53,482 nucleotides of DNA from Myxococcaceae bacterium (GTDB lineage: Bacteria; Myxococcota; Myxococcia; Myxococcales; Myxococcaceae). This document shows, piece by piece, positions 1 through 53,482 of the stretch (the stretch's first letter is position 1; every line of letters begins with the position of its first letter). Below the pieces are notes generated by a model. It ran no database searches and was not told where the DNA came from. It saw nothing but the letters and a program-made list of their open reading frames with translations. Made by a program: the position numbers and the translations under genes. The stretch spans positions 1-53,482 of the forward strand of contig JADGHL010000021.1 in the NCBI GenBank assembly GCA_019686135.1, given 5' to 3'.

Positions 1-121
1 GTCACCGGCTCCAGGCGCGACGGCCACCGCGCCATCACCCGCGTACGGCACCACGACGACAACTCCGTCACCGGCTCCAGGCGCGACGGCCACCGCGCCG
101 TCACCCGCTTCGGGCACGACC
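1..121. repeat. 66-bp tandem direct repeat coding a 22-residue Ala/Thr/Pro linker unit
   Basis: The block starting at base 1 (GTCACCGGCTCCAGGCGCGA) recurs at base 67, giving a 66-bp period and about two visible copies. The period is a multiple of three, so it repeats 22 residues in frame. The second copy diverges after about 35 bases. The sequence begins exactly at a repeat unit, which suggests that the assembly broke in a longer array. Confidence 0.7.
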
Positions 122-520
122 GCCGCGCCCTCGACCGGCCCCGGCGCTGCGCGGACTGCGCCGTCGTCCGCTTTCGCCGTCACGGCGCCGGATGCACCGG
201 GCACGACTTCGCAGCAGGCGCCAGCGAGGCCGGAGCGCAAGGACTCAGCGGTGAAGCCGGCGTCGGTCGTGCAGCACGGACCGAAGGCCACCCGCGCCGC
301 CCGTGACGACGTCCCCACGCGGCGCGAGCTGCTCAGGGAGATCGACCGGCTGGAGAAGCGGGTGCGCGATCAGGCCCGGGGCGAGGCGCCGCCGGAGCCG
401 GTGCTGGCGTTCCTCACGCAGTACCGCTCGGAGGCGCAGGCCGCCTCCACGGTGGAGGACCGCAAGGAGCTCGCGCGCAAGCTGCAGAAGTTCGAGATCC
501 GGTTCCTCACGCAACGCTGA
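1..520 (+). CDS. C-terminal part of a Pro/Ala/Thr-rich linker protein, truncated at window start
   Basis: An open frame enters from the left edge (codons begin at base 2) and ends at 520, so the start lies outside the window. The first roughly 75 codons are an Ala/Pro/Thr/Gly-rich linker containing a 22-codon tandem repeat. The last roughly 90 residues are charged and predicted helical, with the motif RRELLREIDRLEKRV and many Arg, Glu and Lys, and look like a short amphipathic or coiled-coil tail. A GTG at 251 could start an 89-residue protein, but the same codon usage continues upstream of it. I do not recognise the family. It is convergent with the pterin dehydratase gene, 25 nt away. Confidence 0.55.
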   Translation, partial: SPAPGATATAPSPAYGTTTTTPSPAPGATATAPSPASGTTAAPSTGPGAARTAPSSAFAVTAPDAPGTTSQQAPARPERKDSAVKPASVVQHGPKATRAARDDVPTRRELLREIDRLEKRVRDQARGEAPPEPVLAFLTQYRSEAQAASTVEDRKELARKLQKFEIRFLTQR

Positions 521-545
521 GCGGACGGCACTGCACGCCGGCCGG

Positions 546-869
546 TCAGCCGACCTGATCGCACGCTTCGGCGACCAGCGAATCGCGAGCGGTCAGCCCG
601 CCCGCGTCGTGGGTCGTCAGCAGAAGCCGCACCTTGCGGTAGCGGATGTCGATGTCCGGGTGGTGCTGGTGCCGCTCGGCGACCTCGGCGACGCGTGTGA
701 CGAAGGCGATCGCCTCCGGGAAGGTGGCGAACGTGTACTCGCGCACCAGCGCGTCTCCCTGCCGCGACCAGCCGGGGTGCGCGGCGAGGAACTGCGCCAC
801 CTCTTCATCCTTCAACAGCGTGCGGCCCCCCGGCATCGCATCCTCCGAAATGCGCAATTCAACGCGCAT
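546..869 (-). CDS. phhB: pterin-4-alpha-carbinolamine dehydratase
   Basis: A 107-residue protein of the PCD/DCoH family, which dehydrates 4a-hydroxytetrahydrobiopterin during pterin recycling and acts in the cytoplasm. The family signature is clear: a leading 'LKDEEVAQFL', the central HQHHPDI metal-free active-site histidines, and the late THDAGGLT with Asp two residues later. The length is typical. The ATG at 869 lies inside the end of the upstream dehydrogenase gene (11-nt overlap), implying co-transcription. An ATG at 836 is an alternative, but its Shine-Dalgarno-like GGAGG sits directly against it. No phenylalanine hydroxylase gene is in the window, so the physiological partner is unknown. 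Confidence 0.9.
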   Translation of the reverse strand: MRVELRISEDAMPGGRTLLKDEEVAQFLAAHPGWSRQGDALVREYTFATFPEAIAFVTRVAEVAERHQHHPDIDIRYRKVRLLLTTHDAGGLTARDSLVAEACDQVG

Positions 870-1914
870 CGTTCATCAGCTTCGCCACCGCCGCGACCGC
901 CTCCTGCGTGGAGAGCGTGCCGCCGACGTCCCGCGTGCACTGTCCCTGCTCCACCGCCTGCTGCACCGCGGACTCCAGCTTCGCGGCCGGCGCCTCGTGG
1001 CCGAGCTCGCGCAACATCAGCGCGCTGGTGAGCAGCGCCGCGAACGGGTTGACGATCCCCTTGCCCGCGATGTCCGGCGCCGAGCCATGCACCGGTTCGA
1101 ACAGCGGCGTGGAGTCGGGGTTGAGGTTCGCGGACGCGGCCAGCCCGAGCCCACCGGTGAGCCCGGCGCCGATGTCGGTGAGGATGTCGCCGAACAGATT
1201 GGTGGTGACGATCACCTGGAAGGATTCGGGCTGCAGCACGAGCTGCATGGCGAGGTTGTCCACGTAGAAGTGCTTCGCCTCGATCTCCGGGTACTCGGCC
1301 GCGACCTCCTTGAAGGTGCGCAGCCACAGCTCGTGCGCGGGGATGGCGTTGTTCTTGTCCGCCATCGCCACGCGGGTCTTCTGGTTCCGCTTCGCCCAGG
1401 CGAACGCCGCGCGGATCACCCGCTCCACGCCCTTGCGCGTATTGATCTCCTCGGAGATCGCCAGCTCGTCGGGCGTGCCCTTCTTGAAGACGCCGCCGAG
1501 CCCGTTGTACTGGCCCTCGGTGTTCTCGCGGAACACGACGAAGTCGATCTCCTTGCGCCCCTTGCCCTTGAGCGGCGAGAGGCGATCGGCGAGCAGCCGG
1601 CACGGCCGGAAGTTCACGTAGAGATCCAGCCCGAAGCGGAGCCCGAGCAGGATCTCCCTCGCGTGCACCTGGCCTTTGACCCGGGGATCGCCCACCGCGC
1701 CGAACAAAATGGCGTCGAAGTCCCGGCGGAAGATGTCGATCTGTCCCGGCGGGAGCGCCTCGCCGGTCTTCAGGTAGCGCTCCGCGCCGAACTCGAACCG
1801 TTCGAAGGAGAGCCCGAGGCCGTGAACCTGGTTGAGCTGCTCGAGCAGCGGGAGCGCGGCGTCGATGACCTCGATGCCCGCGCCGTCTCCGGGAATCACC
1901 GCGATGCGTGCCAT
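859..1914 (-). CDS. isopropylmalate/tartrate-type NAD-dependent beta-decarboxylating dehydrogenase
   Basis: 351 residues of the isocitrate/isopropylmalate dehydrogenase family, which oxidise and decarboxylate 2-hydroxy acids with NAD(P) and Mg2+. Visible signatures are the N-terminal IPGDGAG, the substrate and phosphate region 'FRENTEGQY', the catalytic region around 'DKNNAIPAHELW', the metal-binding YVDNLAMQLV and NLFGDILTDIGAG, and the nucleotide motif 'FEPVHGSAPDIAGKG'. The N-terminal half resembles tartrate dehydrogenase (TtuC) as much as LeuB, and no leuA, leuC or leuD is nearby, so the substrate cannot be fixed. It starts at an ATG and overlaps the following dehydratase gene by 11 nt. 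Confidence 0.82.
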   Translation of the reverse strand: MARIAVIPGDGAGIEVIDAALPLLEQLNQVHGLGLSFERFEFGAERYLKTGEALPPGQIDIFRRDFDAILFGAVGDPRVKGQVHAREILLGLRFGLDLYVNFRPCRLLADRLSPLKGKGRKEIDFVVFRENTEGQYNGLGGVFKKGTPDELAISEEINTRKGVERVIRAAFAWAKRNQKTRVAMADKNNAIPAHELWLRTFKEVAAEYPEIEAKHFYVDNLAMQLVLQPESFQVIVTTNLFGDILTDIGAGLTGGLGLAASANLNPDSTPLFEPVHGSAPDIAGKGIVNPFAALLTSALMLRELGHEAPAAKLESAVQQAVEQGQCTRDVGGTLSTQEAVAAVAKLMNDAR

Positions 1915-1971
1915 GACCTGCTGATACCACCTCGCCCGGCGGCCGCCACCGGGAAGGCGTACCGGACCGCC

Positions 1972-3261
1972 TCAGCTCCCCGGCGGCGCGAGCGCGGTTT
2001 CAGCCACCTGCTTCGCGCGCCGCTTCTCGATGATCCACACCGCGATCACCCCGAGCTCGTAGCAGAGGAACATGGGGCCGCACATCAGCGCGAGGTTCAC
2101 CGCGTCACCGGTGGGTGTGATGACCGCGGCGGCGATCAGGCACACCACCAGCGCGTGCCGCTGGTACCGGAAGAGCCAGCGCGACTTCACCAGCCCCAGT
2201 TGTCCAAGGAGCGCCATGACGATGGGCAGCTCGAAGATCACCCCGAACGCCAGCTCCAAAAGCAGCACCAGGGAGAGCTGTTCGGACATGGTGAGCATCG
2301 GTCGCGTCCAGGAGAGCGCGGCGTGCTTCGCCGTGCCGGCGGAGATGTCCTTCTCCAGGCGCCAGAGCTCGGTGAACATCGAGGTGTGAGCGGGCGAGAC
2401 GGCGGCGAGCGCGGCAGCGGCCTCGTCGATCCGCTTCTGAGCGGTCGTGTAGTCGCCGCGCTCGTAGGCGTCGAGCGCCTCGGCGCGCTTGTCCATCACC
2501 GTCCGCAACACCGGCCGTGCGGCGGGGCCGAAGCTCTCGTGGGCGGTGTCCATCAGCCGCCCCAGGCCCTCGAGCTGCGTGTGGAGCATCAACCGGGGCG
2601 AGGGTTTGTTGGCGGGATCGGCCGGGATCAGCGACTCCTTGATCTCCGAGGCGATGCCCTCGCTCCCCGCCCGGGCCAGGGCGCTCGCGCGCTTCAGATC
2701 GCCAAAGCGCATCGCGCGCAGCGCGTCCTCCTCGCGCACCTTCGCATCCGCCACCTTGTGCTCCAGGCCCACGGCGTCCGGATCGTTGAGGAGGAACTCG
2801 AACATCGACGGCAGGACGATGAAGTACGAGAAGGCACCGCCGAGGATGAACGCGAGCGTCCCGAGGACCACGAAGGGGCCCGCGAACTTGCGTTCGGACG
2901 GGTACAGCCCGGGCGAGACGAAGCCCCAGATCTGCCAGAGCAGCACCGGCGTCGCGAGGAAGACGCCGGAGTACAGGCCGACCTTCATCAGGACGTTTAT
3001 CTCTTCGATGCCCGAGGTGTAGATGAGCGACCGGCCCTCCGGCGGAAGCGCCGCGAGCACTGGCTCCATCAACAGCCCGAAGATCGGCTTGGCGAACGCC
3101 AGCGACGCCGCGCCCAGCACCACCACCGCAATCGTCACGCGCAGAAGCCGCGAGCGAAGCTCGGTGAGGTGTTCCGCGAGGCTCATCCGGAGCTCGCCGT
3201 CTGCCTCTTCGGGGCCGGTGGCGCCGGGGGCCTCGACCTTCTTCGCGCGCTGGCCGATCAC
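1972..3261 (-). CDS. tatC: Sec-independent (twin-arginine) translocase subunit TatC with large periplasmic insertion
   Basis: TatC is the membrane receptor for folded Tat substrates. The 429-residue protein has the hallmarks: cytoplasmic 'HLTELRSRL' with Glu34, TM1 (about 41-57), the P1 loop, TM2 (96-115), 'FVSPGLYPSERK' with the conserved Glu123, TM3 (128-152), TM4 (328-352), TM5 (about 368-382) and TM6 (388-411). TatC is usually about 250 residues. Here about 160 extra residues (160-322) sit between TM3 and TM4, in the second periplasmic loop. The insert is hydrophilic and Ala/Glu/Arg-rich, and its helices look TPR-like (for example 'ALDAYERGDYTTAQKRIDEA'). The frame is continuous with no stop or compositional break, so the insert is part of the protein. 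The start overlaps the end of tatB by 4 nt. Confidence 0.93.
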   Translation of the reverse strand: MIGQRAKKVEAPGATGPEEADGELRMSLAEHLTELRSRLLRVTIAVVVLGAASLAFAKPIFGLLMEPVLAALPPEGRSLIYTSGIEEINVLMKVGLYSGVFLATPVLLWQIWGFVSPGLYPSERKFAGPFVVLGTLAFILGGAFSYFIVLPSMFEFLLNDPDAVGLEHKVADAKVREEDALRAMRFGDLKRASALARAGSEGIASEIKESLIPADPANKPSPRLMLHTQLEGLGRLMDTAHESFGPAARPVLRTVMDKRAEALDAYERGDYTTAQKRIDEAAAALAAVSPAHTSMFTELWRLEKDISAGTAKHAALSWTRPMLTMSEQLSLVLLLELAFGVIFELPIVMALLGQLGLVKSRWLFRYQRHALVVCLIAAAVITPTGDAVNLALMCGPMFLCYELGVIAVWIIEKRRAKQVAETALAPPGS

Positions 3262-3737
3262 CCCTGCTCCTTGCCTGCGGCCGCCCCGGCTTCGGGGGAC
3301 GGTGCCGCGCTTTCGGCGCCATCACCGGCGGGCGCGGCGGGGATCTCCGCCGGCGGAGCGTTGGCGGTGACGGCGGGCGGCGGCGCGGAGCCGAGCTTCG
3401 ACCGCGCGATGTCGAGGTTCAGCTCGTCCGCCACGCGGCGGCCGCCGTCCAGCGGTCCGGCGATCGGCGGGAGGATGCGGGCCAGCTCCTCATTCCCGTC
3501 CGCGCCGTGCGGGATCGGCGTCGGACCGGAGGCGGACTTCGGCTCCTCGCGCTCGAAGTCCTGGTCCATCCGGTAGAACTCGGCCTCCAGCGTGGAGCGG
3601 ACCTCGTCGGTCTGGCGGCGGAACTCGCGCATGAACTTGCCGATCGCCCGGGCGAGCTCGGGCAGGCGCCTGGGGCCGAGCACCAGAAGCGCCACGACCA
3701 TGATGAGTGCGATTTCGCCTGCGCCGACGTTGAGCAT
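3258..3737 (-). CDS. tatB: Tat translocase TatA/TatB-family subunit, probably TatB
   Basis: 159 residues with the TatA/B architecture: a short N-terminal membrane helix (about residues 8-22, ending in VLGPRRLPE), an amphipathic helix (24-80) and a long Ala/Pro-rich cytoplasmic tail. Glu8 in the membrane segment and the long tail fit TatB better than TatA. The gene is directly upstream of tatC and overlaps it by 4 nt (ATGA), a normal Tat operon arrangement. No separate tatA is present in the window. Start is the ATG at 3737. Confidence 0.88.
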   Translation of the reverse strand: MLNVGAGEIALIMVVALLVLGPRRLPELARAIGKFMREFRRQTDEVRSTLEAEFYRMDQDFEREEPKSASGPTPIPHGADGNEELARILPPIAGPLDGGRRVADELNLDIARSKLGSAPPPAVTANAPPAEIPAAPAGDGAESAAPSPEAGAAAGKEQG

Positions 3738-3855
3738 CGAGGTGGTCGCAGGTTAGCGCGGCGTTGGCAGCGCGCCACCTGGATCGCTCTGCGTCGTTCA
3801 CGCCCGGCCGCACAGCGCCGCGCCGCGGGGCGAAACGGGACTGAAGTGCCCCGCG

Positions 3856-5463
3856 CTACCGGCGGACCGGGAACGCGGTGCCCTTGCCGCAGTAGACGAA
3901 CGTGCCGTCCCGGCCCTTCCCCGCCCGGCGCAGCCCATTGAAGGCCAAAGACGCGCCGGCGCGCGCCGGGCCCAGCTCCGTGTCCTCGATCCGCAGCACG
4001 ATGGGCGTGCCGGCGGGCATGCCGTCGAACGGGCTGATGAGCTCGCCGGTGACGTAGAAGCGGCCCGGCGTGCAGTCGTTGTCCGGGATTCCGTAGTACG
4101 GGTAGCCGCCGCTCACCGAGACGACCTTCACGCGCGCGTCCTCGACCACCGCGCCCTTCTTGAAGCGGGGATCGGCCTTCGCCTCCTCCAGCGAGTTGGC
4201 CGGCATCAACCCACCCGCTCCGGTGGGCGTCCGCAGATACGCCGCGGGCGTGGTCGCCGGAGCGGAGACACCGGAACCGGCGGCCGGGGCGGGCGAGGGA
4301 GTCGTAGCCGCCGGGGTGACGGGCGTGCGGCGGCTCTGCGCCTCTTCCAGCTTCTTCTGCTCGGCAGCAAGGCGCGCCGCCTCCTTTTGCTGTTCGAGCT
4401 CCAGCCGCTTCGCCTCCGCCTCCAGCCGCCGGCGCTCCAGCTCGGCCTGACGCTGCTCCTCCTCCAGCCGCTTCTTCTCTTCGGCGGCACGCTTCTTCGC
4501 CTCGGCCTCCTGGCGCTTGCGCTCGGCTTCGGCGCGCTGCTTCTCCAGCGCTTCCTGACGCTTGCGCTCCGCCTCCTCCGCCGCGAGCCGCTTCTTCTCC
4601 GCGAGCTCCGCCTCCTTGCGCGCGCGCTCCTCTTCGGCGAGGCGCTTCTTCTCCGCGGCCTCCTCCTCCCGGCGCCGCTTCTCTTCTTCCGCGAGCCGCT
4701 TCTTCTCCGCGGCCTCTTCGGCTTGCCGCCGCTTCTCCTCCTCGGCGAGGCGCTTCCGCTCCTCCTCCGCGGCCTTCCGCGCGGCCTCCTTCTCGGCCTT
4801 CTCCTTCGCCAGCCGCTCGCGGGCCTCGGCGAGCTCGCGCTTCTTCGCCTCCAACTCCTCGCGCTTGCGCTTGAGCTCGGCCTCGCGCTTCTCCGCTTCG
4901 GCGCGCTGCCGCTCCAGCGCCTCCAGACGCGCCTTCTCCGCCGCGAGCCGCTTCTCTTCCTCCTTCCGGCGGCGCTCCTCTTCGGCGAGGCGCTTCTTCT
5001 CCTCGGCCTCCATCCGCTTGCGCTCAGCCTCGAGCCGTTTGGCTTCTTCCGCCTGGCGACGGGCCTCTTCGGCGAGACGCTTCTTCTCCTCCTCCGCAGC
5101 CTTCGCCCGCGCGGCCGCCTCTGCCTCGGCTTTCGCCTTCGCCTCGGCCTCCGCTTTCGCCCGGGCCTCCGCCTCGGCCTTCGCCTTCGCTTCGGCTTCC
5201 GCCTTCTTCCGCGCCTCCTCCTCCGCCTTCTTCCGCGCGGCCTCCTCGGCCTCCGCCTTCTTCCGCGCCTCCTCCGCTTCCTTCAGCGCCTTCTCACGCG
5301 CCTCACGGGTCAGCGCGCGGCGGTGACCGCCGGACTCTCCACTGGAGTCGTCCGACACCTCCGCCTTGTCCCCCGGAGCGAGCAGATCGGGGATGTCCTG
5401 CGCGAAGGCGGGAACGGAGTGGATGAGGAACAACGTGACGAGGGCAGCGGTGAGCTTTCTCAT
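3856..5463 (-). CDS. exported TolA-like coiled-coil protein with a C-terminal globular domain
   Basis: 535 residues from the ATG at 5463, chosen because the protein then begins with a clean Sec signal peptide (MRKLTAALVTLFL...AFA, cleavage near residue 22). Open frame further upstream lacks signal-peptide character. Residues of about 50-375 are an almost uninterrupted Ala/Glu/Lys/Arg coiled coil resembling the TolA central helix (KKAEEEARKKAEAE-type repeats). A Thr/Pro/Ala linker follows (376-415), then a compact C-terminal domain (about 416-535) with two Cys (near 'DNDCTPGRFY' and 'FVYCGKG') and mostly beta character. No N-terminal TolA anchor remains if the signal is cleaved. The C-terminal domain is not one I recognise. 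Being next to tatBC suggests an envelope role only by association. Confidence 0.75.
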   Translation of the reverse strand: MRKLTAALVTLFLIHSVPAFAQDIPDLLAPGDKAEVSDDSSGESGGHRRALTREAREKALKEAEEARKKAEAEEAARKKAEEEARKKAEAEAKAKAEAEARAKAEAEAKAKAEAEAAARAKAAEEEKKRLAEEARRQAEEAKRLEAERKRMEAEEKKRLAEEERRRKEEEKRLAAEKARLEALERQRAEAEKREAELKRKREELEAKKRELAEARERLAKEKAEKEAARKAAEEERKRLAEEEKRRQAEEAAEKKRLAEEEKRRREEEAAEKKRLAEEERARKEAELAEKKRLAAEEAERKRQEALEKQRAEAERKRQEAEAKKRAAEEKKRLEEEQRQAELERRRLEAEAKRLELEQQKEAARLAAEQKKLEEAQSRRTPVTPAATTPSPAPAAGSGVSAPATTPAAYLRTPTGAGGLMPANSLEEAKADPRFKKGAVVEDARVKVVSVSGGYPYYGIPDNDCTPGRFYVTGELISPFDGMPAGTPIVLRIEDTELGPARAGASLAFNGLRRAGKGRDGTFVYCGKGTAFPVRR

Positions 5464-5482
5464 GGGGTCGCCGCGGTGTAGC

Positions 5483-5510
5483 CGATCGTGCGCTTCGACT
5501 TCAACGATCG
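5483..5510. repeat. short inverted repeat upstream of the coiled-coil protein gene
   Basis: CGATCGT (5483-5489) and ACGATCG (5504-5510) form a perfect 7-bp inverted repeat separated by 14 nt. It lies 20-47 nt upstream of the ATG of the coiled-coil protein on minus. It could be an operator or a 5'-UTR hairpin. CGATCG is itself palindromic, and chance occurrence in GC-rich DNA is possible. Confidence 0.25.
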
Positions 5511-5557
5511 TCCCCACCGCGCCCGTGGGCGCCAGACCAGGCGGGCAGGCGCGGCGT

Positions 5558-6838
5558 TCAGGGCGCCGTCACGCCCACCCGGGTGTCCATGGCCGGGCGG
5601 ACCACCCGGCTCTCCACGATGTAGAGCATGAGCGGGATCACCGCGGTCAGCCCCATCGAGACGAAGGCGATCCGGTCCACGCCGCCCAGCGCGCCGTCGG
5701 GCAGCTCCCACAGAAGGCGCGCGGAGAGGAACGCGCCGATGGCGGAGGCAATGTGCTGCACCGCGGACTGGATCGACATGAACCGCGCGCGCTCGTGGGG
5801 TCCGGGCACCTTCGAGGTGAGCGTGTTGTAGGCGACGTTGCGCAGCGAGTTGATGGCCATGAAGGCGGTGAAGAGCAGGATGACCGGCAGCCACGCCGCG
5901 GCCTGGGCGGTCCACGGCGCATCCGTAAGCGCTCTCGGCAGCGGCCAGGGGAACCGCACGAAGCCCAGGTAGAGCGTGCCGACCATCAGCACGGCGGCGA
6001 TCGCTCCGGTGCGGAACGAGCCGATCCGGTCCACCAGCCGGCCGCTCAGCCGCATCGCGAAGAAGCTGACCACGCCACCCACGAGGTAGAGCACCGACAG
6101 GCCGGCGCGCGGGAAGTGGAGGTTCTCCTGCACGTAGGAGCTGATGTTGGGGATGACGATGAAGCCGGCCATCATCACCACCGCGGTCATGGTCCACGAC
6201 AGCCACACGGTGGGCCGGCCCAGAAGCGCCGCCCAGGCGCGGGCCTCCTTCTGGTTTTGGCGCTGAAGGTGGGCGCGCATCGACGGCAAGGCGCGCGCGG
6301 CGATCCCCGCGACGATGACGCCGATGCCGGCCGTGACGAAGAAGGGGAAGCGCCACCCCGCCATCGCCAGAACGAGGCCAGCGGGCACGCCCAGCACCGA
6401 GGCGATGGAGAACGCGCTCATCACCGCGCCCATCGCGCGGCCGCGCCGCTCGGGCGGGACCAGGTCCGCCACCATGGACATGGAGATCGACGTGGCCGGA
6501 CCGCCGAACGCGCCCGCCACCATGCGCGCCGCCATCAGCGTGCTCAGCCCCACCGCCAGCCCGCCCAGCGCGGTCCCCGCCACCAGCCCGAGCAGCGCCC
6601 CCAACAGCGCCTGCTTGCGATCGAACCGTTCGAGGAAGAAGGAGCCCACGAACCCGGAGACCGCCGCCGCCGCGGTGTACGCCCCGCCGATGTAGCCGAT
6701 GTGCGAGAGCGGGATGCCCAGGGCCTGGGAGAAGTCCGGGCCCATGGGCATGACCATCACGAAGTCGAGGACGTTGACGAACTGCACCGCGCCGATGACG
6801 AAGATCGCGCGGCGTTCGGCAGCCAGAGCGGAGTCCAT
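5558..6838 (-). CDS. major facilitator superfamily transporter
   Basis: 426 residues, twelve predicted membrane helices in two six-helix halves, with the MFS motif A region in loop 2-3 ('FLERFDRKQALL'), the motif 'MVADLVPPERRGRAMG' in loop 4-5 and a second motif-A-like loop in the C half ('RLSGRLVDRIGSFRTG'). This is the drug/metabolite:H+ antiporter type of the inner membrane. The substrate cannot be inferred. ATG at 6838 is preferred over the in-frame GTG at 6850, since neither has a strong Shine-Dalgarno. It is followed on the same strand by the coiled-coil gene after 94 nt, so co-transcription is not obvious. Confidence 0.88.
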   Translation of the reverse strand: MDSALAAERRAIFVIGAVQFVNVLDFVMVMPMGPDFSQALGIPLSHIGYIGGAYTAAAAVSGFVGSFFLERFDRKQALLGALLGLVAGTALGGLAVGLSTLMAARMVAGAFGGPATSISMSMVADLVPPERRGRAMGAVMSAFSIASVLGVPAGLVLAMAGWRFPFFVTAGIGVIVAGIAARALPSMRAHLQRQNQKEARAWAALLGRPTVWLSWTMTAVVMMAGFIVIPNISSYVQENLHFPRAGLSVLYLVGGVVSFFAMRLSGRLVDRIGSFRTGAIAAVLMVGTLYLGFVRFPWPLPRALTDAPWTAQAAAWLPVILLFTAFMAINSLRNVAYNTLTSKVPGPHERARFMSIQSAVQHIASAIGAFLSARLLWELPDGALGGVDRIAFVSMGLTAVIPLMLYIVESRVVRPAMDTRVGVTAP

Positions 6839-6901
6839 GCGGGGGCGCACGTATATGGACCCACGGCGCGCTCCGCCACCGCTTGTACAGCGCCCCGGCG
6901 C

Positions 6902-8968
6902 TCAGACCCGGAAGCGGCGGACCTCGCTCTTGAGGACCTCGGCCTGCTTCTGCAGCGAGTCGATGGCCTCCTCTAGCTGGCGCACCGACTTCGACTGGTG
7001 CTCGGTGACGCTCTTGATCGCCTCCACCGCCTTGAGCACCTGTTCGCTGCCCTTGGTCTGTTCCTTCTGGGCGCGGTTGAGGTGGGTGACCATCTCGTTG
7101 ATGTTCTCGATGGACTTGATGATCTGCCGCGACCCGTGGGCCTGTTCCTGGGCGGACCGTTGCACGTGCGAGGTGAGCATCTTCATCTTCTCCGCGCCCT
7201 TCATGATCTGTTCCGACCCGCGGGCCTGTTCGTTGGTGGCCTTGGAGATCTGCTGAACCGTCTCGGCGATCCGCTGAATCGCGCTGGTGACCTGCTTCGA
7301 CCCGCGCGCCTGTTCGACGGTGGCGCGGGCGATCGCCTTGACCATCATCGTGCTCTTGTTGGCGGAGTCGTAGATCTTCTTCAGCGCCGTCTCCGCCTCG
7401 CGGCCCAGGCGCACGCCCTCCTCGACGTTCTTCACGCCCTGGTTCATCACCGCGACCGCGTTCTTCGACTCGTCCTGCACGCTGCGGATGAGGTCGGCGA
7501 TCTCCTTGGTGGAGGCGCCGGTGCGTTCGGCGAGGTCCTTGATCTCCTCCGCCACCACCGCGAACCCCTTGCCGTGCTCGCCCGCCTGGGCCGCGATGAT
7601 CGCCGCGTTCAGCGCGAGCAGGTTGGTCTGTTCGGCCACGTCGTCGATGACGTTGAGGATGTTGCCGATCTCCTGGATCCGCTTGCCCAGCGACTCGATG
7701 GCGCTGCTGGCCAGCCGGGAGGACTCCTTGATCTTGTCGATCCCCGCGAGCGTCTTCTGCAGCGCCTCCACGCCGGTGGCCGCGTCGCTGGAGACCGTCT
7801 CGGAGAGCTTGGCGGTCTCGTTGGCGTTCATCTCCACCTGGCCGATGGAGATGTCCATCTCGCTCATCGACGAGGAGGTCTCCTCGGTGGAGGCGAGCAG
7901 CTCCTCGATGTTGCGGGCCACCTCCTTGATGGAGAAGGTCATCTGCTCGATGGCGCTGGTGGTCTCCTCCACCGAGGCGGCCATCGCCTGCACGTTCTCG
8001 GCGACCTCGTCGTTGGTGGCCGCCATCTGCATGATCGACGACGAGGACTCCTCCGCGCTCGCGTAGAGGACCTCCACGTTCTCGGCGATCCCCCGAAGCG
8101 ACGCGAGCATCTGCACCATCGACGAGGAGGTCTCCTCCACCCGCGCCTGCGTGGTGGCGGCGCCGGAGGCCACCACGTTCCCTGTGCGGGAGATCTGTTC
8201 GATGACGCCGGCCACGCCCTCCCCGACGCCGCGGATCCGCCCCAGCGTCTCGCGGAGCGACTGGCTGATCCGGTTGAGCGCCTCCGCGGCAAGGCCGATC
8301 TCGTCCTGACGCGTCACCTCCACCCGCCCGGTGAGGTCCGCCTCCGACAGCCGCGAGGCTTGCAGCATCATCGCCTTGAGCGGGCGGAGGACGATCCCCC
8401 GCGAGAGTGCCCAGGAGATGACCGCGAGCAGGAGGAACCCGGCGATGGAGATCGCCAGCACCGTCAGGCGCACGTTGGTCATCACGTGGCGAACGCCGCG
8501 CGCGGCGACCACGACGAAGGCACGCGGGCCGGAGGAGCCGGTGTCGATCGGCTCCACGACCAGGGCGTCGCCGTCGGGAAGCTCGCGCTGGGAGGGCGAT
8601 GCGCCATCGAGCTGCGCACGGATCCGGTTGAATCCGTCCGGGAGCGTGCGCGGGCGGCTTGCCACCACCACCGGGGGCTGACCGGGCGTAGGTTCGACCA
8701 GCACCGCCGCCCACTCCACCCGGTCGCGCTCGCCGATCGGAATGGGCGCGGGCGTGGCCTGGGCGGTGGCCGGGAGCCTGCCGGCCGGATAGAGCGCCGC
8801 AATCTCCCGTGCAACGCTGTGGGCGTGGTTGTACACAAGGCCGCGAAGGTCGGACTCGATCTGGCGCGGGATCAGCAGCGCGAGGAACCCGAGGGTCACG
8901 AGCAGTGCCAACGACAGCGACAGCAGCATCGCGCCCAACAGGCCCAGCTTTCGGAACCAGTCGAACAA
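6902..8968 (-). CDS. methyl-accepting chemotaxis protein with 28-residue heptad-repeat modules
   Basis: Transmembrane chemoreceptor of about 688 residues. TM1 is about 8-33, a small extracytoplasmic sensor about 34-160, TM2 about 164-187, HAMP about 188-238, then a long signalling hairpin. The kinase-contact tip is unmistakable (LLALNAAIIAAQAGEHGKGF, about residues 450-468). Both arms carry 28-residue repeats, listed separately. The start is uncertain: no ATG or GTG precedes TM1 outside the divergent HDAC gene, so I chose the TTG at 8968, which places a short charged N terminus (FDWFRK) before TM1. No che genes are nearby, so the receptor probably signals to a cluster elsewhere. Confidence 0.9.
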   Translation of the reverse strand: MFDWFRKLGLLGAMLLSLSLALLVTLGFLALLIPRQIESDLRGLVYNHAHSVAREIAALYPAGRLPATAQATPAPIPIGERDRVEWAAVLVEPTPGQPPVVVASRPRTLPDGFNRIRAQLDGASPSQRELPDGDALVVEPIDTGSSGPRAFVVVAARGVRHVMTNVRLTVLAISIAGFLLLAVISWALSRGIVLRPLKAMMLQASRLSEADLTGRVEVTRQDEIGLAAEALNRISQSLRETLGRIRGVGEGVAGVIEQISRTGNVVASGAATTQARVEETSSSMVQMLASLRGIAENVEVLYASAEESSSSIMQMAATNDEVAENVQAMAASVEETTSAIEQMTFSIKEVARNIEELLASTEETSSSMSEMDISIGQVEMNANETAKLSETVSSDAATGVEALQKTLAGIDKIKESSRLASSAIESLGKRIQEIGNILNVIDDVAEQTNLLALNAAIIAAQAGEHGKGFAVVAEEIKDLAERTGASTKEIADLIRSVQDESKNAVAVMNQGVKNVEEGVRLGREAETALKKIYDSANKSTMMVKAIARATVEQARGSKQVTSAIQRIAETVQQISKATNEQARGSEQIMKGAEKMKMLTSHVQRSAQEQAHGSRQIIKSIENINEMVTHLNRAQKEQTKGSEQVLKAVEAIKSVTEHQSKSVRQLEEAIDSLQKQAEVLKSEVRRFRV
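7035..7315 (-). repeat. 28-residue repeats in the C-terminal arm of the chemoreceptor hairpin
   Basis: The motif EQxxGSxQ (EQARGSKQ, EQARGSEQ, EQAHGSRQ, EQTKGSEQ) recurs every 28 residues, four copies, mirroring the four N-arm repeats on the other side of the signalling tip. Confidence 0.8.
7801..8140 (-). repeat. four 84-bp (28-residue) repeats in the N-terminal arm of the chemoreceptor hairpin
   Basis: The motif EET/S-S-S/T-x-M/I-x-x-M recurs exactly every 28 residues four times (EETSSSMVQM, EESSSSIMQM, EETTSAIEQM, EETSSSMSEM). Each copy is four heptads. The Glu-Glu-Thr/Ser cores also resemble methylation-site sequences of MCPs. Confidence 0.8.
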
Positions 8969-9014
8969 GCGCCGGCCACTGTAGGGACGGCGCGTGAACG
9001 AGGGCAAGAATCCG

Positions 9015-10034
9015 ATGTCCGCCCCCACGCTGGTGCTCACCGACGAGCGGATGCTCGGGCACGATCCCGGCGCCGGGCACCCCGAATCTCCCCGGCGGCT
9101 GCACCGGATCCTCGAGGTGCTTAAGGCCGCCCCCATTCCGGGCGTGCAGCTTCGCGCCCCGCGGCCGGCCACCCGCGAGGAGCTCTTGTGGGTCCACACG
9201 CCGGCGCACGTCGACGGCCTCGAGCGCCTCCGCGGTCAGCGCGCGCAGCTCGATCCCGACACCGCCATGTCCGAAGAAAGCTGGGACGCGGCGCTGCTGG
9301 CCGCCGGCGCCGCGGTGGAGGCGGTCGACGCGGTGCAGTCCGGCGCGTTCGCCAACGCCTTTGCGCTGGTGCGCCCGCCCGGCCACCACGCCGAACCCGA
9401 CCGCGCGATGGGCTTCTGCCTCCTCAACAACGCGGCGATCGCCGCCGAGCGCGCCCGGCGCAGCGGCGCACAGCGGGTGCTCGTCCTCGACTGGGACGTG
9501 CACCACGGCAACGGCACCCAGGCCGCGTTCTGGACGCGGCGGGACGTGCTCTACGTCTCGTCGCACCAGTACCCGTACTACCCCGGCACCGGAGCGCCCG
9601 GTGAGGTGGGCGCGGGCGAGGGCGCGGGCTTCACCGTCAATTGCGCGCTCCCGTCGGGTCTGGGCGACGCCGACTACGGCGCGGTCTTCCACGATCTCTT
9701 TCTGCCGATCGCCCGGGCGTATGCCCCCGACCTGGTGATCGTCAGCGCCGGGTTCGATCCGCACCGCGCCGATCCGATCGGAGGGATGCTCGTGACCGAG
9801 CGCGGGTTCGCGGCGATGGCGTCGGCCGTGTGCGAGCTCACCGGCGGGTCGAAGCTGGTGCTGCTTCTGGAGGGCGGCTACGACCTGGGCGGCCTCGCTC
9901 GCTCGGTGCACGCGTGCGCCGAGGTGCTGGCGGGCCGGCGCGACGACTTTCCCACCGGAGCCTCCCCCGCCGCGGCGCAGGCGATCGCCGCGACGCGGGC
10001 GGCGGTGGCCCCCTATTGGAGGAACGTTCTTTGA
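9015..10034 (+). CDS. histone deacetylase / acetylpolyamine amidohydrolase family zinc hydrolase
   Basis: 339 residues of the class II HDAC-like family, which removes acyl groups from lysine or polyamine nitrogens using zinc. Signatures in order are 'RPPGHHAEPDRAMGFCLLNN' (catalytic His pair), 'DWDVHHGNGTQ' (zinc Asp and His), 'GFDPHRADPIGG' (second zinc Asp) and 'LEGGYDLGGLA' (active-site Tyr). The ATG at 9015 has AGGG upstream; a GTG at 8994 is possible but less likely. The next gene starts inside its stop codon, so the two are translated together. It is divergent from the chemoreceptor with a 46-nt gap. In bacteria most members act on acetylated small molecules or proteins; the target is unknown here. 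Confidence 0.92.
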   Translation: MSAPTLVLTDERMLGHDPGAGHPESPRRLHRILEVLKAAPIPGVQLRAPRPATREELLWVHTPAHVDGLERLRGQRAQLDPDTAMSEESWDAALLAAGAAVEAVDAVQSGAFANAFALVRPPGHHAEPDRAMGFCLLNNAAIAAERARRSGAQRVLVLDWDVHHGNGTQAAFWTRRDVLYVSSHQYPYYPGTGAPGEVGAGEGAGFTVNCALPSGLGDADYGAVFHDLFLPIARAYAPDLVIVSAGFDPHRADPIGGMLVTERGFAAMASAVCELTGGSKLVLLLEGGYDLGGLARSVHACAEVLAGRRDDFPTGASPAAAQAIAATRAAVAPYWRNVL

Positions 10035-10828
10035 GCGAAGTCGAGCGGGCGAAGGGCTACATCCACGGGTCGACCGATCCGCGCGAGGTGGCGCGGCTGG
10101 AGAAGCAGGCCGGGTTCGCGTGGCGGTTCGTGGGGCCGAAGTTCATCGCGCACAAGGGCGAGCGGGTGCTCGATCTCGCCACCGGCGTGGGCGCGATGGC
10201 CGAGCAGATCCTCATGCACCATCCGGGCGTGCGGCTCTTCGGCGCGGACGTGCGCATGTCCCAGCTGCGCTCGGCGAAGGCCAACCACCCCGGCGTGACG
10301 CTGGTGAACGCGGACGGCGCGCGGCTGCCGTTCAAGGATGCCGTGTTCGACCGGATCCACTGCAGCTGGCTGCTCGAGCACGTCCCCAACCCGGTGGCGA
10401 TCCTCCGCGAGTGCCGCCGCGTGACCCGCCCGGGCGGGACGGTCCACTTCGTGGAGGTGGACAACGCCACGTTCCGCCTGGTGCCGCCGGATCCGGAGAT
10501 CGAAGCGGTGATGGACGCGCTCAACCGCGCGCAAACAGCTTCGGGCGGCGATCCCTTCGTGGGTCAAAAGCTGGGCGCGCTGTTCCGTGAGGCCGGCTTC
10601 GAACAGGTGTCCCTGTCCCCGTCCGCGCTGCACGGCCGGTGGGACGACCCGGCCTTCTACGCGGAGTGCATCACCGAGTTCGCGGAGATCTTCGAGAGCA
10701 TCGACGAGGCGGTCGATCCGGAGATGGCCCAGCGGGCGCACGCCGCGGCGCAGAAGCTCCGCGCGCGGCTCGGGATGCGCGGCAGCGAGTTCCACTACTC
10801 CGGCGTGCTGGCGGTGGCGACGCGTTGA
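10031..10828 (+). CDS. class I SAM-dependent methyltransferase
   Basis: 265 residues from a TTG at 10031 whose last two bases overlap the upstream TGA (TTGA). A strong Shine-Dalgarno (GGAGG at about 10019-10023) sits about 7 nt before it, which decides the start. Motif I is 'VLDLATGVGAMAEQI', followed by the acidic end of beta-2 ('GADVRMSQL'), motif II 'NADGARLPF' and the post-motif 'RVTRPGGTVHFVEVD'. It belongs to the UbiE/Methyltransf_11 type that modifies small molecules. The substrate cannot be deduced. Translational coupling to the deacetylase gene suggests a shared function. Confidence 0.87.
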   Translation: MSEVERAKGYIHGSTDPREVARLEKQAGFAWRFVGPKFIAHKGERVLDLATGVGAMAEQILMHHPGVRLFGADVRMSQLRSAKANHPGVTLVNADGARLPFKDAVFDRIHCSWLLEHVPNPVAILRECRRVTRPGGTVHFVEVDNATFRLVPPDPEIEAVMDALNRAQTASGGDPFVGQKLGALFREAGFEQVSLSPSALHGRWDDPAFYAECITEFAEIFESIDEAVDPEMAQRAHAAAQKLRARLGMRGSEFHYSGVLAVATR

Positions 10829-10861
10829 CGCGCCAGCGATTCGCGTGAGAATGGCCCGGCC

Positions 10862-11263
10862 ATGACCCGACCCCTCTTCACCGCCCTCACCGCGGCTTTC
10901 GCGCTGTGCGCCTGCGGCCCCTCGGAGCTGACCATCACCATGAACGAGGACAACGGCTCGGGGCAGGTCGGCACCGCCACGCTCACGGATACGAGCGACG
11001 GCCTGAAGGTGGTGATTTCGGTCAGCAAGGGGAACGCCACCGGACCGGAGGCGGCGCACATCCACCCGGGCCGCTGCGGCGAGCTGGGCCCGCCGAAGTA
11101 CCCGCTGGAGGAGGTGGTCGACGGCGCCAGCACCACCCTGGTGGTGAAGGACCTCGACGGGAACCTCGTCCGCCTCTCGTCTCTTCTGCAGAGCCCGTTC
11201 GCGGTGAACGTCCACAGCGCCGCGGACAGCACGGTCTACGTGAGCTGCGGGAACATCCAATGA
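10862..11263 (+). CDS. small CHRD-like secreted lipoprotein
   Basis: 133 residues starting with a lipoprotein signal ending at Cys18 (...FALCAC|GPSE). The mature part is beta-rich and contains 'AAHIHPGRCGELG' followed by 'SPFAVNVH', a layout similar to CHRD-domain and Cu/Zn-SOD-like folds, in which a His-x-His near a Gly-Cys and a late His occur. I do not see the full set of SOD copper ligands, so enzymatic activity is doubtful. Its TGA overlaps the ATG of the following SDR gene (ATGA), so the two are translated as a unit. Confidence 0.7.
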   Translation: MTRPLFTALTAAFALCACGPSELTITMNEDNGSGQVGTATLTDTSDGLKVVISVSKGNATGPEAAHIHPGRCGELGPPKYPLEEVVDGASTTLVVKDLDGNLVRLSSLLQSPFAVNVHSAADSTVYVSCGNIQ

Positions 11264-12027
11264 ACGAACAACTTCCCTGTCGGACGGCGCTCATCACCGG
11301 CGCCTCGAGCGGGCTGGGCCGCGGCCTGGCCCGGTGGTTCGCCACGCGCGGCGTGCAGGTCTTCGCGGCGGCGCGGCGCGAACAGCAGCTCGAGGAGCTG
11401 GCGAAGGAATGTCGCGAGGCGGGCGGAAAGCTCGAACCGATGCGCCTCGACGTCTCGGACAGCGACGACACGATCCGGCGCATCCGCGAGCTCGACGAAC
11501 GGGTGGGCGGGCTGGACCTGGTGATCGCCAATGCGGGCGTCGGCGCGGACACCCCGGCGAAACGGCTGGAGTGGGAGGACGTCAAGCGGATCATCGACGT
11601 GAACGTGACCGGTGCCGCCGCCACGCTCTGCGCGGTGCTGCCGCGGATGGTGGAGCGCGACCGCGGGCACCTGGTCGGCATCTCCTCGCTCGCGGCCTAC
11701 CGCGGGCTGCCGGGGTCCGGCGCGTACTCCGCGTCCAAGGCGTTCCTCTACATTTTCCTCGAGGGGCTGCGCGTCGACCTGCAACGCACCCACATCAAGG
11801 TCACCAGCATCCATCCCGGGTTCGTGAAGAGCGAGATGACCGCCCGGAACAAGTTCCCGATGCCGTTCCTGCTCGAAACCGACGACGCGGTGGAGCGGAT
11901 GGCGCGCGCCATCGTCCGGGGCGACAGCGAGTTCGCGTTCCCGTGGCAGACGTCGAGCCTGATGAAGTTCGCGAAGGTGCTGCCGAATGGCGCGTGGAAC
12001 ATGGTCGCGCGCCGGATGATGCGCTGA
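11260..12027 (+). CDS. short-chain dehydrogenase/reductase (SDR family)
   Basis: 255 residues. It has the Rossmann motif 'TGASSGLGRGLA', the NAD-stabilising 'NAGVG', catalytic Ser in 'GISSLAAYRG', and catalytic Tyr/Lys in 'GAYSASKAFL', the classical SDR arrangement for NAD(P)-dependent oxidoreduction of alcohols or ketones. The C-terminal portion is basic and hydrophobic, as in membrane-associated SDRs of lipid metabolism. The ATG at 11260 overlaps the stop of the lipoprotein gene by 4 nt. It is convergent with the PBP1A gene 32 nt downstream. The substrate is unknown. Confidence 0.92.
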   Translation: MNEQLPCRTALITGASSGLGRGLARWFATRGVQVFAAARREQQLEELAKECREAGGKLEPMRLDVSDSDDTIRRIRELDERVGGLDLVIANAGVGADTPAKRLEWEDVKRIIDVNVTGAAATLCAVLPRMVERDRGHLVGISSLAAYRGLPGSGAYSASKAFLYIFLEGLRVDLQRTHIKVTSIHPGFVKSEMTARNKFPMPFLLETDDAVERMARAIVRGDSEFAFPWQTSSLMKFAKVLPNGAWNMVARRMMR

Positions 12028-12059
12028 TTCGGGACGGGGGGGTGGCGCAGGCGCCAGGC

Positions 12060-14996
12060 TCAGAGGCCGCTCTGCTCCATCATGAACTTGTTGGGGTCCT
12101 CCTGCCCCTTCTCCGGCGTGCGCTCGTGGGGTTCGGTCCCGCGCTTGAACCACATCTCCTTCACCTCGTGGCTGCCGGAGGTGGCGAGCTTCCCGGTCTT
12201 GTTGTCGATCCGCAGCCGCACCAGATCCGCGCCGGGCGGAGGCGTGAAGTCGGGCTGGGGCACGCCGTCCAGCGCCTTCTTCATGTAGGCCAGCCAGATC
12301 GGCAGCGACGCGCGGCCGCCGGTCTCGTAGCGGCCGAGCGGGTGCGGGTTCAGGTCGTAACCCACCCACGAGGTCGCCACGAGATCGTGCGTGAACGCGG
12401 AAAACCACGCGTCGAACGAGTCGTTGGTCGTCCCGGTCTTGCCCGCCGCCGGCTTGCCCAGCCGCATCGCCGCCACGCCGGTGCCCTCGCGCACCACGCC
12501 GCGCAGCAGGTCCACGAGGATGAAACCGGTCTCCTTGCTCATCACCTGCTCGCCCTGGTCGTACAGGCGCGCGTACGCGCCGGCGATCCGGTCCTGCAGC
12601 GGCGCCCACGGATCGTCGTACGCGGTGTGGTCCTCGAGCGTGCGTCCGTAGCGGTCCTCGATCTTCCGCACGAAGTACGTGGGCCGCTTGTTGCCGAAGC
12701 GCGCAAACGTCGCGTACACGCCGGCCAGCTCATACGGGTAGACACACGAAGAGCCGAGCGCGGCGGAGAAGTCCTGGTTGATGGGCGTGGTGAGACCGAG
12801 CTTGTGGGCCCAGTCGGTCATCCGCTGCACGCCCACCGCGCCGAACGTCTTCACCGCGGGGATGTTCATCGAGTTGATGAGCGCGGTGCGAAGCAGAACG
12901 TCCCCCTGGAAGTCCGACGAGTAATTCTCCGGCTTCCACCGCACCTCGCTGGTGGGATCGTCGTAGACGATCGGGCTGTCCACGATCACCGTCGCCTCGG
13001 TCCACTTCAAAAGCTCGATCGCCGCCGAGTAGACGAACGGCTTGAAGCTCGATCCGGGCTGCCGGCAGGCCTGGAACGCGCGGTTGTACTCGTTGGCGTC
13101 GAAGTCGTAGCCGCCCACCATCGCCACGAGGTACTGGCGCCAGGGATCGATCGAGACGAGCGCGCCCTGCAGCTCGGGCTCCTGCTCGAGCCGGAAGAGC
13201 TGCACGTCTCTGGGCAGCTTGCGCTTCATCGCCTCGCCGGCGGTCTTGTCGTCGTCGGTGAGGCCGTCCGCGTCGGTGGCGCGGACGAGGATGAGGTCCC
13301 CCGGACGCAGCACGCCGCGGATGGTGTCGATCAGCGACGACGGGTAGTACGCCTCGGGGTTCAGCTTGCGCGCCCAGCGCATCCCCAGGAGCGGAAGCTT
13401 CCCCTTGAAGTGGCCGACCTGAACGTCCGCGCTCTGCCCGTCCGCATCCACGCCGGTCACCAGCGCCACGTAGAAGTGCTCTTTCTGGATCTGTTCGTCG
13501 CCGAGCGCGCGGTCCGCCTTGTCGAGGAACGCCTCCCACTCGCTCTTCGCCAGGTTCCCGAGCACGCCGCGGAAGCCCTGCCGCTTGTCCACCTCGAGGA
13601 GCCCGTAGAACATCGCCTCCTGCGCGGCGCGCTGCTTCTCCGAGTCCATGGTGGTGTAGATGCGCAGCCCTTCGTTCAGCAGCGTCTCGTTCCCGTAGCG
13701 GGCGGCCACGTCGCGGCGGACCTGTTCGACGAAGTACGGCGCGAACTCGTGGAACACGTCCTCCACCGGGTACGCCTTCACCTCCTCCGCCTGCGCCTGG
13801 TCGTACTCGGCCCGGGTGATCATCCCCTCGTGCAGCATGCGGGTGAGCACGTAGCCACGGCGCTTCTTCGCCGCCTCCGGGTTGAGGAACGGCGAATACC
13901 GCGAGGGCGCCTGCGGGAGCCCGGCGATCAGCGCCATCTCCGCGAGCGTGAGCTGCGTCACGTCCTTGCGGAAGTAGTTCTCCGCCGCCGCCTGCACCCC
14001 GTAGGAGTGGTGCCCGAGGTACACGTTGTTCAGGTACAGGTAGAGGATGTCCTCCTTGGTGAGCGCGCTCTCCAGCCGCCGCGCCAAAATCGCCTCGCGG
14101 ATCTTCCGCTCGAGCGTCTTCGCCGTGGCCTTCTGGAACGCCGCGCGCCGCCGCGCTTCGCGGATCCGGAGGAACGCGCGCTCCACCTCCTGTTCACGCC
14201 GCTGCTGGGCCGCGGCCATCAGCCGGTCGTGCGCCTGCCGGGCGATCTCCTCGTCGGTGTAGCTGTCGGGGCTGCGGGGCAGAGGCGCCGTCTCCGCGGT
14301 GGCCCCGTCGTCCGCCGTCTCCTCCGCCGGGGTCGCCGCCGCCTCCTCGCCGGCCGACGCCGGCCGCGCCTTCGGCTTCGGCGGCTTCTTCCCGCCGCGC
14401 ACCAGCCCCAGCTCGTGGAGCTCCTTCTTGATGCGGGCGATCTCCGCGTCCAGCTCCTCGCGGGTCGGCTCGGCGGGCGGGGGCACCTGCTTCTCCGCCT
14501 CCGCCATCATCTCGTCCGGCTGGAGCCCGCGCATCTCCGCGGTGACCAGGATCGCCTTCGCGGTCTGCTGCGTCAGCGTGGAGCCACCCTGGACCGAACC
14601 GCCGAGGTGCAGCTTCTTGCGGATGGTGGACACCGCGGCGCGCAGCGTGCCGGGGACGTCCACGCCGCCGTGGTCGAAGAAGCTGGAGTCTTCCGAGGCG
14701 ATGAACGCCTGCACCAGGCGCTTGGGGATCCGTTCGTAGGGGATGACCTTGCGGCGCTCGTTGTAGAACTCGCCGGCCAGCACCCCGTCGTCGCTGAGCA
14801 CCTCGGAGAGGATGAGCGGCCGGTACTCGTCCACGCGGGGGATCTCCGGCAGCCCCTCCGAGTACTTGTAATAGATGACCACCGCGCCGATCGCCGCGGC
14901 CGTGACGCCACACAGCGTCACCCAGGCCGCGATCTTGAGGCCGCGCAGCCACCAGGGCCGCTTCGGCGGAACGCCATCCAGCACCAGCTTCGACAT
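12060..14996 (-). CDS. mrcA: bifunctional penicillin-binding protein 1A with insertion in the glycosyltransferase domain
   Basis: 978 residues of class A PBP, which polymerises and cross-links peptidoglycan at the inner membrane. TM anchor is about 22-43. The GT51 domain starts near 60, with the catalytic Glu102 in 'ASEDSSFFDHGG', then 'GGSTLTQQTAKAIL' (137-150) and, only after about 140 extra residues (153-292), the remainder 'KTLERKIREAILARRLES' with the second Glu301 and 'YLNNVYLGHHSYGVQAA'. The insert is Ala/Pro/Glu/Lys-rich and partly coiled coil. The transpeptidase domain has SxxK in 'PGSSFKPF' (about 646), SxN in 'INSMNIP' and KTG in 'AAGKTGTTND' (about 852). The ATG at 14996 overlaps the upstream pseudouridine synthase stop by one base. 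Confidence 0.94.
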   Translation of the reverse strand: MSKLVLDGVPPKRPWWLRGLKIAAWVTLCGVTAAAIGAVVIYYKYSEGLPEIPRVDEYRPLILSEVLSDDGVLAGEFYNERRKVIPYERIPKRLVQAFIASEDSSFFDHGGVDVPGTLRAAVSTIRKKLHLGGSVQGGSTLTQQTAKAILVTAEMRGLQPDEMMAEAEKQVPPPAEPTREELDAEIARIKKELHELGLVRGGKKPPKPKARPASAGEEAAATPAEETADDGATAETAPLPRSPDSYTDEEIARQAHDRLMAAAQQRREQEVERAFLRIREARRRAAFQKATAKTLERKIREAILARRLESALTKEDILYLYLNNVYLGHHSYGVQAAAENYFRKDVTQLTLAEMALIAGLPQAPSRYSPFLNPEAAKKRRGYVLTRMLHEGMITRAEYDQAQAEEVKAYPVEDVFHEFAPYFVEQVRRDVAARYGNETLLNEGLRIYTTMDSEKQRAAQEAMFYGLLEVDKRQGFRGVLGNLAKSEWEAFLDKADRALGDEQIQKEHFYVALVTGVDADGQSADVQVGHFKGKLPLLGMRWARKLNPEAYYPSSLIDTIRGVLRPGDLILVRATDADGLTDDDKTAGEAMKRKLPRDVQLFRLEQEPELQGALVSIDPWRQYLVAMVGGYDFDANEYNRAFQACRQPGSSFKPFVYSAAIELLKWTEATVIVDSPIVYDDPTSEVRWKPENYSSDFQGDVLLRTALINSMNIPAVKTFGAVGVQRMTDWAHKLGLTTPINQDFSAALGSSCVYPYELAGVYATFARFGNKRPTYFVRKIEDRYGRTLEDHTAYDDPWAPLQDRIAGAYARLYDQGEQVMSKETGFILVDLLRGVVREGTGVAAMRLGKPAAGKTGTTNDSFDAWFSAFTHDLVATSWVGYDLNPHPLGRYETGGRASLPIWLAYMKKALDGVPQPDFTPPPGADLVRLRIDNKTGKLATSGSHEVKEMWFKRGTEPHERTPEKGQEDPNKFMMEQSGL

Positions 14997-15970
14997 CAGT
15001 CCTCCAGCCCGGCCTTCCGAAGCACGTCGCGAAGCTCGGCCGGCAGCCCTGCCTCGATCACCACGCGTCCCCCGTGTTCGGGATGCGGAAACTCGATTCG
15101 TTCGGCGTGCAGGAACAAACGCTTCAAACCCCAGCGGGCCTTTGCTTCGCGGTTGAAGGCGAAGTCGCCGTAGCGGCGGTCTCCTGCAACCGGGTGGCCA
15201 ATGGCGGCGAAGTGTCTCCGAATCTGGTGGGTGCGGCCAGTCTCTATCGCACAGGAAACGAGCGCCGCCCCGGAAGCCTGCTTCACGACCTGCCAGTGGG
15301 TGATCGCCTCCTGCATGTTCACGCCGCGGACCGCCTTCGACCGGGCGGTCTGCTGGTGCTCGGAGAGCGGAAGGTCGATCGTCCCCTTCGGGCGAGGCAT
15401 CTTCCCCTTCACCAGCGCCAGGTAGCGCTTCTTCGCGCGGCCGCGGGTGAAGACGTCGGTGAAGTGCACCATCGCCGGCCGGCGCTTGGCCACCAGCAGG
15501 ACGCCCGAGGTGTCGCGGTCGAGCCGGTGCGCGGGGCTCGCCGCGAAGTCGTTCCGCACGGCCTTCGGCCCCAGGTACGCGCGGACGTAATCCACCACCG
15601 TTCCGCCGGTGATGCCGCTGCCGGTGTGCACGGCCATCCCCGACGGCTTGTCGATCGCCATCATCCAGTCGTCCTCGAAGAGGACCTTCCACCGGTCGGG
15701 ATCGACCGTCTCGGAAGGCGGCGGCTTCGGTTTGACGCCCCGGGGAGATGGATTCACCGCGGTCGAGAGCTTCTGCGCGTCGCCGCGGATGGTGACGACA
15801 TCGCCCGGCACAAGCGGCTGCTCCGGCTGCGCCCGCTTGCCGTTCACCCGCACCTTCTTCGTGCGGATCATCTTGAACAGATGCGAGGCGGGAACCTGCG
15901 CGAGCCTCTTGCGCAGGAACTTGTCGAGCCGGACGCCGGCCAGATCCTCCTCGATTCGGTACTCGAGCAT
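14996..15970 (-). CDS. RluA-family 23S/tRNA pseudouridine synthase
   Basis: 324 residues with an N-terminal S4 RNA-binding domain (about 10-60, 'GVRLDKFLRKRL', 'RVNGKRA') and a RluA-type catalytic domain. The catalytic Asp151 lies in 'HRLDRDTSGVLLV', followed by 'KRYLALVKG' and 'ETGRTHQIRRHFAAIGHP'. Domain order matches RluC/RluD, which modify 23S rRNA; the exact target uridines cannot be told. Start at the ATG 15970, where the S4 fold begins (an upstream open stretch lacks family similarity). The stop overlaps the PBP1A start (TGATG). It is divergent from the pentapeptide-repeat gene, with only 50 nt for both promoters. Confidence 0.9.
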   Translation of the reverse strand: MLEYRIEEDLAGVRLDKFLRKRLAQVPASHLFKMIRTKKVRVNGKRAQPEQPLVPGDVVTIRGDAQKLSTAVNPSPRGVKPKPPPSETVDPDRWKVLFEDDWMMAIDKPSGMAVHTGSGITGGTVVDYVRAYLGPKAVRNDFAASPAHRLDRDTSGVLLVAKRRPAMVHFTDVFTRGRAKKRYLALVKGKMPRPKGTIDLPLSEHQQTARSKAVRGVNMQEAITHWQVVKQASGAALVSCAIETGRTHQIRRHFAAIGHPVAGDRRYGDFAFNREAKARWGLKRLFLHAERIEFPHPEHGGRVVIEAGLPAELRDVLRKAGLED

Positions 15971-16020
15971 TCGATCATTTACTGTCGCGGCGGCCCGACC
16001 ACATAGGTAAAAGGCCATCC

Positions 16021-17499
16021 ATGGCCAAGGCCCCTTCCATCGAGAAGCTGCTCGCCTCCGGGTCCGCCGAGTGGAACAAGGCGCGCAAGGCAGGAAAGAT
16101 CGGCACCGACCACACCGGTGCGACCTTCGCGCAGCTGTTCAGCGCCAACGCGGATCTCTCCGGCCTCGAGCTCGTGGGGACCGAGTGGGAGAGGTGCGAT
16201 CTCACCCGGGTCACCTTCCGCGACTCGGACCTCTCCAACGCGTACTTCCACGGCGGGCGGCTTCAGGACTGCGACTTCCGCGGCGCCAACCTCCAGGGGG
16301 CCACCTTCGAGCGGATGAAGATCCTCCGCTGCGACTTCAGCGGCGCGAAGGGGCTGGAGGATCTGGAGATGGAGGACGTCGATCTCGACCGCGTGGTGGG
16401 GCTCAACGGCGAAGCCGCCCCGCCGCCGCCTCCGCCGCCCGCGCACGGCGTCACCTCGTTCACGCGCGAACAGCGCATCCACCAGGAGGCGTCCCAGCAG
16501 GCGCAGGCCGAACAGGCCGCCGCGAACCTCCCGCCCTTCCGGCCGCAGGACTCCGCCGGCACCCTGCTCTTCCGCGGGCTGACTGGCCTCAAGGCGCCGC
16601 CCACCTGGGTGCTGGACGTCCCCGGGCTCCGCCCGCCGCTGGGCGCGCAGACCACGCCCGGCGCGAGCCTCGAGTCGCTCTACCGGGAAGCCGTGCGCGC
16701 ACGCCTGGAGGCGAGGACCATCCCGGTCGATCCGGAGGCGGTGCGCCGCGCGCAGCACGCGCTGCAGATGGGTTCGCGGGAGGCGCCTCCGGCGGCGATG
16801 TACCTGAAGGAGGTCGCGCAGGATCCGCTGTTCCGCTTCTCTGCGGCGAAGGTGCTCGAGGAGATGCTCCGCGCCGAGCTCGATGTGGACGATTTGACCG
16901 GCGCGGTGGATCCGCGGGTCACCGGCGCGCTGCTCTATCTGCAGCTGCCCAACGAGGGCGTGGAGCACCTCGGCGAGGTCCGCCGCCGGCTCGCCGCCGC
17001 GCAGCTGTTCAGCGCGCTCCTGGAAGCGGGCTTCACTCCGGAGCACAACTGGGAGGAAGCGCTGGAATCCCAGGACGCGGCCATGGACCTGGCCCAGCTG
17101 GCCACCGGGGGAGACCGCGCGGCGCTCAGCGAGGCGTTCTCGGCCTTCGCCGCCCTGCCGGAAGAGGCGCGTCTGCGGCGGCTCGCGTACCTCGCGGAGT
17201 CGGCCTCCAACCTCGAACAACTCGCCCGGCTGCCGGAAGGCACGGAGCCGCGCTGGATCACCGGCCCGGAGATGCGCGAGTGCCACGAGCGGGAAATGCA
17301 ATTCGTGCAGGCGCTCAGCGCGCAGCAAATCCCCGAGAAGGTCCCTGACCTGGCGAAGTCGGAGCTGGGCGTCGAACCGGGGCAAGTGCCGGAAGACAGC
17401 GACGGCGACCTCTTCATCCACTTCCGCTGCGAAGTCTGCGGAAAAGAGAAACTCGTCGTCCAAACGCCTGACGAGTTGCTGGCGACTGGTGAGTCGTGA
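16021..17499 (+). CDS. pentapeptide-repeat protein with C-terminal Cys-pair domain
   Basis: 492 residues. Residues of about 30-115 contain A(D/N)LxG/F-type pentapeptide repeats (for example 'ANADLSGLELVG', 'CDFRGANLQGATF') that form a right-handed beta helix. A run of seven prolines (about 139-145) then links to a long alpha-helical region (about 160-440) with no domain I recognise. The end 'FRCEVCGKEKLVV' has one CxxC pair, possibly half of a zinc knuckle. No signal peptide, so presumably cytoplasmic. The start at 16021 is the first ATG. Function unknown; pentapeptide repeats occur in very different proteins. Confidence 0.72.
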   Translation: MAKAPSIEKLLASGSAEWNKARKAGKIGTDHTGATFAQLFSANADLSGLELVGTEWERCDLTRVTFRDSDLSNAYFHGGRLQDCDFRGANLQGATFERMKILRCDFSGAKGLEDLEMEDVDLDRVVGLNGEAAPPPPPPPAHGVTSFTREQRIHQEASQQAQAEQAAANLPPFRPQDSAGTLLFRGLTGLKAPPTWVLDVPGLRPPLGAQTTPGASLESLYREAVRARLEARTIPVDPEAVRRAQHALQMGSREAPPAAMYLKEVAQDPLFRFSAAKVLEEMLRAELDVDDLTGAVDPRVTGALLYLQLPNEGVEHLGEVRRRLAAAQLFSALLEAGFTPEHNWEEALESQDAAMDLAQLATGGDRAALSEAFSAFAALPEEARLRRLAYLAESASNLEQLARLPEGTEPRWITGPEMRECHEREMQFVQALSAQQIPEKVPDLAKSELGVEPGQVPEDSDGDLFIHFRCEVCGKEKLVVQTPDELLATGES

Positions 17500-17795
17500 G
17501 TGATGCGCGGCCCATAGGGCGCGCGGCCGGGGGCGGGGGCGCGTGGGGGCGGCCGGGGGTTGGTGGGCGGGGGGGGGGTGGGGGGCTGCCCCCCGCCCCC
17601 CGCCCCCCCGCGGCCGGGTGCGGCGCCGCTTCGCGCCGTCATGGGTTGTGTGGCCTGCGTCGTCATGCGTGTCCACCCGGACGCGGGCCCGGATGAGCCT
17701 CGCGCGCGGCCGGCGCCTCCCCTCCGTAAAAGCTTGTGCGTCCGGTGCCCTGCGCGGATCCGTTCGCGGTCAGCGACGCTCTGGGCCTCGTCCCC
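17500..17795. other. 296-bp intergenic region with an extreme poly-G/poly-C tract
   Basis: Between two convergent genes lies about 100 bp (roughly 17525-17625) of nearly pure G runs (up to 10 consecutive G), immediately followed by C runs (CCCCCC, three times). The G block satisfies the G-quadruplex pattern many times over. The adjoining C block can pair back with it as a hairpin (GGGGGG-CT-GCCCCCC). It could act as a bidirectional transcription block. The rest of the region (17626-17795) holds nothing I can name. Confidence 0.6.
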
Positions 17796-18767
17796 TCAGA
17801 GGAGCGGCAGCTGCAGCACGCGGTGGACGGCACGGGCGATGAAGCCCTCTTTGCGGAGGGCTTCGGCCAGCTCGTCGGCGAAGCCGTGGTGCGTGATGAC
17901 CTCGGTCGCTCCGGAGGCTCTGGCGTACCGCATGAGCGACGGGAAGTCGGCGTGGTCGCTGACCGGGAAGGCGATGTCTGCTCCGTAGCGCCGCGCGGCC
18001 ACCGGCCCGTCCAGCGCCCAGCCGGTGAGCACCGCGGTGGCCCGCTTCAGCCGCTGCAGCGATGCGGCCCGCGCGATGTGCGGCGGGAACAGGCCGACCT
18101 CGTCGGGTTCGATGCGGCCGTCGTACCGGCGCACCTCCAGCGGCATCCCGAGCTCGCCGTAGATCTGACAGACGGAGTGGATCGACGTGTGCGCGCACAG
18201 CTTGAGCCCGCGCTGGGTCAGCGCCTTCACGGTCTCCTGGCTCTTCCCCAACGGGTACGCGAGGAGGATCGGCGTCACGCCGCGCTCGAGGTTCGTGCGG
18301 CACCACGCGGCGATCGCGTCGAACGTCTGCTCGCGGGGCGGAAAAGCATACTTCGGCCGCCCGTAGGTGGACTCGATGACCAGCACGTCGCACTCGGCGA
18401 TCTGCGCCGGCTCGGCCGTCAGCGTCGCGGCGAGGTTCAGGTCCCCGGTGTAGACGACCCGCGTCCCGTCCGGCAGCACCACCCGAAGCTGCGCCGAACC
18501 GAGCACGTGCCCCGCCGGCAACAGCTCCAACACCAGCGGCCCGAGCTCGAACGGACGGTTGTACGGCGCCGGCAACGCGCCCTTCACCTTCCCGAGCCGG
18601 TGCTGCATGAACCTCAGCGTCGCCGCCGTGGCGATCACCCGCTCGTGCCGCGCGATGTGATCGGCGTGGGCGTGGGAGACGAACGACAGCTCGCTCTTCC
18701 GGTGCGCGTCCAACCACAGCGCCGTCCCGCTCAGGTGCAACCCTGCACGCCTCAGTTCCACCGCCAT
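17796..18767 (-). CDS. metallo-beta-lactamase-fold exonuclease-like protein (CPSF/mRNA 3'-processing type)
   Basis: 323 residues. The MBL signature HxHxDH is present as 'SHAHADHIARH' (His32, His34, Asp36, His37), then 'PAGHVLGSAQL' and 'VYTGDLN', which complete a dinuclear metal site. The following segment ('VLVIESTYGRP') and the end ('FPVSDHADF') match the beta-CASP-related nuclease/ligase-associated exonuclease group rather than beta-lactamases. It is most likely a cytoplasmic nucleic-acid hydrolase. No DNA ligase or helicase gene neighbours it, so the usual LigB-type context is missing. Start at the ATG 18767. Confidence 0.82.
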   Translation of the reverse strand: MAVELRRAGLHLSGTALWLDAHRKSELSFVSHAHADHIARHERVIATAATLRFMQHRLGKVKGALPAPYNRPFELGPLVLELLPAGHVLGSAQLRVVLPDGTRVVYTGDLNLAATLTAEPAQIAECDVLVIESTYGRPKYAFPPREQTFDAIAAWCRTNLERGVTPILLAYPLGKSQETVKALTQRGLKLCAHTSIHSVCQIYGELGMPLEVRRYDGRIEPDEVGLFPPHIARAASLQRLKRATAVLTGWALDGPVAARRYGADIAFPVSDHADFPSLMRYARASGATEVITHHGFADELAEALRKEGFIARAVHRVLQLPLL

Positions 18768-18931
18768 GCGCGCGGCGTTCTACCCTGAAGCCCATACCGG
18801 CGCAGCGTCCGTTCGGGCCGCCTGGCCGGCAGCGGTTCGGCCACGATTCGTCCCCTGGTGCCGGACATCCGCGTGCTTGCAGCGTGCTCCTTTCGTACCC
18901 GGGAGGAAGAATCGTCGCCGCGAGCGGGCGC

Positions 18932-19855
18932 TCAGGCGGGCTCGCGGACGCGGCGCGCCAACAGCGCGTTGCCCACATCCGCCACCAGCACCGCCAGCAC
19001 CGTCAGCCCACCGCCCACCAGCTCGCGCGCACCGAGCTGCTCGCGGCCGAGGCCCACCGACATCAGCGCCGCGAACACGGGCTCGAGCGAGAAGAGCAGC
19101 GCCGCGCGCACCGCGGTGGTCCGCGCCTGGGCCCAGGTCTGCAGGGAAATCGCCATCGCGCTCGCGAAGAACCCAGCGAAGATGAGCGCCCCGACGAACC
19201 CGCCGGTCCACGTCACCCGCACCTCCACGAAGGGGAGCGAGGCGCACGCCAGCGCGGAGACCACCCAGAGCTGCACGGCCACCAGCGCCAGCGCCGGCGC
19301 CCTGGGCGCGAACTTCTCGGTGAAGGCGATGTGGAAGGCGAAGCAGATCGCACAGCCGAGCGTGAGCAGGTCTCCCTCGAGCACGCTCTTGCCGCCGCCG
19401 CCCTTCAGCCCGCCGGTCAATACGTACAGCCCCGCGCAGGCGATCAGCACCGCGGCGATCGACGGTGGCTTCGGCAGGCGCCGGAACAGAGCGATCGACA
19501 CGACGGGGACCAGGATCACCGACAGCCCGGTGATGAACGCCGAGCGGGACTCGGTGGTGCGCACGAGCCCGGTGGTCTGAAAGGCGAAGCCGGCGAAGAG
19601 GAACAGCCCGAGGAAGGCGCCCCGACGGAGCACCTCGGCGCTGAGCACCTTTCGCCGCGCGATCGCGGTGGCCGCGGCTCCGCCCAGAGCGAAGCGCAGC
19701 GCCAGGAAGCTGAACGGATCCGCGAGCGCGACGGCGTCCTTCACCACCACGAAGGAGGCGCCCCACAGCGCGGTGATGAAGACGATCACCAGATCCGCGT
19801 GGAGCCGGACCCGGGCAGGTGTGTCTGCCCCGGGGCGTGCGGATGGCGGGGTCAC
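18932..19855 (-). CDS. EamA/DMT-family transporter
   Basis: 307 residues with ten predicted membrane helices in two EamA repeats; characteristic segments are 'ITALWGASFVVVKDAV' at the first helix and 'LLFSLEPVFAALMSVGLGREQL' in the second repeat. It is probably a metabolite or drug exporter of the inner membrane; the substrate is unknown. The GTG at 19855 overlaps the stop of the upstream antiporter gene (GTGA), which supports this start and implies translational coupling. A Gly-rich loop (GGLKGGGGKS) separates the two halves. Confidence 0.86.
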   Translation of the reverse strand: MTPPSARPGADTPARVRLHADLVIVFITALWGASFVVVKDAVALADPFSFLALRFALGGAAATAIARRKVLSAEVLRRGAFLGLFLFAGFAFQTTGLVRTTESRSAFITGLSVILVPVVSIALFRRLPKPPSIAAVLIACAGLYVLTGGLKGGGGKSVLEGDLLTLGCAICFAFHIAFTEKFAPRAPALALVAVQLWVVSALACASLPFVEVRVTWTGGFVGALIFAGFFASAMAISLQTWAQARTTAVRAALLFSLEPVFAALMSVGLGREQLGARELVGGGLTVLAVLVADVGNALLARRVREPA

Positions 19856-20982
19856 GGGATGTAGAAGAAGGCGACGCCGAGGATGGCGTACACCCCGAGC
19901 AGCATCACGCCCTCCAGCCAGTTGGACTCGCCGTCGAGCGCGATCAACGAGGCGGCCCCCACGCCCACCGCGATTCCGACGACCTCCATGTGCGAGAACT
20001 CCAGGCTCATCGGGTGCCCGACCGCGTGCGAGACCAGCACCAGCACCGGCGCCACGAAGAGCGCGATCAGCTTGGAGGACTCGAAGGCGAGGTTGAAGGC
20101 GAGAGCCATCTTCCCCTTCACGGCCATCATGATCGCGGTGGAGTTCTCCGCCGCCCCGCCCACCACCGCCAGCACCATCACCCCGACGAAGGTGTGGGTG
20201 AACCCGAAGCTGTCGATCGCCGGCTCGAGCGCGCCCACGAGGAACTCGGCGAGCACGATGATCCCCACGGTGGCGCTCACCAGCACGACGAGCGCCTTCC
20301 GGAACGACCACGGCGGCAGCTCCTCGGGCGTGCCGTGGTCCTCGGCCGCGTAGAGGTGCGCGTGCGTCTTCAGCGCGAAGATGAGGCTGATCGCGTAGAT
20401 GACCAGGAGGATGATCGCGATCGCGATCGAGATCCGGTCCATGTACGGCAACGCCTCGTCCGCGCGGACGAGGTGGAAGATGTCCGGGACCAGGATCGCC
20501 GTGAGCGCGAGGAACAGCATCGCCGACCCGGAGAGCGCGGCGGTGCCGTTGAAGGTGCGCTTCTTCACGCCAATCCCTGATGCCAGCACCGAGGACCCGA
20601 GCACCAGCAGGAGATTCGCGAGGATCCCTCCGGCGATCGACGCCTTGACCACCTCCACCTTACCTTCTCGAAGCGCGGCGATCCCGATGATGAGCTCGGC
20701 CGCGTTGCCGAAGGAGGCGGTCATCAGCCCGCCGATCCCCGGCCCGAGCCGGTGCGCGACCACCTCGGTCGCCTCCCCCATCAGCCGGGCCACCGGGACG
20801 ATCGCGATCGCGCACAGCACGAAGGTCCAGGTGCCCCAGTGGAAAAAGTGCGCAGCGATCGCCGCGGGGACGAAGATCACCAGGAGCGCGAGGAAGATCC
20901 GGTCCGAGGTGATCCACGGATCGCTCCCTCCGGATGCGGGCGATGGCGCTTCGTTCGGCGTGGTGGCGGGTGCTGCGGTCAC
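19852..20982 (-). CDS. cax: calcium/proton antiporter (CaCA family, Cax type)
   Basis: 376 residues and about eleven membrane helices. The two alpha-repeat motifs of cation/H+ exchangers are present: 'ASFGNAAELIIGIAALREG' in the N half and 'GGAAENSTAIMMAVKGK' in the C half, with the catalytic Glu of each, separated by an acidic stretch (HAHLYAAEDHGTPEE). It expels Ca2+ in exchange for protons at the inner membrane. The GTG at 20982 follows a strong Shine-Dalgarno (GGGAGGGG), better than the ATG at 21015. It overlaps the DMT exporter by 4 nt and lies 76 nt after the S24/S26-like peptidase gene on the same strand, so read-through from that locus is possible. Confidence 0.9.
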   Translation of the reverse strand: MTAAPATTPNEAPSPASGGSDPWITSDRIFLALLVIFVPAAIAAHFFHWGTWTFVLCAIAIVPVARLMGEATEVVAHRLGPGIGGLMTASFGNAAELIIGIAALREGKVEVVKASIAGGILANLLLVLGSSVLASGIGVKKRTFNGTAALSGSAMLFLALTAILVPDIFHLVRADEALPYMDRISIAIAIILLVIYAISLIFALKTHAHLYAAEDHGTPEELPPWSFRKALVVLVSATVGIIVLAEFLVGALEPAIDSFGFTHTFVGVMVLAVVGGAAENSTAIMMAVKGKMALAFNLAFESSKLIALFVAPVLVLVSHAVGHPMSLEFSHMEVVGIAVGVGAASLIALDGESNWLEGVMLLGVYAILGVAFFYIP

Positions 20983-21058
20983 GTGATTCCCCTCCCTAAT
21001 CTTCGGCGGGCGCATTTCATCCCAGGCGGCCCGGCACGCAACGGACAAGTCGATGTCG

Positions 21059-21769
21059 TCACCCGCGGTACTCCCGGACAAGCCGCGCGTACCGCTCCCC
21101 CGCGGGGCCCCGGTCCACGATGACCAGCTCGCCTTTCGGCGTGGAGACGCACAGCGCCCGGAGCGATCCGCCGACGAAGGCGCCAACGACCCGGGACGCG
21201 CGCACCGCTTCCGAGAAGACCTCGAAGTCGAGGCTGAGCCGGTCCTCGACGAAGAGGTAGGCGCTGTCGATCTCCGACTCCAGGAGCCGCCGCACGATGG
21301 GAGCGCCAAAGCGCAGAGCATCCGCGCGCGCCCGCACGTCACCCAGCGCATGTCGCGCGTTCCGGAGGACGAAACGCGCCGGCGCGTTGCCCACCGCCCA
21401 GCGCAGAGCGCGGCTGCCGGCGAGGAGCGCGGCGCGGGACACGGACCCCAGCGGCAGGTCGAGCCCGGCGCGCGTCCGCACCGCCACCGCCTTTCCGAGC
21501 ACGCGCGTCCCGGGCGGATCCGCCGTGCCGAAGGAGGACGTCAGGACGATCGGATCGACCGAATCGACCAGGTGCGCCACCAGCACGCCCTCCGGCCGAA
21601 GCGCGATGCCGATGTCTCCGCGCCTTAGCGACGTCGCCTCGCAACGGAGCACCCGGAGGGAATCTCCGCTGCGGAGGAACGGGTACATGCTCCGTCCGTG
21701 CACGCGGATCCACATCGAAGCCCCGAGCGGCCGGGCCTCGAGGAACTCACGGATGACGGCGGTGTTCAC
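21059..21769 (-). CDS. S24/S26-type (signal-peptidase-like) serine peptidase domain protein with extra C-terminal domain
   Basis: 236 residues. The N-terminal half (15-100) has the S24/S26 fold signature: 'VHGRSMYPFLRSGD' with nucleophile candidate Ser27, followed by 'LRRGDIGIAL' and 'VLVAHLVDS', in which His66 stands where Ser/His-type signal peptidases have their base. No typical Lys is seen there. Residues of about 150-236 form a second domain ('SAYLFVEDRLSLDF...VVIVDRGPAG'-like region) that I do not recognise. No transmembrane anchor is obvious, unlike true leader peptidases. The GTG at 21769 overlaps the HPr-kinase-like gene by 23 nt. It is the last of five genes that begin with the PqqD-like gene; the context suggests processing of the small peptide or of another locus product. 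Confidence 0.68.
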   Translation of the reverse strand: MNTAVIREFLEARPLGASMWIRVHGRSMYPFLRSGDSLRVLRCEATSLRRGDIGIALRPEGVLVAHLVDSVDPIVLTSSFGTADPPGTRVLGKAVAVRTRAGLDLPLGSVSRAALLAGSRALRWAVGNAPARFVLRNARHALGDVRARADALRFGAPIVRRLLESEIDSAYLFVEDRLSLDFEVFSEAVRASRVVGAFVGGSLRALCVSTPKGELVIVDRGPAGERYARLVREYRG

Positions 21770-22541
21770 GCACCCATTGTGCAACGAAGTCCGCGACCGC
21801 GGGGTCCTTGCGGAACGTGAGCCGTCGCACGCCGACCCGCGAGACGAGCGCGCCCACGCGCTGGAGGATCTCCGCACGCGAGAGCGGTTCCACGGGCGCC
21901 TGCCAGGCCTGTGACATGACGGCTGCGACGGCCTCGGAGGGACCGACCTCGTCGATGCGCTCGCATCCGCCCTTTGAAAGCGTGAGGAGCGAGGCGATCG
22001 GAAACGCATCCGGCGTTCCGGGATGCGTCACATCGGACCGGAACGGAGTCCCGATGGCGGTTCCGTCCGGAAAGGCGGCGATGATCTCGTCGGAAAGGAG
22101 CTGTGCCGAGGTCGCCAGGCACGCCAGCATCGCAAAGGTGGATTTGCCGGCACCGCTCGGCCCCACGGCGACCAGCGCAGCACCGTGAAGAGAGACGCCG
22201 CTGGCGTGCAGGAGCAACCCGCCGGCACGCTTCACGACCAGGTGCGCCGCGGCGCGCAGGAGCGCCTCCGCAGCGAAGGGATGGTCCGGGTACGCAACCT
22301 TGAGCCCGGACGGATCCGGCTCGATCCGCACTCTCAGACCGGATCCGTCTTCGAGGAGGACCGTTCGTCCGCCGGTGTCGCCGAGCGGGACGATCCGGCA
22401 GTCCGGCCGCCGGCCAGAATCGTCGAGGAAGGGTTCCAGTTGGAGGCGTCCGGCGGCCAGTTCCACCAGATGCGCCGGAGCCTCCAGCACCCAATGTCCG
22501 ATCCGAAGTCGCCGGGTTTCCCCGGGGCCGGCATCAATCAC
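21747..22541 (-). CDS. HPr kinase-like (PadeK-type) serine/threonine kinase
   Basis: 264 residues. The C-terminal two thirds match the HprK catalytic fold: 'LLHASGVSLHGAALVAVGPSGAGKST' region with His112 and a Walker A at 127-135, then 'LLSDEIIAAF' with Asp151, the HprK Mg/phosphate site. HprK phosphorylates HPr on Ser46, but related short kinases (the lasso-peptide enzyme PadeK and exosortase-linked HprK relatives) act on other substrates and pair with PqqD-like proteins. No PTS gene is near, so HPr is an unlikely target. The start is a GTG at 22541 lying inside the last codons of the 47-residue peptide gene (8-nt overlap) and without its own Shine-Dalgarno, so it probably relies on re-initiation. 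Confidence 0.8.
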   Translation of the reverse strand: MIDAGPGETRRLRIGHWVLEAPAHLVELAAGRLQLEPFLDDSGRRPDCRIVPLGDTGGRTVLLEDGSGLRVRIEPDPSGLKVAYPDHPFAAEALLRAAAHLVVKRAGGLLLHASGVSLHGAALVAVGPSGAGKSTFAMLACLATSAQLLSDEIIAAFPDGTAIGTPFRSDVTHPGTPDAFPIASLLTLSKGGCERIDEVGPSEAVAAVMSQAWQAPVEPLSRAEILQRVGALVSRVGVRRLTFRKDPAVADFVAQWVREHRRHP

Positions 22542-22677
22542 AGGAGCCGGGCGGCAGATCCGGAGGACACGGGTTGCTCTGCGCGAACAGGACCGGAGCC
22601 GTCAGCGTCCGGGTCGTAAGCACGGGCGGCCGGTACTTCTTCCGGGCAACTGGGGCGATCTCGGGTTTCAGTGCCAT
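22534..22677 (-). CDS. 47-residue YxxPxL peptide, candidate RiPP-like precursor
   Basis: A short open frame squeezed between the giant FG-GAP gene and the kinase gene. It starts at ATG 22677 inside the last codons of the giant gene (10-nt overlap), with AAGGTG five nt upstream as Shine-Dalgarno, and stops at TGA 22534-22536, 8 nt into the kinase gene. The protein is basic up front (Arg12-Lys13-Lys14) and then has Tyr15-x-x-Pro18-x-Leu20 (KKYRPPVLTT), the leader motif bound by PqqD-like RiPP recognition proteins in lasso peptide systems. It ends in a Pro-rich segment with two Cys (37 and 46) and Ser45, and the last residue is Asp47. Four Thr (21, 22, 24, 26) follow the motif. Known: YxxPxL, PqqD-type partner and HprK-like kinase occur together in lasso loci. 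Seen: no lasso cyclase here. Inferred: this is the substrate of the adjacent enzymes. Confidence 0.6.
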   Translation of the reverse strand: MALKPEIAPVARKKYRPPVLTTRTLTAPVLFAQSNPCPPDLPPGSCD

Positions 22678-25600
22678 ACGAACACCTTGCCGGTTCCGTC
22701 CTGCGAATCTCCGGAAGCGATATCCGGTTTCCCATCACCGGTGAAGTCACCAACGGCCACCGAGACCCCCAACGTCCCCACACCGCTCAGCCTCGACTGG
22801 GCGAAGCCCTGGCGAACGACCGCGTCATACTCCTGCCCCGCGACGTTCCGATTGTAGAAGATCGACAGAACGCCGTTCGAGGCGACGTTTCCTCCGAGGA
22901 GGAGATCCGGGCTGCCGTCTTGATTGATGTCGCGGACGTCGCAGACAAAGCCGAAGAAGGAGTTGCTGACGCCACTGATGGTCGCCGCCAGCGGGCCGTA
23001 GCCCGTTCCGGTGGCGTCGGCGAAGAGGTAGGCCTTCGACAGCCGCGAGTCCGTCACGAGAAGGTCGGATCCGGTGCCCCCGAGCCCATCGAAGTTGCCG
23101 CGAACGCACGTCCCGAACCCGAAGGTGCCTCCCCCACCCGGAGGTCCCTGCGTGAGCGTCTGAAGCGCGTCGTTCGGCGTCGTCCCGGTGCCCGTCTGAA
23201 GGACGAGCTGCGGAGCGGTCACCGGCCTGACCTGGCCGGAGAAGACGAAGACCTTGTTGATGAGGTCCCACGAATCCGGAACGGTGAACTCGTTTCCGGG
23301 GACGCCGTCGATGTTTCCGAGCGAGACCATGCCCAGGCGGTTCCGGCCGAACCGGTTTCCGCCGCTCGCGATGGGCGTCGGTCCTTCGATGACGATGTTG
23401 GCGGCGGACATCGCAACGAAGCCGCCGCCCGTGGCCTGAAGGTAGAGCCAGGATCCGGGCGTCATCGCGTCTCCTTTGGGACGCCCGTAGAAGATGTAGA
23501 CCTTCCCCTGGTTCGAGAAGTCATTGGGCGCGGCGATGGCGACCTCGCCGAATCCGTCGCCGTTCAGGTCGTTGATGATCTGCGCCGTCCGGCCGAGCTG
23601 CGTCCCCGGGTTGCCCCGGAACTCGACGAAGGTCGACGTGTCGATGGGGTTCGACCCGCCGAAGTACAGGAACACGCGGCCCGTGTTGTTGGGATACGCG
23701 GGCGAGCCGCCGGGACGGCTCCAGGTCGGCGAGGCGATCAGCAGATCCGCGCTCGAGTCGGACGCCTTCCCGACCGAGATGTCTGCCCCGAAGGACTGCG
23801 CCGCGTTGTCGTTGCCCGGAGCGGGCGGCGATGGCGGCGGAACAATCTTCTGCGGAGCCTGGGTCGTGAAGTTGGGGCCTCCGAAGTAGACGTAGACCGC
23901 GCCGGGGCCATCCACCTGGGCCGAGACGACGAGGTCGTCCGTGGCCTCGCCGTCGAGGCTGCCACCGCTTGCGATCGCAAAGCCGTAGAACTGCGCCGAA
24001 GTCGCCGACGGATTTTGGAACGTCGTCTTCGTGAGGAAATTGCTGAGCGGCGCCGGCGGCACGAACGCCGAGTAGTTCCCCACCTCATCCACGGCGCGCA
24101 CGGAGATCCAGTACTGCGCCAGGGGCGGCACATCGAGCACCTTCGTGCTCGCGGTTCCCAGGACGAGCGGCTCCGCCTTCACCAGCGTCGTGGAGAAGTA
24201 GTCCGCGTCGCTTCCAATGCCGCTGTCGGTCACGGCGTTGGTGGTCCACCGCACGTCGTAGCCGGCCGGAGCGCCGGAGGAGAAAACGTTCCCATCGTCG
24301 TTGACCGGGGTCCAGGAGAGGTTCACTTTCGCCGTGCGCTCCTGACCGGACGCGACGGTCTGGGTGACCGCCGGCACCCCCGGGGCGATGACGTCCACGA
24401 CCGCTGATGAGGTCTGGCTCACCACGTTCCCGCCGGCGTCGGTCACCTGGATCACGAAGGATCCGGTGGTGTCGTGCGGCAGCACGACCGGAATGCTGAT
24501 CGTCTGTGGGCTGGTGGTGATGGCCACGGGACCGCCGACGGTCGCGCCCGCGTAGATGACCGAAGCGCTTCCGCCCGCCGCACCGGTCACGGTCAGCCCG
24601 ACGTTCACCTCGGCGTCGCCGCCCGGCGAACCATCCGCCACGTATCCGGGCTGCGCGGTCGGGATGAGGTGGCTGTTGGTCGCCGCCACGAAGAACAGGT
24701 TCGCCCCGGACGGGCTCACGTTGCTGAGGACCGGCGGGGTGAGATCGACCAGCACGTTGCGCTGCGCCTGGGTGAGCACGCCGGCGCCGTTGTCCATCTC
24801 GACCTCGAGCGTGAAGCTCCCCTCGCCGAGCGCGAAGTTGAAGGAGAAGTTGCCGCTACCGTCCGCGTTCACCGGCCCGGCCAGCAGCACGCGGCCGGGT
24901 CCGGTCCCGCGGTACAGCCACGCCTGCCGTCCGGCGCAGGTCGAAGAGGACCCGGTCAACACGCCCTCCCACGTCGCCGGCGTCCCGGCGTGGCCGTCGT
25001 TGGACGCGTTCAGCAGCGCGGGGTTCCCTGCCGGCGAGTTGATCAGGATGCTGCACCCGATGCCGTTCACCTCGACGCCGGGCACGGTGCACTGCGCGGT
25101 GTTCCCCGCGGAGTCGGCCACCTCCATGCGCACGTCCTGCGTGCCGTTCGGGTACGTGATGGTGGCGCTGGTGGTGCCGCCGGACACCGGAGGAAGCGAC
25201 TGCAGCTCCACCTCGGGGCTGCCGGTCACCGTCGTGTAGACGTGGACGATGCTGCCCTCGGCGCCGGTCACCTGCGCGGTCGTGGGGATGGCGAACGTGC
25301 CGTAGGGCGCGGCGTTGGTGGGCTCCACGCAGGCGATCGCCGGCGGGTCACGATCCACGGTGACCGTCTTCGTGGCGGTTGCGCCGACGTTGCCGCACTT
25401 GTCCGTCGCGGTGAGGGTGATGGTGTGGCTGGTGGTGCCGGTCGACGGCAGGGTCACGTCCGCCGTCACCTGCCCCGAACCGTTGGGCGTCCGCGGGCCC
25501 GGCGAGGTGGCGTTGGTGACGCTGATGTCCACGCCGTCGGTGCCCACGTCCGTCGCGGTGAGCGCCGCGATCCGGAGCTGGTAGTTCGCCGCCAGCGGGT

Positions 25601-28061
25601 CTGCGTCGTCCGCGGCGTTGAGCTCGTTCTTCGTGGGGGCCTGGATCGTCGTGGCCGGGCCCACCCGGTCCAACCGGAAGAGCACGTAGGCCGGATCCGT
25701 CGTCACCGGCGTGGCCAGCGCGTTCTTGTTCCCGTGCGCGTCGGTGACGATGGCCAGAAGCGGGAAGTCGCTCTCGGTGGCGGAGCCGACTGCGACGGGC
25801 ACGGTGACCGTGGTCCCGACCGAGGGGCCGACCGAGCTCCCGATGTTCGCGCCGGTGGTGGCGTTCTGAAGCTGCACCGTCACGCCGGATTCCGAGACCG
25901 TCACCAGCGCGCTCGGCGTGCCGCTCGGGGACTCCGAAGCGTTGAGACAGTTGTCACCGTTCATGTCGTTGACGAACTGGAAGCCGGTGACGGTGGGCCG
26001 CACCGTGTCCACGGTGAGGTTGATGGGTGCGGAGACGTTGAAGCCGCTGTTCGATGGATCGACCAGCTCCACCGCCTTGAGCTGGTACACACCATCCGGA
26101 TAGGTGAACCCGCTGGTGGCGTTGCCGACGTTGCTGGCGAGCAGGAACCAACCGCCCGCGCCGTCGGGGCATGGCGTGGTCCCGGCCGCGCTGCTGGTGA
26201 TGCAGACGTCCACGCGCGTCCCAGGATCCGGAGCGGGCGTGTACGTGAAGTTCTGCTGCGCGCCCGGCTGAAGCGCCTGGAGGTCGAAGCTGGTGTTGAA
26301 GGTGGCGTTGTTCGCCGGGAAGGTGATCGCCGGCGGCGTCAGGTCCACCGTCACCTGCGAGGTGACCGAGTGGGTGGCGTTGAACGCGTCGGTCATCTGC
26401 ACCTTGAGCGCGATGGGTCCGCCCTCGGGGAGGGTGACGTTGACGCTGAAGTGGCCGGACGAGTCCGTCGTCCCGGTGACGGGCGTGGGGGACGCGCCGA
26501 TGTAGACCTCGACCGGGTTGTTCGGGCAGTTGGAGCTGTCGCCGGTCACGTTGAACTGGAGATCGGGCGTGCCCGGGGCGGTGTCGTTGCTGCTCATCAG
26601 GCGCGCGGGCGATCCCGCCGGGGCGCTGAGCTGGATGCTGCAGCCCGTCCCCTGCACCTCCACGTTCGGCTCGACATCGGTGCCGACGTTGCCGACCTCG
26701 TCCGCGACCTCGGCGATGACATCCAGCTTCCCGCCCGGGAAGGTGACGCCCTCGTCGCTCGCCACGCCGCCGGCCACCGGCAGATCCACCAGCGGCGTCC
26801 TCTGCGTCGTCCCCGCCGGCTGGGTGAAGAAGTGGACCACGGTGCCATCCGGCACGCCGCTCACGGTGGCGGAGAGCGGGAGCTCGAAGCGGTCGTACGG
26901 GCCGCCCGCGGCGGAGGGGGAGGCGATCGCCACCACCGGGGGCTCGTAGTCGACGGTGAAGGACCGCGTCAGTTCGGCGGTGTTCCCGGCGCCATCGCGC
27001 ACGGTGACCTTGAGGACGTACGCATTTGTCCCCGTCGCCGGCAGATCGAGGTGGGTGAAGATCGAACCGTCGGTGTGCTGCACCGTCACCGGCTCCTGCC
27101 CGGTCATTTCGATCGTGACGTCCGGGAGCACGTCCTCGGCGGGCGCGGCGGTGCCGGAGACGGTGAGCTGGAATCCGGAGACGTCGGCGATCGCGTCGTC
27201 GGCGGGGCCCAGGAGCACGTCGGACTCAGCCGGCTCGAGCAGCGTCAGCATGGGCGGGGTGACGTCGATGGTGAGCGTCCGGAACGCCGCGTCGTTGAGT
27301 GGATCGTCCGGGAGCGGATCCGCGATCTTGTTGTCGAGCCCCTTCGAGTTGGTGACGTGCGCCACCAGCTCGTAGGTCCCCGCCCTGGGGTCGGGCAGGC
27401 CGTCGAGCGTCACGGACGCGTGGGTCCCCGACACCTCCCCGGTGCCGTAGACCTCTCCACTGAACCGGTCCTGCACCTGCACCGGCTGCCCGTCCTCGAT
27501 GTTGCCGATCTCCAGCTCGGCCACCGGCGTGGTATCGCCCAGCTCCGCCGCGTTCAGCTTGCCGTCGTCGTTGCCATCGCCCGCGAACGTGAAGGACACG
27601 ACCTGGGGCCGCGCGTTGGCGTCGTAGACGTTGAGGGTGACGGTCACCGGGATCGGGTTCTCCGGCTCGCGCGCGGTGAAGAAGGCCACCTTGATCACGC
27701 GCAGCCCGGGCGGGAGCGTGACGCCGTGGAACTCGGCCCGGTTCCCCTTCAGCACGGCGTCCGGGCCGGGGTGGAAGTCGATCGTCTTCTTGTCCGACTC
27801 CTCCAGCGTGGCGCGGGTGATGTCCACGGCCTGGCCGCACTGATCGACCGCCAGCACCGCCACGTCGATCTGGATCCCTTCGGTGTCGGGGTCCACGTCG
27901 TCGCCGACGGTGATCTGCGCGTTCTCGCTCAGCCCATCGAATTGCCCGGAGACCTCTGAGCACTCGGCGGGCCACTCGTGACATCCACTGCAGCCCACTC
28001 CGGCGACCACCAGCGCGGTGACCGCGGCGGCGAGCAACTTCATCGAACCCGTCGTACGCAT
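22668..28061 (-). CDS. giant exported Ig-like / FN3 / FG-GAP beta-propeller protein
   Basis: 1797 residues starting at ATG 28061 (AGGAAGG just upstream), with a signal peptide and possible lipobox (VAGVGC, Cys24). Residues of about 45-1230 are consecutive Ig-like domains, many opening with 'D(L/V)TPP'. Two stretches are perfect EF-hand-type loops (DGNDDGKLNAAE near 160 and DMNGDNCLNASE near 697). An FN3-like domain spans about 1234-1340 ('VKLSWTPVNDDG...YWISVRAVDEVG'). The end (about 1350-1797) has seven FG-GAP repeats with Ca sites such as 'DLNGDGFGEVA' and 'DINQDGSPDLL', an integrin-alpha-like seven-bladed propeller. It resembles large surface adhesins of myxobacteria. No PEP-CTERM or other sorting tail is seen. 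It sits 44 nt after the PqqD-like gene and overlaps the 47-residue peptide gene. Confidence 0.88.
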   Translation of the reverse strand: MRTTGSMKLLAAAVTALVVAGVGCSGCHEWPAECSEVSGQFDGLSENAQITVGDDVDPDTEGIQIDVAVLAVDQCGQAVDITRATLEESDKKTIDFHPGPDAVLKGNRAEFHGVTLPPGLRVIKVAFFTAREPENPIPVTVTLNVYDANARPQVVSFTFAGDGNDDGKLNAAELGDTTPVAELEIGNIEDGQPVQVQDRFSGEVYGTGEVSGTHASVTLDGLPDPRAGTYELVAHVTNSKGLDNKIADPLPDDPLNDAAFRTLTIDVTPPMLTLLEPAESDVLLGPADDAIADVSGFQLTVSGTAAPAEDVLPDVTIEMTGQEPVTVQHTDGSIFTHLDLPATGTNAYVLKVTVRDGAGNTAELTRSFTVDYEPPVVAIASPSAAGGPYDRFELPLSATVSGVPDGTVVHFFTQPAGTTQRTPLVDLPVAGGVASDEGVTFPGGKLDVIAEVADEVGNVGTDVEPNVEVQGTGCSIQLSAPAGSPARLMSSNDTAPGTPDLQFNVTGDSSNCPNNPVEVYIGASPTPVTGTTDSSGHFSVNVTLPEGGPIALKVQMTDAFNATHSVTSQVTVDLTPPAITFPANNATFNTSFDLQALQPGAQQNFTYTPAPDPGTRVDVCITSSAAGTTPCPDGAGGWFLLASNVGNATSGFTYPDGVYQLKAVELVDPSNSGFNVSAPINLTVDTVRPTVTGFQFVNDMNGDNCLNASESPSGTPSALVTVSESGVTVQLQNATTGANIGSSVGPSVGTTVTVPVAVGSATESDFPLLAIVTDAHGNKNALATPVTTDPAYVLFRLDRVGPATTIQAPTKNELNAADDADPLAANYQLRIAALTATDVGTDGVDISVTNATSPGPRTPNGSGQVTADVTLPSTGTTSHTITLTATDKCGNVGATATKTVTVDRDPPAIACVEPTNAAPYGTFAIPTTAQVTGAEGSIVHVYTTVTGSPEVELQSLPPVSGGTTSATITYPNGTQDVRMEVADSAGNTAQCTVPGVEVNGIGCSILINSPAGNPALLNASNDGHAGTPATWEGVLTGSSSTCAGRQAWLYRGTGPGRVLLAGPVNADGSGNFSFNFALGEGSFTLEVEMDNGAGVLTQAQRNVLVDLTPPVLSNVSPSGANLFFVAATNSHLIPTAQPGYVADGSPGGDAEVNVGLTVTGAAGGSASVIYAGATVGGPVAITTSPQTISIPVVLPHDTTGSFVIQVTDAGGNVVSQTSSAVVDVIAPGVPAVTQTVASGQERTAKVNLSWTPVNDDGNVFSSGAPAGYDVRWTTNAVTDSGIGSDADYFSTTLVKAEPLVLGTASTKVLDVPPLAQYWISVRAVDEVGNYSAFVPPAPLSNFLTKTTFQNPSATSAQFYGFAIASGGSLDGEATDDLVVSAQVDGPGAVYVYFGGPNFTTQAPQKIVPPPSPPAPGNDNAAQSFGADISVGKASDSSADLLIASPTWSRPGGSPAYPNNTGRVFLYFGGSNPIDTSTFVEFRGNPGTQLGRTAQIINDLNGDGFGEVAIAAPNDFSNQGKVYIFYGRPKGDAMTPGSWLYLQATGGGFVAMSAANIVIEGPTPIASGGNRFGRNRLGMVSLGNIDGVPGNEFTVPDSWDLINKVFVFSGQVRPVTAPQLVLQTGTGTTPNDALQTLTQGPPGGGGTFGFGTCVRGNFDGLGGTGSDLLVTDSRLSKAYLFADATGTGYGPLAATISGVSNSFFGFVCDVRDINQDGSPDLLLGGNVASNGVLSIFYNRNVAGQEYDAVVRQGFAQSRLSGVGTLGVSVAVGDFTGDGKPDIASGDSQDGTGKVFVWH
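24740..25675 (-). repeat. internal duplication, copy 2 of the same three-domain block
   Basis: Runs from 'LDRVGPATTIQAP' to 'VDLTPPVLSNV'. The two copies are about 1.6 kb apart with the same domain order, consistent with an old in-frame segmental duplication that lengthened the protein. Confidence 0.6.
26335..27270 (-). repeat. internal duplication, copy 1 (about 310 codons) of a three-domain block
   Basis: Runs from 'DVTPPMLTLLEP' to 'VDLTPPAITFP' in the giant protein. The block contains a TxxD/DGAGNTAE-type Ig domain, a 'PPVVAIASP' domain and a 'GTGCSIQLSAPAG' domain, in the same order as copy 2. Similarity is judged by eye from shared landmarks such as 'EVADxxGN', 'VEVxGxGCSI' and 'SPAGxPA'. 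Confidence 0.6.
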
Positions 28062-28105
28062 AGACCTTCCTGAAAACCCCCGGGGCCGGCCGAACCCCGC
28101 CTGAA

Positions 28106-28402
28106 TCAGCCCAGCACGATCACGTGCCGATCCTCGAGCAGCTTGACGAACGCCGCGGCGTCCTCTTCGCACACCGCGCGCTCCACTTCGAACTCTTCCA
28201 GCAACGCGTCGACGATCTGCGCCACGGTCCTCGACCCGTCGATCAGCTCGAGGATCCGCTCCCCCACCTCGGAGACCTCGCCGTGCTCGTCCTCGAAGGT
28301 GTGAAGCTCGTCCCCCGGCCCCGCGGCCATGAGCCGCCCGCCGACGCGCTGCACCCCGACGTCCGGGCGCAGCCGCGGAACGCGACTCAGAATCTCGCGC
28401 AT
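28106..28402 (-). CDS. PqqD-like peptide chaperone / RiPP recognition element protein
   Basis: 98 residues. The winged-helix PqqD fold is recognisable: 'RLRPDVGVQRVGGRLMA' (beta strands), 'EVSEVGERILELIDGSRTVAQI' (helix-turn-helix-like core), then 'ALLEEFEVE' and the closing 'FVKLLEDRHVIVL'. PqqD proteins bind leader peptides and present them to modifying enzymes. In lasso systems the equivalent B1 protein binds YxxPxL, the motif present in the 47-residue peptide of this locus. The ATG at 28402 has only a weak Shine-Dalgarno. A GTG at 28477 would add 25 residues of unlike character. It is the first gene of the five-gene set, behind the etfA terminator. Confidence 0.82.
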   Translation of the reverse strand: MREILSRVPRLRPDVGVQRVGGRLMAAGPGDELHTFEDEHGEVSEVGERILELIDGSRTVAQIVDALLEEFEVERAVCEEDAAAFVKLLEDRHVIVLG

Positions 28403-28534
28403 GCTGCCTGTGGACTTGTAGCTCAATGCTTCTGGTCCGAACACCCCCGGCCCGAGGCTGCGCCTGAACCCTAGCACGCGGCCGCACGCCGCCGCGCCCC
28501 CGCCCGCCCGCCGGGCCGCCGGATGCCGCCGGGA

Positions 28535-28579
28535 GAGAAAACGAAAGAGGCGCTCCCCGCGGTGGGCGGAGAGCGCCTC
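28535..28579 (-). terminator. rho-independent terminator after etfA
   Basis: Perfect 9-bp stem: GAGGCGCTC at 28547-28555 and GAGCGCCTC at 28571-28579. On minus the stem is followed by a T-rich tail (TTTCGTTTTCTC). It lies 22 nt beyond the etfA stop and separates the ETF genes from the PqqD-like locus. Confidence 0.8.
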
Positions 28580-28601
28580 CTCGAACGGGAAACGGCGTCC
28601 G

Positions 28602-29570
28602 CTACTTCGCCGCCTTGATGGCGTCGCGGAGCTCGGGCAGCACCTTGAAGAGATCGCCCACGAGGCCGTAGTCCGCGACCTGGAAGATCGGCGCCTCGGG
28701 ATCCTTGTTGATGGCGACGATCGTCTTCGAGCCCTTCATCCCGGCGAGGTGCTGGATCGCCCCGGAGATGCCGACGGCGATGTACAGCTCGGGCGCGACC
28801 ACCTTGCCGGTCTGACCGACCTGGAGGTCATTGGGCACCCAGCCCGCGTCCACCACCGCGCGCGAGGCGCCCACCGCCGCGCCGAGCACGTCCGCGAGCG
28901 CTTCGATCTCCTTGAAGTCGCCCTTGGTGCCGCGGCCGCCGGAGACCACCACCCGCGCTTCGGTGAGCTGCGGGCGCGCGCTCTTCACTTCCTTGAAGTC
29001 GACGAACTTCGTCTTCACCTCACCCGGCGCCGCGGGCGTGAACGCCTTCACCTCGCCCGGCGCACCGCCCTTCTGCGCGGGCGGGAACTCGGTGGTGCGC
29101 ACGGTGAAGACCTTCACCGGGGTCGCCAGCTTCACCTCGGCGATCACGTTGCCCGCCCACATCGGCCGGGTGAAGGTGATGTCGGTGCCCGAGCCCTCGA
29201 ACTTCATCACGTCCGAGGCCATGGCCGCCTTGAGCTTCGCGGCCACCCGCGGCATCAGGTCCTTGCCCACCGAGGTGGACGCCATCCCCACGAAGTCGGC
29301 GTGGAGGTTCTGCGCGAGCTCGGCGATCGCCGGCGCGAAGGCCTCGGCGATGTAGTGTTCGAAGTGCGGCGCCGAACCGGCGTGCACCGCCTTGACGCCG
29401 TGGTCCTTGAGCTCGTTGGCGATCGCGCTCGCGTCCTTCGCCAGCACGACGACGTGCAGCTCCGCGCCCGACTTCTCCGCCAGCGCCTTGCCGGCGCTCA
29501 GCGCGTTCAACGTGGCCTTGCGGAGGGCGCCGTCCGGCTGCTGCTCCGCGACAATCAGAACGATCGACAT
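28602..29570 (-). CDS. etfA: electron transfer flavoprotein alpha subunit
   Basis: 322 residues. ETF alpha carries the FAD that receives electrons from acyl-CoA dehydrogenases and passes them to ETF:quinone oxidoreductase. The N-terminal nucleotide-binding-like domain starts [10 protein letters not shown]. The C-terminal FAD domain shows '[12 protein letters not shown]', '[20 protein letters not shown]', '[12 protein letters not shown]' and '[16 protein letters not shown]', all typical. It lies 23 nt after etfB on the same strand and is closed by a good terminator. Start at ATG 29570, where the family N terminus begins. Confidence 0.96.
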
Positions 29571-29593
29571 GGGTGGATGACTCCGGATCCGGA

Positions 29594-30391
29594 TTAGATG
29601 ACTTTGGCTTCGGTCTTGAGCTTCTCGACCAGGGTGGCCACGTCCGGCACCTTGATGCCGGCCTTGCGCGCGGGCGGCGCGGACATCTTCGTCACCGTCA
29701 GCTTCGGGGTCACGTCGACGCCCAGGCCCGCCGGGATGAGCTCTTCGATCGGCTTGGACTTGGCCTTCATGATGCCCGGCAGGGACGCGTAGCGCGGCTG
29801 GTTGAGGCGCAAGTCCGTGGTCACCACCGCAGGGAGCTGGCACTCCACCGTGGCGAGGCCGCCGTCGACCTCGCGCACCACCCGCACCGTCTTGTTGTCC
29901 GCGCCCACCACCAGCGCCGGGACCTTGTTCTTCTCGTTCTCCGAGTCGAAGGACTCCGCCTTGGAGGCAAAGGTGGCCTGGCCCCAGCCCAGCCACTCGG
30001 CGAGGTACTGCCCCACCTGATTCTGGTCATCGTCGATCGACTGCTTGCCGAGGATGACCAGATCCGGCTTCTCCTTCTCCACGACCTTCTGGAGCAGGCC
30101 GGCCACGCCCATCTGATCCAGCGGGCCGGTGTGGTTCACCCACACCGCCTTGTGAGCGCCCATCGCCAGCGCGTGGCGGAGCTGCTCGTGGACCTCCTTG
30201 CCGCCGATCGACACCACGACGACCTCGCCGCCGTGCTTCGCAACCAGGCGCAGCCCCTCTTCGACGGCGATCTCGTCGAACGGGTTGATCTTGTACTTCA
30301 GCCCTTCCTGCACGATTCCAGTGCCGTCGGGCTTCACCTTGATCTTCGACTCGGGATCTTCGACCCGCTTCGCCGTTACGAGGATCTTCAA
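29594..30391 (-). CDS. etfB: electron transfer flavoprotein beta subunit
   Basis: 265 residues of ETF beta, which binds AMP and forms the heterodimer with EtfA. The start is a TTG at 30391 (AAAGGAG about 7 nt upstream), giving M-KILVTAKRV, the normal family N terminus. Signature regions are 'NPFDEIAVEEGLRL', 'LVILGKQSIDDDQNQVG' and the ETF-beta motif 'LPAVVTTDLRLNQPRYASLP'. It lies downstream of the acyl-CoA dehydrogenase gene (136-nt gap) and directly before etfA. Confidence 0.95.
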   Translation of the reverse strand: MKILVTAKRVEDPESKIKVKPDGTGIVQEGLKYKINPFDEIAVEEGLRLVAKHGGEVVVVSIGGKEVHEQLRHALAMGAHKAVWVNHTGPLDQMGVAGLLQKVVEKEKPDLVILGKQSIDDDQNQVGQYLAEWLGWGQATFASKAESFDSENEKNKVPALVVGADNKTVRVVREVDGGLATVECQLPAVVTTDLRLNQPRYASLPGIMKAKSKPIEELIPAGLGVDVTPKLTVTKMSAPPARKAGIKVPDVATLVEKLKTEAKVI

Positions 30392-30439
30392 ACTCCAGCT
30401 CCTTTGCGAGGCAGCGCCGCCATGACGCAGCGCGACGAA

Positions 30440-30475
30440 CGGGCGCTATTTAGGCCTGCGTCGCCGGTGGGGCAA
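30440..30475 (-). promoter_or_regulatory. possible sigma-70 promoter of etfB
   Basis: On minus, TTGCCC (30475-30470) and TAAATA (30452-30447) are separated by exactly 17 nt, about 56 nt upstream of the etfB start. Match to consensus is partial (4/6 and 3/6), but AT-rich hexamers are rare in this GC-rich DNA. Confidence 0.35.
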
Positions 30476-30527
30476 CCCTGTTGTTCTACGCGTGCGAGCG
30501 GATCTGTCGTGCGCCAGAAGCCCGCGT

Positions 30528-31664
30528 TCAGCGCAGGAGCTCGCGGGCGATCACGATGCGCTGGACCTGGGAGGTGCCCTCGTAGATCTGGATCAGCTTC
30601 GCGTCCCGCATCAGCTTCTCGACCGGGTACTCCTTCATGTACCCGTAGCCGCCGAACACCTGCACCGCGTCGGTGGTGACCTTCATCGCCATGTCCGCGG
30701 CGAAGGATTTGGCGTAGCTGGAAACGAGCGTGTTCTTTTGGCCCTGATCCAGCATCCAGGCGCTCTGATAGGTGAGCAGCCGCGCCGCCTGGATCTGCAT
30801 CCCCATGTCCGCGAGCATGAACTGGATGCCCTGGAACTCGGCGATGGGCCGGCCGAACTGCTGACGCTGCTTCGCGTAGTCGATGGCGTGCTCCATCGCC
30901 GCGCGGGCGATGCCGGTGGCGACGATGGCGGTGAGCGGGCGCGAGTTGTCCAACGTCTCCATGGCGATCCGGAAGCCCTCCCCCTCCTCGCCGATCCGGT
31001 TCTCCACCGGGACGCGCACGTCCTCGAAGGTGAGCGTCACCGTGTTGGAGGCGCGCTGGCCCATCTTGTTCTCGTGCTTGCCGACGGTCATCCCCTTCGG
31101 CCGGCCTTCGATCACCACGCAGGTGATGCCCTTGTGGCGCTTCGACCGGTCGGTGGTGGCGAACACCGTGTACTGGGATGCGTGCTCACCGTTGGTGATG
31201 AACTGCTTCTGGCCGTTGAGCACGTAGTGGTCGCCCTCGCGCCGGAGCGTGGTGGACATTCCCGCCACGTCCGAACCTGCGCCCGGTTCGGTGAGGCCGA
31301 AGGATGCGAACTTCAGCTCCTTCGTGAACGGCGTGACGAACCGGCGCTTCTGTTCGTCGGTGCCGCCGATGAGGATGGGCAACAGCGCCAGGTCGTTGGC
31401 GATCATCGACGTGGCCACGCCCGCGCAGCCCCACGCCAGCTCTTCGGTGGCGATCACCCCGTCCAGGTGGCTGAGCCCGAGGCCACCGTATTCGGCGGGG
31501 ACGGCGAGGTTCAGCAGCCCGAGCTCGAAGCCCTTCTCGATCAGATCGAGCGGGAACTGCGCGGTCTCGTCGTAGTACGCGGCCTTCGGGCGGATGACCT
31601 CGCGGGCATACTTGCGCGCGGTCTCCTGCAGCGCGCGCTGTTCGTCGGTGAGCTGGAAGTCCAT
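30528..31664 (-). CDS. acyl-CoA dehydrogenase
   Basis: 378 residues of the acyl-CoA dehydrogenase family, which desaturate acyl-CoA thioesters at C2-C3 using FAD. It begins at ATG 31664 (MDFQLTDEQ), the normal family start. Signatures are 'FGLTEPGAGSDVAGMST' (FAD and substrate), 'YVLNGQKQFITNG', 'QQFGRPIAEFQGIQF', and 'IYEGTSQVQRIVIA', whose Glu is the catalytic base position of short- and medium-chain enzymes. It is followed on the same strand by etfB and etfA, its electron acceptors, so the three form a functional beta-oxidation or branched-chain catabolism module. The chain length preference is not evident. Confidence 0.94.
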   Translation of the reverse strand: MDFQLTDEQRALQETARKYAREVIRPKAAYYDETAQFPLDLIEKGFELGLLNLAVPAEYGGLGLSHLDGVIATEELAWGCAGVATSMIANDLALLPILIGGTDEQKRRFVTPFTKELKFASFGLTEPGAGSDVAGMSTTLRREGDHYVLNGQKQFITNGEHASQYTVFATTDRSKRHKGITCVVIEGRPKGMTVGKHENKMGQRASNTVTLTFEDVRVPVENRIGEEGEGFRIAMETLDNSRPLTAIVATGIARAAMEHAIDYAKQRQQFGRPIAEFQGIQFMLADMGMQIQAARLLTYQSAWMLDQGQKNTLVSSYAKSFAADMAMKVTTDAVQVFGGYGYMKEYPVEKLMRDAKLIQIYEGTSQVQRIVIARELLR

Positions 31665-31770
31665 GCCGAATCGTGTAGCACGCGCCCGCCGGGCTGGCGC
31701 GGTTGTTTGACGGGTCGGATCCGCCCCGGAATACTCGGCGCTCGCCGAAACGGCCGAGGAGAGGGACGAC

Positions 31771-34044
31771 ATGAGAGGTGTGCTGGGAGTGGTTCTGGCG
31801 GTCGCCGTGGTCGCCGCCGGGTTCGCCTGCGGAGGCGACAACACGCAGAAGGGGCCTTCGCTCACACTCCGGACGTCGACACGGGTCCTCTCCGATGACG
31901 AGGCCGCCACGCTCACCGTCACCGCGGTGGACGAGAACGGTCAGCCCGGAACGGGGACGGTAACGCTCAGCGCGCCGGCGGGTTCCTTCGACGGGGGCCC
32001 CACCTCCATCTCGCTGGATCTGACGAACGGGTCCGCCACCACGACGTGGGCGTGTCCGGCCGGCACCGAGGGCTGCACCGGGACGCTGCGGATCAGCGCG
32101 GACTGGAACGGCATCCCCGCGGCCACCAGCATCACCGTGGGCGGCAGGGACGTGACGGATGCGAGTGTTCCGGACGGCGGGACCGACGGAGGCACGAGCG
32201 ACGGCGGCACCGCGTTGACCCTGGCCGTCTCGCGCAGCCCGATCTTCGCGTCGGTGGGCGACTCGTCGACCATCACCGCGACGCTCTCCTCCCCCTCGGG
32301 CGGGCCGATCGCCAACGAGCCGATCTCCTTCACCGCGACGCTGGGCGGGTTCGCCGAGTACCCGCTGCCCGACGGGAGCCGGCCGCCTCCCCAGAAGACC
32401 TTCACCGCGAACACCGACGACAACGGCCAGGCGCGCGTGACGTTCCTCGACGACGGCATCAGCGGAACGGCCTCGCTCACCGCGCTGCACGAACCCACCG
32501 GCGCCACCGCCACGACCACGGTGGAGATCTCTCAGGTTCAGCAAATCGTCTGGGTCAGCACGAAGTGCAGCGGCGCGAGCTGCAGCATCATGGGGATCCA
32601 GAACTCGGGGTTCAACGAGGTGGCCAACGTCAACTTCAAGGTCACCGACGTGACGGGCAAGCCGGTCCCCGGTGTGCTGGTGCACTTCGAGATCCCCACG
32701 CCGCCGACGGGAACGACGGTCGGCCCGGGGAGCCCGGCCCAGGCGCTGACGGATGAGATGGGCATCGCCACGGCGAACGTCACCGCGGGCCCGACGCGCG
32801 GCGCCTTCACCGTCCGAGCCTGGGTGGTGGAAGGGGAGATCGAGACCCAGAGCCCGACCATCGGCATCCGCGGGGCGAAGCCGTCGAACCAGGGGTTCGC
32901 CTTCTCGTGCAGGCAGGTGAACGTCCCCGCGTACATCAGCCCCACGCCGCCGGCGGAGTACCTCATCACCTGCGACTTCCGGCTGGTGGATCGCTCGAAC
33001 AACCCGGTGGGGACGGGCACCAACGTCTACTTCCTCACCGAGGCGGGCAGCATCCCCACCGCGGTGGCGTCGCAGGCCTTCAACCCCATGGGCGACAACT
33101 CGAAGGAGGGCACCGGATCGGTTACCTTCAGCACGCGCGGAGGAACGTTCCCGCCGGCCGACGTGCCGCCGCTCCCGGCGGAGCCGGGCCAGTTCCCGAA
33201 CCCGCGGACCGCCGAACCGAGCTGGCAGGACGGCGCGCTCGTGCGCAACCCGCGGGACGGGCTGGTGACGATCATCGCCTACGTGCGCGGCGAGGAGTAC
33301 TTCGTCGACTCGAACAACAACGGCCAGTACGACCCGGGCGAGAAGTTCATCGACCAGGGCGAGGCCTTCATCGACACCAACGACAACGGCGTCTACGACC
33401 CGGGCGAACCGGCGCCGATCGACGACTCGCCGGCGAACGGGGAGTGGGATCCACCGAACGGCGTGTACGACGCCGACAAGACGATCTGGGCGGAGACGCA
33501 CGTGCTCCTCACCGGCCGCCCGGTGGCGCAGAACTCGCGGATCGAACCGAGCCCGTTCACCCTCCCCTGCCCGGACGGGGTGGCGAAGGGGGGCTACATC
33601 GATCTGACCGCCTACTTCGGGGACATCAACCGGAACCGCCCGGTCGCCGCCGGAACGAGCTTCTCGATGAAGCACACCGCCAGCAAGGGAACGGCGGCGT
33701 GGCAGTCGGGCGGGATTCTGGACGATTACGGCTTCGGGATCTCGCGGATCCTCGTGGACTCCACGCTGAAGCGTTCGTGTGAGACGAAGACGGCGGGCGT
33801 CTGCGACAACATCGATCCACTACCGGGCACCGAGTGCACCGCCACGACCGAGCGCTGCGAGTGGAAGACCCTCTTCTACGTGTCCGGAACCACCCCAACC
33901 TGGGGAGACGGCTACGTCGGCTGGGGACGCGTCAGCGGTGCGCCGCTCGCGGACACGAAGTCCTGCGAGAACGACTCCGTGACGGTCAGCGCCACCGTGC
34001 AGGGCGTGAAGCTGGACGTCACCGCCGGAGGAGCCATCCAGTAG
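31771..34044 (+). CDS. Ig-like domain surface lipoprotein with Ca-binding Asp/Asn loops
   Basis: 757 residues with a lipoprotein signal (lipobox GFAC, Cys20). Two invasin/Big_1-like Ig domains flank an Asp/Gly/Thr-rich linker (about 133-150, 'DGGTDGGTSDGGT'), and a further Ig-like domain lies around 255-370 ('VPGVLVHFEIPTPP'). Near 512-570 are EF-hand or dockerin-type loops (DSNNNGQYDPGE, DTNDNGVYDPGE). The last 150 residues hold several Cys, probably in disulfides. I infer attachment to the outer membrane with the Ig domains outside. It is divergent from the acyl-CoA dehydrogenase gene and convergent with the aldolase gene. The partner is unknown. Confidence 0.82.
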   Translation: MRGVLGVVLAVAVVAAGFACGGDNTQKGPSLTLRTSTRVLSDDEAATLTVTAVDENGQPGTGTVTLSAPAGSFDGGPTSISLDLTNGSATTTWACPAGTEGCTGTLRISADWNGIPAATSITVGGRDVTDASVPDGGTDGGTSDGGTALTLAVSRSPIFASVGDSSTITATLSSPSGGPIANEPISFTATLGGFAEYPLPDGSRPPPQKTFTANTDDNGQARVTFLDDGISGTASLTALHEPTGATATTTVEISQVQQIVWVSTKCSGASCSIMGIQNSGFNEVANVNFKVTDVTGKPVPGVLVHFEIPTPPTGTTVGPGSPAQALTDEMGIATANVTAGPTRGAFTVRAWVVEGEIETQSPTIGIRGAKPSNQGFAFSCRQVNVPAYISPTPPAEYLITCDFRLVDRSNNPVGTGTNVYFLTEAGSIPTAVASQAFNPMGDNSKEGTGSVTFSTRGGTFPPADVPPLPAEPGQFPNPRTAEPSWQDGALVRNPRDGLVTIIAYVRGEEYFVDSNNNGQYDPGEKFIDQGEAFIDTNDNGVYDPGEPAPIDDSPANGEWDPPNGVYDADKTIWAETHVLLTGRPVAQNSRIEPSPFTLPCPDGVAKGGYIDLTAYFGDINRNRPVAAGTSFSMKHTASKGTAAWQSGGILDDYGFGISRILVDSTLKRSCETKTAGVCDNIDPLPGTECTATTERCEWKTLFYVSGTTPTWGDGYVGWGRVSGAPLADTKSCENDSVTVSATVQGVKLDVTAGGAIQ

Positions 34045-34065
34045 CCCTGGACCAGGGGCCAGGGC
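34044..34065. terminator. possible bidirectional terminator between convergent genes
   Basis: GCCCTGG (34044-34050) and CCAGGGC (34059-34065) form a 7-bp stem with an 8-nt loop directly after the stop of the Ig-like lipoprotein and 26 nt from the end of the convergent aldolase gene. There is no T tract, so function is uncertain. Confidence 0.35.
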
Positions 34066-34091
34066 CCCACGCACGACTCACCAACCACCAC

Positions 34092-34742
34092 TCACGTCTT
34101 CGGAACTTTCTCCCAGTCGGCGAGGAACTTCTTGATGCCGATGTCGGTGAGCGGGTGCTGGGCGAGCTGCGTGAGCACGTTGTAGGGGATCGTCGCCACG
34201 TGCGCGCCCAGCCTTGCGGCGTTGAGGACGTGGACCGGGTTGCGCACCGAGGCGACGAGCACTTGCGTCTGGAAGTGATCGTAGTTCCGGTAGATCTCCA
34301 GGATTTGGGCGATGAGCTCCATGCCGTCCTGGGAGATGTCGTCGAGGCGGCCGACGAACGGTGAGACGTAGGTCGCGCCCGCCTTGGCGCACAACAGCGC
34401 CTGGTTGGGCGAGAAGCAGAGGGTCACGTTGGTGCGGATGCCCTCCGCGGCCAGCGCCTTGACCGCCACCAGCCCCGGAACGCCCATGGGGATCTTCACG
34501 ACCACGTTGTCGTGGATCTTCGCGAGCTGGCGGCCCTCCTTGATGAGGTCCTCCGCCTCGAGCGAGACGCACTCGGCGCTCACCGGGCCGTCGACGATGG
34601 AGCAGATCTCCCGGATCGTCTCCTCCAGCGGCCGCCCCACCTTCGCGAGCAGCGAGGGGTTGGTGGTGACGCCGTCCAGACATCCCATGGCATGGGCGGC
34701 GCGGATCTCGTTCACGTCGGCGCTGTCGATGAAGAACTTCAT
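34092..34742 (-). CDS. tal: transaldolase / fructose-6-phosphate aldolase family (small type)
   Basis: 216 residues of the short transaldolase/FSA group. It starts [13 protein letters not shown], has '[12 protein letters not shown]', the Schiff-base Lys83 in 'NVVVKIPMG', '[11 protein letters not shown]' and '[11 protein letters not shown]', all conserved. Members work either as transaldolase in the pentose phosphate pathway or as fructose-6-phosphate aldolase; sequence alone does not separate them safely. Start at ATG 34742. It is divergent from the arabinose-5-phosphate isomerase gene, which also acts on pentose phosphates, with 131 nt between them. Confidence 0.9.
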
Positions 34743-34873
34743 TCGGGTCCTCGTAACGGGGCGAGCGGTGCCGCGCGACGTTCGTTCTGCGCGGCGGCTG
34801 AGCGAGTAGCCGACGGCCCCTTGGAGGGTCAAGGTGGAAGGTCGGGGGCGTCCGGGATACAAGCGCCCCGACG

Positions 34874-35953
34874 ATGGCCCGCTCCCCGAGAGACATCCGC
34901 CGTGGTCCGGCGCGCAAGGCGGGGCGGCGCCCCGCTGACCGCCCGGTCCGCACGCCTGCCACCCCCGCACGCAACGCGCTCCGCGCTTCGCAGACGGACG
35001 TGCTCCAGTTCGCGCGCGACGTGCTCGCCACCGAGGCCCGCGCCATCCTCGCGGTGAGCGAGCGGCTGGGCCAGAGCTTCCAGAAGGCGATCGACGCGCT
35101 CTTGTCGTGCGACGGGCAGATCGTCACCACCGGGATGGGCAAGCCGGGCTTCATCGCCCAGAAGCTGTCGGCCACGCTCGCCAGCACTGGGACGCGCTCC
35201 ATCTATCTCCACCCGGCCGAGGCGGTGCACGGCGACCTGGGCCGCGTCGCGCGCGGGGACGTCGTCATCGCCCTGTCCAACAGCGGCGTCACGGAGGAGA
35301 TCGTCCGGCTGGTGCCATCGCTCCGGCGGATCGGCGTGACGCTCATCGCGATCACCGGCGATCCGACCTCCGCCCTGGGCCGCGCGGCGGACGTGGTGCT
35401 GGACATCGGGCGGATCGACGAGGCCTGTCCGCTGGGCCTGGTGCCCACCGCCTCCACCGCCGCGCTCCACGCCGTGGGCGACGCGCTGGCGATGACCCTG
35501 GTCAAGCTCAAGCAGTTCTCCAGCGCGGAGTACGCGGTCTTCCACCCGGGGGGGAAGCTGGGCCGTTCGGTGATGCGGGTGTTCGAAGTGATGCGGGCCG
35601 GCGAGGCCAACCCGCTGGTGCGCGAGACGGCGCCGCTGCATGAGGTCGTGGTGGTGATGACCAACACCCCCGGACGCCCCGGCGCGGCCAACGTCGTGGA
35701 CCGCCACGGCAAGCTGGTGGGGATCTTCACCGACGGCGATCTGCGCCGCCTCGTGGAGCGCGGACGGACCGACTTCTCGATTCCGGTGAAGGACGTGATG
35801 GGCCGGCACCCGCGCTACGTCAGCCCCGAGGAGCTGGTGCTCACCGCCGCCGCGCGGATGCGCGAGGCCTCGGTGGATCAGCTCCCGGTGGTGGACGCAG
35901 ACGGTAAGCCCGTGGGACTTCTGGACGTGCAGGATCTGCTCAAGCTGCAGTGA
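34874..35953 (+). CDS. kdsD: D-arabinose-5-phosphate isomerase (SIS + CBS pair)
   Basis: 359 residues. The SIS domain (about 75-215) has '[24 protein letters not shown]', '[20 protein letters not shown]' and '[16 protein letters not shown]', and two CBS domains follow (about 250-359, '[15 protein letters not shown]' and '[21 protein letters not shown]'). This is the KdsD/KpsF type, converting ribulose-5-P to arabinose-5-P, the first step to KDO for lipopolysaccharide. The N terminus has about 45 extra Arg/Pro-rich residues, and no Shine-Dalgarno precedes the ATG at 34874, so an internal start (GTG near 34999) may be real. It is convergent with the downstream ASH lipoprotein gene. Confidence 0.93.
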
Positions 35954-35971
35954 GCCCCTGCCGACCTGCGC

Positions 35972-36406
35972 TCAGGGCGCGACGCCCTCGCCGTGCAGGT
36001 TCAGGCTGAGGCGGACGGACGTCCCGTCGTGGTCGAGCACCAGCCGGCCGGTCACCGGCCCCACCTCGGTGGGCGCGAAGGTGAGGACGAGCGTGGCCTG
36101 TTCGCCGGCCCCCACCTGGTCCGGGGCCTGGGCGAAAAAGGTCCCCGCGGGCGCCTCCTCGAAGCGGCTGGCGGTGATCCGCGCGAGATCGCTTCCGACG
36201 TTCACCAGCATCAGCGAGGACCGCTGCGACTCGCCCACCGGCACCGCGCCGAAGTCGAAGTCGCCCTCACGGACCGGTTCGCCCTGGTCCGGCAGCATCA
36301 CGCGCAGATCGCCCTCGTTGCTGTTCTTCGAGGTGTCCCCACGGCCGCACCCGAGCGCGAGCGCCAGCGCGACCACCCCTGTGAGCATCCACGTCCTGTT
36401 CTGCAT
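35972..36406 (-). CDS. small ASH/choice-of-anchor-like lipoprotein
   Basis: 144 residues with a lipoprotein signal (lipobox LALGC, Cys20). The mature protein has one immunoglobulin-like domain of the ASPM-SPD2-Hydin type: 'FDFGAVPVGESQRSSLMLVNVGSDLARI...VGAGEQATLVLTFAPTEVG' layout, which is the classic 'phi-G-x-x-x-x-G-x-x' strand pattern. Such domains usually mediate protein contacts in the envelope. The ATG at 36406 overlaps the TGA of the upstream TPR gene by one base, so it is the last gene of the long minus-strand series. Specific role unknown. Confidence 0.78.
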   Translation of the reverse strand: MQNRTWMLTGVVALALALGCGRGDTSKNSNEGDLRVMLPDQGEPVREGDFDFGAVPVGESQRSSLMLVNVGSDLARITASRFEEAPAGTFFAQAPDQVGAGEQATLVLTFAPTEVGPVTGRLVLDHDGTSVRLSLNLHGEGVAP

Positions 36407-37677
36407 CACGGCCCCACTCTGTTCGCGAGCCCGGCGGAGGCAGCGTACGATGGATCGCTCTCGGCCAGCTTGCGCCACAACTTCTTCGCGCCCTCCGGGT
36501 CGCCCTTCTCCTTCAAGGTCGTCCCGAGCGCGTCCACTGCCTTCGGATCGCCCTGCACCGCCACCTGCCACACGCGGTCCGCCATCGGCTGCCGGTTCAG
36601 GCCGATCATCGCCCACGCCATGCCCGCACGGGCGCGGCCGTTCTGCGGCTCGAACGGAACGACGCGCTTGTAGTTGTCGAGCGCCTCCTGGAAGCGCCCG
36701 TGCGCGAGGTGCTCTTCGGCCTCCTCCACCAGCTTCTGGAGACCCGCCATCAGCTCCGGCGTACGCTCGGTGTTCTGGATCGCCTCCATCGCCTCGGGGC
36801 TGATCGCCGGCAGGCCGGCCTGCGCCGTCTTCGGGGCGTTCTTCCAGGCCGCCTCGGCTTTGGCGTGGGCCTCGGCGTTCCGCTGTTCGTCCAGCCGGGT
36901 GAAGCCGCCGGCGCCGGCCGCCGCCTCGACGTGGGCCAGGACCGTCTTTGCCCAGCTCGTGCGCGGCGAATCCGGGCGGAGCGCGAGGTAGCGGCGCAGC
37001 TCGCGGCCCACCTCGCCGAGCGCCTTCGGATCGTCCCCGCGCAGCTCGGCCAGCGCCATCGCGTGCGTCCACAGGACGTCCGGATCGTCCGGAGTGGTGG
37101 CGAGGCTCTCTTCGAGCACGGGCAGCGCCTGGTCGGTCTGGCCGGAGTTGATCAACGCGCCGGCGTAGAGCTGGCGCGCTTCCATCACGGGCTCGAGCGC
37201 CACGCGCGCGCAGGTGGCGGCGGCGGCGAGCTGTCCGGACTTCTGCCGTTGAGTCGCCGTCTCCAGCTGCTTCTGCAGGCTGTCGGTGGGCGCGAACAGG
37301 CACCCGGCCGTCTCGGCGTTGGGGAGATCGAGCTTCTTCTGCCGCGCCTGCTTCAGCGCGGCGACGTAGAAGGTGCGGACCGGTTCACCCTTGTCCACCG
37401 CCTGTTTCAACAGTCCGGCCGCGTCTTCGAAGCGGCCGTTGCCGTAGTACAGCTTGCCCATCGACAAGGCGATCTCGAACGGCTTGTCGCGCTCTTTGAG
37501 TCCGTCGGTCCGGTCGAGCTGCTCGAGGAGCTTCTGGGACGTCTCCAACGCCGGCGCGTCCGCCGGGGCGGGTGAACCGGTGCCGATCGGCGGGTGGTTG
37601 GGCGGCAGCGTCTGCGCCAAACCGGCGCCGCCCGCGAACAGGGCGAGGCACAGAAGCGCGTGGCGGGGCGAGGTCAT
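36406..37677 (-). CDS. exported tetratricopeptide-repeat protein
   Basis: 423 residues starting at ATG 37677, where a signal peptide begins (MTSPRHALLCLALFAGGAGLAQ). Several degenerate TPR units follow, for example 'ALSMGKLYYGNGRFEDAAGLL' (about 70-90), 'AGALINSGQTDQALPVLEESL', 'EEHLAHGRFQEALDNYKRVV' and 'TTLKEKGDPEGAKKLWRKLAE'. It presumably acts in the periplasm as a scaffold. It overlaps the ASH-type lipoprotein gene by one base and follows folK by 44 nt. Known family roles are too broad to name a function. Confidence 0.8.
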   Translation of the reverse strand: MTSPRHALLCLALFAGGAGLAQTLPPNHPPIGTGSPAPADAPALETSQKLLEQLDRTDGLKERDKPFEIALSMGKLYYGNGRFEDAAGLLKQAVDKGEPVRTFYVAALKQARQKKLDLPNAETAGCLFAPTDSLQKQLETATQRQKSGQLAAAATCARVALEPVMEARQLYAGALINSGQTDQALPVLEESLATTPDDPDVLWTHAMALAELRGDDPKALGEVGRELRRYLALRPDSPRTSWAKTVLAHVEAAAGAGGFTRLDEQRNAEAHAKAEAAWKNAPKTAQAGLPAISPEAMEAIQNTERTPELMAGLQKLVEEAEEHLAHGRFQEALDNYKRVVPFEPQNGRARAGMAWAMIGLNRQPMADRVWQVAVQGDPKAVDALGTTLKEKGDPEGAKKLWRKLAESDPSYAASAGLANRVGP

Positions 37678-37721
37678 CGGCGGGTCCTTCTTAGCGCCCG
37701 GCGAGCGCAGGGCAACGCGAA

Positions 37722-38237
37722 TCAGTCTGCGTCGGCGACGAAGAGCGAGTCGGGTCCGGCGCACTTCACGCAATCCTGCGGCGCCAGCCGCTGGAGCAAT
37801 TCGCACATCCGTTCGCCGGTGACCGGGTGCTCCACGTCGGGGGCCAGCTCGCACAAGGGTTCGAGCGCGAAACGGCGCTTGTGCAGCTCCAGATGCGGGA
37901 CCTGAAGCTGTGGTTCGGCGATCACCTCGCCCACCCACAGCAGGATGTCGAGGTCGATCTCCCGCGGTCCCCACCGCTTGCGGCGCACGCGGCCCAGGTC
38001 CGCTTCGATCTGCTTGAGGCAGCTCAACAGCCGAAGCGGCGGGAGCGCCGTGTCCACCTCCACCACCGCGTTGAGGAAGCGCGGCTGCGGCGGCCCCACC
38101 GGAGCGCTCTCGTAGATGGACGAACAGCGGCGGACCGCCACCGTGTCCATCCGGCGGAGGGCGCCGACTGCGGCGAACAGGTTCCGCTCCCGGTCCCCCA
38201 GGTTGGAGCCGATGCCGATGTACACGCGGTGGTTCAC
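37722..38237 (-). CDS. folK: 2-amino-4-hydroxy-6-hydroxymethyldihydropteridine diphosphokinase
   Basis: 171 residues of HPPK, which pyrophosphorylates 6-hydroxymethyl-dihydropterin in folate synthesis. Signatures are 'IGIGSNLGDRERNL', 'FLNAVVEVDT', 'RVRRKRWGPREIDLDIL' (the HPPK signature) and 'VPHLELHKRRFALEPLCELAPD'. Its start overlaps the FAH-family gene by 4 nt. There is no folP or folB beside it. The C-terminal roughly 15 residues include two Cys separated by two residues (DCVKC), an unusual tail of unknown meaning. Confidence 0.95.
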   Translation of the reverse strand: MNHRVYIGIGSNLGDRERNLFAAVGALRRMDTVAVRRCSSIYESAPVGPPQPRFLNAVVEVDTALPPLRLLSCLKQIEADLGRVRRKRWGPREIDLDILLWVGEVIAEPQLQVPHLELHKRRFALEPLCELAPDVEHPVTGERMCELLQRLAPQDCVKCAGPDSLFVADAD

Positions 38238-39007
38238 GCGACCTTCTCAACCGTGTTCCGGAGCGTCCCGATTCCCTCGATCTCCACCTCCACCACCTCG
38301 CCCGGCCGGATGGGCCCCACGCCCGACGGGGTGCCGGTGCTCACCAGATCGCCGGGAAGCAGGGTCATGATCTTCGAGATGAAGCTCACCAGGCGGGCGG
38401 GCGGGAACACCATGTCGGAGGTGCGGCCGTCCTGCCGGAGCTGCCCGTCGACCCGGCACTGCACGCGGAGATCGGCGCTCGACAGGCCGCTCACCATCCA
38501 CGGACCCACGCAGGCGAACGTGTCGTAGCTCTTGGCGCGCGTGTGCTGGATCTCCCGCCGCTGGATGTCGCGCGCGGTGACGTCGTTGATGCAGGTGAGC
38601 GCGAAGATGGCGTCCGCGGCCTCGGCCTCCGAGGCGCGGGAGAGCCGCCGGCCGATGACGAGCCCCAGCTCGGCCTCGTGGTGCACCTCTTCACTGTCCG
38701 GCGGGTAACGGATGGGCGCGCCGTGGGGGTTGAGCGCGGTGGAGGGCTTGATGAACAGGAGCGGCTCGGCGGGGACGGGCTTGCCCATCTCCGCTGCGTG
38801 CTTCCGGTAGTTCTGGCCGATGCAGACCACCTTCGACGCTTCGGCCGGCACGAGCAGCGTCACCTCGCTCAGGGCGATTCTCCCGCCGTCGGGAACGCCA
38901 CCCTCCCAGGGCGCGCGGTCCAGCGGTTGGAGCTCGTCGCCGAACAGCTCGGCGAAGCGGGGGGCGGCGACGCCGCGCTGGAATCTCAAGAAGCGTCGAA
39001 GGGCCAT
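38234..39007 (-). CDS. fumarylacetoacetate hydrolase-family protein
   Basis: 257 residues of the FAH/HpaG fold. It has 'KVVCIGQNYRKHAAEMG', 'PLLFIKPSTALNPHG', the metal-binding Glu pair in 'EEVHHEAELGLVIG', 'INDVTARDIQRREIQ' and 'GDLVSTGTPSGVGP'. Members are Mg2+-dependent hydrolases, isomerases or oxaloacetate decarboxylases (FAHD1 type). The short size and 'AELGLVIG' favour the FAHD1/HpcE subgroup. Overlap of 4 nt with folK and 82-nt gap after dapB. Physiological substrate unknown. Confidence 0.9.
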   Translation of the reverse strand: MALRRFLRFQRGVAAPRFAELFGDELQPLDRAPWEGGVPDGGRIALSEVTLLVPAEASKVVCIGQNYRKHAAEMGKPVPAEPLLFIKPSTALNPHGAPIRYPPDSEEVHHEAELGLVIGRRLSRASEAEAADAIFALTCINDVTARDIQRREIQHTRAKSYDTFACVGPWMVSGLSSADLRVQCRVDGQLRQDGRTSDMVFPPARLVSFISKIMTLLPGDLVSTGTPSGVGPIRPGEVVEVEIEGIGTLRNTVEKVA

Positions 39008-39089
39008 GGGGCCGCCAGACTAGGACGTGGGCGCGGCGTGTCGAGCCCATCCGCAGGTCCATCCGCTCACTGGCCGTCAGGCCCCCACC

Positions 39090-39917
39090 TCACCGCAGGC
39101 CAAGGACGTCCGCCATGTCGTAGTGACCGGGGACGCGGCCCACCACCCACTTCGCCGCCCGCAGCGCGCCGCGGCCGAACTGGTCGCGGCTGGTGGCGCG
39201 GTGGGTCAGCTCCACCCGTTCGCCGTCGCCGAGGAACAGCACGGTGTGCTCGCCCACCACGTCGCCGCCGCGCACCGTCTGGATGCCGATTTCCCGCGCC
39301 GGGCGTTCGCCGATCTGCCCGGACCGTTCGGTGCGGATGTCCGAATGGCTGCGGCCGACCGCGCGGGCGATCTCCTCCGCCATGCGCAGCGCGGTGCCGC
39401 TGGGAGCGTCCTTCTTCATCCGGTGGTGCGTCTCCACCACCTCGATGTCGAAGCCCTCCCCGAGCACCCGCGCCAGCTCCGCCGCCACCTTGATGACCAG
39501 GTTCACCCCGACCGACATGTTGGGCGACATGACGATGGGGATCTTCCTGCTCTGGAGCATGACCTCGGCGCGGGCCTCGGCGGAGAACCCGGTGGAGCCC
39601 ACCACCAGCGCCACACCCCGTTCGGCGCAGATCCGCGCGTGCTCGACGCTCGCCTCCGCAGAGGTGAAGTCGATCACCACCTGCGCGCGGCCCTCGTCGA
39701 GGGCTTTCGCCAGACTGTCGCGCACCGGAAGCTCGAAAATGCCAAGGCGCGTGGCCAGCCCGACGTCGATGCCCACGTGCGGCGAACCCTTCCGTTCGGT
39801 CGCGCCGACGAGCACCATCTCGGGATCGTCGCGCACCATCCGGACGAGCGTCTGCCCCATCCGGCCGGTGACGCCGGTGATGACCGTGCGGACCGGTGCG
39901 TCGGTGGGCGCGCTCAC
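39090..39917 (-). CDS. dapB: 4-hydroxy-tetrahydrodipicolinate reductase
   Basis: 275 residues. DapB reduces the DapA product with NAD(P)H in the diaminopimelate/lysine pathway. It has the Rossmann motif 'VITGVTGRMGQTL', 'GSTGFS', the substrate site 'MSPNMSVGVNL', and the signature 'EVVETHHRMKKDAPSGTAL' with catalytic His and Lys. The GTG at 39917 overlaps the dapA stop by 4 nt (GTGA), which fixes the start and shows translational coupling. It is followed after 82 nt by the FAH-family gene on the same strand. Confidence 0.96.
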   Translation of the reverse strand: MSAPTDAPVRTVITGVTGRMGQTLVRMVRDDPEMVLVGATERKGSPHVGIDVGLATRLGIFELPVRDSLAKALDEGRAQVVIDFTSAEASVEHARICAERGVALVVGSTGFSAEARAEVMLQSRKIPIVMSPNMSVGVNLVIKVAAELARVLGEGFDIEVVETHHRMKKDAPSGTALRMAEEIARAVGRSHSDIRTERSGQIGERPAREIGIQTVRGGDVVGEHTVLFLGDGERVELTHRATSRDQFGRGALRAAKWVVGRVPGHYDMADVLGLR

Positions 39918-40795
39918 AGCAACCCCAGCCTCCCCAGCTCCGCCTCCAGCTTCGCCGAATTCGCCTCCGTCATCGGCGTGAGCGGCAGCCGGATCTCCGG
40001 GCCGAACTTCTTCATCAGGTGGAGCGCGCGCTTGACCGGGATCGGGTTGGACTCCACGAAGAGCAGCTGGTGCAGCCGGTTGAGCCTCACCTGGAGCGCG
40101 CGCGCCGTCGCCAGATCGCCCGCGCGCGCCGCCTTCACCAGATCCGACATCATCCGCGGCGCCACGTTCGACGAGACGGAGATGACACCCCTGCCGCCGC
40201 ACGCGATGAAGGGCAGCACGGTGAAATCGTCACCCGACAAAAGCGTCAGCCGGTCGCCGCACGCCTCGAACAGGTCGATCGCGCGGCTCATGTTGCCGGT
40301 CGCCTCCTTGATCGCCACGACCTCGGGCAGCTCGAGCAGGCGCGCCACGGTCTCCGCGGTCATGTCCACGCCGGTGCGGCCGGGGACGTTGTAGACGACG
40401 ATCGGAAACCCCGGGTGCGCCTTCGAGATCGCACGGAAGTGTTCGACCAGGCCCATCTGGGTGGGCTTGTTGTAGTAGGGCGTGACGATCAGCGCGGCGT
40501 CCGCCCCGGCCTCGCGGACCTGACGCACGCTGGCGATGGTCTCCGCGGTGCTGTTGGAGCCCGCGCCCGCCACCACCGGAACACGGCCCGAGGCGGTCTC
40601 CACCGCGACCCGCACCGCGCGGGAGCGCTCCTCGGCGCTCATCGTCGCCGCCTCGCCGGTCGTGCCGATGGGGACCAGCACGTCGGTGCCGTTCTCGATC
40701 TGCCAGGCGATGAAGGCGCGGTACGCATCCTCGTCCAGCGCGCCGTTTCTGAACGGCGTGGCCAGCGCGGTCATCGATCCCTCGAATCGCTTCAT
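39914..40795 (-). CDS. dapA: 4-hydroxy-tetrahydrodipicolinate synthase
   Basis: 293 residues. DapA condenses pyruvate with aspartate semialdehyde, the branch point to diaminopimelate. Seen are 'VPIGTTGEAATMS', 'TPYYNKPTQMGLVEHF', the catalytic Tyr in 'VVYNVPGRTG' and the Schiff-base Lys in 'AIKEATGN'. The ATG at 40795 has GGAG about nine nt upstream and begins at the normal family N terminus (MKRFEGSMTAL); an earlier in-frame codon at 40834 lacks support. It is between lysA (66-nt gap) and dapB (4-nt overlap). Confidence 0.96.
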   Translation of the reverse strand: MKRFEGSMTALATPFRNGALDEDAYRAFIAWQIENGTDVLVPIGTTGEAATMSAEERSRAVRVAVETASGRVPVVAGAGSNSTAETIASVRQVREAGADAALIVTPYYNKPTQMGLVEHFRAISKAHPGFPIVVYNVPGRTGVDMTAETVARLLELPEVVAIKEATGNMSRAIDLFEACGDRLTLLSGDDFTVLPFIACGGRGVISVSSNVAPRMMSDLVKAARAGDLATARALQVRLNRLHQLLFVESNPIPVKRALHLMKKFGPEIRLPLTPMTEANSAKLEAELGRLGLL

Positions 40796-40861
40796 GCGTT
40801 CATTCTCCGATCTTCCGGGCGTCGCGCCCAGCACGACGCATGCAAGCGCCGCGCCCGGCGA

Positions 40862-42109
40862 TCACGGCGTCTCGCCCCGCCAGAGATCTTCGTAAAGCTC
40901 GCGTTGGCGGATCACCCGCCAGGCGTCGCCGTTTACGAGCACCTCGGCCGGCCGCCGCCGCGAGTTGTAGTTGGACGCCATGCTCATCCCGTAGGCGCCG
41001 GCGCTGAGGATCGCCAGAAGGTCTCCCGGCCGGACGGGCGCCAGCACACGGTCCTTCGCCAGAACGTCGGTGGACTCGCAAATGGGGCCCACCACGTCCA
41101 CCCTCCCGGTCCGTCCGCGGCTGTGCCGCCGCACCGGGCGCACCTCGTGGTGCGCTTCATAGAGCGCCGGACGGATCAGATCGTTCATCCCCGCGTCGAC
41201 GATCACGAACGAACGGGTGGGCGTCTTCTTCCGGTAGAGCACCCGGGTGAGCAGCACGCCCGCATTGCCAACGACCACGCGGCCGGGCTCGAGCACCAGC
41301 GTGGCCCCGGTGCCGCGAGTCGCCTCCACCACCACGCGCGCGTACTCCGCGGGCGAGGGCGGCGTCTCCTCTTTGTAGGTGATGCCCAAGCCGCCGCCGA
41401 TGTCGAGGTACTGCAGCGCAAAGCCCTGCGCGACGAGGGCCCGATAGAGCCCCGCCACGCGGGCGAGCGCGGCGCGTATCGGCGCCGAGTCGGTGAGTTG
41501 CGAGCCGATGTGGCAGTCCAGCCCGCGGGCCCAAAGGCCCTTGAGCCGGCGCGAGCGCTGATAGAGCGCGCGCGCCTCTTCGAACGGGACGCCGAACTTG
41601 GAGGTCTTGAGGCCCGTGGCGATGTGCCGGTGGGTGCGCGCATCGACATGCGGGTTTACGCGGATCCCGAACGGCGCGCGCACGCCCTTCTCGCGCGCCA
41701 CCTTGTCCAAAAGCAGCAGCTCCTCCTCGCTCTCGACGTTGAACAGGAGGATCCCGGCGTCGAGCGCCTGCGCCATCTCGTCCGCCGTCTTCCCCACGCC
41801 CGCGAACACCACCCTGGAAGTGTCCGCGCGCGCCGCCACCCGCACTCGCGCCAGCTCTCCGCCGGAGACGATGTCGAACCCGCAGCCGGCCTCGTGCAAC
41901 AGCCGCAGGATCGCCAGGTTGGAGTTGGCCTTGACCGAGTAGCAGACGAGGTGCGGGGTGTGCCCGAACGCCTGCTGCATCACCTTCACGTGCCGGGTGA
42001 GGGTGGCGGTGGAGTAGACGTAGGTCGGGGTGCCCACCGCGTTGGCGATTTCGGCCAGTGGCACGTCTTCCGCGAACAGCGCGCCCCGCTTGTAGGCGAA
42101 GTGGTTCAT
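40862..42109 (-). CDS. lysA: diaminopimelate decarboxylase
   Basis: 415 residues of the PLP-dependent fold III decarboxylase that makes lysine from meso-diaminopimelate. PLP Lys lies in 'VCYSVKANSN'. Other landmarks are 'GFDIVSGGEL', 'HIGSQLTDS', 'LDIGGGLGI', 'EPGRVVVGNAG' and 'GPICESTDVLAKD' (catalytic Cys). The start overlaps the LptM-like lipoprotein gene by 4 nt, an arrangement that resembles the yifL-dapF neighbourhood of enterobacteria. The downstream gene is dapA. The product feeds both protein synthesis and peptidoglycan precursors. Confidence 0.96.
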   Translation of the reverse strand: MNHFAYKRGALFAEDVPLAEIANAVGTPTYVYSTATLTRHVKVMQQAFGHTPHLVCYSVKANSNLAILRLLHEAGCGFDIVSGGELARVRVAARADTSRVVFAGVGKTADEMAQALDAGILLFNVESEEELLLLDKVAREKGVRAPFGIRVNPHVDARTHRHIATGLKTSKFGVPFEEARALYQRSRRLKGLWARGLDCHIGSQLTDSAPIRAALARVAGLYRALVAQGFALQYLDIGGGLGITYKEETPPSPAEYARVVVEATRGTGATLVLEPGRVVVGNAGVLLTRVLYRKKTPTRSFVIVDAGMNDLIRPALYEAHHEVRPVRRHSRGRTGRVDVVGPICESTDVLAKDRVLAPVRPGDLLAILSAGAYGMSMASNYNSRRRPAEVLVNGDAWRVIRQRELYEDLWRGETP

Positions 42110-42357
42110 GGCGGCGGAGACGGCGTGGGCGTTCCCGCGTCGGCGGCGGCGGGAGCGGCGCCGGGCGCGGGAGCGGGCTCCACCGGCGGCGGCTGCACCG
42201 TCGACGCGGGCGTCTCCTTCGGGCTCGGCGCAGCCGGCGTGGGCGTGACCGGTTCCACCTTCGGCGGGCGCGGCGCTCCCTTCACGCCGCAGCCCGGCAC
42301 AAGGATGACGGCCGCAGCGCCCACGAGGCCGGCGATCGCCCGGGAGAACCGCGCCAT
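42106..42357 (-). CDS. lptM: LptM/YifL-like small lipoprotein
   Basis: 83 residues with a lipobox (VPGCG, Cys23), followed by the short motif 'CGVKGAPRPP', then an Ala/Pro/Thr tail. Enterobacterial LptM (YifL) is a tiny lipoprotein with 'CGxKGPL' after the Cys and helps LptDE assembly, and it sits next to a lysine/diaminopimelate gene, as here (4-nt overlap with lysA). The longer Pro-rich tail here is different. The assignment rests on motif and context and would need a profile search. It starts at ATG 42357, one nt after the stop of the outer-membrane protein gene. Confidence 0.6.
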   Translation of the reverse strand: MARFSRAIAGLVGAAAVILVPGCGVKGAPRPPKVEPVTPTPAAPSPKETPASTVQPPPVEPAPAPGAAPAAADAGTPTPSPPP

Positions 42358-42358
42358 C

Positions 42359-44218
42359 TCAGTACTTGATGCCGAGGATCCCGCGGATGGCCTGGGCGGT
42401 CTCGAGGTCCGGAGCCGCCGCGCCGTTGCCCGGCGACGGGTTCGCCAGCCCGCCCTGCGGGAAGAGGATGCCCCACTGCACCTGGGCGAAGAACCCGTCC
42501 TCGGTGAGGTAGCGCGCGCCCGCGTTGATCTCGATCCCGAGGAGCCGATCCGTCCCGGACGGCGTGGACTCGGGGTACACCGCCGCGGAGCCGATGATCG
42601 CCCCGAAGATGTCGAAGCCTTCGGCCACGGAGTAGGTCAGCGTGGGCTTCGCATAGAACGCGTCGGTGATGGGCCCGAGGATCTCGCGCCAGAGGATCAT
42701 GTCGATCCGGTAGTCGCGGTTGAACCGGAAGTTGCGGATGTAGTTGTCCGAGCAGCTCCCGTTGGACGCGCAGACGTACTGGCGGCCGTCGATGTCGCCG
42801 GGCTGGGTATTCCCATTGCTGCCGCCGGTGACGCGGCGGGGCCGGTTGCCGAGGCCGGGCGCTTTGTCACCCGAGGCGAACCCGAGGTCGAGCTGCAGCC
42901 GGAGCTGCCCGTCGAGGAAGCGGTACTCGCCCTGCGCCGCGGCGCCGAACTCGAGGATGTTGAGCGCCTGGGTCTGCCCCGGATCGGCGACCGCCGCCAC
43001 GCTGGTGGCGCGGTTGTCGATGTTGCCGATCACCGCCGCGCCTTCGATCTCCACGCGCCACTCCTTGCGCTCGTACTTCGCCCACACGTCCGGGATGTAG
43101 AGCGACGCGGACCGCTTCACCCAGCCGGACGGCTGGCCGTTGGCCCAGCCGATCGGATCGTTCCGGTTGGTGCGGTAGGTGAAGTGGATGCCGTAGTTGA
43201 GCACGCCCAGGTTGTTGTCGAGCTTCGCCCGCTCCTGCTGTTCGGTGTCCCGCCGGGCGATGGCGATGACATAGCTGTGCGTGTCATCGCTGTTGGAGAG
43301 GTCGAACGGCTGGCCCTGCTCGTCGAGGATCTCCGAGGTCGGGCCTTCGACGTTGAAGTCCAGCATCCCCGCCGCGTACCAGCCGGTGAACGGCTCCATC
43401 ACGAACTGGATCCGATCCACCGTGTCGCCGAAGTCGCAGTCGATGCAGTTGCCGTCGTTGTGCAGCATCCCGAGGCCCCAGTGCGAGCCCATCCGGCCGA
43501 AGCGGAGGATGCCCACCGGCGTGCTCACCTCGCCGTACGCGCGCTTGACGAGGATCGAGTCCTTGAACGAGTTGAGCCCGGCCTGCGGCGGAAGCTGCGT
43601 GTTGCTGTCGATGGCGAACTGGTACAGCTCGGAGCGGGTGTTCAGGTAGATGGGCGTGGACCCGAACACGACGTTGTCGAGCGCGTCGATCTGCATCTTC
43701 ACGCGCACTTCTTCGGAGATGTTGATCGTCGGCTCGATGCGGGCGCGCATGTTCACGCCCGCGATGGTGCGTTCGTTCGGCGAGGTGGGCGGCCGCGGGA
43801 AGAGCGTGTAGCCGTCCGGATCCGGCACGCGCCCGAGGTCGAGCTTGTGGAACAGGTCGGGGCGAACGCGCAGATAGCCGTCCAGCTCGAGCAGCTCCAG
43901 CTTCTGCGCCTGCTCGACCCACTCCTCCTGCCAGCCCTGCGCCGCGGACTGGGTGGCGAGCTGCGCGCGGATCTCCTCGCGCATCTCCTTCTTGGCGGCT
44001 TCGATCTTCTCGTTCACCTCTTCGGCGGTGGGGCCGGTGGGCGCAGGCGCCGGAGCGGGCGTCGCGGGCTGGGGCTCGGCGGGCGCAGGCGCGGGCGTGC
44101 CCGGCGCAGCCGGTCCACCGGCGGGGGGCGTCGTCTGCGGCGGCGTTCCTGCGGGAGCGGTCTGCGCCGCCGCGACGGTCGAGAGCGCGAGGAGCGCCGC
44201 GAGAAGGGCTCGGGCCAT
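42359..44218 (-). CDS. predicted outer-membrane beta-barrel protein (possibly TIGR04551-type)
   Basis: 619 residues with a signal peptide (MARALLAALLALSTVAAAQ), an Ala/Pro/Thr linker (about 20-62), a short coiled-coil segment (about 64-90, 'EEVNEKIEAAKKEMREEI') and then a long beta-rich region with many alternating Tyr, Trp and Phe strands ('LGNIDNRATSV', 'YRFLDGQLRLQLDL', 'PTLTYSVAEGFDIFGAI'). The last residues 'GILGIKY' fit an outer-membrane C terminus ending in an aromatic. I recall similar proteins from myxobacteria, but no function is established. It is first of a minus-strand series with the LptM-like gene and lysA. Start at ATG 44218, where the signal peptide begins. Confidence 0.72.
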   Translation of the reverse strand: MARALLAALLALSTVAAAQTAPAGTPPQTTPPAGGPAAPGTPAPAPAEPQPATPAPAPAPTGPTAEEVNEKIEAAKKEMREEIRAQLATQSAAQGWQEEWVEQAQKLELLELDGYLRVRPDLFHKLDLGRVPDPDGYTLFPRPPTSPNERTIAGVNMRARIEPTINISEEVRVKMQIDALDNVVFGSTPIYLNTRSELYQFAIDSNTQLPPQAGLNSFKDSILVKRAYGEVSTPVGILRFGRMGSHWGLGMLHNDGNCIDCDFGDTVDRIQFVMEPFTGWYAAGMLDFNVEGPTSEILDEQGQPFDLSNSDDTHSYVIAIARRDTEQQERAKLDNNLGVLNYGIHFTYRTNRNDPIGWANGQPSGWVKRSASLYIPDVWAKYERKEWRVEIEGAAVIGNIDNRATSVAAVADPGQTQALNILEFGAAAQGEYRFLDGQLRLQLDLGFASGDKAPGLGNRPRRVTGGSNGNTQPGDIDGRQYVCASNGSCSDNYIRNFRFNRDYRIDMILWREILGPITDAFYAKPTLTYSVAEGFDIFGAIIGSAAVYPESTPSGTDRLLGIEINAGARYLTEDGFFAQVQWGILFPQGGLANPSPGNGAAAPDLETAQAIRGILGIKY

Positions 44219-44327
44219 GTCCGTGATTCTCCGGTACGTCTCTGGAAAGGTCGCGGAATTCACCAGAACGCCCGGTGACGCACAACGACAATGAACGCCG
44301 TGGCGGGGCGCTGGATGACAGTGTCGA

Positions 44328-45152
44328 TCAACGCCGCGGCCGCTTCGGCTGACACCGGGGACAGTAGTGCGTCGTCCGCCCGCCCTGGGTGAAGGACCGC
44401 ACGCGCGTGCCGCACCTTGGGCACGGCGTGCCGGCGCGGCCGTAGATGAGGAACGGGTTCGGGCTGCCGGGCTCTTCGACGTACTGCATCTCGTCCTCGT
44501 GCTCCTGGGTGCGGATGCCGTAGTCGAGCGTGGCGCGGATGGCGCGCGCCAGGCGCCGCCACTCGTCTGCGCGAAGCGACGCCGGCTTGCGCGCCGGGTG
44601 GATTCTGGCGCGGAACAGCGCCTCGGCCGCGTGGATGTTCCCGAGCCCGGCGATCCGCGACTGATCCATCAGCGCCACCTTGAGGTCCTGCTTCGAGTCC
44701 CCCACCGCGGCGACGAGCTGCCCGGGGGACAGGCCATCCGCGTATGGGTCGATCCCCAGAGCGGCGATCGTCCCGAGCGCGTGGAGCTGCGCGACGGGCG
44801 CCGGTTCGATGCGCCCGAACAGCCGCGGATCGCGGAAGTGGATCACCCGCCCGTCGTCGAGGTGCAGCCGCGCGCGCGAGTACGGCTCGTCGACGCCCTC
44901 CGGACGGATCACGAACTTGCCGGTCATCCCCAGGTGCATGAGCGCGCCCATCCCGCCATCGAACCCGAGCAACAGGTACTTCCCGCGGCGGTGCGCTTCG
45001 GCGAGCCGGCCGGAGATCCGCGCGAACGCGGACGGGTCCGCGCCGCGGAAGGTGCGCACGCCGCGCGCCGGCTCCGCTTTGACCACGCGGCGTCCGTTCA
45101 TCCACCGCAGCAACTGGCGGCGGGCAATCTCCACTTCGGGAAGCTCCGGCAT
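44328..45152 (-). CDS. mutM: formamidopyrimidine-DNA glycosylase
   Basis: 274 residues of the Fpg/Nei family, which excises 8-oxoguanine and cuts the strand. It starts MPELPEVE, giving the N-terminal Pro nucleophile and Glu3. The helix-two-turn-helix region 'QSRIAGLGNIHAAEALFRA' and the C-terminal zinc finger (CPRC...YCPRC, four Cys) are intact. The DNA-contacting 'LMHLGMTGKF' is also present. Start at ATG 45152 is the only one compatible with catalysis, since the Met must be followed by Pro-Glu. It is monocistronic or the end of a unit, downstream of none, and divergent from the superoxide dismutase gene. Confidence 0.96.
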   Translation of the reverse strand: MPELPEVEIARRQLLRWMNGRRVVKAEPARGVRTFRGADPSAFARISGRLAEAHRRGKYLLLGFDGGMGALMHLGMTGKFVIRPEGVDEPYSRARLHLDDGRVIHFRDPRLFGRIEPAPVAQLHALGTIAALGIDPYADGLSPGQLVAAVGDSKQDLKVALMDQSRIAGLGNIHAAEALFRARIHPARKPASLRADEWRRLARAIRATLDYGIRTQEHEDEMQYVEEPGSPNPFLIYGRAGTPCPRCGTRVRSFTQGGRTTHYCPRCQPKRPRR

Positions 45153-45264
45153 GACCGCGCGGATTAGCACGCGCCTGCGTTGAACATCCGGGTCATTTCC
45201 CTGTGCATTCGCGATGCGGGTGCACTAGAGGTGGCGCCGACTTCTTTCACTTTGGAGGCTGCAC

Positions 45265-45867
45265 ATGGCAGAGACCGTGAAGAGGTATTCCCCGAAGGAC
45301 TTCTCCCACCTCAAGGGCCTCAAGGGCGTCAACGACGAGACCCTGCAGACTCACTTCGCGCTGTACCAGGGCTACGTGAAGCGGACGAACGCGCTCACCG
45401 AGCGGCTGGAGGCGCTGCAGAAGGAGAAGAAGGCCCTGGGGAGTGAGCCCGTCTACGCCGAGCTCACCCGCCGGCTGGGGTTCGAGTACAACGGGATGGT
45501 CCTCCACGAGTACTACTTCGGGAACCTCACCCCGAACGGGAAGAACATCCACTCGGGCAAGCTGAAGAGCGCGCTCGAGCAGAGCTTCGGCTCGTACGAG
45601 GCGTGGCTGGAGGACTTCAAGGCCGTCGGCACGATGCCCGGGGTGGGCTGGGCGGTGCTGTACCAGGATCCTTCGACCGGCTGGCTCTCCAACCACTGGA
45701 TCACCCTGCACAACGACGGGAACGTCGCCGGTTACCGGCCGATCCTCGTGATGGACGCGTGGGAGCACGCGTTCGTGCCCACCTTCAAGGCCACCGAGCG
45801 CGCGAAGTACGTCGACGCCATCCTCAAGGACATCGACTGGGGGGCGGTCGAGAAACGCCTGCTGTAG
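45265..45867 (+). CDS. sod: Fe/Mn superoxide dismutase, divergent subgroup
   Basis: 200 residues. SOD dismutates superoxide in the cytoplasm. Metal ligands can be placed as His in 'LQTHFALYQGYV', His in 'MVLHEYYFGNL', and Asp and His in 'VMDAWEHAF'. The first helix is one residue shorter than in typical SodA/SodB and has 'FALYQ' where those have the second-sphere 'YGKHH' histidines, so the gateway residues differ. The ATG at 45265 is preceded by TTGGAGG, a good Shine-Dalgarno. No signal peptide. It is convergent with the Cys-rich lipoprotein gene through a hairpin. Confidence 0.93.
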   Translation: MAETVKRYSPKDFSHLKGLKGVNDETLQTHFALYQGYVKRTNALTERLEALQKEKKALGSEPVYAELTRRLGFEYNGMVLHEYYFGNLTPNGKNIHSGKLKSALEQSFGSYEAWLEDFKAVGTMPGVGWAVLYQDPSTGWLSNHWITLHNDGNVAGYRPILVMDAWEHAFVPTFKATERAKYVDAILKDIDWGAVEKRLL

Positions 45868-45900
45868 GCCGATTGCTTCGCCCGTGAAGGCGCCGTTCGC

Positions 45901-45929
45901 ATGGCCCGGGGCAGTTTCGCCCGGGCCGT
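45901..45929. terminator. bidirectional hairpin between sod and the lipoprotein gene
   Basis: ATGGCCCGGG (45901-45910) and CCCGGGCCGT (45920-45929) form a 10-bp stem with one G-T wobble and a 9-nt loop, between convergent stops at 45867 and 45935. GTTATT follows the stem on plus. It probably ends both transcripts. Confidence 0.6.
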
Positions 45930-45934
45930 GTGCG

Positions 45935-48355
45935 TTATTGCACCTGGATGCTGAAGGCGCCGAACTCCTGGGCGATGAAGGCGTCCACCACCACGAAGTA
46001 GACCTGGCCGGGGACGGTGTTCGCCACCAGCGTCTCCGTTCCGCCCTTGCCCTGGGCGTCCACGAACGCCGTGCAGGCGGTGGGGCTGCACAGCTGAGGC
46101 AACAGGAGCACCGCCGGGTCGAAGCTCGTCATCGGCGTCACCGTGATGGTGTGCTGCGTGCTGGTGGCAGTGAACTGGTAGACGAGATCGCGCCCGGTGA
46201 ACGGCAGGTTGTTGTTGGTGGTGCAGGCGAACGCGTAGCCGGGCACCGAGCTGCGCGCGAAGGTGTCGGTGGCCGTCGTCGTGTCCCCCACGGTGGCCAC
46301 CCCCAGGGTCAGCACGGTGGGAGCATTGCAGGTGTCGTTGGACGGCGGCAGCGTCGGGCCGGAGGTGGCCACGGTGAGGCTGAAGGTGCCCGCGGTCTGC
46401 TGCGCCCCGTCGATCCAGAGGTAGTAGGTACCCGGGGGCTGGTTGAAGAGCGTCAGCGTCTGCGGCGTCGGCCCGACGGCGCTCTGGCAGATCAGCTCGT
46501 TCGCGGAGGTGGTCACACCGCACTGGGGCCCGCGCACGTAGATGACCGGCACGAGCGTGGGCGGGGAGCCGGTGGGCGTGACGGTCACGATCACGTCGCT
46601 TTGCGCCAGGAGGAGGTAACGGAAGACGACGTCCTGCCCGGACGCCTTCGCGGAGACCGAGCACGTCGGCGAGGTGTCCCCGGCGCTGTTGTCGTTGTTC
46701 GCGAAGCGGGTGTCGCCCGTGGCCATCGCCACCCCGTTCACGAAGAGGAGCGGTTCGGGCGCGACGCAGCTGTCGTTGCTGGTGGGGCTGGAGGTCTGCA
46801 CGTCCAGCTGGAAGCTGCCGGTGGTGTCGTCCACTCCGTCGATCCACACGTAGTACATCCCCGCGCCGAGGTTGGGGAGCATCAAGGTCTGCGGCGACGG
46901 CGGCCCGCTCCCGGCGCTGACGCAGCCGAGCTCCGTATCCGAGCTGCACGAGGCGACGGTGGACGGACCGCGCACGTACATCGCCGGGCGGAGCGACGGG
47001 TTGCTGCCGGTGGGCGTGACCCGGAGCAGGACGTCGCGCGGCTGGGTGAGCGTGAGCTCGTAGACCACGTCGCTTCCGGTCAAACGCGCGGAGGGGCTAC
47101 AGCTGGGCGTGACGGCATTTGGGCCGTTGGAGTTGGTCGCGGTGGCCGTGGTGCCCAGGACGGTGGCCGCGCCGTTGATGAGCGTCAACGGCTGCGCACC
47201 GGCACAGTTGTCGTTGGAAGGCGACGGCCCGAGCGGGACCGTCTTCACCGTGACGTCGATGGTCCCGCCGACGTTTCCCCGGCTCTCAATGAACAGGTAG
47301 TAGTCGCCGGCAGACAGGTTCGTGGCGGTCAGCATCTCGGTGATGGCCGAGGTGTTCGAGCAGGCGATCTGCGTCCCCGAACAGCTTCCCCTGCGCAGGT
47401 AGATGACCGGGTTGACGCTTCCGCTGGCACGGGTCGCCGTCACGCTCAGGTTGAAGGGACCCGTGAGGGTGAGCCGGTAGACGAGCTCGGGGCCGCCGAC
47501 CGGATTGCAGGAACCGACCTCATCGTCGCCCGCGGACGACGTGTCCGCTCGGAAGTGGAGGGTGTTCGATCCCGCCGGGAAGCTGAGGGGGAATGCAGTG
47601 GCGCAGGTGTCCGGCAACGGGCCGCAGAGGCCCCCCAGGCACACCTCGCCCGCGCCACACTGGAGATCGGCGGTGCAGGCCGCGCACTGCTGCGACGACA
47701 CTTCGCACACCGGCGTGGGGTTCTCGCAGTCCGCGTTGGTGGTGCAGCCGCGGCACGTGCCGCTGGCGTCGCAGATCGGCGCCTGCGCGGGGCAGTCCTG
47801 GTTAAACAGGCACTGCGCGCAGACGTGCCGTCGTCGATCGCAGAACGGAAGCAGCCCGCCGCACTGCACGTCGGAGGTGCAGGCCACGCAGGTGTGGGTC
47901 ATCACATCGCACGCGGGCGTGGGTGAATCGCAGTCCAGATCATCAAGACAGCCGACGCAGCGGCCGCCGGAGACACTGGTGTCGCACACGGGAGTGGGCG
48001 CAGCGCAGCCGATGGTCCGCGTGCACAGCACGCACTCCCCTGCCCCACCGTTCGCGGCCGGGTCACAGAAACGTTCGGGGGGACAGCCGTTCGCGCACGG
48101 CACCTGTCCGCCGTCCTGGCCCGCGTCCACCACACCACCGTCCAGGCCAGCATCCGCGCCCGCGTCGCGGCCCGCATCCGTTCCATCGGGCTGCGGCACC
48201 TTGCAGGCCCCATCCTCCGGGTCGCACACGTACGGAGGAGGACACAACGTGTGCTGACATGGGCGCTCCGGCGTGAGGCTGGTACGGCCGCACCCCAGAA
48301 CGAGCGCGCACCCCAACGCGGCGATCGCGATCCACGGCGTCTTCACGCCGGGCAT
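45935..48355 (-). CDS. Cys-rich lipoprotein with four PPC-like beta domains
   Basis: 806 residues, lipobox VLGC (Cys22). A linker of Asp/Ala/Gly repeats (about 57-86, 'DGTDAGRDAGADAGLDGG') leads to about seven tandem Cys repeats (88-250) of the form Cys-x-x-Cys-x5-Cys, for example 'CVGCLDDLDCDSPTPACD', 'CVACTSDVQC' and 'CAQCLFNQDCPAQAPICD'. Then come four copies of a 130-residue beta domain (about 255-806), each opening with 'ND(N/S/T)C' and containing 'G..VVY...L', '...VTPTG...' and 'YYLWIDG', resembling bacterial pre-peptidase C-terminal domains. The layout is frequent in Myxococcota surface lipoproteins. No catalytic domain is visible. Start at ATG 48355. Confidence 0.82.
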   Translation of the reverse strand: MPGVKTPWIAIAALGCALVLGCGRTSLTPERPCQHTLCPPPYVCDPEDGACKVPQPDGTDAGRDAGADAGLDGGVVDAGQDGGQVPCANGCPPERFCDPAANGGAGECVLCTRTIGCAAPTPVCDTSVSGGRCVGCLDDLDCDSPTPACDVMTHTCVACTSDVQCGGLLPFCDRRRHVCAQCLFNQDCPAQAPICDASGTCRGCTTNADCENPTPVCEVSSQQCAACTADLQCGAGEVCLGGLCGPLPDTCATAFPLSFPAGSNTLHFRADTSSAGDDEVGSCNPVGGPELVYRLTLTGPFNLSVTATRASGSVNPVIYLRRGSCSGTQIACSNTSAITEMLTATNLSAGDYYLFIESRGNVGGTIDVTVKTVPLGPSPSNDNCAGAQPLTLINGAATVLGTTATATNSNGPNAVTPSCSPSARLTGSDVVYELTLTQPRDVLLRVTPTGSNPSLRPAMYVRGPSTVASCSSDTELGCVSAGSGPPSPQTLMLPNLGAGMYYVWIDGVDDTTGSFQLDVQTSSPTSNDSCVAPEPLLFVNGVAMATGDTRFANNDNSAGDTSPTCSVSAKASGQDVVFRYLLLAQSDVIVTVTPTGSPPTLVPVIYVRGPQCGVTTSANELICQSAVGPTPQTLTLFNQPPGTYYLWIDGAQQTAGTFSLTVATSGPTLPPSNDTCNAPTVLTLGVATVGDTTTATDTFARSSVPGYAFACTTNNNLPFTGRDLVYQFTATSTQHTITVTPMTSFDPAVLLLPQLCSPTACTAFVDAQGKGGTETLVANTVPGQVYFVVVDAFIAQEFGAFSIQVQ

Positions 48356-48398
48356 CTGAGGCGCGTCGGCCCGCAGTGTCAACGCGAGGCGCCGCGCG

Positions 48399-49802
48399 CT
48401 ACGCGGCCCGCAGCCGGTACACCGTCACCTCGCCCTCCACGCCCTTGAGCAGAGCGCGATCCACTTCGTTGCGGAGCCGGGCGCGGCCGATCCGCTCCTG
48501 CACGCCCGGCGCCTTCCACACCGCGTCGGTGCAGACGATCTCCCCGCCGTTGGCGAGGCTCTGGACGCGCGCGGCGACGTTCACCGTCTGGCCGAAGTAG
48601 TCGAGCTGCTCGTTGAGCTCCACCGCGATCGCCGGGCCGCTGTGCAGGCCGATCTTGAGCTGCAGCTCGCCCTCGCCGATCCGGGCGATCGCCGCGTTCA
48701 TCTCCGCGGCCGCTGCGATCGCCGGCGCCACCTCCGCGTAGCTCGCCATGATGGCATCGCCGATCGTCTTCACCATCGCCCCGCCGGTGCGCCGGATGAT
48801 GTCGCGCAGCAGATCGAAGTGCTGCCGCACCAGCGCGTAGGCGCGGAGGTCACCGATCCGTTCGTAGAGCGCGGTGGAGCCCTTGAGATCGGTGAACAGC
48901 ACGGTGAGGCTCTTGAACGCGAGCCCCACGTCCGCGGGGATGCTCTCGGAGCGGAAGAGCTCACGAAAGGACTGCGTGGTCACCAGCCGCTTCCCGGAGA
49001 GGTACGGCGCCAGCGTGGCGACGTCGCGCAGCCGCAGCCCTTCGATTGCGCGCGATACGCCGTACAGCGCACGCCGCGATGTCCGGTTGGTGAGGCGGAA
49101 GGTCACCCGCCCGGGGCGGACACTCAGCTTCCACGGCGCGAGCTGCCCATCTCCGAGATCCGCGTCGATGCGATCGAGCGACGCTGCCGGATCCACGGTG
49201 ACGTGCAGCCACGCGTGCTCCGCGGGGACCGCCAGCCGGTAGAGCCCCGGCTCTAGGTCCAGCTCGGTGGTGATCGACTCGCCGGCGGCCAGCGAGCCCC
49301 AGTGGATCACCCTTCGCGCGAGCTCCGCTTCGATGTCCTTCGGGAGGTTCAGGCTGGGCGAGAAGTTGAGCAGCTTGAAGTCACGCGGGTACTCGAGCCT
49401 GAGCGGGTCGTGGTACCGGATCGTCCGGACCGCGGGCGACACCGTGAAGGCCACCTCCACCGAGTCGTCGTCCGGCTGCACGTCCGCGTCGCACAGCGCA
49501 CAGTGGCGGCCGCCCTTGAGCGCACGCAGCGCGCCCGGGGTGGTGAGAAAGCCGCGGCAGTACGGGCAGAGGATCCCCCAGGTGAATTCGATGAGCCCGG
49601 CGTGCGTGGCGTAGAGGAACAGGTCGATCGCCACGCGCTCCTCGAGCCCGTGCTCGCGCCCGTAGCGGATGGGGTTCATCCGGAACAGCGCCTCCTCCGG
49701 CGCCGAGGAGAGGAAGTGCACGAAGTCGTCGACCACCGCAGGCTCGAAGTAGAGGGTGCCGCGGAGGAACTCGGAGGCGCGCTGCAGGTGAATCCCGTTC
49801 AC
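48399..49802 (-). CDS. class III adenylate/guanylate cyclase with N-terminal DUF5939-type domain
   Basis: 467 residues. The C-terminal cyclase domain (about 295-467) has the metal Asp in 'VLFTDLKGSTALYERIGD', 'MVKTIGDAIMASY', and 'LDYFGQTVNVAARVQSLANGGEIV' with the transition-state Asn and Arg. The N-terminal part (about 20-270) is the domain that accompanies many myxobacterial cyclases (DUF5939), and contains two Cys pairs, Cys79-x-x-Cys82 and Cys101-x-x-Cys104, a likely zinc ribbon. No membrane helix. The start is a GTG at 49802, the only one near the beginning of the conserved region; further open codons upstream look non-coding. It is on minus and diverges from nothing close. Whether cAMP or cGMP is made cannot be told. 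Confidence 0.88.
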   Translation of the reverse strand: MNGIHLQRASEFLRGTLYFEPAVVDDFVHFLSSAPEEALFRMNPIRYGREHGLEERVAIDLFLYATHAGLIEFTWGILCPYCRGFLTTPGALRALKGGRHCALCDADVQPDDDSVEVAFTVSPAVRTIRYHDPLRLEYPRDFKLLNFSPSLNLPKDIEAELARRVIHWGSLAAGESITTELDLEPGLYRLAVPAEHAWLHVTVDPAASLDRIDADLGDGQLAPWKLSVRPGRVTFRLTNRTSRRALYGVSRAIEGLRLRDVATLAPYLSGKRLVTTQSFRELFRSESIPADVGLAFKSLTVLFTDLKGSTALYERIGDLRAYALVRQHFDLLRDIIRRTGGAMVKTIGDAIMASYAEVAPAIAAAAEMNAAIARIGEGELQLKIGLHSGPAIAVELNEQLDYFGQTVNVAARVQSLANGGEIVCTDAVWKAPGVQERIGRARLRNEVDRALLKGVEGEVTVYRLRAA

Positions 49803-50078
49803 GGCCCGAACACTAACGCGCACCCCTCTCGCTTCGCAGCGCAACGGGCCCGGACCATGCGGCCAGCGCTTCAGCGGCCGCACCGGCGCAGCGGCCGCAC
49901 GGACGCATCGACCACGCCAGCGCAGCGCGCCGCGCTGGACGCAACGACCGTACGGGCGCAGCGATCACGCTGGCGGAACGACGGCACGTGCACGACCAGG
50001 CGCCTCGCAGCGCTCTTCGTCGGCGACGCGCTCAACGAGAAGACCTGGGGTCCGCCGCTGGCGTGCGCGCACGAGCGC
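49803..50078. other. 276-bp intergenic stretch with short repeats
   Basis: Between the cyclase and Ku genes, both on minus. It contains a 17-bp tandem repeat (AGCGGCCGCACCGGCGC at 49875 and a 15/17 copy at 49892) and many GCAGCG hexamers. An open frame across it on plus has only Arg/Ala-rich shadow composition. I see no gene, tRNA or convincing promoter. Confidence 0.4.
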
Positions 50079-50996
50079 TCACGCGCTCGATTTCTTCTTC
50101 TTCGCGCCGTTCCCGGACTTCTTCTTCGCGCGTGACCCGGACCTGGCTCCGTGCGCAGCCTCGGCGCGGTGGCGCCGCTCGCCGGTCTCCTCCGCCGGCT
50201 CGCCGGCCTGTGGACCGCGCTCCTTCAGCCGCTCGAGGCTCTTCTGCAGCGCGTCCATCAGGTTGACCACGCGCGCCGGCTCCTCCTTCACCACGGGCGC
50301 GACGATCTCCTCGCCCTCGGCCTTGCGCTGGATGAGCGCCAGCACCTGTTCGCGGTGCTCGTCTTTGTAGCGCCTGGGGTCAAACGTGGTGCTGAGCGAT
50401 TCGATCAACTGCTCTGCCATCTTCACCTCGCGCTCGCCCGGGTGGACCGACTTGTCCGGGAGCTCCTCGAGGTCCTCCACCGGGTTGACCTCGTCCGCGT
50501 ACAGCATGGTGGAGAGCTCCAGGCCATCGCCCACCGGCCGCACGGCGCAGAGGTACTGACGGGTCCGCAGCACGACGCGGGCGATCCCCACCTTGTTCGT
50601 CCGCCGGAGCGCCTCGAGCAACAGCTTGTACGGCCTGGCCGCGCCGCGGTCGGGCACGACGTAGTACGCGCTCTCGTAATAGATGGGATCGATCTCCTCC
50701 TGATGGACGAAGTCCTCGATCGTGATCGACCGGTCCGCCTTCGGGTTGAGCGCGGCGATCTCCTCCCGCTCCAGCATCACGTAGCGCCCGGGCGCCACCT
50801 CGTAGCCTTTGGCGATTTCGTCCCAGTCGACCTCCTTGTCCTCCGCGGAGCAGACACGCTTCTGCTTGATCCGCGCGCCGTCCTTCTTGTGCAGCATGTG
50901 GAACTGCACTTCCTTGTGGGACGTCGCCGGGTAGAGCTTCACCGGGATGTTCACCAGACCGAAGCTGATCGCTCCGGACCACATTGCCCTGGGCAT
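50079..50996 (-). CDS. ku: bacterial Ku DNA end-binding protein
   Basis: 305 residues. Ku binds DNA double-strand ends and recruits LigD for non-homologous end joining. It begins MPRAMWSGAISFGLVNIPV, the invariant Ku start, and has 'RIKQKRVCSAEDKEVDWDEIAKGYEV', 'FVHQEEIDPIYYESAYYVVPD' and 'TMLYADEV'. The C-terminal tail is Lys/Arg/Ala-rich (ending in AKKKKSSA), as in Ku proteins with a basic DNA-binding extension. AAGGAG lies five nt before the ATG at 50996, deciding this start over one at 51044. No ligD is in the window. It is divergent from the M48 protease gene. Confidence 0.95.
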   Translation of the reverse strand: MPRAMWSGAISFGLVNIPVKLYPATSHKEVQFHMLHKKDGARIKQKRVCSAEDKEVDWDEIAKGYEVAPGRYVMLEREEIAALNPKADRSITIEDFVHQEEIDPIYYESAYYVVPDRGAARPYKLLLEALRRTNKVGIARVVLRTRQYLCAVRPVGDGLELSTMLYADEVNPVEDLEELPDKSVHPGEREVKMAEQLIESLSTTFDPRRYKDEHREQVLALIQRKAEGEEIVAPVVKEEPARVVNLMDALQKSLERLKERGPQAGEPAEETGERRHRAEAAHGARSGSRAKKKSGNGAKKKKSSA

Positions 50997-51142
50997 TGGC
51001 GCTCCTTCGGTCATCAAGGTTTGCGCCCTGCCGAGCGGCCGCAATCGGCGCGCCGTCGACGGTGCGGCGTGCGGGCAAACGAGCGGTTGTCGGGCGTCGT
51101 GGCGGTGAATAGGACTCCGGCAGCACCGCTCTGGAGATCATG

Positions 51143-51988
51143 ATGCGCAAGACCCTCGTCGCAGTGTTCCTGGCCCTGGCGGCCACCGTGGGCGCCGGCT
51201 GCGCCACCGCTTCCGTCCGCGGCGCCGAGAAGGCGGTCGCCACCGCGCTGATCTCGACGGAGGAGGAGAACCAGCTCGGCGCGCAGATGCACCAGGAGCT
51301 GCAGAAGCAGGGCATCCGCTACAGCACCGATCCGGTGGTGACGAAGTACGTCGAGGACATCGCGCGGCCCATCATCGAACAGGCGCGGCGCGACCGGCCG
51401 GATGTGAAGTGGCACATCTTCGTGGTCGACACCCCCGAAGTGAACGCGTTCGCGACCGCCGGGGGGTACCTCTACGTGCAGACCGGATTGATCCGCGCCG
51501 TGAGGAACGACGCCGAGCTGGCCGGCGTGCTCGCGCACGAGGCGGGCCACGTGACTGCGCGGCATGTCGCGCGGGCGCTGGTGCAGCAGTACGGCCTGCA
51601 GGCGGTGGCCGGCCTCGCCCTCGGCGAGAACCCGTCCCAGCTCCAACAGCTCGGTGCGGCGGTGCTCGCCAACGGCGCGATGCTCCACCACAGCCGCGCG
51701 CAGGAGAGCGAGGCCGACGAGTACGGTGCCCGTTACGCGCGCGCCGCCGGGTTCGATCCGAACGGGCTCATCAGCTTCTTCAACACGCTCCGTCAGCAGA
51801 GCGGCGACACGCCGGCGCTGTTGACCTGGCTGTCCTCACACCCCGCCACCGGCGATCGCATCGCGCACCTGCAGCAGTACATCGCCGAGCACAACCTCCG
51901 CGGCGGGGCGATCAACCGCACCAACGAGCTGACGGCCGCGCAGCAGCGGCTCGGCGGAACCACCGCGACCGGCGGATCCGGGAAGTAG
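51143..51988 (+). CDS. M48-family metalloprotease lipoprotein (BepA/LoiP type)
   Basis: 281-282 residues. It has a lipoprotein signal with lipobox GAGC (Cys20/21), then 'VNAFATAGGYLYVQTGLI', the zinc motif HEAGH (His133 to His137 in the longer form) and the third ligand Glu in 'AQESEADEYGARYA'. These are the features of periplasmic quality-control proteases that degrade misfolded outer-membrane proteins. Two adjacent ATGs (51140, 51143) are possible; the second has the better spacing (6 nt) to GGAG. It is convergent with the YihY/BrkB gene (8-nt gap). The short version lacks the TPR domain of BepA, so it is closer to LoiP/YcaL. Confidence 0.92.
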   Translation: MRKTLVAVFLALAATVGAGCATASVRGAEKAVATALISTEEENQLGAQMHQELQKQGIRYSTDPVVTKYVEDIARPIIEQARRDRPDVKWHIFVVDTPEVNAFATAGGYLYVQTGLIRAVRNDAELAGVLAHEAGHVTARHVARALVQQYGLQAVAGLALGENPSQLQQLGAAVLANGAMLHHSRAQESEADEYGARYARAAGFDPNGLISFFNTLRQQSGDTPALLTWLSSHPATGDRIAHLQQYIAEHNLRGGAINRTNELTAAQQRLGGTTATGGSGK

Positions 51989-51996
51989 CCGCGGCG

Positions 51997-53049
51997 TCAG
52001 CGACGATCGTCGGGCGGCTCGGAGTCGGTGAGCTCCCCGGGTTGATGGCGGTCACGCGAGCCGTGCAGGCGCAAGAGCCTGCGCAGCTTCTGACGCTGCC
52101 GCTTCGCGCTCGAGGCCAACTTCGCCGCCCCCGGGGGCGCGGCGCCCGGGCGTTCCTGGAGCGGCAACGGCGCCTGACCCTCCGCCCGCGCGCCCTTCAC
52201 CTTCCCGCCCTTGGACATGAACTCCACCACGGCGTTCACCTCGCCACCCACGAGGAACACCAGGCCGGAGATGTAGAACCACAAAAGCAGCACAGCGACG
52301 CCGCCGATCGATCCATAGGTGACGTTGAAGCGGCCGAAGTGCTCGACGTACTGGCTGAAGCCCCAGGTGCTCAAGAGCCACAACCCGGTCGCCGTCACCG
52401 ACCCGGGCGTGATGTAGCGGAAGCGCTGCTGGACGTCGGGCAGAAGGTAGTAGCAGAGCGCCGCGGCCAGCATCACCACCATCGCCGTGAAGGGCCAGCG
52501 CGCCAGGGACCAGACCATCGCGAACGCTTCGCTGATGTGGGCCTTCGCCGCCAACCAGGCGCCGAGATCGCCGCCCAGGATGAAGGCAGAGAACGCGAGA
52601 ATGATGAGCAGCGCGCTGGCGATGGTCACGCCGATGGCGATCGCCTGCGTGTGCCAGAACGGCCGCGACTCGGGGACGTCGTAAGCGAGGTTGAGACCCT
52701 TGCGGAGCGCGTTCACGCCGCGCGACGAGGTCCACAGCGTCACGAGCAGCCCCACCGACAGCAGCTTCGGCCGGGGCTGGTTCAGGAGCGAGTCGAAGTG
52801 CCGCTGCACCACCGCGAGCGCTTCGTCCGGCATCACCGTCCCCAGCCGCTCGAGGAGCGCCTCGGCTGCGCCGTGGAGCGGCAGGTATGCAATCAGCGTC
52901 GTGAGGAAGACGAGGAACGGGAAGAGCGCGAAGAGGAAGTAGAACGACAGCTGCGCGGCGGTGTCGGTGACCGCGTCGTCGGACAGCTCGCGGTAGAGCT
53001 GCCGGAGCACCTCCTTGAGCGACAGCCCCTTGAGCTCGGGAAAGAGCAC
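51997..53049 (-). CDS. YihY/BrkB-family inner-membrane protein
   Basis: 350 residues with six predicted membrane helices, the YihY/virulence-factor BrkB fold. Hallmarks are 'AAQLSFYFLFALFPFLVFL', 'LLVTLWTSSRGVNALRKGLNLAYDVPE', and 'YGSIGGVAVLLLWFYISGLVFLVGGEVNAV'. Once called RNase BN by mistake; function is unproven, possibly transport. A basic C-terminal tail (about 270-350, 'KRQRQKLRRLLRLHG') is longer than usual. The start is uncertain: GTG at 53049 is chosen because the conserved region begins just after it; upstream codons are antisense to the divergent gene at 53128. Confidence 0.86.
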   Translation of the reverse strand: MLFPELKGLSLKEVLRQLYRELSDDAVTDTAAQLSFYFLFALFPFLVFLTTLIAYLPLHGAAEALLERLGTVMPDEALAVVQRHFDSLLNQPRPKLLSVGLLVTLWTSSRGVNALRKGLNLAYDVPESRPFWHTQAIAIGVTIASALLIILAFSAFILGGDLGAWLAAKAHISEAFAMVWSLARWPFTAMVVMLAAALCYYLLPDVQQRFRYITPGSVTATGLWLLSTWGFSQYVEHFGRFNVTYGSIGGVAVLLLWFYISGLVFLVGGEVNAVVEFMSKGGKVKGARAEGQAPLPLQERPGAAPPGAAKLASSAKRQRQKLRRLLRLHGSRDRHQPGELTDSEPPDDRR

Positions 53050-53127
53050 GGCCCGAAGGTAGGCATCCGCGGCTCGTCCGCCAGACGCACTTCGCCCCCA
53101 TCCGGTGGGCGCTGGTACGCTCCGGGC

Positions 53128-53482
53128 ATGCCGCGCCTTCTCGTGTTCACCACCGTGCTGATCGCCGGGGCCGCCCTCGCGCAGTCTCGGCGCGCCGTGC
53201 CGCCCGCCAGCGCGTGCAACTCGGAGAACGAAAGCTGCCGCGAGGACTGCACGATGGAGTTCGGCGCCAGCATCCGCCTCCGCGAGAAGCTGGGCCTGTG
53301 CCTCGACAAATGCGAGCGCACGCACGCGCGCTGCACCGAACGTTGGACCGAGCTCCACCAGGCAGGGCTGGATCCCGGGGAGGTCGACACGCGCGAACAT
53401 TCGACGGCGTCCGGGCGCGCGCCCGATCCACGCACCCGCATCGCCCCGCCCCAGTCTCTTATACAAATCTCCGAGCCCACGA
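53128..53482 (+). CDS. small exported Cys-containing protein, cut by the contig end
   Basis: Opens at ATG 53128 with a signal peptide (MPRLLVFTTVLIAGAALAQ). The mature part, at least 90 residues, has five Cys in a CNSENESCREDC...CLDKCERTH...RC-type spacing, probably a helical disulfide fold. The last roughly ten codons (from 53452) are adapter sequence, so the real C terminus is unknown. I do not recognise the family. It is divergent from the YihY/BrkB gene with 78 nt between starts. Confidence 0.6.
   Translation, partial: MPRLLVFTTVLIAGAALAQSRRAVPPASACNSENESCREDCTMEFGASIRLREKLGLCLDKCERTHARCTERWTELHQAGLDPGEVDTREHSTASGRAPDPRTRIAPPQSLIQISEPT
53452..53482. other. Nextera transposase adapter remnant at contig end
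   Basis: The final 31 bases match the Nextera adapter read-through with 29 identities; mismatches are at the second base and at base 15. The core TCTCTTATAC and the tail TCCGAGCCCACGA are exact. AT content changes abruptly against the surrounding GC-rich DNA. This is sequencing-library sequence, not genome. Confidence 0.93.

Follow-up and report, generated by a model that had tools for sequence, protein, structure and literature searches.

A rare insertion between glycosyltransferase motifs II and III of a myxobacterial PBP1A

Lineage-restricted extra regions of class A penicillin-binding proteins (PBPs) have been described in gammaproteobacteria, such as E. coli, where ODD of PBP1A and UB2H of PBP1B dock LpoA and LpoB, respectively (PMC3060616, available text). 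For the glycosyltransferase (GT51) domain itself, the available text of PMC6053601 places the flap of S. aureus MGT (SaMGT) at residues 104 to 128, motif II at residues 129 to 136, and Lys153 in motif III; it describes the flap and motif III as forming the membrane-contacting base of the GT51 jaw and gives Lys140, Asn141, Arg148, and Phe150 as contacts to moenomycin bound in the donor site. In E. coli PBP1b, residues 237 to 266 are unmodeled and residues 267 to 297 are modeled (PMC8119973, available text). No published description of GT51 with motifs II and III separated by an insertion was found in the accessible text of openly licensed PMC papers. Such an insertion is described here from a 53,482-nucleotide stretch of Myxococcaceae DNA (the window; contig JADGHL010000021.1).

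The PBP1A gene and its interrupted GT51 domain

The coding sequence of PBP1A (978 aa; positions 12060 to 14996, minus strand; start ATG at 14996) comprises a transmembrane helix, GT51, an OB-like region, and a transpeptidase domain and begins inside a longer open reading frame (ORF) (12060 to 15692, minus strand). The protein scored 549.9 bits against NCBIfam TIGR02074 (PBP_1a_fam; cutoff, 508.75), 189.4 bits in two stretches against Pfam Transgly (GT51; cutoff, 27), and 89.5 bits against transpeptidase PF00905 (cutoff, 22.1), and it was assigned on these matches to PBP1A among the class A PBPs. The transpeptidase motifs SxxK (residues 649 to 652; 13041 to 13052, minus strand), SxN (SMN, residues 709 to 711), and KTG (KTGTT, residues 853 to 857) were all present. 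A helix predicted by AlphaFold2 at residues 15 to 46 (14859 to 14954, minus strand) would serve as the membrane anchor, a role taken from the family. Immediately upstream, a pseudouridine synthase gene (S4 and PseudoU_synth_2; 14996 to 16018, minus strand) ends in a TGA that overlaps the PBP1A ATG (TGATG); the overlap is preceded by GGAGG, and the two genes are therefore probably cotranslated.

All three GT51 motifs were recovered on the minus strand: motif I (EDSSFFDHGG, residues 102 to 111, with the catalytic Glu102; 14664 to 14693), motif II (GGSTLTQQ, residues 137 to 144; 14565 to 14588), located by sequence and alignment, and motif III (RKIRE, residues 297 to 301; 14094 to 14108). E102, D103, G137, S139, Q144, and K298 were invariant across 39 aligned sequences, and R297 and E301 were nearly so. 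The catalytic motifs on both sides of the insertion are thus retained, as the initial annotation had stated. Because the tested glycosyltransferase and transpeptidase motifs are present, an active enzyme is likely, and the window PBP1A is probably bifunctional and working. Each of the three class A PBPs of M. xanthus can be dispensed with, as can all of them together (PMC10475089, available text), so that a gene of this kind could tolerate change.

Class A PBPs usually, although not by definition, have a GT51 that continues unbroken from motif II to motif III; here, the domain is interrupted, and 152 aa separate the two motifs. Compared with insert-free orthologues, the insert occupies residues 155 to 286 (132 aa; 14139 to 14534, minus strand), a net excess of 131 aa. 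The initial annotation had reported about 140 extra residues (14118 to 14540, which corresponds to residues 153 to 293) between GGSTLTQQ and the segment with the second Glu (RKxxE), and the profile split and loop comparison agree with that placement. The interruption is clean and in frame: the Pfam GT51 profile matched as two segments joining at profile position 80 to 82 with zero positions lost (in the genome search, profile positions 5 to 82 at window positions 14535 to 14777 and 80 to 177 at 13836 to 14129), and the PDB relative 4oon aligned to residue 154 and resumed at residue 293. Where insert-free orthologues carry the loop EGYKKATAKT (in most of family f1 as TAKAVLISAEGYKKATAKTLERK or near-identical text), the window protein reads TAKAILVTAE, then 132 residues, and then FQKATAKTLERK. 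The insert-free PBP1A of an f1 genome (G003) is 76% (N-terminal part) and 70% (C-terminal part) identical around the insertion point and has the identical KATAKTLERKIREAILARRLE after it but differs in having the short loop.

The insert is rich in Ala (18.9%), Glu (15.2%), and Pro (9.8%), as first noted, and also in Arg (12.1%). Its GC content is 0.765 (flanks, 0.684 and 0.674). Third-position GC is 0.97, compared with 0.95 on each flank, so that foreign codon use is not indicated; a single open frame runs throughout, and orthologues from the family align with each flank, for the most part at 60 to 76% identity. On the frame, third-position GC, and flanks, a chance reading is excluded and the insert is genuine coding sequence.

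Predicted structure and position in the GT51 jaw

A full-length AlphaFold2 model built on 39 alignment rows had a mean pLDDT of 85 and a pTM of 0.79, and its listed matches among PDB folds were PBPs. Helices around and in the insert were predicted at residues 141 to 156, 160 to 170, 179 to 195, and 248 to 291, followed by the motif III helix (residues 295 to 311). The insert is accordingly predicted to consist of three helices and a disordered linker, all on the minus strand: helix 1 (residues 160 to 170; 14487 to 14519; pLDDT block mean, ~92), helix 2 (residues 179 to 195; 14412 to 14462; block means, 77 to 94), an Ala/Glu/Pro linker (residues 203 to 241; 14274 to 14390; pLDDT, <50), and helix 3, which reaches motif III (residues 248 to 291; 14124 to 14255; block means, 82 to 91). 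Modeling of the insert alone returned the same three helices, helix 2 among them, with the last unbroken from residue 248 to 301; the arrangement of the helices was not visible in this model (pTM, 0.34). A coiled coil had been proposed initially; the helices are predicted with high confidence, which supports this proposal in part, their packing being not visible in the models.

The insert alone matched nothing in Pfam or NCBIfam, matched no PDB sequence with an E value better than 0.68, and, as an isolated model whose low pTM makes this weak evidence, matched no PDB fold; its identification with a known domain was rejected on these searches. Across Pfam, NCBIfam, and PDB, nothing linked the insert by sequence or fold to a docking domain of the ODD or UB2H kind.

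The insert had been placed initially in the mobile region of GT51. By the motif numbering of PMC6053601 (available text), the flap, which is the true mobile region, corresponds to residues ~112 to 136 (14589 to 14663, minus strand; pLDDT block means, 51 to 65) and precedes motif II, whereas the insert follows it. The numbering of the MGT flap, together with the modeled residues 267 to 297 of PBP1b (PMC8119973, available text), puts the insert outside the mobile flap, and the reading of it as part of that region was rejected. By this numbering, the insert sits after motif II and before motif III, in a normally ordered connection at the jaw base, which faces the membrane. With the shared motifs as reference points, SaMGT Lys140, Asn141, Arg148, Phe150, and Lys153 correspond to window residues Lys147, Ala148, Lys293, Leu295, and Lys298, so that in sequence the insert lies between the equivalents of donor-site contact residues.

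This position bears on a catalytic role, in which the helices would form a lid or extended ledge by the donor site, hold the lipid-linked chain, and alter processivity or chain length. The insert parts the equivalents of Lys140 and Asn141 from those of Arg148 and Phe150, and the available text of PMC4810414 describes the means by which different glycosyltransferases control glycan length as unknown; orthologues nevertheless manage without the insert, and such a role is judged unlikely.

Distribution and history of the insertion

Among 145 genomes of the order, 142 strongly matched the GT51 segment that follows the insertion point, and 141 were collected; one (G110), in which the match starts at a contig edge, was left out. 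Lengths between motifs II and III were obtained for 138 orthologues (135 by script and 3 by reading), with G002, G009, and G102 excluded; in G002 and G009, the match coordinates leave no space for an insert. The stretch was 21 aa in 117 and 25 aa in 13 orthologues (130/138). Longer stretches occurred in G005 (45 aa), five genomes of family f3 (63 to 64 aa), G024 (116 aa), and the window genome itself (G000; 152 aa). Every other measurable f1 genome, including the tree-nearest G103, lacked the full insert. Within the window genome, a profile search placed GT51 at four sites, and two of its five matches are the halves of the insert-bearing gene; the other full-length copies (L001 and L002) had ordinary short loops, a comparison from which a weak match (L005) was left out.

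Outside the order, 50 genomes of phylum members were drawn and 40 loci were fetched from these, one of which belongs to the same class; 36 measured 13 or 21 aa, one (L271) was short by eye, and three were not found. A further 80 named loci, gathered with patterns from the window protein and hence not a random sample, yielded 53 usable script lengths of 14 to 45 aa (the maximum in L185; next longest, 41 aa). The rest were short by eye with the second motif unmatched (22 loci), short despite a script error that printed 161 (3 loci), or not found (2 loci). Ten loci of actinobacterial type (L226, L231, L235, L237, L241, L245, L247, L250, L253, and L255) measured 31 to 41 aa, compared with 14 aa in many others; in those named Nesterenkonia, Actinomycetota, Salinibacterium, Cellulosimicrobium, and Quadrisphaera (L226, L231, L235, L241, and L255), the same loop is longer, but at 31 to 41 aa rather than 152 aa. 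The segment was absent from most of the class A PBPs examined, and on these comparisons, the insert is a real, rare, and lineage-restricted elaboration of a known enzyme.

One genome of family f2 (G024) carries, in its PBP1A (L028), an insert at the same point, and both ends, including helix 1, align in register with the window insert. It differs in having 95 rather than 131 extra residues, with most of the linker missing, and in a body identity of 51 to 58%. The local alignment score of the two inserts was 76 (shuffle mean, 33.8; standard deviation, 6.3), a value reached in 1 of 2,000 shuffles. In ungapped comparisons, a 27-mer anchored at motif II scored 32 versus −16.5 (0/20,000 shuffles) and a 40-mer anchored at motif III scored 38 versus −18.2 (1/20,000 shuffles); for the 17 residues that start the insert, the anchored offset beat all others. 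The G024 insert is probably homologous to that of the window. The shortfall is roughly the size of the disordered linker, which would fit retention of the helices and a linker free to vary. A search of the 145 genomes with the insert alone gave a best nonself E value of 3.7e-4 and otherwise a continuum of weak matches elsewhere, with the best G024 match (E value, 0.26) on a contig other than that of its PBP1A insert. Since this single-sequence search missed the G024 insert, the resemblance rests on the local and anchored shuffle tests. The scattered weak matches were read as composition, and reuse of the insert as a module elsewhere in the order was rejected.

Inserts of family f3 may be related to the window insert but are shorter, and the case is weaker than that for G024. 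Per 20,000 shuffles, G143 gave counts of 20 (N-end 17-mer), 1 (C-end 40-mer), and 1,586 (N-end 32-mer), and G037 gave 477 (17-mer) and 572 (40-mer); many pairs and lengths were tried, and the weaker values are uncorrected single-test counts. Among the remaining f3 members tested, and in G005, the resemblance was weaker or not significant. G024 compared with f3 was mostly not significant (best, G025; 19/20,000 for the 32-mer). In G005 (L025; family f1), a 24-aa insert stands at the same place, its 45-aa segment is identical to that of L185, and its end resembles helix 3 of G024 (20/20,000) and not helix 3 of the window insert; it is possibly a remnant.

That the insert is an artifact of metagenome-type assembly, or that the gene is decaying, is very improbable. 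The assembly is in 245 contigs, a second carrier of the species was not found, and the full insert is missing from the nearest named loci, but the single open frame with its third-position GC, the f1-type flanks on both sides, and the intact motifs argue against an artifact, as does the likely homologous insert at the same point in G024.

A quick tree of 49 rows placed the window protein within f1 beside the insert-free G103 (96, starred), with f3 as one clade (100) and G024 apart. Parsimony on this tree required at least 4 changes, 3 of them forced by starred branches; a single gain requires 4 losses, or 6 with the 24-aa insert of G005 counted. The loops of insert-free f1 members and outgroups are alike in length and wording, which argues against repeated precise loss. 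Candidate histories are descent with 4 to 6 losses, transfer of the insert, which is no better supported, and partly parallel growth.

Repeats in the coding sequence may be traces of growth by duplication. A 24-nt tandem repeat lies in two copies in the linker (14307 to 14353), and a 16/17-nt direct repeat (14239 to 14255 and 14434 to 14450), as good as which was seen in 23 of 1,000 codon shuffles, connects the coding of helices 2 and 3. These repeats favor tolerated loop growth, in which a helical Ala/Glu/Arg-rich expansion would have arisen by replication slippage or duplication at a permissive surface site and would have little or no function. The variation in site length by lineage (21, 25, 45, 63 to 64, 116, and 152 aa), the lengths of 27 to 41 aa in some nonmyxobacterial loci, and the lack of the full insert in every measured f1 relative point the same way. 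The likely homology with G024, which lies in the helices and not the linker, and the confidence of the predicted helices suggest some constraint. Tolerated growth is a serious possibility, nearly as likely as the docking or regulatory role considered below.

Elsewhere in the window, TatC (2074 to 3174, minus strand) is split by ~155 aa at Pfam position 132/133; the initial annotation had named it as a parallel in-domain insertion. Of 30 genomes, 22 (17 of 18 from f1, the others from f2, f3, and f6) have separated halves on a single contig, and 7, from f4, f5, f7, f8, and f9, have an unsplit TatC; G013, which would be the 23rd, is undecidable, with halves on two contigs. By these counts, the TatC insertion is a clade-wide trait and does not make a second oddity. 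A genome-wide habit of insertions was rejected, as the only other named case proved to be this clade trait. An ORF at 35972 to 37303 (minus strand) has a C-terminal Pfam match to an Ig-like domain, which we take to be of the ASH/HYDIN type, a family known chiefly from proteins of eukaryotic cilia.

Possible role of the insert

The reading ranked first, although held tentatively, is that the insert equips a probably working PBP1A with a lineage-specific appendage for docking or regulation. A three-helix module with a linker would have taken the place of the short loop that joins the helices of motifs II and III; a partner protein or membrane-surface contact that gripped the module could shift motif III and thereby tune glycosyltransferase activity. 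Consistent with an appendage, GT51 is split with no loss of profile, its catalytic and substrate motifs are intact, and the helices are confident (pLDDT, ~77 to 94) and reproduced from the insert alone. The in-register similarity to the G024 insert at both ends, and the weaker similarity to the f3 inserts, point the same way. The LpoA and LpoB docking precedent placed this reading ahead of tolerated growth and of a donor-site accessory. The insert resembles ODD and UB2H in being an additional part of a class A PBP that is confined to certain lineages, and the analogy is proposed for role only; ODD and UB2H have known partners and lie outside the GT51 core, which makes the analogy inexact, and a sequence relation to the insert is not shown (PMC3060616, available text).

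Against an appendage, G103 and all other measurable f1 genomes lack the full insert, its composition resembles low complexity, and a short tandem repeat lies in the linker. A more specific proposal is doubtful: a folded module for regulation or processivity would sit inside the GT51 jaw near the donor site, would exert control unlike that of ODD and UB2H, and would persist in a few myxobacterial lineages, with losses or transfers between them.

GT51 is compact and conserved, and few of the proteins examined carry so large an insertion between motifs II and III. If the insert is merely tolerated, it would reflect ordinary protein evolution. If the enzyme works, the insert would be a natural experiment on the donor-site jaw, processivity, and moenomycin binding and would also offer probes a permissive site. 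A partner for the module, if there is one, would give class A PBPs a further control point, embedded in GT51.
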